Origin: Bacillus sp. EB01 | GTDB lineage: Bacteria; Bacillota; Bacilli; Bacillales; Cytobacillaceae | Assembly (NCBI RefSeq): GCF_000613125.1 | Contig: NZ_HG964497.1 | Span: 2,014,405-2,075,119, forward strand | Direction of reading: 5' to 3' | DNA: 60,715 nt | Shown: positions 1 to 60,715 of the stretch, one piece after another | Numbering within the stretch: the stretch's first letter is position 1 | How the letters are laid out: each line of letters starts with the position of its first letter | Notes under the pieces: model-generated | The model's input: only the letters and a program-made list of their open reading frames with translations | The model's database searches: none | What the model was told of the DNA's origin: nothing | Made by a program: the position numbers and the translations under genes

Positions 1-118
1 ATTAGCTCATAAAGTTACGTTGGCTGATGGCCGAAGCCATCAAAATATTATTGTTTGTTGACGCTTGTTTGTTTAGTTTTCAAGGAACAAAAATTAAGTT
101 CCGCCGCTTTACAGCGAC
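1..118 (-). other. pre-16S rRNA leader of an rrn operon
   Basis: On the minus strand this segment follows two rrn promoters and holds the conserved Bacillus pre-rRNA box (TTCCTTGAAAACTAAAC, positions about 71-88), normally found just upstream of 16S and 23S rRNA. A short hairpin (GATGGC/GCCATC) lies near position 30. The 16S gene itself would start just left of position 1 and is not in the window. Call rests on the box plus the promoters. Confidence 0.8.
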
Positions 119-124
119 CTTCTT

Positions 125-153
125 AATATAACACACTTCCAAGTTGATGTCAA
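125..153 (-). promoter_or_regulatory. rrn promoter P2
   Basis: Minus strand -35 TTGACA (148-153), 17-base spacer and -10 TATATT (125-130). It is the downstream member of a tandem pair feeding the rRNA operon that leaves the window on the left. Near-consensus sigma-A elements and the position before the pre-16S box support it. Confidence 0.85.
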
Positions 154-199
154 AACTTTTTTTAGTGGAAGTTGCCTCGCTCTCTCAGCAACGTTTTTT

Positions 200-228
200 A
201 GTATACCAAGGCTTACATCTAAAATCAA
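200..228 (-). promoter_or_regulatory. rrn promoter P1
   Basis: Minus strand -35 TTGATT (223-228), 17-base spacer and -10 TATACT (200-205). With P2 it forms the tandem promoter arrangement typical of Bacillus rrn operons. Confidence 0.8.
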
Positions 229-262
229 CAGTTTTTTAATTTTATTTTTTCTACATTGTGCT

Positions 263-487
263 TTAACCTCGCTTAAGCTTCCTCTTCCTCATATACTTCA
301 GGCAATCAATGGGTGGTGCCACTCTTTTGAACAGGGAAAATAAAATTTTATATCGTTCTTCCATCGCTCTTTTTGCTATAGAATCTATTCTCTCATCTTC
401 AAGATCAAATAAGATTTCTTCCATTTCCCTTTTTATAAGGTACTCTATTTCTTTCACTTCTTTCGCATTAATCAACATTCCGATCAT
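263..487 (-). CDS. small conserved-looking hypothetical protein
   Basis: A 74-residue charged protein of unknown function. It starts at ATG after AGAGGTGG, a good Shine-Dalgarno sequence. It is predicted mostly helical: an acidic/amphipathic stretch (residues 8-45, many E, K, R, I, L) and a basic tail ending KRKLKRG. No metal-binding or catalytic motif is visible. It lies between the rrn promoters and pdaB, divergent from pdaB. I recall similar small ORFs at this position in other Bacillus genomes but cannot name a family. Composition and ribosome-binding site suggest a real gene. Confidence 0.65.
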   Translation of the reverse strand: MIGMLINAKEVKEIEYLIKREMEEILFDLEDERIDSIAKRAMEERYKILFSLFKRVAPPIDCLKYMRKRKLKRG

Positions 488-542
488 CCATTTACCACCT
501 CTGCTTTTTAATTTGAAGTTATCATTTCCAAATTATTCTATT

Positions 543-571
543 GTATGTATTTCTTTTGGAAATTCATACTT
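543..571 (+). promoter_or_regulatory. candidate sigma-G (forespore) promoter of pdaB
   Basis: GTATG (543-547), 17-base spacer and CATACTT (565-571) match the forespore sigma-G pattern (-35 gyATR, -10 cATnnTA, last base off). pdaB is sigma-G controlled in B. subtilis, which fits. No good sigma-A promoter is seen here. Confidence 0.5.
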
Positions 572-636
572 GTCTGCCTATAGGCATAGGTATAGGACAG
601 GGAGTTCCTTGGACTAGGAGACGAGGAGGGAAAATA

Positions 637-1389
637 ATGAACATATTTGTTGTGCTTAATGGTAAGCGTTTGAAACAAGTTATTCTTATCATTGTCTCTG
701 CTTTTTTTGCTGCTTGGATCTTATTTATGGATAATTTAGTTCAAGTACCAGTCTTTTCAACAAAGGATGGTCCTAAAGCGGTCTACAAGGGAGAAAAGGA
801 TATTGCCATTACCTTTAATATTGGCTGGGGGGATGAAAAAGCAGCACCGATTCTTGATGTGTTGGAAAAAGAAAATGTAAAGGCGGCTACTTTCTTCCTT
901 TCCGGTTCATGGGCAGAACGGCATCCAGACCTGGTAAACCGGATTGTCAAAAAGGGGTATGAAGTAGGTATCCTTGGTTACTCTTATGAGGATTATACCG
1001 ACCTTGAAGATACTCAAATTCGGAAAGATCTCGCAAAAGCCCAAACTGCCTTTGGCAAGCTAAATATTAAGGAAATAGACCTAATCCGTGCACCAACAGG
1101 CCACTTTGACCAGAGAACCTTGAAAATAGCTGACCGATTCGGTTACACGGTTGTTCATTGGAGTGTTGACTCAAAGGATTGGACCAACCCCGGTGTAAAA
1201 AAGATAATCACGAATGTAAGTAAAGCAGGACCAGGAGATATTATCCTTTTGCATGCCTCTGACTCAGCAAAACAAACTGGAAAAGCTCTTCCGCAAATTA
1301 TTAAAGGGTTAAAGGATAAAGGGCTTAACTTTGTCTCGGTATCAGAGATGATAGCCAACGGAGATGCAAAATCGGAGGACGTTCGGTGA
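637..1389 (+). CDS. pdaB: PdaB, polysaccharide deacetylase family sporulation protein
   Basis: A 250-residue NodB-fold protein needed in B. subtilis to keep the spore cortex intact late in sporulation. The start is the ATG after GAGGAGGGAAAATA; an upstream in-frame extension has no ribosome-binding site. One N-terminal membrane segment (residues 14-31) anchors an extracytoplasmic domain (about 55-240) with ATFFLSGSWAERHP and VVHWSVDSKDWTNPG, both typical of PdaB. Motif 1 reads TFNIGWGD, so residue 61 is Asn where the family has the catalytic Asp (TFDISWGD, from memory), and the motif-3 region reads RAPTG rather than RPPSG. It may therefore be inactive or altered. It converges on kbaA across a shared terminator. 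Confidence 0.9.
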   Translation: MNIFVVLNGKRLKQVILIIVSAFFAAWILFMDNLVQVPVFSTKDGPKAVYKGEKDIAITFNIGWGDEKAAPILDVLEKENVKAATFFLSGSWAERHPDLVNRIVKKGYEVGILGYSYEDYTDLEDTQIRKDLAKAQTAFGKLNIKEIDLIRAPTGHFDQRTLKIADRFGYTVVHWSVDSKDWTNPGVKKIITNVSKAGPGDIILLHASDSAKQTGKALPQIIKGLKDKGLNFVSVSEMIANGDAKSEDVR

Positions 1390-1410
1390 TTGCCAATAAA
1401 CACCAAAAAA

Positions 1411-1439
1411 CCATCCAAGCTACACTTGGATGGCTTTTT
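1411..1439. terminator. bidirectional terminator between pdaB and kbaA
   Basis: A 9-bp stem CCATCCAAG/CTTGGATGG with a 5-base loop. CTTTTTC follows on the plus strand and TTTTTTGG on the minus strand, so it can end both convergent transcripts. Confidence 0.85.
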
Positions 1440-1455
1440 CATTTCCTCTTACAAG

Positions 1456-2133
1456 TTAGTTGCCTTTTTGCTTTTTAGTTTTTAAAGATTGTACAGTTGC
1501 CGCCTTTCTTTCTTGAAGCCTCTTCCGATCTTCCTGAGATTTTTGATTAAGCTTATGAAGGACTAGAAGCTGGTATGCGTTACAGGCAAGCAAAGGAAAC
1601 AACATTAAGAAAAACCAGCTTTTCTCGTTAACTCGAAGAACCGGGACCCATTCAAGAATTGTTGCAACAACAATAAAGAATAAAGCAGGAATAAAGGCTT
1701 CCTTATTCGTTTGTTTCATTTTTAGGAAGGCCACAATTAGTCCTACTGCAAGAATAACTAGGGCAGGCACAACATACCGTAGGATGCTTTCCCCTTCCTT
1801 AGCAAACGCATCGTACCTTAAATAAATAAGGTCAAACAAAACAAATGCTAGCAAGATTACCTGCACAGCATTCCAGAGCTTGGCTGACCTGAAGATTCCA
1901 AGCCCGAAACGATGGACGGTTAAATAGGCAAAAAATCCGGCCTGGCTTAGCAGGCTAAATATCATCCCAACACCGATAAGCCAAAGCATAACTGACAATA
2001 TTTCAAGTATATTAAAATCTGCAAACAGAGGCGCAAACTCATTCCAGCGAACAATAAACCCGACAATAATAGTCACAAGCGCCCCAAGTATCAATGTGTT
2101 GAAAAATAATTTTACCCAATTACGGCTAGTCAC
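1456..2133 (-). CDS. kbaA: KbaA, KinB-signalling pathway activator
   Basis: A 225-residue integral membrane protein with six hydrophobic segments and a basic C-terminal tail rich in K, R and Q. Family KbaA activates the sensor kinase KinB, which feeds the Spo0A phosphorelay that starts sporulation. It matches at the FxxNRFGLGIF-type segment (here VHRFGLGIF) and in its place between gerD and pdaB. Start chosen: GTG at 2133 (TSRNWVKLFF) after GGGGG; an in-frame start 14 codons upstream lacks a Shine-Dalgarno sequence. Monocistronic by position. Confidence 0.85.
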   Translation of the reverse strand: MTSRNWVKLFFNTLILGALVTIIVGFIVRWNEFAPLFADFNILEILSVMLWLIGVGMIFSLLSQAGFFAYLTVHRFGLGIFRSAKLWNAVQVILLAFVLFDLIYLRYDAFAKEGESILRYVVPALVILAVGLIVAFLKMKQTNKEAFIPALFFIVVATILEWVPVLRVNEKSWFFLMLFPLLACNAYQLLVLHKLNQKSQEDRKRLQERKAATVQSLKTKKQKGN

Positions 2134-2207
2134 AGTTTTTCCCCCAATATGTATAATGCATTTCAATTTTACCATAGGCGGACTAAAAAACCATGCTTTC
2201 CTACAAC

Positions 2208-2237
2208 GAATAAATATGAGGATTTTTCTTCATGCTA
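2208..2237 (+). promoter_or_regulatory. candidate sigma-G/sigma-F promoter of gerD
   Basis: GAATA (2208-2212), 18-base spacer and CATGCTA (2231-2237). The -10 fits the forespore consensus CATnnTA exactly. gerD is forespore-expressed under sigma-G in B. subtilis. The strong ribosome-binding site GAAGGGGGG follows 35 bases later. Confidence 0.6.
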
Positions 2238-2272
2238 AAAGTAACTGAATTTGGTGAAGGGGGGCAATCATA

Positions 2273-2857
2273 ATGAAAAAGAAGCTTGTATTGCTTGTAT
2301 CAGGAGCAATCCTGATTTTATCTGCCTGTACAGGTGGAGGAAACCAGGCTCAAAGTAAGCTGGATTACGAAGAAACAAAGAAGATGCTAGTAGATATCCT
2401 TCATACTGAAGAGGGAAAGAAAGCTATTCAGGAAATTGTTACGGACGAAAAAATAAAACAAGAAATGATTATGGACCAGGCTGTTGTAAGTGAGACTATT
2501 CAAAAGACGTTAACATCCAAGGAAGGTACGGACTTTTACAAAAAATCACTTGAGAATCCAAAGATAGCCGCCAGCATGGCAAAGGGTATGAAAACCGAAA
2601 ATGAAAAGCTCCTTAAGGATTTAATGAAAGACCCCGAATACCGGGCGATGATGATTGAAATTTTTAAGGAGCCCGAGATGCAAAAGGAAATGGCTGACGC
2701 CCTTAAAAGCAAAGATTTCAGGCTCCATCTCCAAAGCGTCATTGCCGAGTCAATGCAAAGCCCATTATTTAAAGCTGAAATGCAAAAACTTTTATTACAG
2801 GCAGCAGAAGAAGCAACAAAATCAGAAAAAAACGCAAAAAGCGGCGAGGGTTCTTAA
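2273..2857 (+). CDS. gerD: GerD, spore germination lipoprotein
   Basis: A 194-residue secreted lipoprotein. It has a signal peptide (residues 1-18) ending in the lipobox LSAC, so Cys19 is the expected lipidated residue. The mature part is a highly charged, mostly helical, repeat-like sequence (residues 28-180) with DPEYRAMMIEIFKEPEMQ-type segments typical of GerD. The C-terminal tail is low complexity (E, K, S, G). GerD organises nutrient germinant receptors into the inner-membrane germinosome cluster. It is transcribed alone on the plus strand from a forespore-type promoter. Confidence 0.93.
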   Translation: MKKKLVLLVSGAILILSACTGGGNQAQSKLDYEETKKMLVDILHTEEGKKAIQEIVTDEKIKQEMIMDQAVVSETIQKTLTSKEGTDFYKKSLENPKIAASMAKGMKTENEKLLKDLMKDPEYRAMMIEIFKEPEMQKEMADALKSKDFRLHLQSVIAESMQSPLFKAEMQKLLLQAAEEATKSEKNAKSGEGS

Positions 2858-2873
2858 AGAGGCACCTAACCAA

Positions 2874-2907
2874 AAGCCTCTTCCAAGGCGGAAGAGGCTT
2901 TTTTTTG
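2874..2907 (+). terminator. gerD terminator
   Basis: An 11-bp perfect stem AAGCCTCTTCC/GGAAGAGGCTT (2874-2884/2890-2900), 5-base loop, followed by a run of seven T. It directly follows the gerD stop codon. Confidence 0.93.
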
Positions 2908-3122
2908 TACGTCTAGCTCCAGCGCCTATCCCCTAGCAAACTTCAGGTCCCCTCCATACGATAAGTCATGCACGAATGCGCTATCGCTCTTCGTGATTCC
3001 TTTATCTCAGTCGAAGCCCCTCCAGTTTGTACGGCGATGACCACTAAGGGAAGCTCCTGAGAATAATCATCGCAGGGACAGGCGGTTTTTGCCTGTCACG
3101 AAGGCGCTTGCGCTTTTGTTTT
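2908..3122 (+). repeat. degenerate dispersed repeat, copy 1
   Basis: Noncoding DNA between gerD and salA. It begins GTCTAGCTCCAGCGCC, has GGTCCCCT and GATAAGTCA in the middle and ends GGCGCTTGCGCTTTT. The same landmarks in the same order occur at 40585-40706. The ends carry an inverted repeat (AGCGCCT/AGGCGCT). I recall elements with such ends dispersed in many Bacillus-type genomes. The two copies are diverged, and the middle of this one is longer. Confidence 0.6.
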
Positions 3123-3123
3123 A

Positions 3124-4182
3124 TTATTTTGTTTCTAGAAGATTGATTACCTTATCTGCAATCTTTAAATACGCCTCACCAATTGGGTGATCTTCCTGGT
3201 AAACCGAAGGTGCAAAATCCTCTTCATTCCAGTCAGGCTGTCCGAGTGGAAGCTGCCCAATTACTTCTGTGTTCAGTGCCTCGGCAAGTCTTTCACCGCC
3301 TCCGCGTCCAAAAATATATTCCTTTTCGTTAGTTAATTTGCTTTCAAAATAAGCCATGTTCTCAATAACTCCAAGAATTTCATGATCCGTTTTTAATGCC
3401 ATTGCGCCCGCACGTGCCGCAACGAAGGCAGCTGTCGGATGCGGAGTTGTTACGATGATTTCTTTGCAAGAAGGAAGCATGGAATGGACATCAAGCGCAA
3501 CGTCCCCTGTTCCTGGCGGCAAGTCCAGCAATAAATAATCCAGGTCTCCCCAGCTTACCTCATCAAAAAAACTGTTCAGCATTTTCCCTAACATTGGACC
3601 GCGCCATATGATTGGCGAGTTGTCCTCCACAAAGAATCCCATCGAAATGACTTTAACACCGAACCGCTCAACAGGAAGAATTTTTTCGTTTTTTACTGCA
3701 GGCCGCTCTGAAATACCCATCATATCAGGCACGCTAAATCCATAAATATCCGCATCTACAAGCCCAACTTTCTTGCCGAGTCTGGCAAGGGACACAGCAA
3801 GATTAACCGAAACAGTCGATTTGCCTACTCCGCCCTTTCCGCTTGCAATTGCAATAAAGGTCGTTTTGCTTCCAGGCGCCAGTAGATTTTGCCCGCTTTG
3901 AGCCTGCTCTGGACGGTGTGCAGCTAGCACCTCATCCGAAAGCTGACCGAATCTGATCCCTACCGAAGCTGCTCCCGCCCCTTTTAAAGCGTTAACAATT
4001 TGCGACTGAAGCTGCAACTGTTCGGCCGTCCCGGTTTTGGCAATTGATATCTTTACACTGACATGGCCCTTTTCTTCTTTTACTTTTATTTCATCAATTG
4101 CATTTAATTCACCGAGCGATTTATGTAAAAATGGCTCTTTTAATTCGCTAACTATTTCCCTTACGCTAACCTCAGTGATCAT
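3124..4182 (-). CDS. salA: SalA, Mrp/ApbC-type P-loop ATPase
   Basis: A 352-residue Mrp/NBP35-family protein. Residues 1-90 are a DUF59-type domain. The P-loop is GKGGVGKST, with the deviant Walker A pattern of MinD/Mrp proteins, followed by DADIYGFSVPDMMG and the Walker B-like LLLDLPPGTGD. In B. subtilis SalA is a regulator that represses scoC and so raises exoprotease production; other Mrp proteins are Fe-S cluster carriers. A CxxC pair near the C-terminus, needed by cluster carriers, is not evident, which favours the SalA role. The start is the ATG after GGCAGGTG; the in-frame GTG four codons earlier overlaps that site. Confidence 0.9.
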   Translation of the reverse strand: MITEVSVREIVSELKEPFLHKSLGELNAIDEIKVKEEKGHVSVKISIAKTGTAEQLQLQSQIVNALKGAGAASVGIRFGQLSDEVLAAHRPEQAQSGQNLLAPGSKTTFIAIASGKGGVGKSTVSVNLAVSLARLGKKVGLVDADIYGFSVPDMMGISERPAVKNEKILPVERFGVKVISMGFFVEDNSPIIWRGPMLGKMLNSFFDEVSWGDLDYLLLDLPPGTGDVALDVHSMLPSCKEIIVTTPHPTAAFVAARAGAMALKTDHEILGVIENMAYFESKLTNEKEYIFGRGGGERLAEALNTEVIGQLPLGQPDWNEEDFAPSVYQEDHPIGEAYLKIADKVINLLETK

Positions 4183-4234
4183 TAAAAAAAGCACCTGCCT
4201 TGTTAGGATTGGATAAACTACATTCGGTTTCTAT

Positions 4235-4243
4235 ATTATATCA
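4235..4243 (-). promoter_or_regulatory. salA promoter, extended -10
   Basis: Minus strand TGATATAAT, an extended -10 with consensus TATAAT (4235-4240). The -35 is poor: the nearest TTAACA would need a 20-base spacer. It lies about 55 bases upstream of the salA start. The remaining salA-cwlD gap (about 4244-4465) shows no gene or clear element. Confidence 0.5.
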
Positions 4244-4465
4244 TATCAAACTGTCCGGGCTGTTAACTACGACACACCCTCACAGAGTTCCACTATTATT
4301 TTGATTAAACTTCACAATGAAAAGCTTCTTTAAATTGTCCTTAAAGAGAAATGCGCATTTTTCCTGTCATGAGGCGCCTCAATCAACTTCTTTAAAAACA
4401 ATAAAATCCTAACCTAGCCACGTTATAAAGAACTGTCGACAGTAGCAATAACTTCTACAAAAATA

Positions 4466-4490
4466 AATTAGGGAGACGATTGTCTCCCAG
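4466..4490 (-). terminator. ybaK-cwlD terminator
   Basis: Stem GGGAGAC/GTCTCCC (4471-4477/4482-4488) with a 4-base loop, followed on the minus strand by TAATTTATTTTTG. It lies just after the cwlD stop. Confidence 0.75.
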
Positions 4491-4497
4491 TTTACTG

Positions 4498-5205
4498 TTA
4501 TTTTGTATAATAACGGATAATCCCTTTGTAAATGGAGGCTGCTACCATCTCTTGATAAGAATCGCGTTCCAGGTTCATTTTTTCTGTTGGATTGGAGAGA
4601 AAGCCAGCCTCAACAAGCACTCCCGGTTTTTCAGAATGTTTGAGGATGAATAGGTCATTTAGTGGTTTGGCTTTTCTTGTAGTATTTTCAAGGTTAACTC
4701 TAAGTTCCTTCTGAATTAGCTTCGCTGCTTTTGCATTTTCTTTCAGTTTTGAATTATAGAATGTCTGTGCGCCACTCCATCTTGAGGATGGAATTGCATT
4801 TAAATGAATGCTAATAACCAGGTCGGCATCAGAGTTATTGATAATTTTTATTCTTTCTTTTAGGTCTGCTGCTTTTCTGCGGCTATAGCCTTTCATATCA
4901 GTCGGTGCGAGATCCCGATCTGTTTCACGTGTCATTAGGACAATTGCCCCTTGTTGCTGCAGGAAATCACGAAGCTTTAGAGATATGCTAAGGGCGATAT
5001 CCTTTTCCTGCATCGGTCGGTCTCCCGCACCGCCATCAACACCACCATGGCCCGGGTCAATGAGGATCACCTTCCCTGATAAAGGCATACTCCAGGTTGT
5101 CCATGTTTTATTTTCATTAAAATCAAACTGGATTATAAAAAACAGCACGACCAGCCCGACCGCAAAGGCAGTCCGTTTCAGTCTTCGTTTCCACACTCCG
5201 TCCAT
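4498..5205 (-). CDS. cwlD: CwlD, N-acetylmuramoyl-L-alanine amidase
   Basis: A 235-residue Amidase_3 protein with an N-terminal membrane/signal segment (residues 10-26). The zinc-amidase motifs are present: IDPGHGGVDGG with the first His (near residue 53), the Glu of MQEKDIAL, SIHLNA with the second His, and GVLVEAGFLSN with the catalytic Glu. CwlD removes peptide side chains so that muramic-delta-lactam can form in spore cortex, acting with PdaA. It lies about 70 bases downstream of ybaK, probably in one operon. Confidence 0.95.
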   Translation of the reverse strand: MDGVWKRRLKRTAFAVGLVVLFFIIQFDFNENKTWTTWSMPLSGKVILIDPGHGGVDGGAGDRPMQEKDIALSISLKLRDFLQQQGAIVLMTRETDRDLAPTDMKGYSRRKAADLKERIKIINNSDADLVISIHLNAIPSSRWSGAQTFYNSKLKENAKAAKLIQKELRVNLENTTRKAKPLNDLFILKHSEKPGVLVEAGFLSNPTEKMNLERDSYQEMVAASIYKGIIRYYTK

Positions 5206-5273
5206 CCCCCTGCCTGTCCTTTTCTATATCACTATATGGGCAGGTCAGGGCATTTAGAACAGAAATGAGACGA

Positions 5274-5717
5274 CTAGTGGAGGCGAAGCTTATAACGGCG
5301 GCGGCCTTTTTCATATCCTGCCATCCACCACGATCGTACATATTGCTCACACTGGAAGTAAAGAGCCTCAGAGTAGAATCCTTCCTCACCAGCACCCCAA
5401 TATAACAGGAAATTATAAAGAGTATCAATTAAGTGAGTTTCCTCCGGTTCACATCGTTTAAGTGTCGATTCAATCGCTTCACCACTATGGGCGAATTTTG
5501 ATAAATTTGCCCCCAGCAAATACGACTCCAGTGCTACATCATAACAAGCCTCTAGAATTCCGGGGTTCTTGAATAGTCCGGCAGTGAGCCTGGTCGAGCC
5601 GAAATATTCCTGAACTTTTCTTTTCAATTCCTCTATATTCACTTCACGTAAGACAGAACGTTCATATTTCATCTGTTTTTGACGTCTTTTTTCAGTAAAG
5701 GTTGTAATCACATTCAA
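5274..5717 (-). CDS. ybaK: YbaK-like protein of unknown function (DUF2521)
   Basis: A 147-residue soluble protein of the DUF2521 type found upstream of cwlD in Bacillus. It has a basic N-terminus (TEKRRQKQMKYER), then helical sequence with aromatic-rich segments (TLYNFLLYWGAGEEGFYSE and VRSWWMAGYEKGRRRYKLRL). No catalytic motif is recognised. The start is inferred as TTG at 5717, spaced correctly from AGAGGTG; a GTG three codons upstream overlaps that site. Its position suggests a sporulation link, but this is inference. Confidence 0.8.
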   Translation of the reverse strand: MNVITTFTEKRRQKQMKYERSVLREVNIEELKRKVQEYFGSTRLTAGLFKNPGILEACYDVALESYLLGANLSKFAHSGEAIESTLKRCEPEETHLIDTLYNFLLYWGAGEEGFYSEALYFQCEQYVRSWWMAGYEKGRRRYKLRLH

Positions 5718-5795
5718 TACATTCACCTCTTAATCCTAGTCTTTATCAGGGTTAAAAAGAGAATACAGCCTCTAGCAGTGATTCGTTTTCCAGAT

Positions 5796-5826
5796 TTGCA
5801 ACCAATTAGCAATTATCTGGTATACT
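5796..5826 (+). promoter_or_regulatory. promoter of the MFS transporter gene
   Basis: TTGCAA (5796-5801), 19-base spacer and an extended -10 TGG-TATACT (-10 at 5821-5826). It precedes the plus-strand transporter start by about 85 bases. Confidence 0.5.
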
Positions 5827-5911
5827 ATCTGAATAAAAAGAAAATTAACAGGCGGAGCCCATAGTTATAACCGTTATATTTCGCCCATTTAAACAGAAAA
5901 GAAGGGTTTGT

Positions 5912-7174
5912 ATGAAAAGAAAGGTCCATTACGCTTGGGTTATTTTAAGCGTTTCATTTTTTGGAGTACTTGCGAGCCAGGGTGTTCGTTTTTCCTTTGG
6001 TGCTTTCATGGAATCATGGGAAACGTATTTTTCGGCAACACGGGGAACGATTTCTGCCGTGTCGTTTTTAAGCTTTCTTGTTTTTGCCCTTGCCCAGCCT
6101 CTTGCCGGTAAAATGATTGATCAATACGGGGTCAGGTTCGTGTTTGTCATTAGTACTGCAATCGTGGGCATCGGTACACTTCTGACCTTTTTTGCAACAT
6201 CCGTCTGGCAGCTGTTCATCTTGTACGGGATTATCTCTTCAGCGGGTTTTGGCGGAGCATCCGGTGTCACCGCAACGGTGGCGGTCACTAAATGGTTCAC
6301 AGCAAAGCGCGGCCTGGCACTTGGTCTGGTAGAAGCCGGCTTTGGTGCAGGCCAGATGGTCATCGTTACAAGTTCGATATTCCTAATTGAAATTTACGGC
6401 TGGCAAAATACTGTCCTCATACTTGGATTGTTCCTACTGATTGTTGTCTGCCCGGTCCTGGCCTTGCTGCTAAAATCCGATCCTGCGGAAGCGGGGTACG
6501 AGCCCCTGGGCGGTGCTGCTCCGCCGGAAGAAACGTCCATTTCCTCTTCGGGTGTTAAAGGGAACGATTCCCTTCCAGGCCGGAAATTCTGGTTTTTGCT
6601 GATTCCATTCTTTGTTTGTGGAGTAACGACAACCGGTTTGATGGATACCCATCTAATCCCGTTTGCCCAGTACTGCGGGTTCTCTCCGGTTGTCACCAGT
6701 ACCGCAGTCAGCCTGCTGGCAGGATTCAATATCCTGGGCACTCTCCTGGCCGGAGTTCTCGCCGATAAAATTGACAACCGGAAAATCCTTGCCTTCCTAT
6801 ATTTTACGAGAGCATTAACCGTCCTCTTCCTGTTTGTGTTCTCTAGCCAGGTAAGCCTGATGGTAATCTTTGTTGAAAATCCTACCCTGCTGCTGATTTT
6901 TTCAGTTTCATTCGGGCTCGTTGATTTCGCGACTGTCCCTCCTACAGTTAAACTGATGTCCGAGTACTTTAAAGGACAATCTCTAGGGCTTTTAACCGGC
7001 TGGCTGTTCATGAGCCACCAATTCGGTTCTGCACTTGGTTCCTTCATCCCGGGTCTCCTGTTCGACCAATCCGGCAGTTACAGCCTGTCATTCTTATTCG
7101 CTGTCGTCCTGCTGATTGGGGCAGGGGTTTTAAGTGCCCTCCTGCCAAAAACCAAAATTCAGGCCAACAGATAA
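5912..7174 (+). CDS. MFS transporter, monocarboxylate/OFA-like
   Basis: A 420-residue membrane protein with about 12 hydrophobic segments split into two halves by a polar loop (near residues 190-225). Start ATG after GAAGGG. The N-terminus (HYAWVILSVSFFGVLASQGVRFSFGAF) and segments such as GASGVTATVAVTKWF resemble the monocarboxylate porter and oxalate:formate antiporter (OFA) branch of the Major Facilitator Superfamily. The substrate cannot be told. It sits alone on the plus strand, with its own promoter and terminator, between rpsI and ybaK, where B. subtilis carries ybaJ. It looks like an accessory insertion; its codon usage is slightly richer in C and G than its neighbours. Confidence 0.85.
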   Translation: MKRKVHYAWVILSVSFFGVLASQGVRFSFGAFMESWETYFSATRGTISAVSFLSFLVFALAQPLAGKMIDQYGVRFVFVISTAIVGIGTLLTFFATSVWQLFILYGIISSAGFGGASGVTATVAVTKWFTAKRGLALGLVEAGFGAGQMVIVTSSIFLIEIYGWQNTVLILGLFLLIVVCPVLALLLKSDPAEAGYEPLGGAAPPEETSISSSGVKGNDSLPGRKFWFLLIPFFVCGVTTTGLMDTHLIPFAQYCGFSPVVTSTAVSLLAGFNILGTLLAGVLADKIDNRKILAFLYFTRALTVLFLFVFSSQVSLMVIFVENPTLLLIFSVSFGLVDFATVPPTVKLMSEYFKGQSLGLLTGWLFMSHQFGSALGSFIPGLLFDQSGSYSLSFLFAVVLLIGAGVLSALLPKTKIQANR

Positions 7175-7181
7175 TTTTTGT

Positions 7182-7208
7182 CCAGCCTTGGCAACAGGGC
7201 TGGTTTTT
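7182..7208 (+). terminator. MFS gene terminator
   Basis: Stem CCAGCC/GGCTGG (7182-7187/7198-7203) followed by TTTTTATG on the plus strand, just after the transporter stop. Confidence 0.8.
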
Positions 7209-7212
7209 ATGC

Positions 7213-7254
7213 AAAAAAATCAAGGCCCCAGCCAATCGGCTAGAGACCTTGATT
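7213..7254 (-). terminator. second terminator downstream of rpsI
   Basis: Stem AATCAAGG/CCTTGATT (7218-7225/7247-7254) with inner GCC pairing, followed by a T run on the minus strand (A run 7213-7219). No minus-strand gene lies between it and the rpsI terminator, so it probably backs that up and shields the MFS gene from antisense read-through. Confidence 0.65.
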
Positions 7255-7375
7255 AAAAAAAGTATAGGCATCTGGGCATTCCTTGATGGCATTCTTAATT
7301 AATCCGGATCATTAATAGCCTGTGAAACAATTGCTGTGATGAACAAAAAAGTGGAGTGACAGTACTTTGCACACA

Positions 7376-7411
7376 AAAAGACCCCCAACCAAATTGGTTG
7401 AGAGTCTTTGA
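7376..7411 (-). terminator. rplM-rpsI terminator
   Basis: A hairpin with CAACCAA/TTGGTTG core and outer AAAGAC/GTCTTT pairing, ending in a T run on the minus strand. It directly follows the rpsI stop. Confidence 0.88.
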
Positions 7412-7420
7412 TAAGCAAAA

Positions 7421-7813
7421 TTAACGCTTTGAGAACTGAGGTGCACGACGAGCGCCTTTAAGACCGTATTTCTTACGTTCTTTCATACGAGCGTCACGAG
7501 TCAGAAGACCTGCACGCTTCAGTGTTGGACGGAATTCTGGATCAGCTTGAAGCAATGCACGTGCGATGCCGTGGCGGATTGCGCCAGCCTGGCCAGTGTA
7601 GCCGCCCCCTTTAACGTTTACTAGAATATCGTAGCTGCCAAGAGTTTCAGTCGCAACAAGCGGCTGCTTAACAACTTCACGAAGTGCTTCGAATGGAATG
7701 TAGTTAGTGATTTCACGATTGTTGACTGTGATTTGGCCATTGCCAGGTACTAGGCGTACGCGGGCAACAGAGCTTTTACGACGGCCTGTGCCGATATATT
7801 GAACTTGTGCCAA
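7421..7813 (-). CDS. rpsI: 30S ribosomal protein S9
   Basis: The 130-residue S9 is full length. It has the N-terminal [16 protein letters not shown] signature, the central [20 protein letters not shown] motif and the basic tail [14 protein letters not shown], whose last Arg reaches the P-site tRNA in ribosome structures. It lies 18 bases after rplM, and they form the usual L13-S9 pair. Confidence 0.98.
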
Positions 7814-7831
7814 GTTAATACCCTCCCTTTA

Positions 7832-8269
7832 TTATCCGCGAAGTTCGTAAACTTCTGGTTTTTGTGCTTGGTGCGGATGCTCGCTGCCAGCATATACATG
7901 CAGCTTTTTAAACATTTGACGGCCAAGAGAATTCTTTGGAAGCATGCCTTTAACAGCAAGCTCAAGCATTTTCTCGGCGTAGTTAGTGCGCATTTCAAGC
8001 GCTGTCCTTTGCTTAAGGCCGCCTGGGTGCTGGGTGTGGCGGTAGTAAATCTTGTCATGCAGTTTGTTGCCTGTAAGAGCTACTTTAGAAGCATTTAGAA
8101 TAATAACATGGTCACCTGTGTCGACATGCGGTGTAAAAGTTGGTTTGTTTTTGCCACGTAGGATTGCTGCAACTTCGGAAGCAAGGCGTCCAAGAGTCTT
8201 GCCTTCTGCATCAACCACGTACCATTTACGCTCGATATTGTTGGCATTCGCCATAAATGTTGTACGCAT
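7832..8269 (-). CDS. rplM: 50S ribosomal protein L13
   Basis: The 145-residue L13, an early-assembly 50S protein. Signatures visible: [39 protein letters not shown] and [16 protein letters not shown]. Start MRTTFMAN after GGAGGG. First gene of the rplM-rpsI operon, behind a structured leader and a strong promoter. Confidence 0.98.
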
Positions 8270-8290
8270 GAGAGTTTCCCTCCTAATTTA

Positions 8291-8445
8291 AATCAAAAAA
8301 ATAGTTCGCGCTTTATATCAGCTAAAAAGGCTACCTGCTCTGTTCCGGGAGCGGTGCCGAAGCGGTTTTGCGCATCAAGTGTCAAGTTCATATATTCTTA
8401 ATCACGATGAGGCTTTCCGGGGCTTTATCGTGGGATTAAAATACA
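8291..8445 (-). ncRNA. rplM (L13) leader
   Basis: The 5' untranslated region of rplM is about 160 bases long and structured: CACGAT/ATCGTG (8403-8408/8427-8432) encloses a loop with CCCCGG. An L13 leader family upstream of rplM is known in Bacillus as a presumed autoregulatory element. Position and hairpin fit; I cannot align it to the family model. Confidence 0.55.
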
Positions 8446-8455
8446 CACATATGAT

Positions 8456-8484
8456 ATGATAAACGCTTATGGTTCATATGTCAA
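8456..8484 (-). promoter_or_regulatory. rplM-rpsI promoter
   Basis: Minus strand -35 TTGACA (8479-8484), 17-base spacer and -10 TATCAT (8456-8461). A second TATAAT about 33 bases upstream (minus strand, near 8491-8496) with a weak -35 may be an accessory promoter. Confidence 0.85.
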
Positions 8485-8570
8485 GAAAATATTATACACC
8501 AGGTTTAGTTGTCAGTAAAAATATTTTAAACGCGCATTGATTATGTGCCTATATGCATATACCATGCTCG

Positions 8571-9308
8571 TCAGTAATGGACCTTCCACAAGTAAAGTCC
8601 GTGAGAAGGAGCGGTTCTCCCAGCTTGAGTCCGGTCTCTTGCTTCAAGCAGTTCCTTCATATCACCCGGTTTCCTGGCACCTGTACCGACCTCTAAAAGC
8701 GTTCCAGTCAGAATTCTTACCATGTTATACAAAAACCCATTTCCGCTAAATACCATTACAAGACGATCCTCTTCTTTTGAAAAAGTAATTCCGGATACAG
8801 TTCGGACCTTATCCTTTACATCTGTATTTGAAGCGCAAAAACTCGAGTAATCGTGTGTGCCGCATAAATGAAATGCCGCTTCTTTCATCGCTTCAATATT
8901 CAAAGAATAGGGATAATGATAAGCAAAATTGCGAATAAATGGGTCTCTATGTTCGCCGAGATGGAGGAAATAACGATATTCCTTCCCTTTTGCGTCAAAT
9001 CTCGCATGGAAGCCGGAAGCTGATTTAGTAGCCGAAAGCACCACTATTTCACCGCCAAGCAAAGAATTGAGAGCCACTGGCCAGCGCTTCTCAGGTATGG
9101 ATAGGGGCGAGTCAAAATGAATGACCTGGCCTTTAGCATGGACACCTGCATCTGTTCTTCCAGAAGCTGTGACCCTCACGTTTTCACCTTTATGAAGCTT
9201 TGTGAGGGCAGCTTCCAATTCACCCTGGACGGTTCGTTTACCTGGCTGGACCTGATACCCGGCAAAACCTGTTCCATCATATGAAATAATGCATTTATAG
9301 CGCTGCAT
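8571..9308 (-). CDS. truA: tRNA pseudouridine(38-40) synthase TruA
   Basis: A 245-residue protein of normal length. It has the catalytic-Asp motif GRTDAGVHAKGQV (Asp near residue 53), the N-terminal YDGTGFAGYQ and the C-terminal FLYNMVRILTG. TruA isomerises uridines 38-40 in the anticodon arm of many tRNAs. It follows ecfT by 12 bases and so ends the ecfA1-ecfA2-ecfT-truA cluster. Confidence 0.97.
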   Translation of the reverse strand: MQRYKCIISYDGTGFAGYQVQPGKRTVQGELEAALTKLHKGENVRVTASGRTDAGVHAKGQVIHFDSPLSIPEKRWPVALNSLLGGEIVVLSATKSASGFHARFDAKGKEYRYFLHLGEHRDPFIRNFAYHYPYSLNIEAMKEAAFHLCGTHDYSSFCASNTDVKDKVRTVSGITFSKEEDRLVMVFSGNGFLYNMVRILTGTLLEVGTGARKPGDMKELLEARDRTQAGRTAPSHGLYLWKVHY

Positions 9309-9320
9309 ACTTTTCCTCCA

Positions 9321-10118
9321 TTAAGAACGCAACATTGCCAGGACAACTGTCAATGCAACCAATAAAAGGATTTGGATTGTATCTGTCTTTTTCCATTCCA
9401 GCTTCCTGAACCTTGTCCTGCCCTCTCCGCCTCGATAGCCCCGCGCTTCCATTGCAGTTGCCAAATCTTCCGCCCGTTTAAACGAACTTACAAATAAAGG
9501 GATTAATAAGGGGATGATTGCTTTAATTCGATCCTTAATTGGACCACTGCCAAATTCTACACCACGGGCAATTTGGGCTTTCATAATCTTATCTGTTTCC
9601 TCCATCAGTGTTGGAATAAAACGAAGGGAAATGGACATCATTAGGGCAAGCTCATGAACTGGAAATTTTATTTTCTTAAGAGGATTTAACAGTACTTCCA
9701 ATCCGTCCGTAATTTCTATAGGTGTTGTTGTAAGGGTAAGCAAGGATGTAACAAGTATCAGGAAAAAGAATCTTAAGGAAATAAATATTCCCTGGCGAAT
9801 CCCTCCGCTGTAAATCTTAATCCAACCAAGTTCCAAGACCACGTTTCCTTCCCGGGTAAGGAACAAGTGCAGCAGGAGAGTAAATATTACTAGCCAAAGG
9901 ATCGGCTTTAATCCTTCATATAGGAATTTTAGCGGGATCCTTGACAAGCTTAATAAGTAAAAAGTATAAACAGCCAGTAACCCATAGGTAATGACATTAT
10001 TCGCGAGAAAGACAATGACTACAAACGAAAATACCAAGATAAGCTTTGAGCGCGGATCCATTTTATGAATAGCTGAATCAACTGGGACGTAACGTCCAAA
10101 AATCATTTTTTCCATCAT
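9321..10118 (-). CDS. ecfT: ECF transporter transmembrane subunit EcfT
   Basis: A 265-residue membrane protein with several hydrophobic segments. The two Ala-Arg-Gly coupling motifs are present (MKAQIARGVEF and MEARGYRGG, residues about 175-220); their helices dock on the ATPases. EcfT shares one energising module among several substrate-binding S components (vitamins, metals); no S component is encoded here. The start overlaps the ecfA2 stop by 4 bases, which suggests translational coupling. Confidence 0.97.
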   Translation of the reverse strand: MMEKMIFGRYVPVDSAIHKMDPRSKLILVFSFVVIVFLANNVITYGLLAVYTFYLLSLSRIPLKFLYEGLKPILWLVIFTLLLHLFLTREGNVVLELGWIKIYSGGIRQGIFISLRFFFLILVTSLLTLTTTPIEITDGLEVLLNPLKKIKFPVHELALMMSISLRFIPTLMEETDKIMKAQIARGVEFGSGPIKDRIKAIIPLLIPLFVSSFKRAEDLATAMEARGYRGGEGRTRFRKLEWKKTDTIQILLLVALTVVLAMLRS

Positions 10119-10981
10119 GGACGTATACCCCCTTCAAAACGGGCAATTTCTTCAGCAAGATCCTCAATGGTCAAATATGTTTTCCCAAGCTTCACACCAA
10201 ACTGACGCTCCCACTTCAACTGAAATCGTACTGCTTCTGGAACATCAAGCCCAAGTTCAACAAGTTCAGCAGGATCAGAAAAGATTTCTTCTGGTGTCCC
10301 GGTCTTTACTGTCCTGCCTTGATGCATTATTGCAATCAGATCAGCATAGCGGGCTGCATCCTCCATACTATGTGTTACAAGTACGGTAGACAAACCTCTC
10401 AATTTATGAAGGTTGTAAAACATATCCATAATTTCTTTTCGGCCGCGCGGATCCAAACCTGCAGTTGGCTCATCCAGGACTAGTACGTCTGGATCCATAG
10501 CCAGTACTCCTGCTATTGCCACACGGCGCATCTGTCCACCAGATAACTCAAAGGGCGACTTTTGTAAAACTTCTTCTGCAAGTCCTACCTGTTCAAGTGC
10601 AGCTCTCGCCCTTTTTCTTGCATCTTCCTCAGATACACCAAAATTCATGGGCCCAAAACAAATATCCTTTTCAACCGTTTCCTCAAAGAGTTGATGTTCG
10701 GGGAATTGGAAAACTATACCGACCTTTTGCCGAACTTCCTTTAGGTTCTTCTCCTTTGTGCCTGCCTGTAATGTACGGTCGCCAATTTTAACAATGCCTG
10801 ATGTTGGCTGGAGAAGACCGTTTAAGTGCTGCAAGACTGTGGATTTTCCGGAACCTGTATGGCCAATAATGGCAAGGTATGTTCCTGAAGGTATCTCAAG
10901 TGATACATCCTGGATTGCCAACCTTTCAAAAGGAGTATCCGCCTGGTACTTATACTCTACTTTTCTAAGTGATATTTCCAT
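10115..10981 (-). CDS. ecfA2: ECF transporter ATPase EcfA2
   Basis: A 288-residue ABC ATPase with Walker A GHTGSGKST (residues about 40-48), Q-loop FQFPEHQLFEETV, signature LSGGQMRR, Walker B VLVLDEPTAGLD and switch His in VTHSMED. It pairs with EcfA1 and EcfT. The start lies inside the 3' end of ecfA1 (25-base overlap), which fits co-translation. Confidence 0.97.
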   Translation of the reverse strand: MEISLRKVEYKYQADTPFERLAIQDVSLEIPSGTYLAIIGHTGSGKSTVLQHLNGLLQPTSGIVKIGDRTLQAGTKEKNLKEVRQKVGIVFQFPEHQLFEETVEKDICFGPMNFGVSEEDARKRARAALEQVGLAEEVLQKSPFELSGGQMRRVAIAGVLAMDPDVLVLDEPTAGLDPRGRKEIMDMFYNLHKLRGLSTVLVTHSMEDAARYADLIAIMHQGRTVKTGTPEEIFSDPAELVELGLDVPEAVRFQLKWERQFGVKLGKTYLTIEDLAEEIARFEGGIRP

Positions 10982-11796
10982 AGTTCCCTCACCAACTCTT
11001 CTTCCGCCAAGTAGTTCTTCTCCAAGTGAACCCCGTTTCTTTTTAATTCCTTTCCCATTTTCACCGAAAAAGGAATATCAAGGCCAAGGGAAATCAATTC
11101 ATCATCAAGTGCAAAAATATCTTCCGGAACTCCCTCCCGGTATACTTCTCCACGATTCATGACAATAATTCTGTCCGCTTTGGCTGCCTCATCCAAATCA
11201 TGGGTAATTGAGATAACCGTTAAGGTTTTCTCGTCCTTAAGCAGCCTGACTGTTTCAAGTACCTCTTCCCTGCCTTTTGGGTCTAGCATGGATGTAGCTT
11301 CATCAAGGATGATGATAGAAGGCCTTAAAGCAAGAATGCCAGCTATTGCGACACGCTGCTTTTGCCCGCCTGATAGATGGTGCGGCTCTTGATCGAGAAA
11401 ATTGCCCATCTTTACTTTTTCCAAAGCTTCAGGTACTCTTACGGCCATTTCTTCTTGAGCGATCCCGTTATTTTCCAGACCAAAAGCCACATCATCCTTA
11501 ACCGTGGTTCCGACAAACTGATTATCAGGATTTTGAAAAACCATCCCCATCTTCTTTCGGACTTCCCAGACAGTATTTTCATTGAGTGCTAGCCCATCCA
11601 CCTTGACTATTCCTACCTGAGGATAGTGGAGACCGTTCAGCATCCTGGCCAGCGTTGACTTTCCTGAACCATTATGGCCTACAATTGCCAGCCATTCACC
11701 TTTATAAATATTGAAGGTTACATCCCTCACAGCATACCCATCTGCTGATGGATACTGGAACGAAACGTGTTCAAGGCTTATTATTGATTCTGGCAT
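10957..11796 (-). CDS. ecfA1: ECF transporter ATPase EcfA1
   Basis: A 279-residue ABC ATPase with Walker A GHNGSGKST, Q-loop FQNPDNQFVG, signature LSGGQKQR, Walker B IIILDEATSMLD and switch His in ITHDLDE. It is the asymmetric partner of EcfA2. Start chosen: ATG giving MPESIISLEH, nine bases after GAGGAGG; an upstream ATG directly abuts that site and is less likely. It is the first gene of the ECF-truA cluster. Confidence 0.96.
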   Translation of the reverse strand: MPESIISLEHVSFQYPSADGYAVRDVTFNIYKGEWLAIVGHNGSGKSTLARMLNGLHYPQVGIVKVDGLALNENTVWEVRKKMGMVFQNPDNQFVGTTVKDDVAFGLENNGIAQEEMAVRVPEALEKVKMGNFLDQEPHHLSGGQKQRVAIAGILALRPSIIILDEATSMLDPKGREEVLETVRLLKDEKTLTVISITHDLDEAAKADRIIVMNRGEVYREGVPEDIFALDDELISLGLDIPFSVKMGKELKRNGVHLEKNYLAEEELVRELWKYHLEK

Positions 11797-11860
11797 GCTG
11801 ATCATCCTCCTCTCCACCTATACAACTTCTCTCTGCTAACACAAACCCCTATAATGCAAA

Positions 11861-11941
11861 AAAAGCCTGCACCCCGCCCCCCTACAGACTTGTACATCAG
11901 CTGTAAAAACAGGGTTTCCTTAAAGAAATGGGAGGGGTGCA
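11861..11941 (-). terminator. terminator-like hairpin upstream of ecfA1
   Basis: Minus strand TGCACCCC (11934-11941) pairs with GGGGTGCA (11868-11875) across a long loop, followed by GGCTTTTTTT. Being 65 bases before ecfA1, it could be an attenuator or a second end of the rplQ transcript. The loop is long, so confidence is moderate. Confidence 0.5.
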
Positions 11942-12157
11942 TGAGCTAGACGGGACAGGAAAAGAAGAATCAATCTCTATTCCTTCTTCCGGATTTTATG
12001 GGCAAAAATCCAAGCTGACCGGTTATCAAAACGATATTCCAGCCCATCGTAACACTCTTTTTGGCTTGTGCGGTAAAGCGTATTCTTTTGTACAAGCCCC
12101 CGAAGGCGCTTCCACTATACTAAAAGAACAGACCGGTATGGAATCTCTCTTGTTAAA
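11942..12157. other. rplQ-ecfA1 intergenic stretch without recognised gene
   Basis: The rplQ-ecfA1 gap totals about 400 bases. Apart from the two hairpins noted at its ends, I see no gene I can support. A plus-strand 88-codon open frame (11928-12194) has no ribosome-binding site or family resemblance and runs through the rplQ terminator. Confidence 0.5.
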
Positions 12158-12188
12158 AGAGGGCAAGAAATCAGGTCCCTTGCCCTCT
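12155..12188 (-). terminator. terminator of the S10-spc-alpha superoperon
   Basis: A 10-bp perfect stem AGAGGGCAAG/CTTGCCCTCT (12158-12167/12179-12188), followed by TTTTAACA on the minus strand. It lies just after the rplQ stop. Confidence 0.8.
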
Positions 12189-12199
12189 ATGTGAGTCTA

Positions 12200-12562
12200 T
12201 TAAACGAGTTCGATAATAACCATTGGTGCGCCATCGCCGCGGCGAGGTCCAATTTTCATTATACGTGTATATCCACCTTGGCGCTCTGCATAGCGTGGTG
12301 CAATATCACCGAACAACTTCTGAACAGCGTCAGTATTGTTTTCAGCATCTGCAACTTCGTTACGGACGTATGATGCAGCCTGGCGGCGTGCATGCAAATC
12401 TCCGCGCTTGCCAAGAGTAATCATTTTTTCTACAACAGAACGCAATTCCTTCGCACGTGTTTCAGTTGTCTGGATACGTTCATTGATAATCAGATCAGTT
12501 GTAAGGTCACGAAGCATCGCTTTACGCTGGGCGCTTGTGCGGCCTAATTTTCTGTATGCCAT
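12200..12562 (-). CDS. rplQ: 50S ribosomal protein L17
   Basis: The 120-residue L17 is full length. Signatures: [18 protein letters not shown] at the N-terminus, [14 protein letters not shown] and the C-terminal [20 protein letters not shown]. It is the last gene of the superoperon, 59 bases after rpoA, and a terminator follows. Confidence 0.98.
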
Positions 12563-12621
12563 GAAGGGTTCCCTCCTTTGTTGAAGTCAGTGAAAGCTAT
12601 AGTTGGATACACCGGACAAGC

Positions 12622-13566
12622 CTAGTCGTCCTTGCGCAGACCCAATCCAAGCTCTTCTAGTTTTGCCTTTACTTCCTCGAGTGACTTTCGGCCAAGGTTG
12701 CGTACTTTCATCATATCTTCCTCGGTCTTGTTTGCAAGCTCCTGGACAGTGTTAATTCCCGCACGCTTTAGGCAGTTGTATGAACGGACGGAAAGGTCCA
12801 ATTCTTCAATTGTCATCTCTAGGACTTTTTCTTTTTGGTCTTCTTCTTTTTCAATCATGATCTCGGCATTTTGCGCTTCATCGGTAAGACCCACAAAGAT
12901 ATTCAAATGCTCAGTCAGGATTTTGGCTCCAAAAGCAATAGCTTCCTGAGGCCCAGTGCTGCCGTCTGTCCATACATCCAAAGTAAGTTTATCATAGTTG
13001 GTCATTTGTCCAACACGAGTATTCTCTACTTGATAGGATACACGGGATACAGGAGTATAGATCGAGTCAATCGGAATAACTCCAATCGGCTGGTCTTCCC
13101 TCTTGTTTTGATCGGCTGGTGTATAGCCTCTTCCACGCCTAGCAGTCAAGCGCATACGAAGATGTCCGTTTGATCCCAATGTTGCAATATGCAAGTCAGG
13201 ATTCAGGATTTCCACATCACTATCATGAGTAATGTTTCCGGCTTTCACCGTACCTTCGCCCTGTACATCGATTTCAAGCGTCTTTTCTTCATCGGAGTAT
13301 ATTTTTAATGCGATTTTCTTAATGTTTAAGATAATGGATGTAACATCCTCAACGACGCCTTCAATTGTTGAAAACTCATGTAGTACCCCATCGACCTGGA
13401 TCGATGTGACTGCTGCACCTGGGAGTGAAGATAGTAGGATACGACGTAAGGAGTTACCCAGAGTTGTACCATATCCACGCTCAAGTGGTTCTACGACGAA
13501 CTTCCCGTACTTGGCATCATCGCTGATCTCAACCGTTTCGATTTTTGGTTTTTCTATTTCGATCAT
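12622..13566 (-). CDS. rpoA: RNA polymerase subunit alpha
   Basis: The 314-residue alpha subunit is of normal length. The N-terminal assembly domain (residues 1-230) has [20 protein letters not shown] and [15 protein letters not shown] linker is followed by the C-terminal domain (about 248-314), with the helix-hairpin-helix determinant [19 protein letters not shown] and [12 protein letters not shown] that binds UP elements and regulators such as Spx. The ATG (MIEIEKP) is chosen over a TTG one codon upstream. The 171-base gap to rpsK is longer than usual and holds only a weak GGCC-stem hairpin. Confidence 0.98.
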
Positions 13567-13737
13567 CAAATATACCCTCCTTCAAAACGTCGAAAACCCG
13601 GCCTCAAAATCCGGCCGAAATTCCCCCATGTATTCGTCCCTGTTTGTGCACAACAACTGGAATATTGATTCTGCTAGAACGAAAATAATAGTATCATATC
13701 CCATTATAGACATGGATACGAATTCTATACAGAAAAA

Positions 13738-14142
<405 letters not shown>

Positions 14143-14149
14143 TTACTGA

Positions 14150-14515
14150 TTATTTCTTCTTGTTCGCTACAGTCTTACGTGGACCTTTACGTGTACGAGC
14201 ATTGTTCTTGGTGTTTTGGCCGCGAACAGGCAGGCCACGGCGGTGACGAAGGCCACGGTAGCTTCCGATTTCCATCAAGCGTTTGATATTAAGGGATACT
14301 TCACGGCGAAGATCTCCTTCTACCTTTAGCTTATCAATGATGTCACGGATTTTGTTCAGTTCATCTTCAGTCAGGTCACGAACACGAGTATTTTCAGAAA
14401 CGCCCGCTTCAGCAAGAACCTTTTGAGCTGTATTTTTACCAATACCATAAATGTAAGTTAATGAGATGACCACGCGTTTTTCACGAGGAATATCTACACC
14501 AGCAATACGTGCCAT
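14150..14515 (-). CDS. rpsM: 30S ribosomal protein S13
   Basis: The 121-residue S13 of the 30S head. It has the N-terminal [20 protein letters not shown], the helix-two-turn-helix [13 protein letters not shown] and the basic tail [20 protein letters not shown] that contacts tRNA and the subunit bridge. Full length. Confidence 0.98.
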
Positions 14516-14539
14516 AAAATATGCGCACCTCCTTTAGAG

Positions 14540-14901
<362 letters not shown>

Positions 14902-14909
<8 letters not shown>

Positions 14910-15178
14910 CGAAATCGTCTCCCTTCTCTAGATCGGACAGGCGTTTGTTTAAATCTTGTAAAGCGAAGCGCAGCTTCCCAATTTAGTGGCGCAGCCTGTG
15001 ACCTTGTTACTGTATTAAACTTCTGGAGCTATGCGGTCCACTAGTTGGAGATGCCTGATAACTTTCTTCTCGGGCAATCATTCTTTCGCGTAAAACAATA
15101 GCCACCAGAACAATTTTCTCATCAACCAACTTTATGATTATAACATATTGGCTACTGCCCCGTCCTTTTTTAACATGC
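14902..15178 (-). pseudogene. decayed KOW-domain RNA-binding protein gene
   Basis: In B. subtilis a KOW-domain, L14e-like RNA-binding protein lies between map and infA. Here the minus strand gives its pieces in different frames: GRGSSQYVIIIKLVDEKIVLVA, then a frame shift to a TRKNDCPRRK-like part, then HLQLVDRIAPEV, a stop, and finally an undisturbed C-terminus [19 protein letters not shown] ending in a TAA that overlaps the infA start. I count at least three frame changes and no start codon with a ribosome-binding site. Gene function is lost unless the sequence is wrong. The clean 3' end may be kept because it covers the infA ribosome-binding site. Confidence 0.8.
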
Positions 15179-15182
15179 CAGA

Positions 15183-15690
15183 GGATCTGAAGGTCAATCC
15201 AGTTTCCTTATAGCAATAAGAGAATTTTCATAGCCTTCATCGACTAATTGCAATCCTCTGTTCAAAGTGAGCAGTTTTGCCAGTTATCGTTACAACTCTC
15301 TTTAGCCACTGTTTGGACATATCGGCTTCCCGCATTCACCATCGGCTCAATTGCCAGCACTATTCCAGGCTTCTATCCACGTAAATTAATAGGTGGGCTT
15401 ACTTAAAGACCGTGTGAGTCTTCATGTAAGTCTTGCCCTACACCGTATCCGGCATACTCGCGCACAACGGAAAAACTGTTTTCTTCTACATACACCTGAA
15501 TCGCATGCGAGATAGTTGAAAGACGCTCGCCTGGCAATGCCTTCTTCAGCCCTTTAAATCACTCATTCCTTCACACACAATAGCCGAGTTGTTATCTCGA
15601 CACTTCTACGAACAGGATAAGTACAGGCCGAGATAATAATAATAACCAATGTGGACTATCCAGGAGCGTACGCTGCATATTACAGATAAT
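15183..15690 (-). pseudogene. map: decayed methionine aminopeptidase gene (map)
   Basis: The minus strand right after adk holds fragments of type I methionine aminopeptidase: a start remnant (ATTATCTGTAA, ATG lost), [24 protein letters not shown] continuing to [29 protein letters not shown] and [10 protein letters not shown]. They are in different frames with stops between. About 95 codons between the start remnant and TYPV, which would carry metal ligands Asp97 and Asp108 (E. coli numbering), are missing. The metal-binding His of GHGVG is Tyr. The 508 bases compare with about 750 for an intact gene. Deletion, frame shifts and substitutions together argue for real decay rather than sequencing error. 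The enzyme is essential, so another map copy must exist elsewhere. Confidence 0.9.
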
Positions 15691-15692
15691 CC

Positions 15693-16355
<663 letters not shown>

Positions 16356-16402
16356 TTAGGGATTAAGTGGTTTTAGGGAACGTATGTCCCCAAAACCATT
16401 TT

Positions 16403-17698
16403 TTACTTGATAAAGCCCTTATAATGGCGTTTTACTAACTGAGCTTCCAATTGTTTCATTGTTTCAAGCGCAACACCAACAACAATCAATAGGCTGGTAC
16501 CACCAATCTGTGCAGATTGAGGCAGGTTGGCAACTTGAATGAAGATGATTGGAAGGATTGCAATAACAGCAAGGAAAATTGCTCCGACAAATGTTAGTCG
16601 ATACAACACGCGGGTAAAGTATTCTTGCGTTGGTTTACCAGGACGGATTCCGGGAATGTAACCACTCTGCTTTTGCAGATTTTCGGCAGCTTGTTCCGGA
16701 TTCACCTGAATGAACGCATAGAAATACGTAAACGCGATAATCAATGCCGCATACATAATCATCCCAACCGGATGGGTATAATCGAATACTCGCTGAATCC
16801 AGAGAGTAACATCATTTGTTGGAAAAAACGAAGCAATTGTCCTTGGAGTGATGATAAAGGACACAGCGAAGATTACTGGAATAACACCGGCAGCGTTAAC
16901 TTTTAGCGGCATGTGTGTCGATTGTCCGCCAACTGGTGTACGTCCTGCAGTCATCCGCTTTGCATATTGAATCGGAATTTTCCTGGTAGCTTGCTGAACA
17001 AAGATAACTCCAACAACGATTGCAACAACAGCCAAAAGTAAAAGGATAACAATCAGGATATTGATAAACAACTTATCCCCTACATTTTGAAATTGTTGAA
17101 TGTAAATTTGGTTCACTGTAGTAGGGATTCCCGCTGCAATGCCCGCAAAGATAATAATTGAAATACCGTTTCCTACGCCTTTTGAAGTGATTTGTTCGCC
17201 AAGCCACATCAAGAAGGCTGTGCCTGCTGTTAACACAGTTGCAATCAACAAGTACGTTGGAATGTCCGGATCAACAATCAATTGGCTTTGAGTCATATTG
17301 TTAAACCCGTATGACATACCTAATGCCTGGATAAATCCAAGCACAATAGTAAAGTAACGAGTAAATTGAGCTAACTTTCGCCTTCCTGCATCCCCTTGCT
17401 TTGACCACTCGGTAAATTTAGGGACAACATCCATCTGCAAGAGCTGAATGATGATGGAAGCAGTAATATAAGGCATGATCCCCATTGCTAGAATAGAGAA
17501 GTTTTGCAGCGCTCCTCCGCCGAACGTATTCAAGACTCCAAATACGCTGAACTGATCTTGAGCTGCTAGAATGTCTGCATTGACGTTCGGCACCGGAATA
17601 AAGGTCCCGATACGGAAAATCAATAGCATTAATAAAGTGAAAAGGATTTTATTCCTTATTTCAGCCACGCGCATAAAATTGGAGATTGTCCGGAACAT
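16403..17698 (-). CDS. secY: preprotein translocase subunit SecY
   Basis: A 431-residue channel protein with ten membrane segments. Visible signatures: TIFIPVPNVNA-like plug region (GTFIPVPNVNA), GMSYGF, GVGNGISIIIFAGI and QLVKRHYKGF at the C-terminus. It forms the Sec channel with SecE, which is encoded at 44332. The start overlaps the rplO stop by one base (TAATG), indicating coupling. Confidence 0.98.
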   Translation of the reverse strand: MFRTISNFMRVAEIRNKILFTLLMLLIFRIGTFIPVPNVNADILAAQDQFSVFGVLNTFGGGALQNFSILAMGIMPYITASIIIQLLQMDVVPKFTEWSKQGDAGRRKLAQFTRYFTIVLGFIQALGMSYGFNNMTQSQLIVDPDIPTYLLIATVLTAGTAFLMWLGEQITSKGVGNGISIIIFAGIAAGIPTTVNQIYIQQFQNVGDKLFINILIVILLLLAVVAIVVGVIFVQQATRKIPIQYAKRMTAGRTPVGGQSTHMPLKVNAAGVIPVIFAVSFIITPRTIASFFPTNDVTLWIQRVFDYTHPVGMIMYAALIIAFTYFYAFIQVNPEQAAENLQKQSGYIPGIRPGKPTQEYFTRVLYRLTFVGAIFLAVIAILPIIFIQVANLPQSAQIGGTSLLIVVGVALETMKQLEAQLVKRHYKGFIK

Positions 17699-18138
17699 TA
17701 GATCACCTCAGTGTTTCCACCAGCAGCTTCGATTGCTTCCTTGGCAGCAGAGGAAAATTTATGAGCTTTTACAGTCAATTTCTTCTCAACGTTCCCTTTT
17801 GCAAGAATCTTGATTCCTGCTTTCTCGTTCTTAACCAGGCCAGCTTCGATAAGAAGTTCTGGAGTAACTTCTGTACCATCTTCAAAGCTGTTTAGGACAT
17901 CAAGGTTAACAATCGCATATTCCTTACGGTTAATGTTTGTGAAACCGCGCTTAGGAAGACGGCGGAATAAAGGCGTTTGACCACCTTCAAAACCTATACG
18001 AACACCACCACCGGAACGGGCATTTTGACCTTTATGACCTTTACCAGCAGTTTTACCTTGACCAGAACCAATACCACGACCTAGACGTTTACGTTCTTTG
18101 CGGGAACCTTCTGCAGGTTTTAATTCATGAAGTTTCAT
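17698..18138 (-). CDS. rplO: 50S ribosomal protein L15
   Basis: The 146-residue L15. It has the glycine/arginine-rich N-terminal extension [28 protein letters not shown] that threads into 23S rRNA, then [18 protein letters not shown] and the globular C-terminal half. One-base overlap with secY. Confidence 0.98.
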
Positions 18139-18171
18139 TTGGGCACCTCCTTATTGAAAGAAAAGAATCGA

Positions 18172-18354
18172 TTATTGTTCTTTAACCGTTACAAGGTGAG
18201 CAACCTTGTTGATCATACCACGAATAGCGGCATTATCTTGCTGCTCAACGGTTTGGTTTACTTTTCGCAATCCGAGAGCCTTAACTGTTTCGCGTTGGTC
18301 CTGTGGGCGTCCAATTACGCTTTTAGTGAGGGTAATTTGCAATTTGTTAGCCAT
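18172..18354 (-). CDS. rpmD: 50S ribosomal protein L30
   Basis: The 60-residue short bacterial L30: [28 protein letters not shown], ending in the basic strand HLVTVKEQ. Between rpsE and rplO as usual in the spc operon. Confidence 0.97.
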
Positions 18355-18368
18355 TTGATTTCCCTCCC

Positions 18369-18869
18369 TTAACCTAACAGTTCTTCTACTGATTTTCCGC
18401 GCAATTTAGCAACTTCTTCGGCACTCTTAAGCTGCTTCAAGCCATCTATAGTTGCACGAACCATGTTGATTGGAGTGTTCGTTCCAAGGGATTTCGATAG
18501 GATATCACCGACACCTGCAAGTTCAAGTACAGCACGTACAGGTCCACCTGCGATAACTCCAGTACCTTCATAAGCTGGTTTTAAAAGGATTTCACCAGCT
18601 CCGAAACGGCCAATTACCTGGTGAGGTACAGTCGTTCCAACCATTGGTACTTTAATTAAGTTTTTCTTGGCATCTTCGACAGCCTTACGGATGGCATCAG
18701 GAACTTCCTGAGCTTTCCCTGTTCCAAAGCCGACATGGCCATTCTTGTCTCCAACTACGACAAGAGCCGTGAAACGGAAACGACGTCCGCCTTTAACAAC
18801 CTTTGCTACACGGTTGACGGTAACTACGCGTTCTTCAAGTTCAAGTTTGTTTGGATCAATGCGACGCAT
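18369..18869 (-). CDS. rpsE: 30S ribosomal protein S5
   Basis: The 166-residue S5. The dsRBD-like N-terminal part has [24 protein letters not shown], and the C-terminal part has [23 protein letters not shown]. The loop residues linked to spectinomycin resistance (VKGG) look wild type. Full length. Confidence 0.98.
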
Positions 18870-18893
18870 CTTTATGTGTCCCTCCTTTGTCTA

Positions 18894-19256
18894 TTAAAAT
18901 TGCAGACCGTTTTCGCGAGCAGCATCTGCAAGAGCCTGGATACGCCCGTGATATAGATATCCTCCGCGGTCAAAGACAACAGATGTGATACCTTTTTCTA
19001 CTGCGCGTTTTGCTACTAATTCGCCGACCTTTTGAGCTGCTTCGATGTTATTAGTAGATTCAAGACCGAAATCTTTTTCCATACTTGAAGCACTCGCAAG
19101 AGTAACTCCGTTCACATCGTCGATTAACTGAGCATAAACATGTTTATTGGAACGAAACACATTCAAACGTGGACGGGCTGCAGTTCCGCTAAGCTTGGAA
19201 CGGACACGTGCATGCCTCTTCTTACGGCTCGCGTTTTTATCAAGCTTCGTAATCAT
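18894..19256 (-). CDS. rplR: 50S ribosomal protein L18
   Basis: The 120-residue 5S-rRNA-binding L18: basic N-terminus [40 protein letters not shown] and the C-terminal [24 protein letters not shown]. It joins L5 on 5S rRNA. Full length. Confidence 0.98.
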
Positions 19257-19288
19257 TTACGTCACTCCTTTCGTAATACTATGCGGCT

Positions 19289-19825
19289 TTATTTACCTTT
19301 CTTGCCTTCTTTGCGACGGACAACTTCGCCTTCATAGCGAATTCCTTTGCCTTTATAAGGCTCTGGAGGACGGACGCCACGAATGTTGGCTGCAAGTGCG
19401 CCTACACGTTCCTTATCGTTACCTTTAATACTAATCTTTGTATTAGCAGGTACTTCAATTTCAAGCCCAGCTTCAGGCTCGATCTCAACTGGGTGTGAAT
19501 AACCAACGTTCAGTACAAGCTTGTTACCTTGCTTGGATGCCCGGTATCCGACACCAATTAGTTCCAAATTCCTTTGGAAACCAGTTGATACACCTTCAAC
19601 CATATTTGCAATAATAGCACGAGTAGTGCCATGCAATGCGCGAATTTCCTTCTCATCGGAAGGGCGTGTTATTGTAACAGTTTTTTCTTCTACGTTGATA
19701 GAAATTTCAGGGCTGAAAGAACGAACAAGTTCACCTCGTGGTCCTTTTGCAGTAACTGTATTTTTATCTATCGAAATCGATACTCCTGCAGGAATTTCGA
19801 TTGGTTTTTTACCTACGCGTGACAT
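19289..19825 (-). CDS. rplF: 50S ribosomal protein L6
   Basis: The 178-residue L6 with two homologous alpha-beta domains. Visible: [43 protein letters not shown] and the conserved C-terminal [24 protein letters not shown]. It sits near the factor-binding and sarcin-ricin region. Confidence 0.98.
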
Positions 19826-19856
19826 TTAGTGCACCTCCATTCATTCGGAAACTTTC

Positions 19857-20255
19857 TTACCAGATGTATGCTAAAACTTCGCCGCCAACTTGCTTTGCGC
19901 GAGCTTCTTTGTCAGTGATGACACCTTGGGATGTAGATACAAGCGCGATACCAAGGCCGTTCAATACACGTGGAACTTCGTTAGACTTTGCATATACACG
20001 AAGGCCAGGCTTTGAAATCCTCTTTAGGCCAGTGATAACACGTTCGTTATTCGCACCGTACTTCAAGAAGATACGGATAATGCCTTGCTTATTGTCGTCA
20101 ATTAGTTCGACATCACGAACGAAACCTTCACGCTTAAGGATTTCAGCAATTTCTTTTTTGATATTGGAAGCAGGTACTTCCAGCTTTTCGTGGCGAACCA
20201 TGTTCGCGTTACGGATGCGGGTAAGCATATCTGCAATCGGATCTGTCATGACCAT
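19857..20255 (-). CDS. rpsH: 30S ribosomal protein S8
   Basis: The 132-residue S8: [46 protein letters not shown] and [18 protein letters not shown]. It binds the centre of 16S r[12 protein letters not shown] is used as start, like B. subtilis; the second Met is an alternative. Confidence 0.98.
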
Positions 20256-20284
20256 TTATTTTACCTCCTTCCCAGACTTGGGGT

Positions 20285-20494
<210 letters not shown>

Positions 20495-21034
20495 TTACTT
20501 TTGGAACGGCATACCAAACTGAGTTAAAAGCTCACGTGCTTCCTCATCAGTGTTGGCAGTCGTTACGATGACGATATCCATACCACGGACTTTGCTAACT
20601 TTATCGTAATCAATTTCAGGGAAGATTAACTGTTCTTTCACACCAAGTGTGTAGTTACCGCGGCCGTCGAATGCTTTCTTGGAGATTCCGCGGAAGTCAC
20701 GTACCCTTGGAAGAGAGACTGAAATTAATTTGTCGAGGAAATCATACATGCGTTCACCGCGAAGAGTGACTTTCGCACCAATAGGCATACCCTCACGAAG
20801 GCGGAACCCAGCGATTGATTTCTTAGCGCGTGTAACGATTGGCTTTTGGCCAGTAAGCAATGTAAGTTCTTCAACAGCATTGTCAAGGGCTTTTGCGTTT
20901 GCAACTGCGTCGCCAACACCCATGTTTACAACGATTTTTTCTACTTTTGGAACCTGCATAACAGATTTATAGTTGAACTTGCTCACGAGAGCAGGAGTAA
21001 CTTCTTTCACATATTTTTCCTTTAGGCGGTTCAT
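20495..21034 (-). CDS. rplE: 50S ribosomal protein L5
   Basis: The 179-residue L5, which binds 5S rRNA and touches the P-site tRNA. Visible: [69 protein letters not shown] and [18 protein letters not shown]. Normal length. Confidence 0.98.
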
Positions 21035-21059
21035 CTATAGTACCTCCTTTCTCAATGGA

Positions 21060-21365
21060 CTACTTATCTAATACTTCACCGGATTTTGTAACGCGTACCT
21101 TTTTACCATCAACAACTTGGTGTCCAACTCGGCTTGGTTTGCCGGATTTGTCGACAGGCATTACGTTCGATACATGGATAGGTGCTTCCTGGCTGTTGAT
21201 GCCACCCTGCGGATTGGCCTGAGAAGGTTTTGAGTGTTTTTTAACAATGTTCACACCTTCAACCAAAACGCGGCTTTGTTTCGGATAAGCCTCAAGGATT
21301 GTTCCTGTCTTGCCCTTATCCTTGCCAGAGATGACCATTACTTTGTCACCTTTTTTTACGTGCAT
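21060..21365 (-). CDS. rplX: 50S ribosomal protein L24
   Basis: A 101-residue KOW-domain protein that starts 50S assembly: [19 protein letters not shown], then [18 protein letters not shown]. The start is the ATG of MHVKKGD after AAGGAGGTG; an upstream in-frame extension lacks a ribosome-binding site. Confidence 0.97.
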
Positions 21366-21420
21366 CTGTGCGCACCTCCTTAAAGGCATTTTGAGTTTGT
21401 ATTATGTCAAGTACTTATAA

Positions 21421-21816
<396 letters not shown>

Positions 21817-21828
21817 TTATCCGAACAA

Positions 21829-22092
21829 TTAGATAATAACTGCTTTTTCAACGACTTCCATAAGGCGGAAACGTTTTGTAGAAGAAAGCGGGCGTGTTTC
21901 CATAATGCGTACTACGTCACCGATCTTCGCTTGGTTTTGCTCATCATGAGCCTTGAATTTCTTAGAGTATTTAACGCGTTTACCGTAAAGAGGATGCTTT
22001 TTGTGTGTTTCGACAAGAACAGTAATGGTCTTATCCATTTTGTCAGAAACAACGCGTCCGGTGTAAACTTTGCGTTGATTGCGTTCGCTCAT
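21829..22092 (-). CDS. rpsQ: 30S ribosomal protein S17
   Basis: The 87-residue OB-fold S17: [38 protein letters not shown] and [18 protein letters not shown]. Early 30S body assembly protein in the usual place. Confidence 0.98.
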
Positions 22093-22111
22093 TAGGCGGA
22101 CCTCCTCTCAA

Positions 22112-22739
<628 letters not shown>

Positions 22740-22741
22740 GT

Positions 22742-23398
22742 TTATTTGCCTCCTTCCTCGGATTTCTTCTTAGTCGGAAGGACTTCACCCTTGTAGATCC
22801 AAACTTTTACGCCAAGTTTGCCGTAAGTTGTATCAGCTTCAGCAGCAGCATAGTCGATGTCTGCACGAAGTGTATGAAGGGGAACAGTACCTTCACTGTA
22901 ATGTTCTGAACGAGCGATATCAGCACCGCCAAGACGGCCGGATACCATTGTTTTAATACCTTTTGCACCTGCACGCATAGCACGTTGAATAACTTGCTTC
23001 TGAGCACGGCGGAAAGATACACGATTTTCAAGCTGACGAGCAATGTTTTCAGCAACAAGCTTAGCATCGATGTCTGCTCTCTTAATTTCAAGGATATTGA
23101 TGTGGACACGCTTGCCAGTAAGTTGGTTCAACGCTTTACGGAGCGCTTCAACTTCTGTACCGCCTTTACCAATTACCATACCTGGCTTAGCAGTGTGGAC
23201 AGTAACGTTAACACGGTTTGCAGCGCGTTCGATTTCTACTTTAGAAACAGATGCGTCCTTAAGGCGCTTCTGGATGTATTCACGGACTTTAATGTCTTCA
23301 TGAAGAAGTTCAGCAAAGTCTTTGCCTGCGTACCATTTCGATTCCCAATCACGAATGATGCCGATACGCATACCGACTGGATTTACCTTTTGTCCCAC
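22742..23398 (-). CDS. rpsC: 30S ribosomal protein S3
   Basis: The 218-residue S3: [20 protein letters not shown], the KH domain with [17 protein letters not shown] (residues about 72-88) and [20 protein letters not shown], then [20 protein letters not shown]. It lines the mRNA entry. Normal length. Confidence 0.98.
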
Positions 23399-23401
23399 TA
23401 A

Positions 23402-23743
23402 TTATCCCTCCTTCTTTTCTGATAGAACGATTGTGATATGGCTTGTGCGTTTGTTAATTGCACTAGCACGGCCTTGCGCACGTGGACGGAAACGCTTCAG
23501 TGTTGGACCTTCGTCAACGAAAGCCTGTTCAACAACAAGGTTATTAACGTCCATTTCATAGTTATGTTCTGCGTTTGCCATAGCAGATTTCAATACTTTT
23601 TCTACGATTGGAGAAGCAGCTTTCGGAGTCAAAGTCAGAATCGCTACAGCTTCACCAACTTGCTTACCTCGAATTAAATCTACGACTAAACGAGCTTTAC
23701 GAGGAGCAATACGGACTGTTCTAGCAACAGCTTTTGCTTGCAT
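23402..23743 (-). CDS. rplV: 50S ribosomal protein L22
   Basis: The 113-residue L22: [20 protein letters not shown] and the beta-hairpin tip [20 protein letters not shown] that lines the exit tunnel where macrolides bind; no deletion is seen in the loop. Start MQAKAVAR. Confidence 0.98.
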
Positions 23744-23761
23744 GATGATGCCCTCCTCTCA

Positions 23762-24037
23762 TTAACGTCTGGTTTTCTTATCGTCATTGCCGTGACCTTT
23801 ATAAGCACGAGTTGGAGCAAATTCTCCAAGCTTGTGTCCTACCATGTCTTCAGTCACATAAACTGGTACGTGTTTACGTCCATCATACACAGCGATTGTG
23901 TGGCCGATGAATTGTGGGAATATAGTAGAACGGCGAGACCATGTCTTCACTACCTGTTTGCTGTCGGCGCCAAGGCTTTCAACCTTTTTCATTAGGTGCT
24001 CATCAACAAAAGGCCCTTTTTTCAAACTGCGACCCAT
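23762..24037 (-). CDS. rpsS: 30S ribosomal protein S19
   Basis: The 91-residue S19: [39 protein letters not shown] and [20 protein letters not shown]. It sits in the 30S head next to S13. Full length. Confidence 0.98.
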
Positions 24038-24097
24038 GTGGGTACCTCCCTTCGAGACCGTTCTACGGTTCTATCCTCGAACCGTAGTTCAATCACG

Positions 24098-24949
<852 letters not shown>

Positions 24950-24956
24950 TTATATT

Positions 24957-25241
24957 CTAGGATTCAAAAATTTCAATTTCTTTGCTATCTGCAGTCAGCT
25001 TAACAATGGCTTTGCGGCGTTTGTTAGTATATCCACCGAATTTGCCCATGCGCTTGAACTTGCCTTTGTAGTTCATGATGTTTACTTTTTCAACATCAAC
25101 GCCAAAGATTGTTTCAATAGCGTCTTTGACTTGAGTTTTGTTGGCTTTAACGTCCACTTCGAACGTATATTTCTTTTCAGCCATCAAATCAGTAGAACGT
25201 TCAGTAATAACGGGGCGCTTAATGACATCGCGTACGTCCAT
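24957..25241 (-). CDS. rplW: 50S ribosomal protein L23
   Basis: The 94-residue L23: [39 protein letters not shown] and the loop [21 protein letters not shown]23 forms the docking site for trigger factor and SRP at the tunnel exit. Its start overlaps the rplD stop by one base. Confidence 0.98.
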
Positions 25242-25864
25242 TATGCAAGCACCTCCTCTACTTTTTCGACAGCAGCCTTAGTGATGATCAGCTTGTCATG
25301 GTTAAGGACATCTACGACATTGATGCCGTTGGCAGTTACTACAGTAATGCCAGGAAGATTCCTTGCAGACAACGCAACGTTCTCATCAAGGTCAGCTGTT
25401 ACAATAAGTGCTTTTTTCTCAACAGAAAGCCCTTTGAGGACACTCTTGAAATCTTTTGTTTTTGGAGCATCGAAAGCGAGGCTTTCAAGTACTAGTACAT
25501 TTTCTTCAAGTACTTTTGAAGACAATGCGGATTTAATTGCCAAACGGCGTACCTTTTTAGGAAGCTTATAGCTATAGCTGCGAGGTACTGGACCAAATAC
25601 TGTACCGCCGCCTCTCCATTGTGGTGAGCGGATTGAACCCTGTCGGGCACGGCCTGTTCCTTTTTGCCTCCATGGCTTGCGACCGCCACCGGCTACTTCA
25701 GAACGGATTTTTGTTTTGTGTGTTCCCTGGCGAAGTGAAGCCCTTTGCATCAGCACTGCTTCAAAAAGAACATGCTGGTTAGGCTCAATGCCGAACACTG
25801 TATCATTAAGCTCGATTTCACCAACTTGTGAACCGTTTTGGTTAAATAATGCTACTTTAGGCAT
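25241..25864 (-). CDS. rplD: 50S ribosomal protein L4
   Basis: The 207-residue L4: globular domain plus the extended loop (residues about 45-100) with [20 protein letters not shown] and [21 protein letters not shown] that reaches the tunnel constriction. No loop mutation is obvious. One-base overlap with rplW. Confidence 0.98.
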
Positions 25865-25893
25865 TCGTTTGTTCCTCCTTTCTTGCGAAGTCT

Positions 25894-26520
25894 CTATGCT
25901 TTAACAGCAGTTTTAATTTTTACAAGTGATTTCCTTGGTCCAGGTACATTACCTTTCACAAGAACCAGATTGCGTTCTGTATCAACCTTTACAACTTCAA
26001 GGTTTTGAACAGTAACAACTTCTCCACCCATGCGGCCTGGCAATGCTTTGCCCTTGAACACACGGTTAGGAGCTACAGGACCCATCGAACCTGGACGGCG
26101 GTGGTAACGGGAACCGTGAGCCATAGGGCCGCGGGATTGTCCATGGCGTTTAATTGAGCCCTGGAATCCTTTACCTTTAGATACTCCAGTTACATCCACG
26201 ATGTCGCCTTCTGCAAAAATATCAACTTTGACTTCCTGACCAACTTCAAATGCTGCCAAGTCTACTCCGCGGAACTCGCGAACGAAGCGCTTAGGAGCAG
26301 TGCTTGCCTTTGCGACATGTCCCTTTTCAGGTTTGTTGGAAAGTTTTTCGCGTTTGTCTTCGAAGCCGATTTGAACCGCTTCGTAGCCATCGTTTTCAAC
26401 TGTCTTCTTTTGAAGAACAACGTTTCCAGCTGCCTGGATTACAGTTACAGGGATCAGGTTGCCGTTTTCAGCAAATACTTGAGTCATACCAATCTTTCTT
26501 CCTAAGATTCCTTTGGTCAT
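25894..26520 (-). CDS. rplC: 50S ribosomal protein L3
   Basis: The 208-residue L3: [57 protein letters not shown] and [15 protein letters not shown]. Its loop nears the peptidyl transferase centre. Second gene of the S10 operon. Confidence 0.98.
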
Positions 26521-26562
26521 TAGTCACACCTCCTGAAAAATTATTTAAATATATTGTTTGAA

Positions 26563-26973
<411 letters not shown>

Positions 26974-27006
26974 TCACATCATCGCAGTCAAAGACCAACA
27001 TTGTCT

Positions 27007-27035
27007 ATTATACATAAATAAGCTCTTAAAATCAA
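27007..27035 (-). promoter_or_regulatory. S10 operon proximal promoter
   Basis: Minus strand -35 TTGATT (27030-27035), 17-base spacer and -10 TATAAT (27007-27012). It gives a leader of about 130 bases before rpsJ, which contains the small hairpin CTATTTT/AAAATAG but no recognised control RNA. Confidence 0.85.
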
Positions 27036-27074
27036 TATGTTTTATAAGCTTTTTATGTTTAGCACACTTTTACT

Positions 27075-27103
27075 ATTATAGCGGCACAGCAGAAGGAATG
27101 CAA
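27075..27103 (-). promoter_or_regulatory. S10 operon distal promoter
   Basis: Minus strand -35 TTGCAT (27098-27103), 17-base spacer and -10 TATAAT (27075-27080), 68 bases upstream of the proximal promoter. Together they form a tandem pair like that of an rrn operon. The rest of the gap up to the tuf terminator shows no gene. Confidence 0.75.
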
Positions 27104-27263
27104 TGTTTTATTCCAATTCAATATGACTTTATTCCACCCTCTATTTTCCATCTAAACTAGAGAGTACATAATCAATAAGTATAGAAGAAACACGTCATCC
27201 TATGTCATTTTTTATTCGATTCAAAGTTAGGTGACTATTGTTCTAACAGACCAAATTTAGGTG

Positions 27264-27302
27264 CATAAAAAAACAGGCGGATCGTCACCCGCCTGTTTTT
27301 TT
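27264..27302 (-). terminator. tuf terminator
   Basis: Stem ACAGGCGG/CCGCCTGT (27273-27280/27289-27296) flanked by runs of A and T on both sides, 12 bases after the tuf stop. It ends the str operon before the S10 promoters. Confidence 0.93.
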
Positions 27303-27313
27303 AAAGATATTAA

Positions 27314-28501
27314 TTATTCTTGGATAGAAGCAACAACGCCAGCGCCTACTGTACGGCCGCCTTCACGAATTGAGAACTTAGTTCCTTCTTCAATCGCAAC
27401 TGGAGCGATTAGCTCAACTGACATTTCAATGTTGTCGCCAGGCATAACCATTTCTACGCCTTCTGGTAGATTACAGATACCTGTAATATCGGAAGTACGG
27501 AAATAGAATTGTGGACGGTAGTTTGTGAAGAATGGAGTATGACGTCCACCTTCTTCTTTAGACAAAACGTAAACTTCCGCTTTGAACTTAGTGTGTGGAG
27601 TAATGGATTTTGGCTTAGCCAAAACTTGTCCACGCTCGATTTCTTCACGTGCTACACCACGAAGAAGGGCACCGATGTTGTCACCAGCTTCTGCATAGTC
27701 AAGCAGCTTACGGAACATTTCTACACCTGTTACAGTAGTAGATTTTGGCTCTTCAGTGAAACCAACGATTTCAACAACGTCACCAACTTTTACTTGTCCA
27801 CGCTCAACACGTCCTGTAGCAACTGTACCACGGCCAGTGATTGAGAATACGTCCTCAACAGGCATCATGAATGGCTTTTCAGTATCACGAGTTGGTGTTG
27901 GAATGTAAGTGTCAACAGCTTCCATAAGTTCGTTGATCTTTTCTTCCCATTCTGCTTCACCTTCAAGTGCTTTAAGAGCAGAACCTTTGATAACAGGAGT
28001 GTCATCACCAGGGAATTCATATTCAGTAAGAAGGTCACGGATTTCCATTTCAACAAGCTCAAGAAGCTCTTCGTCATCAACCATGTCACACTTGTTCATG
28101 AATACAACAAGGTAAGGTACGCCTACCTGACGGGAAAGAAGGATGTGCTCACGAGTTTGTGGCATTGGGCCGTCAGTAGCGGATACTACAAGGATACCGC
28201 CGTCCATCTGTGCAGCACCAGTGATCATGTTTTTAACATAGTCAGCGTGTCCTGGGCAGTCAACGTGTGCATAGTGACGATTAGCAGTTTCATACTCAAC
28301 GTGTGAAGTAGAGATTGTGATTCCACGCTCTTTTTCTTCTGGAGCACCGTCGATTTGATCATACCCGCGAGCTTCTGCACCACCAACTTTTGCTAGTACT
28401 GAAGTGATTGCTGCAGTCAAAGTAGTTTTACCATGGTCAACGTGACCAATTGTTCCGATATTTACGTGCGGCTTAGAGCGGTCGAATTTAGCTTTACCCA
28501 T
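27314..28501 (-). CDS. tuf: elongation factor Tu
   Basis: The 395-residue GTPase that brings aminoacyl-tRNA to the ribosome. G1 GHVDHGKTT, switch [22 protein letters not shown] (G3), G4 NKCD and G5 SALKA. The domain II/III boundary and the C-terminal [11 protein letters not shown] are normal. Last gene of the str operon, with its own promoter after fusA. Confidence 0.99.
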
Positions 28502-28588
28502 TAGGAATTTCCTCCTTTAATTTTAAAAAGTTAAGTATTATTAGGGGCCGAGAAAGCAGTAACTCTCTCAGCCTATGCTTACATAGTA

Positions 28589-28617
28589 GTTATACTTGAT
28601 TGCAAGGCGAAAATCAA
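28589..28617 (-). promoter_or_regulatory. tuf promoter
   Basis: Minus strand -35 TTGATT (28612-28617), 17-base spacer and -10 TATAAC (28589-28594), directly after the fusA stop. It would allow extra tuf transcription independent of the str operon. Confidence 0.65.
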
Positions 28618-30696
28618 TTATTCACCTTTATTTTTTTTGATGATTTCTTCAGAAACGGACTTAGGAACTTCTTCGTAATGGTCGAAGTGCATCGAGAAAA
28701 CACCGCGTCCTTGTGTTGATGAACGGAGAGAAGTTGCATAACCGAACATTTCAGAAAGTGGAACCATCGCCCTGACTACCTGTGCGTTACCGCGGGCTTC
28801 CATACCTTCAACACGTCCGCGACGCGCAGTAAGCATACCCATGATATCACCCATGTATTCTTCAGGGATTACAACTTCAACCTTCATGATTGGCTCGAGT
28901 ATGACTGGAGCACACTTCGATGCCGCATTTTTAAGAGCCATGGAAGCAGCAATCTTAAACGCCATTTCAGAGGAGTCGACATCATGGTAAGAACCATCGA
29001 AAAGACGGGCTTTAATGTCTACAAGCGGATAGCCTGCCAAAACGCCTCGGTCAAGAGCATCTTCAAGTCCTGCCTGTACAGCTGGGATGTATTCACGTGG
29101 AACAACACCACCAACAATACCATTAACAAACTCAAAGCCTTTACCTTCTTCATTTGGAGAGAATTCAATCCAAACATGTCCAAATTGTCCGCGTCCACCA
29201 GACTGACGGGCAAATTTGCCTTCAACCTGTGCAGATTGGCGGAATGTTTCACGGTAGGCAACCTGTGGCGCACCAACGTTTGCTTCTACTTTGAACTCAC
29301 GGCGCATACGGTCAACGAGGATATCCAGGTGAAGTTCACCCATACCTGCAATGATTGTCTGTCCAGTTTCCTGGTCAGTGTACGCACGGAATGTTGGGTC
29401 TTCCTCCTGAAGCTTTTGAAGGGCTTGACCCATTTTGTCTTGGTCAGCCTTTGATTTAGGCTCAACAGAAAGCTGGATTACTGGCTCAGGGAATTGCATA
29501 GATTCGAGAATAACTTGATTCTTGTCATCACACAAAGTGTCACCTGTTGTAGTATCCTTCAGACCTACTGCAGCAGCGATATCTCCTGCATAAACCTTGG
29601 AGATTTCCTGACGGCTGTTTGCATGCATTTGCAGTATACGCCCGATACGTTCACGCTTGCCCTTAGTAGAATTTTGTACATAAGAACCGGAATCAAGTGT
29701 TCCCGAGTAAACACGGAAGAATGTAAGTTTACCAACATAAGGGTCAGTCATAACTTTGAATGCTAGAGCAGAGAATGGCTCTTCATCGCTTGAATGGCGC
29801 TCAACTTCTTCTTCTGTATCCGGCAAAATACCTTTGATTGCAGGTACATCAAGCGGAGATGGAAGGTAGTCGATTACTGCATCAAGCATTAATTGAACAC
29901 CCTTGTTTTTAAACGCGGAACCGCAAATAACAGGGTAGAATTCAACATTTGTAGTACCTTTACGGATTGCTGCCTTGATTTCTTCAATGGTCAGCTCTTC
30001 TCCCCCAAGGTATTTTTCCATCAACTCTTCATCAAGTTCAGCTACCGCTTCAAGAAGCTTTTCGCGGTATTCTTCAGCTAGCTCCTGGTACTCCGCAGGA
30101 ATTTCACCGTCAGTGATTTCTGTACCAAGATCGTTGCCATAGAATCTTGCCTTCATTTCAACAAGATCGATAATGCCGCTAAATTGATCTTCAGCACCAA
30201 TTGGAAGTTGGATTGGATGTGCGTTTGCCTGAAGGCGGTCATGCAGTGTGCCTACTGAATAAAGGAAATCCGCACCAATCTTATCCATTTTGTTAACGAA
30301 TACTACACGGGGAACCCCGTATGTAGTCGCCTGACGCCAAACAGTTTCAGTCTGTGGCTCAACGCCGGATTGAGCGTCAAGTACAGCGACTGCACCATCA
30401 AGTACCCTAAGTGAACGTTCAACCTCAACTGTGAAGTCTACGTGTCCTGGTGTATCGATGATGTTAACGCGGTGGCCTTTCCATTGTGCAGTTGTTGCAG
30501 CGGATGTAATTGTGATTCCGCGTTCTTGCTCTTGTTCCATCCAGTCCATCTGGGATGCGCCTTCGTGAGTTTCACCAATTTTATGGATACGCCCAGTATA
30601 ATAAAGCACGCGTTCAGTGGTGGTTGTTTTACCCGCATCAATATGGGCCATAATCCCGATATTACGAGTATTTTCCAAGGAGAACTCTCTTGCCAT
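28618..30696 (-). CDS. fusA: elongation factor G
   Basis: The 692-residue translocase. G1 [10 protein letters not shown]3 [21 protein letters not shown]4 NKMDK; domain IV with [15 protein letters not shown] and domain V with [14 protein letters not shown]. No fusidic-acid resistance change is recognised by eye. The spacer to rpsG (150 bases) contains CCGGGT/ACCCGG hairpin elements. Confidence 0.99.
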
Positions 30697-30847
30697 TTGG
30701 TCTTTCTCCTTCCTTGTGTGAGTGTTTTAAAGGATCCGCCGGCATCTATGTACGACGGTGCCCGGATAGCCGGGTAACATAACCCGGCTCAGGCAAAATA
30801 TAGCTTGTCTAACTTACGCCGCTAAACGGTAGCTTTCGTCTTTCATT

Positions 30848-31318
30848 CTACCAGCGGTAGTGAGCGAATGCTTTGTTGGCTTCTGCCATTTTGTGTGTAT
30901 CTTCGCGCTTCTTGACAGAAGCACCAGTGTTGTTTGCTGCATCCATAATTTCTGCAGCAAGACGCTGTTCCATTGTCTTCTCACCGCGAAGGCGTGAGTA
31001 GTTTACTAACCAACGAAGACCAAGAGTTGTGCGGCGATCAGGGCGCACCTCTACTGGTACTTGGTAGTTTGCTCCACCAACACGACGTGCTTTAACTTCA
31101 AGAACAGGCATGATGTTCTTAAGCGCGGCATCAAACACTTCCATTGGTTCTTTACCAGTACGCTCACGAATGATATCGAAAGAGTTGTAAAGAATTGCTT
31201 GGGATGTACCTCTTTTACCGTCGATCATCATTTTGTTGATCAAACGAGTTACTAGCTTTGAATTGTATAACGGATCTGGCAATACGTCTCTCTTTGCAAC
31301 AGGACCTTTACGAGGCAT
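30848..31318 (-). CDS. rpsG: 30S ribosomal protein S7
   Basis: The 156-residue S7 that nucleates the 30S head: [60 protein letters not shown] and [21 protein letters not shown]-like C-terminus ([16 protein letters not shown]). Normal length. Confidence 0.98.
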
Positions 31319-31361
31319 GTTTTTTCCTCCTTTCAGAAAAGCTTCTATTTAGTGTTTTGAT

Positions 31362-31841
<480 letters not shown>

Positions 31842-31886
31842 TTAGCAAAAACAAAGTTCTTGCAGCAGCATCTGCAAAAACAGTTT

Positions 31887-32135
31887 TTATCGGATAATAG
31901 CTACAGCCGCAGTTCCTACTTTAATACCGCTTGCCTTTCCGAGTTTTTTCATGGAATCGACATACAGTATAGGAACTCCAAGCTTTCGAGCGATTCCCAC
32001 TGCTGTTGCTGTCAATTTCTGATCAGCATCAGTAGCAATCACCAGCTCTTTTGCACTCCCGTCTTCGAGAGCTTTGGCTGATTGCTTGATTCCTATTATG
32101 AGTTTCCTCGCTTGCAATACTTTTTCATAAGACAT
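31887..32135 (-). CDS. ybxF: YbxF, L7Ae-type kink-turn RNA-binding protein
   Basis: An 82-residue L7Ae/L30e-like protein in the usual spot before rpsL. Visible: LIIGIKQSAKALEDGSAKEL and ATDADQKLTATAVGIARKLG typical of the K-turn-binding fold. YbxF binds kink-turn RNAs in vitro; its place on the ribosome is not settled. First gene of the str operon, with a strong promoter 50 bases upstream. Confidence 0.93.
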   Translation of the reverse strand: MSYEKVLQARKLIIGIKQSAKALEDGSAKELVIATDADQKLTATAVGIARKLGVPILYVDSMKKLGKASGIKVGTAAVAIIR

Positions 32136-32179
32136 TATTCATATCCTCCAAAGCACTTGCTAATAGGAGCACCTTTGCT

Positions 32180-32209
32180 ATATTACCACCATAGGAATTC
32201 TTTTGTCAA
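32180..32209 (-). promoter_or_regulatory. str operon promoter
   Basis: Minus strand -35 TTGACA (32204-32209), 18-base spacer with extended TGG, and -10 TAATAT (32180-32185). It lies between the rpoC terminator and ybxF, so ybxF-rpsL-rpsG-fusA can be transcribed independently of rpoBC. Confidence 0.85.
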
Positions 32210-32243
32210 CATAACATTTAACTTTTTCCTCAAAAATACAATC

Positions 32244-32278
32244 CAAAAACTGGCATCAGCCCTGTTTGGGCTGATGCC
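32244..32278 (-). terminator. rpoBC terminator
   Basis: An 11-bp perfect stem GGCATCAGCCC/GGGCTGATGCC (32252-32262/32268-32278), 5-base loop, then AGTTTTTGG on the minus strand, 28 bases after the rpoC stop. Confidence 0.92.
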
Positions 32279-32306
32279 GATTTCTGTCTTGCAGTCGAAA
32301 TAAAGT

Positions 32307-35300
32307 TTATTCTACAGTTATTTGGTCAGTTTGTTCACCTTTAAGAACCGGCTCTGCCTTGCGATAGCGCTGCATACCTGTTCCCGCAGGGATCAATTTC
32401 CCGATGATAACATTCTCTTTCAAGCCAAGCAGTTCATCGCGTTTACCTTTGATGGCTGCATCTGTAAGGACCCTTGTAGTTTCCTGGAAGGATGCCGCAG
32501 AAAGGAATGAATCCGTTTCAAGAGACGCCTTTGTAATACCCAAAAGTACCGGGCGGCCCGTGGCAGGCATTTTTCCATTCAACAACGCCTTTTCATTTGC
32601 ATCGGTAAACTGATGAATATCTAGCAGCATACCAGGGAGGACATCTGTCTCTCCAGCATCAATGACACGTACCTTGCGCAGCATCTGGCGCACCATAACT
32701 TCAATATGCTTGTCACCAATTTCAACACCCTGCATCCTATATACCTTTTGTACCTCACGAAGCAGGTATTCTTGGACTGAACCGACATCGGTCACTTTCA
32801 GGAGTTCTTTTGGATCGATAGAACCTTCTGTTAGTTCCTGACCTCTTAGGACGCGATCATTAACTGCAACCTTTAGCCTTGCAGTATATGGGGCAGAGTA
32901 AGTTTTTGACTCAACTTCTCCCTGTACCACAATTTCATGCTGGCGGTCCCTTCCCTCGTTGATGCCAACAACGACACCCTCGAGTTCAGCAATAACAGCC
33001 TGGCCTTTTGGATTACGAGCTTCGAACAATTCCTGGATACGTGGCAAACCTTGTGTAATATCGTCCCCAGCAACGCCGCCCGTATGGAATGTACGCATTG
33101 TAAGCTGTGTACCCGGTTCCCCGATAGACTGAGCCGCGATAATACCAACCGCTTCACCGACTTCAACTTCCTGGCCAGTTGCCAGGTTGCGTCCGTAGCA
33201 CTTCTTACATACTCCATGTCTGGTGTTACATGTAAATGCTGAACGGATTTGAACTTCCTCAATGCCTACATTAACGATCTGCACAGCCAAGTCTTCAGTA
33301 ATCAAGCCATTTTCTGGAACAATAATATCACCTGTTTCAGGGTGTTTAATATTCCTTCTTGCATAACGGCCGATTAGGCGTTCATCAAGTGCTTCAATTA
33401 CTTCCGTACCGTCTTTAAGTGCGCGGACGTGCAATCCTCGGTCCGTTCCGCAGTCATCGTCACGGACGATGACATCTTGGGCAACATCAACAAGACGGCG
33501 GGTAAGGTAACCAGAGTCAGCTGTTTTAAGGGCTGTATCAGCAAGACCTTTACGGGCACCATGAGTAGATATAAAGTATTCCAATACTGTCAGACCTTCA
33601 CGGAAGGACGACTTAATTGGCAATTCGATGATTCGTCCAGCCGGGTTGGCCATCAGACCCCGCATACCTGCAAGCTGTGTAAAGTTGGATGCGTTACCCC
33701 GGGCACCGGAGTCACTCATCATGAAAATTGGGTTTGTTTTATTCAGGGAGTTCATAAGTTTACCCTGAATAGTATCCTTCGCTTGGCTCCAGATTGAAAT
33801 GACACGATCATAGCGCTCATCTTCGGTGATCAAACCGCGTCTGAACTGTTTCTGAACATTATCAACCTTTTTCTGAGATTCACTAAGTATCTCTTCTTTT
33901 TCACCCAATACAACGATGTCAGCAACACCGACAGTGATGCCGGCTTTTGTTGAATATTTGAATCCAAGATCCTTCATGCGGTCAAGCATTTTGGACGTTT
34001 CAGTAATCTTGAAGCGTTTAAACACTTCTGCAATGATGTTGCCAAGTATTTTTTTCTTGAATGGTTCGACAAGCGGCATTTCCTTAATTCGCGCCGGTAT
34101 ATCAGTACCTCTTTCAACAAAATACTTTTCTGGGGTTTTCACTTCAAGATTATCTTTCGTTGGTTCATTGATGTATGGGAACGATTTTGGCAAAATTTCA
34201 TTGAATATGAGTTTGCCGACAGTCGTCAGTAGCAGCTGGCTGTTTTGTTCGTCTGTGAAAGTTTCATTATTCAACGATCCCGCATGCACTGCTACCCGTG
34301 TATGCAGATGAACATAACCATTTTGATATGCAATCAACGCTTCATTTGTATCTTTGAAAATCATACCTTCGCCCATTGTACCTTCACGTTCAAGAGTCAA
34401 GTAGTAGTTACCCAATACCATATCCTGAGAAGGAGTTACAACAGGTTTTCCGTCTTTCGGATTCAAGATATTCTGAGCTGCCAGCATCAGTAAGCGTGCT
34501 TCTGCTTGAGCTTCTGCGGAAAGCGGTACGTGTACAGCCATCTGGTCTCCGTCAAAGTCAGCGTTATATGCTGTACATACGAGCGGATGAAGACGAATGG
34601 CACGGCCTTCCACCAAAGTCGGTTCGAACGCCTGAATACCAAGCCTGTGCAGTGTAGGGGCACGGTTCAAAAGGACTGGGTGCTCCCGGATTACTTCTTC
34701 AAGTACATCCCAAACTTCCGGCTGAACGCGTTCGATTTTGCGCTTGGCAGATTTTATATTATGGGCAAGACCCTTCTCAACCAATTCCTTCATGACGAAT
34801 GGCTTGAATAACTCAAGTGCCATTTCCTTAGGCAATCCGCACTGATACATTTTCAGGTTCGGTCCTACAACGATTACCGAACGCCCTGAATAGTCAACAC
34901 GTTTACCAAGAAGGTTTTGGCGGAAACGTCCCTGTTTTCCTTTCAGCATGTGCGAAAGAGATTTCAATGGGCGGTTTCCAGGCCCTGTTACAGGACGGCC
35001 GCGTCGGCCGTTATCGATTAGCGCATCTACTGCTTCCTGAAGCATACGCTTTTCATTTTGGACGATAATGCTAGGAGCACCCAGGTCTAGAAGGCGCTTC
35101 AAGCGGTTGTTTCTGTTAATAACGCGGCGATACAGGTCATTCAGGTCGGAAGTCGCAAAGCGTCCACCATCCAACTGAACCATTGGGCGAAGTTCCGGCG
35201 GGATAACCGGAAGTACATCAAGAATCATCCATGACGGTTCGTTTCCCGATCCACGGAAAGCTTCGATTACTTCAAGACGTTTAATTGCCCGTGTACGCCT

Positions 35301-35903
35301 TTGTCCCTGCGCGGTTTTTAATTCTTCCTTCAGCGTATCGGCTTCTTTATTGAGATCGATATCCGAAAGTAATTTCTTTATTGCTTCGGCACCCATAGAG
35401 GCCTGGAACTTGTTTCCATACTTCTCACGATAAGCACGGTATTCCTTCTCTGAAAGGAGTTGCTTCTTTTCAAGGCTTGTTTCGCCTGTTTCAGTAACAA
35501 CGTAAGATGCAAAGTAAATAACTTCCTCCAGAGCACGAGGTGACATGTCCAGGACAAGCCCCATTCGGCTAGGAATCCCTTTGAAATACCAGATATGAGA
35601 AACAGGAGCTGCTAGTTCAATGTGGCCCATTCGTTCACGGCGCACTTTGGCGCGTGTTACTTCAACGCCGCATCGATCACAGACAACACCTTTGTAACGG
35701 ACACGCTTGTATTTTCCGCAATGGCATTCCCAGTCCTTTGTAGGTCCGAAAATCCTCTCACAGAACAAACCGTCCTTTTCCGGCTTCAATGTACGATAGT
35801 TAATTGTTTCAGGCTTCTTGACTTCACCAAAAGACCAGGAACGAATTTTATCAGGTGATGCAAGGCCGATTTTCATATACTCAAAATTATTAACATCAAG
35901 CAA
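32307..35903 (-). CDS. rpoC: RNA polymerase subunit beta'
   Basis: The 1198-residue beta' subunit. N-terminal zinc site CHCGKYKR...CDRCG (residues about 60-78), active-site loop [12 protein letters not shown] with the three Mg-binding Asp, the second zinc set (CGTDRG ... [13 protein letters not shown]), the bridge-helix/trigger-loop region ([32 protein letters not shown]) and a normal C-terminus. Start is a TTG ([10 protein letters not shown]) after GGGAGGT, as I recall for B. subtilis. Confidence 0.99.
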
Positions 35904-35949
35904 GGGGCCTACCTCCCTTTTAATCTCCAGGTTTTACCCTGTAGCTAGA

Positions 35950-35999
35950 CACAGCTCTTCCCGAGCGCCTATCTATCCATGCAACCCGGGCAAGCTGTG
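35950..35999. repeat. interrupted inverted repeat in the rpoB-rpoC spacer
   Basis: CACAGCT (35950-35956) pairs with AGCTGTG (35993-35999), and CCCG (35960-35963) with CGGG (35987-35990). No T run follows, so it is not a terminator. It contains GAGCGCCTATC, which resembles the start of the dispersed repeat at 2908, so it may be a truncated copy or an RNA processing structure. Confidence 0.55.
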
Positions 36000-36018
36000 G
36001 TTTGTTACTCTTTTGAAG

Positions 36019-39000
36019 CTATTCTTTGGAACCTACTTTTTCAGACTCGAAGTTTTGTGATTCTGGCGCGATTGTCAATGTATCAACCTGCTGCATATCA
36101 TCATCATCTTCAAGGTCACGCATTTCTATTTCCTCTTCATCACCGGAAAGGATCTTAACATCCATACCAAGGCTTTGAAGCTCTTTAATTAATACTTTAA
36201 ATGATTCTGGAACACCTGGTTCCGGTACATTCTCCCCTTTTACGATTGCCTCGTATGTCTTCACGCGTCCGACTACGTCATCGGATTTAACGGTGAGGAT
36301 TTCTTGCAATGTATAGGCAGCACCGTATGCTTCAAGTGCCCAAACTTCCATCTCACCGAAACGCTGTCCGCCAAACTGGGCTTTACCGCCAAGAGGCTGC
36401 TGCGTAACAAGTGAGTACGGGCCAGTCGAACGTGCGTGAAGTTTATCATCAACCATGTGAGCAAGCTTAATCATATACATGACGCCAACTGAAACCCGGT
36501 TGTCAAAAGGTTCGCCTGTTCGTCCATCATAAAGGACGGTCTTGGCATCTCGGGCCATTCCAGCTTCCTCAATCGTTGACCATACATCTTCTTCGGTAGC
36601 ACCGTCAAATACCGGTGATGCTACGTGGATGCCCAGTGCTCTTGCTGCCATCCCAAGATGGAGCTCTAGCACCTGTCCTATATTCATACGAGACGGAACG
36701 CCAAGAGGGTTCAGCATGATATCAACCGGTGTACCATCTGGCAGGTACGGCATATCCTCTTCAGGAAGTATGCGGGAAATTACCCCTTTGTTTCCGTGGC
36801 GTCCCGCCATCTTATCGCCTTCGTGAATTTTACGTTTCTGAACGATATAGACACGGACTAGCTGGTTTACACCAGGAGGGAGTTCATCCCCATCTTCACG
36901 GTTGAATACTTTTACATCATGGACAATTCCACCGCCGCCGTGTGGTACACGGAGTGACGTATCCCGTACTTCCCGGGCTTTCTCACCAAAGATTGCGTGG
37001 AGCAAGCGCTCTTCTGCTGTCAGTTCAGTTACACCTTTAGGTGTTACCTTTCCTACAAGAAGATCACCATCTTTTACCTCCGCGCCAATGCGGATAATTC
37101 CACGCTCATCCAGATTCCGAAGCGCATCTTCCCCGACATTCGGAATATCACGAGTGATTTCTTCAGGTCCAAGCTTTGTATCACGGGACTCTGATTCATA
37201 TTCTTCAATATGGATAGAGGTATACACATCATCTTTTACAAGGCGCTCGCTCATGATGATTGCATCTTCATAGTTATAGCCATCCCAGTTAACAAATGCT
37301 ACTAATACGTTCCGACCAAGAGCCAGTTCGCCTTTTTCCATGGATGGACCATCAGCCAAAATTTCGCCTTTTGTTACTCGGTCACCCACTGAAACAATTG
37401 GGCGCTGGTTATAACAGGTTCCCTGGTTGGAGCGAATAAATTTCAGCATGCGATATTTATCAAGGTCACCCTTAACTTCGGTACCATCAATCTCCTTAAC
37501 ACGGCGCACCCAGACTTCACGGGCCTCGACATGTTCAACGATACCCTCGTGTTTACAGATAACAGCAGCACCTGAATCCTTGGCAGATACGTGTTCCATA
37601 CCCGTCCCAACTCTTGGGGACTCCGGCTGCATAAGAGGCACAGCCTGACGCTGCATGTTAGCACCCATAAGAGCGCGGTTCGAGTCATCGTTTTCAAGGA
37701 ACGGAATACATGCGGTCGCAGCAGATACTACCTGTTTCGGCGATACATCCATATAATCGATCCGTTCACGCGCTACTACAGTGTTTTCACCGCGGAAGCG
37801 TGCAACAACATCTTCATCAAGGAAAGTGCCATCGTCACCTAGACGTGCATTTGCCTGGGCAACAACATAAAGATCTTCTTCATCCGCTGTAAGATAATCA
37901 ATTCTGTCCGTCACTTTGCCTGTTTCAGGGTCAATTCTGCGGTATGGTGTTTCAATAAAGCCAAACCTATTCACTTTCGCAAAGGATGAAAGTGAGTTGA
38001 TCAAGCCAATATTTGGTCCTTCAGGTGTTTCAATCGGACACATACGCCCGTAATGGGAATAGTGAACGTCACGAACTTCAAAGCCAGCACGCTCACGTGT
38101 CAAACCACCCGGTCCGAGTGCAGAAAGACGGCGTTTGTGCGTCAATTCAGCAAGCGGATTGGTTTGGTCCATGAACTGGGAAAGCTGAGAGCTCCCAAAG
38201 AACTCTTTAATTGAAGCAATGACTGGACGGATATTGATCAACTGCTGCGGCGTGATTGTAGCTGTATCCTGAATGGACATTCGCTCACGAACCACACGCT
38301 CCATCCTTGATAAACCGATACGGAATTGGTTTTGTAACAATTCCCCTACAGAACGAAGGCGGCGGTTTCCAAGATGGTCAATATCATCAGTATCTCCCAC
38401 TCCATGCAACAGATTGAAGAAATAACTGATTGTCGAAATAATATCAGCAGGAGTAATGTTCTTTATCGGCTCCGGTACATATGCATTACTCAGAATGTTG
38501 ATGACTTTTTCATTGTCATCTGTTGGAGCGAAAATCTTAATGCTCTGAAGGACAACATCACCTTCAATAACGGTGCCTCCAGGCTGATAGCTATACATAT
38601 TGATGTTCTTTTCAAGGGCAGGAATAATCCGATCCAAGTTCCTGCGGTCAAGAAGAGTGCCTGCTTCAGCAAGGATTTCACCTGTTTCAGGATCAACCAG
38701 TGCTTCCGCGAGCCGCTGTCCAAAAAGCCGGTTTTTAATATGGAGCTTCTTGTTGATTTTATAACGGCCTACACTCGCTAAATCATAACGTTTCGGGTCA
38801 AAAAAGCGCGAAATAATAAGGCTCTTCGCATTTTCTACTGTAGGCGGTTCACCCGGGCGAAGCCTTTCGTAGATTTCAAGCAAAGCTTTTTCAATGCTGT
38901 CCGTATTGTCTTTTTCCAGTGTATTGCGGAGATACTCATTGTCGCCAATGAGGTCGATGATTTCTTGATCAGAGCCGAACCCAAGCGCACGTAAAAGAAC

Positions 39001-39579
39001 CGTAACTGGGAGTTTCCTTGTACGATCTATCCTGACGTATACGACGTCCTTGGCATCTGTTTCATACTCAAGCCATGCGCCGCGGTTCGGAATAACGGTT
39101 GCAGTAAAACCTTTTTTACCGTTTTTATCTAGCTTCCCGCTGTAATATACGCTCGGAGAACGCACAAGCTGGGAAACTATAACACGCTCCGCACCATTGA
39201 TGACGAACGTGCCAGTTTCTGTCATAAGCGGGAAATCGCCCATGAAAACATCCTGGTCTTTAACTTCCCCTGTTTCTTTGTTGACGAGACGCACTTTTAC
39301 ACGCAATGGTGCTGCATATGTAACATCCCGTTCCTTTGATTCCTCAACGGAATATTTCGGATCGCCAAGGCTATAATCAATAAATTCTAGAGATAGGTTA
39401 CCAGTAAAGTCTTCAATCGGTGAAATATCCTGGAACATTTCACGCAGTCCCTCATCAAGAAACCATTGATAAGAAGAGGTTTGGATTTCAATTAGATTTG
39501 GTAATTCTAAAACTTCACTGATTCGCGCGTAACTTCTTCGTTGGCGGTGTCGTCCATACTGAACTAGTTGACCTGTCAA
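36019..39579 (-). CDS. rpoB: RNA polymerase subunit beta
   Basis: The 1186-residue beta subunit. The rifampicin region ([20 protein letters not shown], then [11 protein letters not shown]) is wild type. Other conserved parts: [49 protein letters not shown] and [20 protein letters not shown]. The acidic C-terminal tail ([14 protein letters not shown]...) is shorter than in B. subtilis. Start chosen: TTG (MTGQLVQYG) eight bases after GAGGGG; a GTG three codons upstream overlaps that site. Confidence 0.99.
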
Positions 39580-39843
39580 CTGATTCACCCCTCAAATCAA
39601 GCGTTATTGTAAATCTATCTGCGCCTGTCGCCAGGCAGTAACCATAGCAACAGACAAAAAGAAAAAGGGTTTTGACTCTCCAAAAACCACATTTTTCACA
39701 TTTTACCTATTATTTTGTCATCCTTTCCTTTCTATACCATTTTTATACAAAATAAGTCCAACTAAACAGGAATCTTACCCCATTTAGCAAAAAAAGCTTG
39801 ACTTTTTCGGAAGGCATAAAAAAGATGATGATGGCATTTTATA

Positions 39844-39872
39844 ATATTAACATAGTAGCATATGTCAGTCAA
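39844..39872 (-). promoter_or_regulatory. rpoBC promoter
   Basis: Minus strand -35 TTGACT (39867-39872), 17-base spacer and -10 TAATAT (39844-39849), overlapping the stop codon of the upstream methyltransferase gene. It leaves an rpoB leader of about 255 bases, in which I see no recognised control element. Confidence 0.7.
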
Positions 39873-40471
39873 ACGTTTTTTGCCCTAATAATGTAATAAC
39901 CTTTTTCCTTATCAACGATTGTTACATCACCAAAAAGCTCGTTCAACTTATCCAAAGCAGAGGGCGCTCCTTGCTTCTTTTGAATAACAACCCACAATTC
40001 TCCTTCATTAGCCAATACCTTCCGGCTCTGAAAAAAGATATCATGGACTGTCTTTTTCCCCGCACGAATAGGCGGGTTTGTCAGAATTACAGAAAACCCA
40101 GTCTCCTTGACATTATGAAGCCTGTCACTTTCATAAATCCTAACATTCTCAATCCCATTGGCTTTTGCGTTTTCTACAGCAAGCTCTAGTGCACGTTCAT
40201 TTACATCAACCATATGTACAATCTGGTCCGTAAACGTTTTGGCAAGTGCAAGGCCAATAGGTCCATATCCGCAGCCAACATCAAGCATCGGCCCATCCAG
40301 ATCAGGGGGTATAAAAGTCTCAATTAAAAGCCTTGACCCAAAGTCAACCTCATTTCTTGAAAAAACCCCACTGTCAGTTTTAAATCGAAGCCTCTGGCCC
40401 CTTAATGTAAAGTCCCAATGTTTCGGAGAACTTTCCGAACTCGGCTTTTTGGAATAATAATGTTCCGACAT
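39869..40471 (-). CDS. ybxB: YbxB, class I SAM-dependent methyltransferase (RsmC-like)
   Basis: A 200-residue protein of the RsmC/RlmG MTS-domain type. Motif I is LDVGCGYGPIGLAL, and the catalytic NPPI-like motif is VILTNPPIRAG. It lies between rplL and rpoB as in B. subtilis. It is probably an rRNA N2-guanine methyltransferase; the exact target is unknown to me. The start is the ATG of MSEHYYS, nine bases after GGAGG; an in-frame GTG overlaps that site. Confidence 0.9.
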   Translation of the reverse strand: MSEHYYSKKPSSESSPKHWDFTLRGQRLRFKTDSGVFSRNEVDFGSRLLIETFIPPDLDGPMLDVGCGYGPIGLALAKTFTDQIVHMVDVNERALELAVENAKANGIENVRIYESDRLHNVKETGFSVILTNPPIRAGKKTVHDIFFQSRKVLANEGELWVVIQKKQGAPSALDKLNELFGDVTIVDKEKGYYIIRAKNV

Positions 40472-40584
40472 AAGCTTCACCTCCAGGAATATAACGGAAT
40501 TGTCCTAGAAACGTATTATAGCTATCCGGCCATCAAAAAGCAAAAAACATCGGCTAGCTTAAAACGGCACTTTCGCTTTTCTAC

Positions 40585-40706
40585 TTGTCTACTTCAGCGC
40601 CCAGGGCCTAGTATCCTTCGGTCCCCTTACTAGGATAAGTCAACATCGATTCACTCTGTTCATCGGCCCTCCAGGCCATCGGCGCTGAACGGGCGCTTTC
40701 GCTTTT
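40585..40706 (+). repeat. degenerate dispersed repeat, copy 2
   Basis: Noncoding DNA between ybxB and rplL. A 9-bp perfect inverted repeat TTCAGCGCC/GGCGCTGAA (40593-40601/40681-40689) brackets GGTCCCCT and GGATAAGTCA, and GGGCGCTTTCGCTTTT follows. Same landmarks, order and orientation as the segment at 2908-3122. A partial duplicate of the end (CACTTTCGCTTTT) lies at 40568-40580. Confidence 0.65.
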
Positions 40707-40710
40707 CATG

Positions 40711-40738
40711 CAAAAAAGCCCGCTTTGGCAGCGAGCTT
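40711..40738 (-). terminator. rplJL terminator
   Basis: Stem AAGCTCGC/GCGGGCTT with one G-U pair (40731-40738/40716-40723), followed by a T run on the minus strand. It lies 14 bases after the rplL stop. Confidence 0.85.
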
Positions 40739-40751
40739 TTCACTAGAGAAA

Positions 40752-41114
40752 TTACTTAACTTCGACGTTAGCTCCAACTTCATCAAGCTTAGCTTTGATA
40801 GCTTCAGCATCTTCTTTAGAAACGCCTTCTTTGATTGCCTTTGGAGTGTTGTCAACAAGATCTTTTGCTTCTTTAAGTCCAAGGCCTGTGATTTCACGAA
40901 CAACCTTGATAACTTTGATTTTCTGGTCGCCAGCAGATGCAAGAATTACATCAAACTCAGTTTGCTCTTCGGCAACTGGGCCAGCAGCGCCACCAGCAAC
41001 AGCTACAGGTGCAGCTGCAGTTACGCCAAATTCTTCTTCGATTGCTTTTACTAGGTCGTTAAGTTCCAATACAGTCATGGACTTAACCGCTTCAATGATT
41101 TGTTCTTTAGTCAT
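40752..41114 (-). CDS. rplL: 50S ribosomal protein L7/L12
   Basis: The 120-residue acidic stalk protein. N-terminal dimerisation domain (residues 1-32), Ala/Gly-rich hinge ([19 protein letters not shown]) and C-terminal domain with [20 protein letters not shown] that recruits translational GTPases. Normal length. Confidence 0.98.
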
Positions 41115-41169
41115 TGTGGAAGTTCCTCCTTAAATTTGTTTGGTTTATTGTAAAGCGAAAACGTTTAGC

Positions 41170-41670
41170 TTACGCGCCTTGTTCTTCTTTCTGTTCTGCA
41201 ACAGCCTTTGTAGCAAGAGCAAGATTGCGGATAGGTGCTTGAAGCACGCTGAGGAGCATGGAAAGCAAGCCTTCGCGGGATGGTAGCTCTGCAAGAGCCT
41301 GAATTTCCGCTACAGTTGCAATGTTTCCTTCGATAACACCAGCCTTGATTTCAAGAGCCTCATGTTTTTTAGCAAAATCGTTAATGATTTTTGCTGGAGC
41401 TACAACATCTTCATTACTGAATGCAATAGCATTAGGACCAGTCAAAGACTCGTTCAATCCTTCAAAGCCATTCGCTTCAGCCGCGCGGCGAGTCATTGAG
41501 TTCTTGTAAACCTTGAACTCGACACCTGCTTCGCGAAGTTGTTTACGAAGCTCAGTTACTTCGGCAACATTCAATCCGCGGTAATCAACAACTACGGATG
41601 TAACGCTGTTTTTGAATTTGTCGGCGATTTCATCGACGATCAGTTTCTTTTGTTCAATAGCGCTGCTCAT
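41170..41670 (-). CDS. rplJ: 50S ribosomal protein L10
   Basis: The 166-residue stalk base protein: [51 protein letters not shown] and [20 protein letters not shown]. The C-terminal helix holds L7/L12 dimers. The start is MSSAIEQ after AGGAGGTG; the in-frame upstream extension belongs to the leader. Confidence 0.98.
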
Positions 41671-41855
41671 TATTACACCTCCTGTGGAATTAATGGCATT
41701 TATACCGGGCAAATAAAAGCCTCCATATCCGTAAGACATGGAGGCATAATACAATAGCCATTTCACTGGCTCATTCTATCGTATTCCCTCGGCAGGAAAT
41801 TAAGCCGCTTGGCCCCTGCTGTCTTCGGTACAAATGTATGAAATTCAAACAACAG
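41671..41855 (-). ncRNA. rplJ (L10) leader with attenuator hairpin
   Basis: The leader is about 185 bases, between the rplJ promoter and rplJ. It contains a terminator-like hairpin GCCTCCAT/ATGGAGGC (41738-41745/41719-41726) followed by TTTTATTT, and upstream pairing segments. An L10-binding autoregulatory leader before rplJ is known across bacteria. The hairpin suggests premature termination when L10(L12) is in excess; this is inferred. Confidence 0.65.
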
Positions 41856-41860
41856 AAACA

Positions 41861-41889
41861 ATCTTATCAAATTGATAACTGTTTGTCAA
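41861..41889 (-). promoter_or_regulatory. rplJL promoter
   Basis: Minus strand -35 TTGACA (41884-41889), 17-base spacer and -10 TAAGAT (41861-41866), immediately after rplA. Confidence 0.8.
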
Positions 41890-41893
41890 TATC

Positions 41894-42592
41894 TTATTTT
41901 GTTGTTACAGATGCTGGATCTACTTTTACGCCAGGGCCCATTGTAGAAGCAACTGTTACGTTCTTCATGTAAGTGCCTTTAGCAGCAGCCGGCTTCGCTT
42001 TAAGCATTGTTTCGAAAACAGTCTTGAAGTTTTCAGCAAGCTTTTCGTTTTCGAAAGAAGCTTTACCGATTGGAACATGGATGTTTCCAGCTTTATCAAC
42101 ACGGTATTCTACTTTACCAGCTTTGATTTCATTAACAGCTCGAGTTACATCGAATGTAACTGTACCTGTTTTTGGGTTAGGCATAAGGCCTTTAGGTCCT
42201 AGTACGCGGCCAAGCTTACCAACCTCACCCATCATGTCTGGAGTTGCAACGATAACATCGAAGTCAAACCAGCCTTGTTGGATTTTGGTAATGAACTCTG
42301 CATCGCCGACATAATCTGCACCAGCTGCTTCAGCTTCCTTCACTTTTTCGCCTTTAGCGAAAACGAGGACACGCTGAGTTTTACCAGTTCCGTTCGGAAG
42401 CACTACTGCTCCACGAATTTGCTGGTCAGCTTTTTTAGGGTCTACGCCAAGACGGAAGGCAACTTCAAGAGTTGCATCGAATTTAGTATAGTTAGTTTTC
42501 TTTGCAAGTTCAATTGCTTCAGCAAGCGGATAAGCTTTTGTACGGTCTACAAGCTTAGCAGCTTCAAGATACTTTTTGCTTTTCTTAGCCAT
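41894..42592 (-). CDS. rplA: 50S ribosomal protein L1
   Basis: The 232-residue L1 stalk protein. Visible: [40 protein letters not shown] and [13 protein letters not shown]1 binds 23S rRNA and represses its own mRNA in many bacteria. Candidate L1 sites lie upstream of both rplA and rplK here. Confidence 0.98.
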
Positions 42593-42798
42593 TTTAAATT
42601 TCCTCCTTGATTTGTGGTTTTAACGGAATTGGACCTCCCACTTTTAAAAGGTGCGATACACCTTTCGGAACACAACTTTGTTCGACGAGAAATCTAAGGA
42701 TTCCTATATGATTTCAAATACTGTTTCCTCAAGACAGAATAAAGGTTGCGTGTGCCAATCAGCTACGCAACCCCATCATCTCACAGAACTAGCAGGGA
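42593..42798 (-). promoter_or_regulatory. rplK-rplA intergenic leader with hairpin and candidate L1 site
   Basis: A 206-base spacer. It has a hairpin GGTTGCGT/ACGCAACC (42765-42772/42744-42751) followed by TTTATT, then the minus-strand motif AGTGGGAGG (42634-42642) close to the rplA ribosome-binding site. The same motif occurs before rplK. It resembles the GTGGGAG core of known L1 mRNA sites (from memory). No strong promoter is seen in it. Confidence 0.5.
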
Positions 42799-43224
42799 TT
42801 AGTCTTCGATGACAATACCCATGCTGCGCGCAGTACCTTCAACCATGCGCATTGCTGCTTCAACGCTGGCCGCATTCAGGTCAGGCATTTTCTGTTCAGC
42901 AATCTCGCGCACCTTGTCGCGCTTAACTGTTGCTACTTTATTACGGTTAGGCTGGCCTGAACCAGACTGGATTCCGGCTGCAACTTTCAATAGAACTGCA
43001 GCTGGAGGGGTTTTCGTAATAAATGTAAATGAACGGTCTTCAAAAACCGTAATTTCAACAGGAATGATCAGACCTGCTTGGTCCGCTGTACGAGCGTTAA
43101 ATTCCTTACAGAATCCCATGATATTAACACCAGCTTGACCCAATGCAGGACCAACCGGCGGCGCAGGGTTAGCTTTTCCAGCAGGAATTTGCAATTTAAC
43201 CATCTTAATTACTTTTTTAGCCAC
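42799..43224 (-). CDS. rplK: 50S ribosomal protein L11
   Basis: The 141-residue L11. Flexible N-terminal domain with [21 protein letters not shown], the site of thiostrepton-linked prolines, and the rRNA-binding C-terminal domain [13 protein letters not shown]11 is needed for RelA activation. The start is GTG ([11 protein letters not shown]) after AAGGAGGTG; the in-frame upstream sequence is leader. Confidence 0.98.
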
Positions 43225-43358
43225 GAGACACACCTCCTTAAAAAGTCCGTGATGTGGTAATAGGGGTTCTACCCCTCCCACTCATATAAAAGCCTTTATT
43301 AGAGAATAAAGGCATGGCAAATGTCCGGTTTATTGTCCAAGACATACTGACCTTTGAA
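43225..43358 (-). promoter_or_regulatory. rplK leader with attenuator hairpin and candidate L1 site
   Basis: From the promoter, the transcript first meets a 9-bp perfect hairpin GCCTTTATT/AATAAAGGC (43305-43313/43292-43300) followed by TTTTATAT, a likely intrinsic terminator. AGTGGGAGGGG (43272-43282) comes next and pairs with the following ACCCCT. Order: promoter, terminator, candidate L1 site, ribosome-binding site. Confidence 0.55.
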
Positions 43359-43387
43359 ATGTTACCACTTTTCACTGGTGATTTCAA
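43359..43387 (-). promoter_or_regulatory. rplKA promoter
   Basis: Minus strand -35 TTGAAA (43382-43387), 17-base spacer ending TGG, and -10 TAACAT (43359-43364). The further 220 bases up to nusG (43388-43609) show no gene and no clear terminator. Confidence 0.7.
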
Positions 43388-43609
43388 GTTATTTTACAAA
43401 TTGGATTTGTTTTTCTTGACTGCCATCAACAAAAAGTATTCCTTCGCCTCAAGCTTCAGCTACATGCAGTCCTTTAAAAATACCGTTAACTCTGGTAATT
43501 AACTAAAAATACCTGATAGGCAAAGCAGGATTTCACTACGGGTCAACCTTAAGAAAAATCCTTTGCGTGTCTGACCGTCAGTGGAAGATCGCCACCGATA
43601 AAATCGTAC

Positions 43610-44143
43610 CTATAGTTTGTCAACCTGGGATACATCTAGTTCAACCGGAGTATCACGGCCGAACATGTCAACTAGTACACGAAGCTTGGATTTGGTTTTG
43701 TCCATCTCTTCGATAATACCGGTCTTGTTTGTAAAAGGACCTTCTTTAACCTTGACAGTTTCCCCAATCTCAAAGTTAAGATCAACCCGCTTCTCTTCGA
43801 AGCCCATTCGTTTCAAAATCATGGTAACCTCTTCTGGCAGAAGTGGCGTCGGCTTTGATCCAGAGCCTGCCGAACCAACAAACCCGGTAACGCCTGGAGT
43901 ATTTCGAACTACATACCAAGAGTCGTCTGTCATGACAATCTCAACAAGCACATATCCCGGGAACACTTTCTTTTTGACAACTTTCTTTTTACCATTCTTA
44001 ATATCTGTTTCTTCCTCTTCCGGTACAACAACTCGAAAAATCTTATCCTGCATACCCATTGATTCAACACGTTTCTCAAGGTTTGCTTTTACCTTATTTT
44101 CATAGCCGGAGTACGTATGGACTACATACCAGTTCTTTTCCAT
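43610..44143 (-). CDS. nusG: transcription elongation/termination factor NusG
   Basis: A 177-residue protein. NGN domain (about 1-115) with NWYVVHTYSGYENKVKANLE and FPGYVLVEIVMTDDSWYVVR; KOW domain (about 125-177) with GETVKVKEGPFTNKTG. It binds RNA polymerase and in B. subtilis promotes sequence-specific pausing. The start is set at ATG MEKNWYV; a TTG two codons upstream is possible. A structured leader precedes it. Confidence 0.98.
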   Translation of the reverse strand: MEKNWYVVHTYSGYENKVKANLEKRVESMGMQDKIFRVVVPEEEETDIKNGKKKVVKKKVFPGYVLVEIVMTDDSWYVVRNTPGVTGFVGSAGSGSKPTPLLPEEVTMILKRMGFEEKRVDLNFEIGETVKVKEGPFTNKTGIIEEMDKTKSKLRVLVDMFGRDTPVELDVSQVDKL

Positions 44144-44302
44144 TTTCAAGGACTAACGTCCGTCCCTCCCTGCATTTTTTCTTCCTTTATCGCCTTACCA
44201 TCCTAAAATAGTGGCAGGTATACGGACGCCCCAGCCACTCGAACTTTTAGGACAAATGAAAAAACCCGTTTTTACCGGGCTTTGTAATAATTTCCTGCAT
44301 TA
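44144..44302 (-). ncRNA. structured nusG leader with attenuator hairpin
   Basis: Right after the nusG promoter comes a terminator-like hairpin CCCG/CGGG (44276-44279 with 44265-44268) followed by TTTTTT. Next is a two-part stem: TCCTAAAA/TTTTAGGA (8 bp, 44245-44252/44201-44208) enclosing GTGGC/GCCAC (5 bp, 44234-44238/44211-44215). I know of no named leader family for nusG in Bacillaceae. Structure is seen in the sequence; a regulatory role is inferred. Confidence 0.5.
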
Positions 44303-44308
44303 TTTTCC

Positions 44309-44339
44309 ATTATACCATGAACAAGCATTACTTATTCAA
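44309..44339 (-). promoter_or_regulatory. nusG promoter, extended -10
   Basis: Minus strand TGG-TATAAT (-10 at 44309-44314), with TTGAAT (44334-44339) at a long 19-base spacing. It overlaps the secE 3' end and precedes the nusG leader terminator by about 30 bases. Confidence 0.65.
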
Positions 44340-44523
44340 GAATTAAGCGGATAACCTTTGAAATTCCCAAATCGACAATCGCAAAGAATACAGCAAAAAC
44401 AGCGACCGTGGTAATAACTGTAATAGTATAGCGTGTAAGCTCCTTGCGCCTCGGCCAGCTTACTTTCCTCATTTCACGGGCGACTTCACGAAAAAAATTA
44501 GGAATTCCACGGAAAAAATTCAT
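44332..44523 (-). CDS. secE: preprotein translocase subunit SecE
   Basis: A 63-residue single-span SecE: amphipathic part FREVAREMRKVSWPRRKELT with the conserved KVSWP motif, then one membrane segment. It clamps SecY. The start MNFFRG follows GGGGGT; an alternative ATG five codons upstream has AAGGAT before it, so the exact start is uncertain. Confidence 0.95.
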   Translation of the reverse strand: MNFFRGIPNFFREVAREMRKVSWPRRKELTRYTITVITTVAVFAVFFAIVDLGISKVIRLILE

Positions 44524-44567
44524 GTTTGTAACCCCCATCTATCCTTATGAACAATCCCTCATCGCCT

Positions 44568-44717
44568 CTATCTGGTTTCTTTGTGAACCGTCGAAGCGTT
44601 ACAGGTTTTGCAAAACTTTTTTAACTCAAGCCGTTCATCCTTAACCCGGCTGCTTGCTGTAACGGTGTAATTCCGTGAACCACAAGCGGCACAGGCAAGA
44701 ACTGCTTTTTTCGCCAT
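44568..44717 (-). CDS. rpmG: 50S ribosomal protein L33 (zinc form)
   Basis: The 49-residue L33 with CAACG and CKTC zinc pairs (residues about 9-40). The GGTGTCGAT segment upstream offers GGTG as ribosome-binding site before [11 protein letters not shown]; longer in-frame readings upstream are leader. It forms the usual rpmG-secE-nusG group. Confidence 0.95.
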
Positions 44718-44750
44718 ATCGACACCTGCTGCCATTTTTTTGTCTATAAA

Positions 44751-44779
44751 ACTGTAACATGAGGACCAATAACTGTCAA
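44751..44779 (-). promoter_or_regulatory. rpmG-secE promoter
   Basis: Minus strand -35 TTGACA (44774-44779), 17-base spacer and -10 TACAGT (44751-44756), between sigH and rpmG. Confidence 0.65.
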
Positions 44780-44824
44780 TACGGCATGGAACTGGTTTCC
44801 TTACAAAATAAAAGCCTTTATGAA

Positions 44825-45475
44825 TCAATGTGAGTATTCACGGAGTTCAAGGTATCGCTCCAGCTTTCTTTTTACACGCTGAAGGGCATTGTCAATTGAT
44901 TTCACATGCCTGTTAAGCCCTTCTGATATTTCCTGGTACGATTGGCCATCGAGATATAATGCCAAAACCTGGCGCTCCAGGTCACTCAAAAGCTCACCCA
45001 TTTTCACTTCAATATGGTCGTATTCTTCCTGATTGATAAACAACTGTTCTGGGTCCATTACCTTGGCACCACTTAAAACATCCATCAAGGTCCGGTCGCT
45101 TTCATCATCAAAAATAGGCTTGTCCAACGATACATAAGAATTTAGCGGAATATGCTTTTGCCTTGTCGCTGTTTTAATCGCAGTAATGATTTGCCTTGTA
45201 ATACATAGTTCAGCAAACGCCTTGAAGGATGTCAGCTTATCGTCCTTGAAATCCCGGATTGCCTTATACAGGCCTATCATCCCTTCCTGGACGATATCCT
45301 CCTTGTCTGCACCAATCAAGAAATACGAACGTGCCTTTGCCCGGACAAAGTTGCGGTATTTGTGGATTAAGTAATCCAGGGCATCGCTATCTCCACTATG
45401 CACTAAATAAACAATCTCTTCGTCTTCCATGGCCAGAAAACTGTTGCCTGCCCTCGCTCTTACATCCACACCCAC
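44825..45475 (-). CDS. sigH: RNA polymerase sigma factor SigH
   Basis: A 216-residue sigma factor for early stationary phase, competence and sporulation start. Region 2: [20 protein letters not shown] and [20 protein letters not shown]; region 4: [20 protein letters not shown] followed by [19 protein letters not shown]. The start is GTG, six bases after GGAGGG; it gives the N-terminus [19 protein letters not shown], different from the B. subtilis one. Own promoter upstream. Confidence 0.96.
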
Positions 45476-45512
45476 TGAGATCCCTCCGCATGCACATGCA
45501 TAGATAGAAATA

Positions 45513-45542
45513 TTATACAGTACTGGTTTTTTCAGCGTCAAC
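45513..45542 (-). promoter_or_regulatory. sigH promoter
   Basis: Minus strand -35 TTGACG (45537-45542), 18-base spacer and -10 TATAAT (45513-45518), overlapping the end of rae1. A sigma-A promoter is expected for sigH, which is AbrB-repressed in B. subtilis. Confidence 0.8.
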
Positions 45543-45544
45543 GG

Positions 45545-46054
45545 TCATTTTTGGCCTCTGCGCCATTTTTCAAATATTTCTGCCATTTCTTCACTAATTG
45601 GGATTCGGATCGGGGGTTTCTTTTCCTGAATCCGCTGAACTCTTTTTTCAATCTTTTTTGAAAGAACATTCATCTCAATCATAAGCTCACGCGCTGATTT
45701 CCTTAAGGCACCTTGTCCAAAAATGGCCCATTGCTCAGTAAAATCGGAGGTAGCAACATGAATCTGTGTTTTCCGATTGCCCAGTTGAATGGCCATTTTT
45801 TCAATTCTTTCGTCGGCAGTTTCATTTTCCTTTGTAAAAATAACCTCAACTTGATGATTCCTATACTTTTTTGCGATTCCCTGCACATATTGGGCATCAA
45901 AAACAACAATAACCCTATAGCCAGTGTAACCTTGATATTCAGCCATCAATTCCACAAGCCTGTCCCTTGCCGCAGGAAGATCCTTAATTTTCAGGTCCTT
46001 TAATTCAGGCCAGGCTCCAATGATGTTGTAACCATCAACAAGAAGGATATCCAT
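45545..46054 (-). CDS. rae1: Rae1 (YacP), ribosome-associated NYN-domain endoribonuclease
   Basis: A 169-residue PIN-like/NYN protein. Acidic-site segments: LLVDGYNIIGAWPEL near the N-terminus, VVFDAQYV, and ENETADERIEKMA, then ATSDFTEQWAIFGQGA. In B. subtilis Rae1 enters the ribosomal A site and cleaves certain mRNAs in a translation-dependent way. Two bases after rlmB. Basic C-terminus. Confidence 0.93.
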   Translation of the reverse strand: MDILLVDGYNIIGAWPELKDLKIKDLPAARDRLVELMAEYQGYTGYRVIVVFDAQYVQGIAKKYRNHQVEVIFTKENETADERIEKMAIQLGNRKTQIHVATSDFTEQWAIFGQGALRKSARELMIEMNVLSKKIEKRVQRIQEKKPPIRIPISEEMAEIFEKWRRGQK

Positions 46055-46056
46055 TT

Positions 46057-46800
46057 CTAGCCTCCAAGCGGATGGCGACTCCGGTAAACCTCGTACATTA
46101 GCAAAGCAGCAGCAACAGAGGCATTCAGTGATGTAACCTTGCCTGCCATCGGCAAATGAACAAGAAAGTCACATTTTTCTCTGATAAGTCTCCCCATCCC
46201 TTTTCCTTCGCTGCCGATGACAAGGCCCAAAGGAAGGGTAAAGTCCTGTTGCCTATAATCCTTGCTTCCCTTTGCATCGGTTCCTGCTATCCAGACGCCT
46301 TGTTCCTTTAATTCCTCAATTGTCCTCGCTAAATTGGTAACCCTGGCTACTGGTACATATTCAATTGCCCCGGTAGAAGCTTTGGAAACCGTAGAGGTAA
46401 GGCCGACCGCGCGGCGTTTGGGAATGATGATGCCATGCGCCCCAACCGCATCCGCGGTGCGCATAATAGATCCAAGGTTATGCGGGTCCTCGACTTCATC
46501 AAGAATAAGGAAGAATGGTTCCTCCCCTTTTTCCCTCGCCGCTTTAAAGAGGTCGTCCACCTCAGCGTATTTATATGCTGCGACATATGCCAGGACTCCT
46601 TGGTGGTTTCCATCCGTCAATTGGTCGATCTTTTTCTTTGGAACATATTGAACGATGGCATTCGCTTCTTTAGCAAGTTCCGTTATTTGGTGCATTTGGC
46701 CGCGCTGGGAACCTTCTGCTATTAGGATTTTGTTGATATCACGATGCGACCTTAAGGCTTCAAGGACCGGGTTTTTACCAATGATTATATCTTCACTCAT
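46057..46800 (-). CDS. rlmB: RlmB-like 23S rRNA 2'-O-methyltransferase (SpoU/TrmH family)
   Basis: A 247-residue SPOUT methyltransferase. N-terminal substrate-binding domain (about 1-75) and a catalytic domain with the three SpoU motifs: [32 protein letters not shown] and [20 protein letters not shown]. By homology it modifies the G2251 region of 23S rRNA (E. coli numbering). Overlaps mrnC by 8 bases. Confidence 0.94.
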
Positions 46801-47221
46801 CCTTTTTCCTCCCTATCATGTCCTCTACATAGTCAAATGCTGCTTTAATTACTTCCTCAAGCCGTTCTATCTTGCCTCCCAGGTATAAAAAGCCCATTAA
46901 TGCTTCAAAGGCGGTGCTATGACGGTACGTTACTACATCTGTGTTTTTAGGGACAGAACCCGACTTGGCATTTCTTCCTCTTTTAACGACTGTCAGTTCT
47001 TCCTCTGTTAAAAACTTTTCTTCAAGAAAAAAGTATAAAACCCGAGATTGCGCCTTTGCAGAAACAAATTTTGTTGCTTCGACATGGAGGCGATGCGGCC
47101 GGACAGTACCGGCCTGGAGCAGATGGCGCCGTACATACACCTCAAAAACCGCATCTCCTATATAAGCCAGCGCAAGGCTATTAAGCTGTTTTTCATCTAT
47201 TGTTGTTTCATATTCGAGCAT
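46793..47221 (-). CDS. mrnC: Mini-ribonuclease III MrnC
   Basis: A 142-residue RNase III catalytic domain without a dsRNA-binding domain. Catalytic acidic motif in [20 protein letters not shown] and the C-terminal [20 protein letters not shown]. It matures 23S rRNA ends in B. subtilis, where it is also encoded next to cysS. Three bases after the cysS stop. Confidence 0.95.
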
Positions 47222-47224
47222 GTG

Positions 47225-48622
47225 TCAGCCTCTTTTCCATCGGGTACCCTGAGGCGTATCTTCCAGTATTATATTCATTGCTTTCAGTTGGTCTCTGATT
47301 TCATCCGAGAGCTGGAAATTCCGTTCCTTCCTTGCCTGATTGCGTTTTTCTATCAATAACTCAACTTCTTCATCAAGCAGTTCCTCGGTAGCTATTTTTA
47401 GGCCCAGCACCTCGAAAAGCTGATCAAACTCTGTAATAAATCGGTTAATTACTTCGACTGATGTATTCTTTTCAAGGAGATATTGGTTTGCCTGCTTTGA
47501 CAGGTCAAACAAGACGGAAACAGCATTTGCAGTATTAAAATCATCGTCCATCTCCCGGATAAATTGTTCCCTCAATCTGTCAACTTCCGCAATCCACTCT
47601 GCATTGTTAGAGGTCAAGCCGCTACTCGAATCGAGCCTGTGCTGAAGGTTTTGATAGGAAGTCTTGAGTCTCTCAAATGCAGTCTTTGTATTTTCAAGTA
47701 ATTCTTCACTATAGTTAATTGGGTTCCGATAATGAACAGATAACATAAAGAACCGAAGAACCTGTGGATCATGCTGTTTGATAATGTCATGGACAAGCAC
47801 AAAGTTCCCAAGTGATTTTGACATTTTCTCATTATCAATGTTGATATACCCATTATGCATCCAATAGCGTGCAAATGTTTTTGCATTGAGTGCTTCCGAT
47901 TGGGCTATTTCATTTTCATGATGCGGAAATGCCAAGTCCTGTCCGCCGGCATGGATGTCAATCGTATCCCCAAGATACTTTTTTGCCATTGCGGAGCATT
48001 CGATATGCCAGCCAGGGCGCCCATTTCCCCATGGACTCTCCCAATAAATCTCGCCTTCTTTTGCCGACTTCCAGAGAGCGAAGTCAAGCGCATCCTGTTT
48101 TTTTTCACCACGCTCAATACGCGCTCCTACCTTTAATTCATCAATTGATTGATGCGATAACTTTCCGTAGCCGTTAAACTTCCTGGTCCTGAAGTAGACA
48201 TCCCCTTCAGATTCATAAGCATAATCCTTGTTAACCAATTCTGAGATGAAGTCGATGATGACATCCATATTTTCCATAACACGCGGGTGATGGTCGGCTT
48301 TTTTGCAGCCGAGTGCAGAAACATCTTCAAAATATGCATTTATGAATCTGTCAGCCACTGTCGGCACATCTTCTCCAAGCTCTTTCGCTGCCCGAATTAA
48401 CTTGTCATCGACATCGGTGAAGTTAGAAATATAATTTACATCGTAGCCGCGAAATTCAAGGTATCTCCTGACAGTATCAAAAACAATGGCTGGCCGAGAG
48501 TTACCAATATGAATATAGTTATATACGGTAGGACCGCAAACATACATTTTTACTTTTCCCTCTTCAAGCGGAACGAAAGTTTCTTTTTTCCGCGTGAGTG
48601 TATTGTATAACTGAATAGCCAT
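47225..48622 (-). CDS. cysS: cysteinyl-tRNA synthetase
   Basis: A 465-residue class I synthetase. It has zinc Cys in [20 protein letters not shown] together with the HIGH-like signature HIGN, zinc ligands in [11 protein letters not shown] and [11 protein letters not shown], and KMSKSLGN. Normal length and C-terminus. One base after cysE; both are under the cysteine T-box. Confidence 0.98.
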
Positions 48623-48623
48623 A

Positions 48624-49271
48624 TTATCTGGCTCCTTTCACTTTAATCTCTTCCAGTTCTTGCTTCAGGCGGGCAAGTTCATTTTCCAACGCTCTAAAAC
48701 GGTCAGCTGTTGGGTCTGGCAAATCAGTGTGATCAAGCTCCCTGCCAATCTTTACACCGTTTTGGATCACAATCTTTCCGGGAATTCCAACAACAGTGGA
48801 ATGGGCAGGAACATCCTTTAAAACAACTGACCCGGCTCCGATTTTCGCATGCTCGCCCACGGTTATTGATCCTAGCACCTTTGCCCCGGCAGCAATCAAT
48901 GCTCCATCTTTTACTGTCGGATGCCGCTTTCCTTTTTCCTTACCGGTTCCGCCCAGCGTAACTCCTTGGTATACTGTAACATTATTCCCAATTTCGCAGG
49001 TTTCACCAATAACAACACCCATACCATGGTCTATAAATAAGCGCCGGCCAATTTGGGCTCCTGGATGTATCTCTATGCCTGTAAAAAAACGGCTCACTTG
49101 TGAAATCAACCTGGCCAAAAAGAAAAATTTCCTCTTGAACAAGGCGTGTGCGATTCGATGAGACCAAATCGCATGCAAGCCTGAATATGTCAGCACGACC
49201 TCAAACTTGGTCCTTGCAGCTGGATCCTGCTCGAAAACAACTTTTATATCTTCTTTTAATAATCCAAACAA
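48624..49271 (-). CDS. cysE: serine O-acetyltransferase
   Basis: A 215-residue left-handed beta-helix enzyme making O-acetylserine, the cysteine precursor. Helical N-terminal part, then hexapeptide repeats with [40 protein letters not shown] and [13 protein letters not shown] (active-site loop). The start is TTG (FGLLKEDIK) after GGGAGGGA. First gene behind the T-box leader. Confidence 0.97.
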
Positions 49272-49383
49272 CTGTTCTCCCTCCCAACGATTCCAACATC
49301 CCGTATACTTAGTTTTATGGGAATGGACAGCGGCAACTAGGGGATATCTTGATTACTGCTATCACAAAAGGCTTTTATTATAT

Positions 49384-49660
49384 AAAAAAACGCCTCTGCC
49401 GTATAGACAGAGACGCTTAATACACGCGGTTCCACTCTGTTTGGGCACTCCATACATACGCGGAATTTGCCCCAACTTAAACCTTATAACGGAAAGGGTG
49501 CCGCCCGCTTCCTACTGGGCTTTTGCCGGTTCGGAACAGGACTCAGGGGTGCATTTCAAAAATCGAGAGGCTTAAACCATTTTCAGCCGGTGATGGTTCT
49601 CTCTTTAAAGCATCGTTTTCCTACTTTTCCCCGTCTTAGATTTAGTGCTATGTGATTACT
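49384..49660 (-). ncRNA. T-box leader, cysteine-specific
   Basis: The minus strand has the canonical T-box AGTGGAACCGCG (49425-49436), followed by an intrinsic terminator with stem GCGTCTCTG/CAGAGGCG-type pairing (49391-49416) and a T run (49384-49390). In the Stem I region GAAATGCACC carries the specifier UGC (49551-49553), a Cys codon. Uncharged tRNA-Cys should stabilise the antiterminator and turn on cysE-cysS. B. subtilis has a Cys T-box at the same place. Confidence 0.92.
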
Positions 49661-49663
49661 CCT

Positions 49664-49692
49664 ACTATATACCATTTTCCTTCAATTGTTAA
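49664..49692 (-). promoter_or_regulatory. cysES operon promoter
   Basis: Minus strand -35 TTAACA (49687-49692), 17-base spacer and -10 TATAGT (49664-49669), overlapping the gltX stop codon and leading directly into the T-box. Confidence 0.75.
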
Positions 49693-51146
49693 CTAATAAT
49701 TGAAAGCAATCTCATTTGAATTTTTTCCTTACCAAGCAGTTCAAGTGTCTTTGGAAGGTCAGGCCCATGTGTTTGTCCGGTTGTCGCTATTCGGATTGGC
49801 ATAAACAACTTCTTCCCTTTGTGGCCAGTCGATTTCTGGACAGCCTTCATTGCAGCCTGAATACCTTCAGCCTGAAACTCTTCCAGCTTATCAAGTTCAA
49901 CATTGAACGCCCTCAGAACCTCAGGAACCTGTTCTTCCGAAAGGATTGCCTTTGCTTCCTCATCAGGATTAATATCATCACGGAAAAATATATCGGATAG
50001 CTCGACAATTTCGGCTCCATAGCTCATTTTTTCCTGCATGAGGCCAATCAGGCTGACTACCCATTCCATTTCCTTGCCAACAAGGTTTTCACTTACAAAC
50101 CCTGCTTTAATAAGATGCGGGAGCGAAATATCGACGACCCTATCAAGGTCCGCTTTTTTAATATACTGGTTGTTCATCCAGGCAAGCTTTTGCTTATCAA
50201 AGAGGGCCGGAGATTTAGAAAGTCTTGCAGGATCGAACTTTTCAATAAATTCTTCTTTTGAGAAAAGTTCTTCTTCCCCAGCAGGAGACCAGCCAAGCAG
50301 GCCAATAAAGTTGAAGAGTGCTTCCGGTAGATAGCCGAGCTCTTCATACTGTTCAATGAATTGGATGATTGATTCATCCCGCTTGCTCAGCTTCTTCCTG
50401 CTTTCATTCACAATTAGAGTCATATGGCCAAATACTGGCGGTTCCCAGCCAAGTGCTTCATACACCATCAACTGTTTCGGAGTGTTGGAGATATGATCGT
50501 CACCGCGCAGGACATGGGATACTTCCATCAGATGGTCATCGATGGCAACTGCAAAGTTATAGGTTGGTGTCCCGTCCTTCTTAATCATGACCCAGTCACC
50601 CATGCCTTCTGATTCAAACGATACTTCGCCTTTAACCATATCATTGAAGGTATATGTTTTCCCTTCCGGTACAATAAGGCGGATACTTGGCTGCCTGCCT
50701 TCACTTTCCATGCGATTCCTATCTTCATTAGTAAGATGGCGGCATTTTCCGGAATAATGAGGTGTTTCCCCGCGCGCCGACTGTTCCTCGCGCTCCGCCT
50801 CAAGCTCTTCCTCTGTACAGTAACATTTATAGGCATGGCCATCACTCAAAAGCTTTGTATAGTATTCTTCATAAATATGATTGCGTTCTGATTGCCTGTA
50901 CGGGCCGAAATCTCCATCTTTATCGACACTTTCATCCCAATCTATCCCCAGCCACTTCAAATATTTCAACTGGCTTTGTTCGCCGCCCTCGATATTTCTT
51001 TTCTTATCGGTATCCTCAATCCTGATGATGAATGTCCCACCCTGGCTGCGTGCAAACAAGTAATTGAACAGCGCTGTACGGGCGTTTCCGATATGTAAAT
51101 GTCCTGTCGGGCTTGGAGCATACCGAACTCGAACTTTATTTGACAT
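49689..51146 (-). CDS. gltX: glutamyl-tRNA synthetase
   Basis: A 485-residue class I synthetase: [20 protein letters not shown] (HIGH motif), the zinc-like [13 protein letters not shown] segment, and KLSKRDESI (KMSKS-type). In Bacilli it is non-discriminating and also charges tRNA-Gln, to be amidated by GatCAB. The 110-base spacer to ispF shows no clear control element. Confidence 0.98.
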
Positions 51147-51256
51147 AATGAACCTCCTAAAGTGCTCAAGTTTAATCTGTGCTATTCATTTTACCATTGT
51201 TGGCTGTAATGCGAAAAGTGGGCAGTCTATGTCCAGATCCGTTTTTTCAGCAAATT

Positions 51257-51733
51257 CTACGATTTTGTTAAAAGAACCACAGCCTGTGCAGCAATTCCTT
51301 CACCGCGCCCTGTAAAACCAAGCCACTCGGTTGTAGTTGCCTTCACATTAATTTGACTAGGCTCAGCCTCCAGCAACTCAGCTATTCTCGTTCTTATCGC
51401 TTCAATATAGGGAGCCATCTTTGGCTTTTGGGCAATAATTGTACAATCTGCGTTTACCAACCTATACCCCTGTTCTTTTACTAGCTTCCATACTTGTTCA
51501 AGAAGCTTGGCTGAATCTGCATCCTTGAAAGCTTCATCCGTATCCGGGAAATGCTTGCCAATATCACCTTCCCCTATTGCTCCAAGGCATGCATCAGCCA
51601 CAGTATGCAAAAGGACGTCTGCATCCGAATGCCCAACTAATCCCTTTTCATAAGGAATTGTAATTCCCCCGATAATGAGAGGGCGCCCCTCTTTTAATTG
51701 ATGTACATCAAATCCCTGTCCTATTCTAAACAT
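51257..51733 (-). CDS. ispF: 2-C-methyl-D-erythritol 2,4-cyclodiphosphate synthase
   Basis: A 158-residue MEP-pathway enzyme. Metal ligands in [11 protein letters not shown] and [20 protein letters not shown], then [11 protein letters not shown]-terminal [17 protein letters not shown]. It converts CDP-ME 2-phosphate to the cyclodiphosphate. 59 bases after ispD; the two are consecutive-neighbour enzymes of one pathway. Confidence 0.98.
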
Positions 51734-51792
51734 ACGTGTTTATCTCCTTTTTATACGTGATCTGCTTGCTGGTGGTAACCTCTCTACCGCAT

Positions 51793-52485
<693 letters not shown>

Positions 52486-52610
52486 CTACCTTTTTATCAG
52501 ATCAAGCGAACTTTCAACCGCGGGTATTTTACGTCCCAAGTGATTGTTTGCATCGCATATCCCAATTGATTTACCTAAAGGCTAAATGCCTAAGGAATTC
52601 CTTATTTCAC

Positions 52611-52664
52611 TACCGGGCTTTTCTACGGGCAGTTAATCCTAAAGTAGAGATTTACTGCCCGGTA
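52611..52664 (-). repeat. overlapping inverted repeats upstream of ispD
   Basis: In transcript direction TACCGGGCAGT (52654-52664) can pair either with ACTGCCC (52627-52633, 7 bp) or with GCCCGGTA (52611-52618, 8 bp). The two stems share their 5' arm and exclude each other, as in a switch. No T run follows and ispD starts 135 bases later. Function unknown. Confidence 0.5.
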
Positions 52665-52684
52665 TTACAGGATAAAGGGTGCTA

Positions 52685-53767
52685 TTAAAGGGCCTTTTCC
52701 AAAAGCTTTGGCTTTGCAAAAATCATTCTGCCAGCCGATGTTTGAAGAACGCTCGTTACCAGTACATCAATTCGTTTTCCGATATATTCCCGGCCTTCCT
52801 CAACTACAATCATCGTTCCATCATCCAGATATGCGACACCCTGATGGTGTTCTTTTCCATCCTTAATGACTTGAACATTTAATTCCTCACCAGGCAGAAC
52901 GACTGGCTTTACTGCATTGGCAAGGTCGTTAATATTCAGTACAGAGACATTCTGGAATTCACATACCTTGTTCAAATTAAAATCATTGGTTACAAGGATG
53001 CCTCCGGTATCTTTTGCAAGTTTAACAAGCTTGCTGTCTACTTCCTGTATTTCCTCGTAATCCTTTTCATTAATTTCTACGTTTACAGCAATTTCTTTTT
53101 GTATCCGATTTAGGATATCAAGCCCACGCCGTCCCCGATTTCGTTTTAGGACATCAGAAGAATCAGCAATATGCTGAAGCTCCTGAAGGACAAACCTTGG
53201 AATGACAATCGTGCCCTCAAGGAAACCAGTTTGGCAGATATCAGCAACTCGCCCATCAATAATTACACTTGTATCCAATATTTTAAGAGAATGTTTGAAT
53301 GGTTTGTCCTGTTCCTCTTCTGTTGTCTTTTTCTTTTTGCTGCCAAAGAGATTCATTAGTTCATCCCGTTTTTTAAATCCCACCTGAAAGCCTAGATACC
53401 CAAACAAGAGAGTCAATAGGATAGGGGCAACGGTATTAATTACCGGAACTTCAATGGCATTAAGCGCAAAGCCGACTAAAAAAGCGACAATTAGCCCAAA
53501 AGTTAGTCCAAGACTCCCAAATAAAACATCGGTTATCGGCACTTTCACAAGACTGTCTTCCAGCCATTTCACAAAGTCAACCACATATTCAACAGCCCAA
53601 AAAGTAAGAAGATAAAAAATAAGTGCACCGATAATGGCTGCCATATAAGAATTATTCAACCATGGAAATTTGTCAGCGCCTACTAGATTCAATAAGAGCG
53701 GAATTGTAAAGATCCCAAGGGTTCCCCCGATAATCAGGAAACTTGCTTGAACGATACGTTTTAACAT
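52685..53767 (-). CDS. yacL: YacL, membrane protein with PIN and TRAM domains
   Basis: A 360-residue protein. Four hydrophobic segments (residues about 5-115), then a PIN-like nuclease domain (about 155-280) with [29 protein letters not shown] and VNDFNLNKV-like [15 protein letters not shown], and a C-terminal TRAM domain (about 290-350) with [17 protein letters not shown]. Likely a membrane-tethered RNase; the target is unknown. In B. subtilis disA lies between radA and this gene; here only 112 bases separate them. Confidence 0.93.
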
Positions 53768-53879
53768 TCCCTCACCTCCTTTTACTCATTATAAACAAAA
53801 ACACTGAATTGAAACCTTAAATATGCCACGTTTTTTCAAACAAAACATCTCTCCCAAAAATATCGGTCCCCTGGGACGG

Positions 53880-55253
53880 TTATTCACCCAGTGCAGCCTT
53901 TAAGGCTTGGCTCACTGTTGATACCCCTATAAGTTCCAGGCCCTTTGGCGCGGTCCAGCCGCCTAGATTATTAGCAGGAAGAATGACTCTTTCAAAACCC
54001 AGCTTTGCTGCTTCTTGCACCCGCTGTTCTATTCTTGACACACGTCTCACTTCACCCGTAAGACCCACTTCACCAATAATGCAATCCGTTGATTGGGTCG
54101 GCTTATCCCTAAAGCTTGACGCTATCGAAACAGCCACAGCAAGGTCAATTGCTGGTTCATCAAGCTTGACACCGCCTGCCACCTTTAGATAAGCATCCTG
54201 GTTTTGGAGAAGCATCCCTACCCTTTTTTCAAGTACTGCCATTAACAGGGGAACGCGATTATGGTCTATTCCTGTCGCCATCCTCCTTGGATTGCCAAAG
54301 CTGGTCGGTGAAATCAATGCCTGAATTTCAACAAGTACCGGTCTGGTCCCCTCCATGGAAGCTACCACAGTCGATCCCGCGGCGCCTCTTGACCGCTCTT
54401 CCAAAAATATTTCTGAAGGGTTTTCTACTTCCTCAAGGCCGGCTTCCTTCATTTCAAAAATGCCCATTTCATTTGTGGATCCAAAGCGGTTTTTAACAGC
54501 TCGGAGTATCCGGTACGTATGGTGCCGCTCACCCTCAAAGTATAGGACAGTATCAACCATATGTTCCAAGAGCCTTGGACCTGCAATGTTCCCTTCCTTT
54601 GTGACATGTCCAACAATAAAAATGGCAATGCCTTTTGTTTTGCCAATCCTCATTAATTCGGATGTGCATTCCCTTACTTGGGAGACACTGCCCGGTGCGG
54701 AGGTAACCTCTGGATGAAAAATAGTCTGAATCGAATCGACGATTACAAATTCAGGATTTGTCTGTTCAATTGTCCGGTTAATTTCTTCAAGGTTTGTCTC
54801 AGAATATACGAGCAAGTTTTCTGAAGCTATACCGATCCGTTCAGAACGGAGCTTTGTTTGACGCAGGGACTCTTCACCCGATATATAGAGGACGGTATGC
54901 TCCTTTTGGGCAAGCTCGGAGGATACTTGCAGCAAGAGTGTAGATTTCCCTATACCCGGGTCACCCCCTATAAGGACTAAGGATCCTTTAACGATCCCGC
55001 CACCGAGAACACGGTTCAATTCAGCCATATTTGTAAAAATTCTTGGTTCACTAACCGTTTCAACCGATGTAATAGGAACGGCCTTGGATGCTGTTCCCTG
55101 GGTATGGGAGAAGGCTCCTCTTCTCCCGGTTGCTGCAGGCTCGACTTCCTCTACCATAGTGTTCCATTCGCCACAACCTGGACATTTCCCCATCCATTTT
55201 GGTGATTCGTATCCACAATTATTACATATAAACTTTGTTTTTCGCTTTGCCAT
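53880..55253 (-). CDS. radA: DNA repair protein RadA (Sms)
   Basis: A 457-residue RecA-related DnaB-type helicase in recombination. N-terminal zinc finger (CNNCG ... CPGCG), Walker [11 protein letters not shown] (near residue 95), the RadA motif KNRFGSTNE, and a C-terminal Lon-protease-like domain (about 290-457) with [20 protein letters not shown]. Start ATG after GGAGAGGG. It lies beyond a terminator after clpC, and no good promoter is seen for it. Confidence 0.97.
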
Positions 55254-55292
55254 TAGACCCTCTCCATTATCTTTTATCTGCCGGTAATTTTC

Positions 55293-55339
55293 AAAAAAAC
55301 AGGGAGGTACCGCCAGATAAATATGCGTGTACCTCCCTG
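55293..55339 (-). terminator. ctsR-mcsAB-clpC terminator
   Basis: An 11-bp perfect stem CAGGGAGGTAC/GTACCTCCCTG (55300-55310/55329-55339), 18-base loop, followed by TTTTTTTG on the minus strand. It lies between clpC and radA and would reduce read-through into radA. Confidence 0.8.
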
Positions 55340-55380
55340 GATTACTATGAAATCACAGTTGGAGCAGAACTTACCCCGCA

Positions 55381-55459
55381 TTAACAGGCAGTAAGACCCC
55401 CCAATTTATTTGGGGAAAGTGTGGGGGACCAGCTTCCCGTAAAAGCCCGGTTGATGAAA
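55381..55459 (+). mobile_element. possible remnant end of an IS605/TnpB-type element
   Basis: The segment GGCAGTAAGACCCCCC ... GTAAAAGCCCGGTTGATGAA contains a hairpin CCCCAA/TTGGGG (55399-55404/55410-55415) and a GGGGGACCAGCTTCCC stretch. From memory this resembles the right end (and guide-RNA scaffold) of IS200/IS605-type tnpB elements in Bacilli. No tnpA or tnpB is present. The rest of the clpC-radA gap (55460-55559) holds nothing I can name. Treat as a lead. Confidence 0.3.
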
Positions 55460-55559
55460 TATGATTTTTCTCTGGCTTAAGCCTTTAGAAAATTCATTCG
55501 GGCCATGCGCGACTGACAATCAGTGTGGCGATAAAGCCAGCTACCGATTAAGTTTCACT

Positions 55560-57998
55560 TTACTGGACAGGTTCCTCGGCTGCTGTTTTCACAGTGAACT
55601 CGCCATTATCTGCATCAATTATAACATGCTGGCCAGTCAATAATGTACCTTTAAGCAATTCCTCAGACAGACGATCTTCAATATGCTTCTGGATTGCCCT
55701 GCGCAATGGTCTTGCCCCATATTCCGGGTCATAGCCCTCCTCAGAAATTTTTTCTTTGGCTGCATCTGTAAGTTTGAGAGTAATATCCTGTTCTTTCAAG
55801 CGCTTGACTAGCTGGTCAGACATAAGTGTAACAATTTCGTTCAGATGCTTCCGTTCCAGTGAATGGAATACGATCATTTCATCAATGCGGTTAAGGAATT
55901 CCGGACGGAAGGCTTTCTTCAATTCCTCTAATACTTTGCCCTTCATGTCCTTATAATCCTGTTCTCCATCCTGAACGGTAAAGCCGACATATTTATTTCG
56001 TCTAAGCGCATCAGCACCGACGTTGGAAGTCATAATTAACACTGTATTCCTGAAGTCAACTGTACGGCCTTTGGAATCAGTCAGGCGTCCATCCTCCAAT
56101 ACCTGCAAAAGGATATTGAATACATCCGGATGGGCTTTTTCTATCTCATCAAGAAGTACAACTGAATACGGTTTGCGGCGAACTTTTTCAGTGAGCTGGC
56201 CGCCCTCTTCATAACCGACATAACCTGGAGGTGAGCCAACCAGACGGGAAGTTGAATGCTTCTCCATGTACTCAGACATATCAATCCGGATCATTGCATC
56301 CTCATCACCGAACATTGCTTCAGCAAGTGCCCTGGCTAGTTCAGTTTTACCAACACCAGTTGGCCCAAGGAAAATGAATGAACCGATTGGCCTTTTTGGA
56401 TCCTTTAATCCAGCACGCGCCCGGCGGACGGCCTTTGATACAGCCTTGACTGCCTCCTCTTGGCCAATTACCCTGGAATGAAGGATTTCTTCAAGGTTCA
56501 AAAGCTTTTCTGTCTCAGTCTGTGCAAGCCTTGAAACCGGTATTCCCGTCCAGCTTGCCACAACATGAGCAATATCATCAACTGTCACTTCACTATTTTC
56601 CTTGCCTTGCTGTTCTTTCCAACTCTTCTTTGTTTCCTCAAGCTGTTCGCGAAGGCGTTGTTCAGAATCCCTCAGAGAAGCTGCCTTCTCGAATTCCTGA
56701 CTTTGGACTGAGGCATCCTTTTCTTTACGGACTTCGTCAAGCTTCATTTCCAATTCTTTAAGATTTGGAGGTGTTGTATATGACCTCAGTCTTACCTTCG
56801 AGCCAGCCTCATCAATCAGGTCGATTGCTTTATCCGGCAGGAAACGGTCTGAGATATAGCGGTCTGAAAATTTGACGGCTGCCTCGATGGCTTCATCAGT
56901 AATAGTTACACGATGGTGTGCCTCATAGCGGTCACGCAGCCCTTGCAGAATTTGAACAGATTCTTCTGCAGTCGGTTCATCTACCCGAATCGGCTGGAAG
57001 CGGCGTTCAAGAGCGGCATCCTTTTCAATATATTTACGGTATTCATCAAGTGTTGTCGCACCGATACATTGGAGTTCACCACGAGCAAGCGATGGCTTCA
57101 GTATGTTCGATGCATCAATCGCGCCTTCAGCTCCCCCGGCTCCAATTAATGTATGCAGTTCATCAATGAAAAGTATGATATTTCCTGCCTGCCTGATTTC
57201 ATCCATTACTTTTTTCAGTCGGTCTTCGAATTCACCACGGTATTTTGTTCCGGCAACCACTGTTCCCATATCAAGTGTCATAACCCGTTTATCCCGAAGG
57301 ATCTCTGGAACTTCATTATTAACAATTTGCTGGGCCAGACCTTCGGCAATTGCTGTTTTACCTACCCCTGGCTCACCAATGAGGACAGGGTTATTTTTCG
57401 TTCTACGGCTTAATACTTCGATGACTCGCTGAATTTCCTTGCTTCGGCCAATTACGGGATCCAGGCTGCCTTCTCTTGCAATAGCTGTCAAATCCCTTGC
57501 CAGGCCATCAAGAGTAGGTGTATTTGCACTAACAGACGTGCTCCCAGGGTGACCACCGGATTCATTACTGCCCAGCAGCTGGAGAACCTGCTGGCGCGCT
57601 TTGTTCAAGCTGACACCAAGGTTATTAAGAACCCTTGCTGCTACTCCTTCACCTTCACGAATAAGCCCCAGGAGAATATGTTCAGTACCGACATAAGAAT
57701 GCCCCAGTTTCCGCGCTTCATCCATCGAAAGCTCAATTACCTTTTTGGCCCTTGGTGTGTAATGGATGGTTTGCGGTATTTCTTGTCCTCGGCCAATAAG
57801 AGTCTCTACTTCCTTCTGGATTTTTTCAGATCCCAGGCCTAAGCCATAAAGTGCTTTGGCTGCAATTCCTTCTCCCTCCCGGACGAGGCCTAATAAAATA
57901 TGTTCGGTGCCAATATTATTATGGCCTAGCCGAATGGCTTCTTCCTGGGCCAATGCGAGTACCTTTTGGGCTCTTTCTGTAAAACGGCCAAACATCAT
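55560..57998 (-). CDS. clpC: ATP-dependent Clp protease ATPase subunit ClpC
   Basis: An 812-residue AAA+ unfoldase for ClpP. Clp-N double repeat (about 1-145), NBD1 with [15 protein letters not shown], middle domain (about 410-470) that binds MecA/McsB, NBD2 with [18 protein letters not shown] and DMSEYMEKH, and the ClpP loop VGF (YVGFTVQDG). The start is MMFGRFTER after GAGGAGG; an in-frame ATG 11 codons upstream lies in mcsB. It degrades arginine-phosphorylated and adaptor-bound proteins. 13 bases after mcsB. Confidence 0.98.
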
Positions 57999-58011
57999 AA
58001 TCGATTCCTCC

Positions 58012-59082
58012 TCAATTAGTATCCAATTCAAGTTTTAATCGTTCTCTTATAAGGCAAGCTCTTCGGATGTCCCTTTCTTCAGGCCGTAAAGGTCCGCCTG
58101 AATATAATTGGAGGAATCCGGGCTGTGTTAATATCATAAGTTCATTCAAAATCGTTCTTGACACATTTTTTATATACCCCATATCAATTCCCAACCTAAC
58201 ATCGGATAAACACTTTGCAGCCTCTTTTGTTTCAATTATTCTGCTATTCGACAAAACTCCAAATGAACGGTAAACTCTATCTTCTAATTGTATGTTGTAA
58301 GTTTTCTCTAATGCGTCGCGGGCAGACCTTTCCTGGGCAATAAGCTGGCTCACAACGCTAATTAAGTCCTCAACAATATCTTCCTCAGATTTTCCAAGCG
58401 TGATTTGGTTTGAAATCTGAAAGATATTGCCGAGCGCCTGGCTTCCTTCACCATATATGCCTCTAACAACCAAGCCAAGCTGGTTTATTGCTGGAATAAT
58501 ATTATTTATTTGCTTTGTTAACACAAGCCCTGGCAAATGCATCATAACGGACGCCCGCAACCCGGTACCGACATTCGTTGGGCAACTTGTAAGATAACCA
58601 TGTTCTTCACTATATGCGTATTCGATTTGCTGTTCAATCCAATCATCTATCTCATTTGCCGCCTCTAGAGCTTTAGCTAGTTGAAAGCCCGGGAATAAGC
58701 ACTGTATTCGAATATGGTCCTCTTCGTTAATCATAATGCTAACTTCTTCATTTTCAGACAGCACACATGCCCCGTATGGAGAATCTTCAGCAAGGTTTGG
58801 GCTAATTAAATGTTTTTCAACTAGAACCCTTTTTTGAAGAGGGTTAATGTCCTGCATATTTAATAATTCCATCCTGCCTAATCGGGTCGGACTGGAAGGG
58901 ATCATCGATTCAAATCTTTTAATAATTTCATTTCCCTCTTCATTGGAAAGCATAGTTGGAAATTTATAATCAGATAGATTTCTTGCCAGCCTGATCCGCG
59001 AACTCAATACTATGTCAGAGTCCGGGCCATCCTCATTCATCCAAGAACTTACTGCATTACTTAAAAAGTTCTCCAGTGACAC
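58012..59082 (-). CDS. mcsB: McsB, protein arginine kinase
   Basis: A 356-residue phosphagen-kinase-like enzyme that phosphorylates arginines to mark proteins for ClpCP. Conserved: [49 protein letters not shown] (with the active-site Cys) and the pArg-binding C-terminal [10 protein letters not shown]. Needs McsA. One base after mcsA. Confidence 0.97.
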
Positions 59083-59083
59083 G

Positions 59084-59632
59084 TTATTCCCCTCCCTCGC
59101 TTGTGCCCTTAATCAAATTCTCAAGCGATCGGATTTCATCCCGCACTTTTGCCGCCTTTTCAAACTCTTCTTTTGTTATAAGGTCTTTAAGCCTCTGCTT
59201 GGACTCTTCCAATTGTCTCCGAATATGCAGTGTACCGCCTACTCGTTTGGGTATTTTTCCATGATGCTTCCAATTGCCTCCGTGGACCCTTCTTATAATT
59301 GGTTTTAATTGTCCCGAGAACGCTTCATAGCACGCCGTGCAGCCGAACCGGCCCGCCTTTACAAATTGAGGGAACGTCATTGAGCAAGATGGGCATTGTA
59401 TGAACTCCTCTTTATCTATTGCACCATGCCCCTGATGTTGATAGGTATTTTCAAAGTTCAACAAGCCTGCAAGCAAATTATTTAAAGAAAACCCCGAACC
59501 ACCTTGCATCATGAACATTTCGCCTTTTTCTTGAGCGCATTGCTGACATAGATGAACCTCGGTTTTCTCTCCATTTACCACTCTTGTAAAATGCATGGTT
59601 GCAGGTCGTTGATTACATTCATCACATATCAT
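59084..59632 (-). CDS. mcsA: McsA, activator of McsB
   Basis: A 182-residue protein with zinc-binding CxxC pairs (CDECNQ, CQQC, CPSC, CTAC) in the first 105 residues and a UVR-like coiled coil at the C-terminus (about 135-175, [20 protein letters not shown]). It stimulates McsB kinase. 69 bases after ctsR. Confidence 0.96.
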
Positions 59633-59701
59633 ATTCTCACCTCTAGCATTCTCTTCTCTATACTTTATACAGTGGAGTTGTCCAGCGTTTAGCTTTATTC
59701 T

Positions 59702-60163
59702 CTACTTATACTTCAACGTGGTCAGCATTGCCTTAAGCATGCGGGCTCTTAGTTCATCTCTGTATGGCAGGTCTATATATAAAATTGATCTGTCTATAAC
59801 GCTAAGCATGATTTTAGCTTCACGATGAGTGATGACGTCCTCTTCAACAAGCCGGTAAATTACGCCTTCCGCCGCATGCTGGCTAACCTGATCTCGGATT
59901 ATCGATAATACATGATCGAGCAGATGGGCATGGTCGTTTGATTGGACCTTCATAATCCGGATATAGCCGCCACCGCCACGTTTACTCTCTACAATATATC
60001 CTCTTTCGATAGTAAATCTGGTATTGATGACGTAGTTGATTTGGGAAGGGACGCATTGAAATTTATCTGCTATTTCACTCCTCTTGATTTCCACCAAATC
60101 TTCATCACTTAGCTCAAGTACTTGTTTTAAATAGTTTTCAATGATGTCAGAGATATTTCTCAA
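59702..60163 (-). CDS. ctsR: CtsR, class III stress repressor
   Basis: A 153-residue repressor. Winged helix-turn-helix (about 1-65) with the Gly-rich wing RGGGGYIRI that senses heat, and the C-terminal dimerisation/McsB-contact domain. Start is TTG (RNISDIIENYLK) after GGGGGTGG. It represses its own operon through the operator just upstream, and clp genes elsewhere. Confidence 0.97.
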   Translation of the reverse strand: MRNISDIIENYLKQVLELSDEDLVEIKRSEIADKFQCVPSQINYVINTRFTIERGYIVESKRGGGGYIRIMKVQSNDHAHLLDHVLSIIRDQVSQHAAEGVIYRLVEEDVITHREAKIMLSVIDRSILYIDLPYRDELRARMLKAMLTTLKYK

Positions 60164-60182
60164 ATTGCCACCCCCTTCTGAC

Positions 60183-60199
60183 TTTGACTATCTTTGACA
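60183..60199 (-). promoter_or_regulatory. CtsR operator
   Basis: Minus strand TGTCAAA-GAT-AGTCAAA: two heptads of the CtsR box (A/GGTCAAA) with the standard 3-base spacer, located at the transcription start. A third partial heptad (AGTCAG) follows. Confidence 0.9.
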
Positions 60200-60202
60200 T
60201 TA

Positions 60203-60232
60203 ATTATACATTACGCGAGTATGTAGGTGCAA
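60203..60232 (-). promoter_or_regulatory. ctsR operon promoter
   Basis: Minus strand -35 TTGCAC (60227-60232), 18-base spacer and -10 TATAAT (60203-60208). The CtsR box begins four bases downstream, so bound CtsR would block initiation. Confidence 0.85.
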
Positions 60233-60568
60233 TTTTTTGATTTACTGATATTTTCTCCAAATCTTAGGATGATGAAACTAGGGGGAATTATTATATTTGG
60301 ATTTGGGGAGGGGGAATTTTTCTTCTACCCCTTTTTTTGTAAAATCAAACTTTAGACTTTAATGAGATGAGCATTGTAGGTTTGGAAGAAACCTCATTTC
60401 CTGTTGGCAGGCTTTACCGATAGCAGTTAATGTTAGTGGAGTATGCTTTCAAAGATAATATTGTGAGGTTACAACAATTAGGATATGATGGGATAGGAAT
60501 TCTTAATAATAATAGTGGTACCTCACGCGCTTCTATACTCTTATATTTATTATTCAGAAGCATACGAA
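60233..60568. other. gap between ctsR promoter and rrn terminator
   Basis: About 335 bases of AT-rich DNA. I see no gene; a plus-strand 76-codon open frame from 60430 runs into the rrn terminator and 5S gene and is not credible. No sigma-B-type promoter was clear. Confidence 0.6.
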
Positions 60569-60597
60569 AAAGGGCAACCCGTGTTGGGTTGCCCTTT
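60566..60597 (-). terminator. rrn operon terminator
   Basis: A 12-bp perfect stem AAAGGGCAACCC/GGGTTGCCCTTT (60586-60597/60569-60580) with a 5-base loop, ending TTTTTCG on the minus strand, directly after 5S rRNA. Confidence 0.93.
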
Positions 60598-60603
60598 ACT
60601 TGT

Positions 60604-60715
<112 letters not shown>

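Follow-up and report, generated by a model that had tools for sequence, protein, structure and literature searches.

The map gene of the spc operon in Bacillus sp. EB01, which lies between adk and infA and would encode methionine aminopeptidase (MetAP), is very likely a true pseudogene that became dispensable given other type I MetAPs, an intact gene designated L003 being the most likely substitute and a second one, L004, the next. The decay of map is genuine and commonplace in its group. A stretch of about 107 nucleotides of the former coding sequence has been retained in several separate losses, and this conserved block is the part of the finding most worth following. The analyzed window is a stretch of 60,715 nucleotides from contig NZ_HG964497.1, and the features of the adk-infA region are as follows.

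15693..16343, minus strand: adk, intact, 216 aa (list of open reading frames and alignment)
15707..15708, minus strand: deletion junction, from the end of adk to map codon 80, lying inside adk and common to genome G007
15253..15707, minus strand: map pseudogene remnant, frameshifted and with stops; the low-coordinate end is approximate, from the alignment
15644..15707, minus strand: former map codons 81-102, unalignable to map (38 of 63 sites differ)
15419..15525, minus strand: conserved block of 107 nt (map codons ~140-176), kept after several separate losses; proposed cis element
14925..15252, minus strand: remnant of a small gene found just after map in some relatives, plus the infA leader; approximate bounds
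15137..15145, minus strand: TGTTATAAT, extended -10-like, found by eye and similar in relatives of the genus
14691..14909, minus strand: infA, intact, 72 aa (list of open reading frames)

Between adk and infA, the list of open reading frames holds no minus-strand frame of 60 aa or more. The Pfam M24 model matches the remnant at 15334-15555 (E 3.8e-8, 34.7 bits; cut-off 23) across one TAG and one TAA, and because this match lies above the cut-off the remnant is more than a chance resemblance. Both its position between adk and infA and its homology to the intact map genes of relatives mark it as the spc-operon copy, in which no enzyme-coding frame is left and metal ligands are lost. Aligned against seven more members of the genus, the region cleanly lacks 255 columns, from the last codons of adk through map codon 80. 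The deletion recoded the last four residues of adk (SLL-AGLR vs SLL-GGNR in G005), whose product still has 216 residues, the stop codon coming from new sequence past the deletion. In map codons 81-102, the differences are spread about equally over the three codon positions, and codons 177-193 form a second scrambled patch (30 of 50 sites differ). As to the origin of the unalignable sequence, a 25-base piece searched for in the window matched only itself. The metal ligands D94 and D105 are gone, and H168 is replaced by Y in the window only; we assume here that the ligand identities are those of E. coli MetAP.

Thus, the sequence-only reading, which had proposed a map gene decayed between adk and infA, is borne out by the two intact flanks, the M24 remnant with its stops and the same decay in G007, and several of its details need correction. 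It had placed Map fragments in several frames; three-frame translation does recover the fragments, in two frames only, the two longer ones in one frame and HFEQ in another. The start codon is not altered, as it had been described, but deleted within the 255-column gap. The reported loss of about 95 codons with two aspartate ligands is a fair account of the 255-column deletion plus the unalignable codons 81-102. The change of GHG to GYG holds for the window and fails for G007, which retains GHG; judging from this comparison, it is a late change that followed the decay of map. Finally, the proposed span of 15183-15690 falls short at the 5' side, where the junction 15707/15708 lies inside adk.

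We give practically no credence to an assembly or read error as the cause of the broken frame. Full-length frameshifted map genes do exist in locus L112 and in genome G237, and nothing that would support an error was found for the window. Sequencing error is excluded because G007, a separate genome in one contig, has the same deletion and scrambled patches, along with the stops. The genes of L112 (Fictibacillus sp. BK138) and G237 (locus L226) are of full length with two stops in the aligned frame; each could be either an error in the sequence or a gene that died very recently.

The comparison of relatives also dates the loss. Six other members of the genus (G001-G006) have an intact map of 248 codons; G005 and Bacillus sp. 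FJAT-27225 share an identical spc-operon Map. The pseudogene would have arisen after the divergence from G005 and before the window's species and G007 separated. The remnants of the latter two differ at 15 of 453 sites (3.3%). Their divergence at fourfold degenerate sites is 3.6% in the ribosomal cluster and 10.3% around L003, so that the remnant as a whole appears unconstrained against the local figure and slow against that of the L003 region.

Several observations concern the neighborhood of map. The small gene following it, which we take to be of the KOW type, has open frames of 111 aa in G001 and 130 aa in G006, is shortened in G004, and has no open frame of 50 aa in the window, G007 or G005; a Pfam search with the open frames of two relatives gave no match above the cut-off. 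The extended -10-like TGTTATAAT is a possible candidate for the infA promoter; a promoter scan of the window region did not list it, and in scans of this region and of locus L043 promoter-like sites were not above those of shuffled sequences in either. Further upstream, codons 1-17 of secY (~17648-17698, minus strand) have the strongest synonymous constraint among six genes across 44 genomes (5.8 SD of windows), well above that of map, perhaps another overlapping signal.

Loss of map from this conserved operon had been regarded as unusual; instead, it is recurrent. Among 80 named adk loci, 30 have no intact map: 50 carry it in place, 14 retain a remnant and 16 have nothing detectable by tblastn. 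With 32 additional loci, chosen as 14 losers and 18 keepers, the counts for all 112 are 68 intact, 22 remnant (the frameshifted full-length gene of L112 among them) and 22 with nothing detectable. On a FastTree phylogeny of seven neighboring proteins, these loci require 15 changes of state, at least 13 of them forced by well-supported (starred) branches, L112 being left outside this count. Uniqueness of the loss was rejected on the evidence of the named loci and the order sample described below. Three intact map genes (L064, L067 and L076) are nested in the tree among map-less Neobacillus, possibly reflecting many parallel losses or regain by recombination. Both map and adk are missing from the assemblies G008, G028 and G041, which were not counted as losers. 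In G115 (locus L254), map is absent, yet 1,082 bases separate adk and infA, and the adk frame is open for 463 aa.

The sequence-only reading had also required an intact MetAP elsewhere, and the single-contig genome of the window's strain has two.

C1:1818216-1818968: L003, intact type I MetAP, 251 aa
C1:3950141-3950881: L004, intact type I MetAP, 247 aa

Both score well above the TIGR00500 cut-off of 171 bits (307 bits for L003, 272 bits for L004), and in both the five ligand positions (D-D-H-E-E) are aligned; by the model score and the ligands, L003 and L004 are predicted to be functional type I MetAPs. They are 33% identical to each other, and L003 and L004 are 53% and 39% identical, respectively, to the spc-operon Map. 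L004 fits the published description of B. subtilis YflG as an enzyme about 36% identical to Map that has one additional residue close to GHG and most resembles the S. aureus enzyme (PMC1266368): its identity to Map is 39%, it has the extra residue near GHG, and its best PDB match is 1qxw. L003 does not fit this description, given its 53% identity to the spc-operon Map and its best PDB match, 3tb5; its closest relatives in the structural database are 3tb5 and 4km3. As for 1qxw, we take its organism to be S. aureus, as expected for the YflG type. Although PRK12897 of NCBIfam is the best-scoring model for L003, we did not assign the gene to it because its score lies under the equivalog cut-off (381.7 vs 488 bits). 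L003 is present in all eight members of the genus and L004 in the window's genome (G000), G005 and G007 only; therefore, both spares predate the loss of map. Peribacillus simplex (G351) and five other genomes (G178, G204, G229, G255 and G321) have two L003-type genes each.

The association between the spares and the loss was assessed in a sample of 299 genomes of the order. With the spc-type Map called present at E <= 1e-100, it was found in 242 genomes and not found in 57. Eight of the 57 were dropped, namely G237 with its frameshifted map, G254, which is 62% complete, and six genomes of one genus (G062, G141, G169, G196, G246 and G315) that had at first been called losers because their divergent map, intact, in place and 56-63% identical, missed the E-value threshold; these six joined the keepers. 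Besides the window's genome there are thus 48 losers with adk and infA on one contig and no intact map between them, nine with remnants and 39 with nothing detectable. An L003-type gene is present in 48 of the 49 losers vs 132 of the 248 keepers (Fisher 9e-11, ancestry ignored), the keeper count being 132 at a threshold of 1e-107 and 146 at 1e-92; the lone exception is G063, where the gene is a fragment at a contig end. L004 without L003 occurs in none of the 49 losers vs 69-72 keepers. In genus-level units, before the correction of the sample, L003 is found in 27 of 28 loser vs 55 of 92 keeper units (p 1e-4), and L004 in 12 of 28 vs 37 of 92 (p 0.83). Counted per genome with ancestry ignored, losers carry L004, too, somewhat more often than keepers do (32 of 49 vs 105 of 248, p 0.004). 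Among the 27 of the 30 named losers that were tested, 21 have a clear L003-type gene, one is borderline (the frameshifted Fictibacillus) and five, all from the Lysinibacillus/Solibacillus clade (L101, L104, L109, L113 and L114), have none. Each of these five has one match to L004, 60-63% identical, which is the only MetAP match found; therefore, either type can be the sole survivor. A codon-usage comparison of 14 losers and 18 keepers gave no sign of raised L003 expression in losers (p 0.39 and 0.20).

These distributions bear on which enzyme took over. It is conceivable, though in our judgment unlikely, that the yflG-type L004 did so in the window's lineage and that the association of L003 with loss reflects shared ancestry of gene-rich lineages. 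Consistent with this, L004 is confined within the genus to the sub-clade of the loss, it is itself enriched in losers, and it stands alone in the five losers of the Lysinibacillus/Solibacillus clade; against it, no loser of the order sample has L004 without L003 while 69-72 keepers do, L003 is present throughout the genus, and yflG, present as a single chromosomal copy in B. subtilis, does not take the place of map there, according to the report on the two genes (PMC1266368). The yflG-type substitute that had been suggested from sequence alone is doubtful in the order sample, where it is L003 that goes with loss, and stands in the Lysinibacillus/Solibacillus clade, where the L004 type is alone; as a general substitute, within the order sample, it was rejected by the 0 of 49 losers with L004 alone. 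Under the preferred reading, with L003 as the main substitute, the ancestor already carried other type I MetAPs that would have made map dispensable, and L003 would supply the MetAP activity in map-less cells, as its association with the loss suggests.

The decayed map sequences are not retained evenly. In 43 losers (L112 excluded), map codons 137-176 form a plateau, aligned in 91-94% of losers at an identity of 0.65-0.74. When gaps are counted as mismatches, the scores are 0.61-0.69 in the five plateau windows, 0.41 and 0.46 in the two that flank them, and at most 0.33 in the rest; both sequence blocks are present in 26 of the 43. Among 64 distinct intact map sequences (of 82 found), nearest-neighbor identity is 0.80-0.83 at codons 137-160, 0.85-0.89 at codons 161-176 and 0.69-0.88 elsewhere. 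The plateau of the losers is thus absent from intact genes, although their conservation is highest at codons 169-176 (0.89); codons 137-160 are ordinary. In seven of 12 loss clades, including that of the window, the 40 best-kept codons begin between codons 134 and 144; of the other five, four have their best window elsewhere and the Lysinibacillus clade is intermediate (start at 127). The best window lies at the same place in 13 of 64 intact pairs, and against this null the seven-clade result has p 1.4e-5 counting those seven alone and 0.004 over all 12. The 12 loss clades and the seven groups used for divergence are our own grouping on the tree, in which some joining forks are weakly supported; L219/L220 and L227-L230 are absent from the tree behind the loss clades.

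Within six clades, divergence of the block is 0.09-0.21 vs 0.40-0.48 at fourfold degenerate sites and is the lower of the two in all 120 pairs, which are not independent; the rest of the adk-infA gap diverges by 0.28-0.53 where alignable. The single pair of the window and G007 points in the opposite direction, without constraint (0.028 in the block vs 0.011 at fourfold sites).

Searching 60 genomes, 50 of them true losers, with a sequence-only model (R1) recovered the block beside a decayed map in 11 of the 50; the other matches at examined loci were to intact divergent maps in place, the frameshifted gene of G237 or an L003-type paralogue. A second scan of 36 loci found the block in 0 of 33 loser loci of the order sample, with a weak match in G032 and another match in G141, whose map is intact. 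The losers that keep the block belong to families f1, f30 and f42 and to named Neobacillus, Peribacillus, Heyndrickxia and others. In losers of f2, f7, f12, f14, f15, f16, f22, f23, f25 and f36 it was not seen; these lineages may have lost it or may have been without it from the start. In G260 and G325, the block (57.6 bits) is present without any protein-level remnant at E 1e-3. The exact block pattern occurs in 55 of the 299 genomes, in each at a single location; no extra genomic copies were seen, as repeated matches of this pattern overlap and share one end.

At even odds, in our estimate, this stretch of map was kept by selection after loss of the protein in some lineages, the simplest candidate being a cis-acting RNA or DNA element. 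The block would act in cis on the downstream infA-rpmJ-rpsM-rpsK-rpoA-rplQ genes, a regulatory role that is conjectural. The fuller form of this proposal, to which we attach an equal chance of being right or wrong, is that an element of about 107 nt inside map of a large Bacillaceae clade controls the infA-alpha part of the cluster and can outlive the enzyme, selection keeping it in several lineages that lost map, and that in Neobacillus its arms pair once they are freed from coding for protein. The arms CGACTCTCG and CGAGAGTTG, in Neobacillus only, form a 9-bp pairing that is unbroken in 11 sequences; the Neobacillus fold has one double-sided change among 18 predicted pairs, which lies outside the 9-bp stem. 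No common RNA fold of the block was found across losers, 18 of 20 sequences have ordinary folding z-scores, from -1.6 to 1.5 (the other two fall below -2), and the block thus does not have the conserved fold with covariation expected of a structured RNA. None of 4227 Rfam families matches at the block, the sole Rfam match being an L13 leader in L161, away from it. In 64 intact genes, codons 173-176 are strongly biased (D as GAC in 44 of 48, L as TTA in 50 of 64, H as CAT in 64 of 64 and E as GAG in 54 of 64) compared with a background in the same genes of 34, 28, 74 and 35%, respectively. These codons differ in Priestia, Pseudalkalibacillus and the loci of B. pumilus and B. paralicheniformis, those of B. 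velezensis and relatives being nearer. The synonymous-constraint peak of intact map, at codon 163, is modest (2.9 SD of windows; 2.0-5.8 in other genes).

A somewhat less probable but serious alternative is that the retained 40 codons are merely the slowest-evolving part of the protein, which young pseudogenes still resemble, and that there is no cis element. The GHG motif does fall in this segment, no window of intact genes is more conserved than codons 169-176, and the 13 of 64 intact pairs with their best window there are in line with it. Moreover, the losses in Peribacillus and the window's clade may be recent, the window/G007 pair shows no constraint, and most losers outside a few families carry no trace of the block. 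However, codons 57-80, 89-112 and 201-232, with an identity of 0.80-0.87 in intact genes, are retained in only 33-66% of losers vs 91-94% for the plateau. Neobacillus (gaps of 277-309 nt) and the V3B, G012 and G036 losers (213-228 nt) keep the block with the other map sequence largely gone, and G260 and G325 keep it with no recognizable protein remnant. Finally, in Neobacillus, g66 and V3B the block diverges by 0.09-0.21 vs 0.45-0.48 at fourfold sites.

Taken together, relatives of B. subtilis that carry another MetAP have repeatedly lost map, a gene described as essential in that species, and being essential is in this case a property of the gene set. The repeated loss amounts to a natural deletion experiment, which brings to light a candidate control element hidden within coding sequence of the spc operon. 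In the literature searched, we recognized no paper on map loss in these genera or on an element inside map, and methionine aminopeptidase together with Neobacillus yielded none.

Among characterized enzymes, the best structural relatives of L003 are the MetAPs 3tb5 and 4km3, which we take to be the Enterococcus and Streptococcus enzymes; presumably each is the sole MetAP of its organism, which differs from the genome of the window, where L003 is one of two. The arrangement resembles that of B. subtilis, as reported for its map and yflG genes, in having a spc-located map and a second type I MetAP gene elsewhere; there, map cannot be dispensed with, while yflG is only weakly expressed and is not needed (PMC1266368), whereas here map is dead and the partner of its loss in the order sample is a third type, that of L003. 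Regarding control, the spc operon of E. coli is described as autoregulated by S8 (uS8) at rplE, and the same source calls its regulation unknown in B. subtilis and in other species (PMC10931766). The gene concerned is a different one and the block has shown no S8-like structure, but in both cases the control site, putative in ours, would lie inside the operon and away from its start. Deletions of duplicated genes from the spc operon have been described for rpmJ in Gammaproteobacteria and rpsN in Leuconostocaceae (PMC8046335). Those genes encode ribosomal proteins, unlike map, and the likeness is that a gene leaves a conserved operon where a second copy exists outside it.
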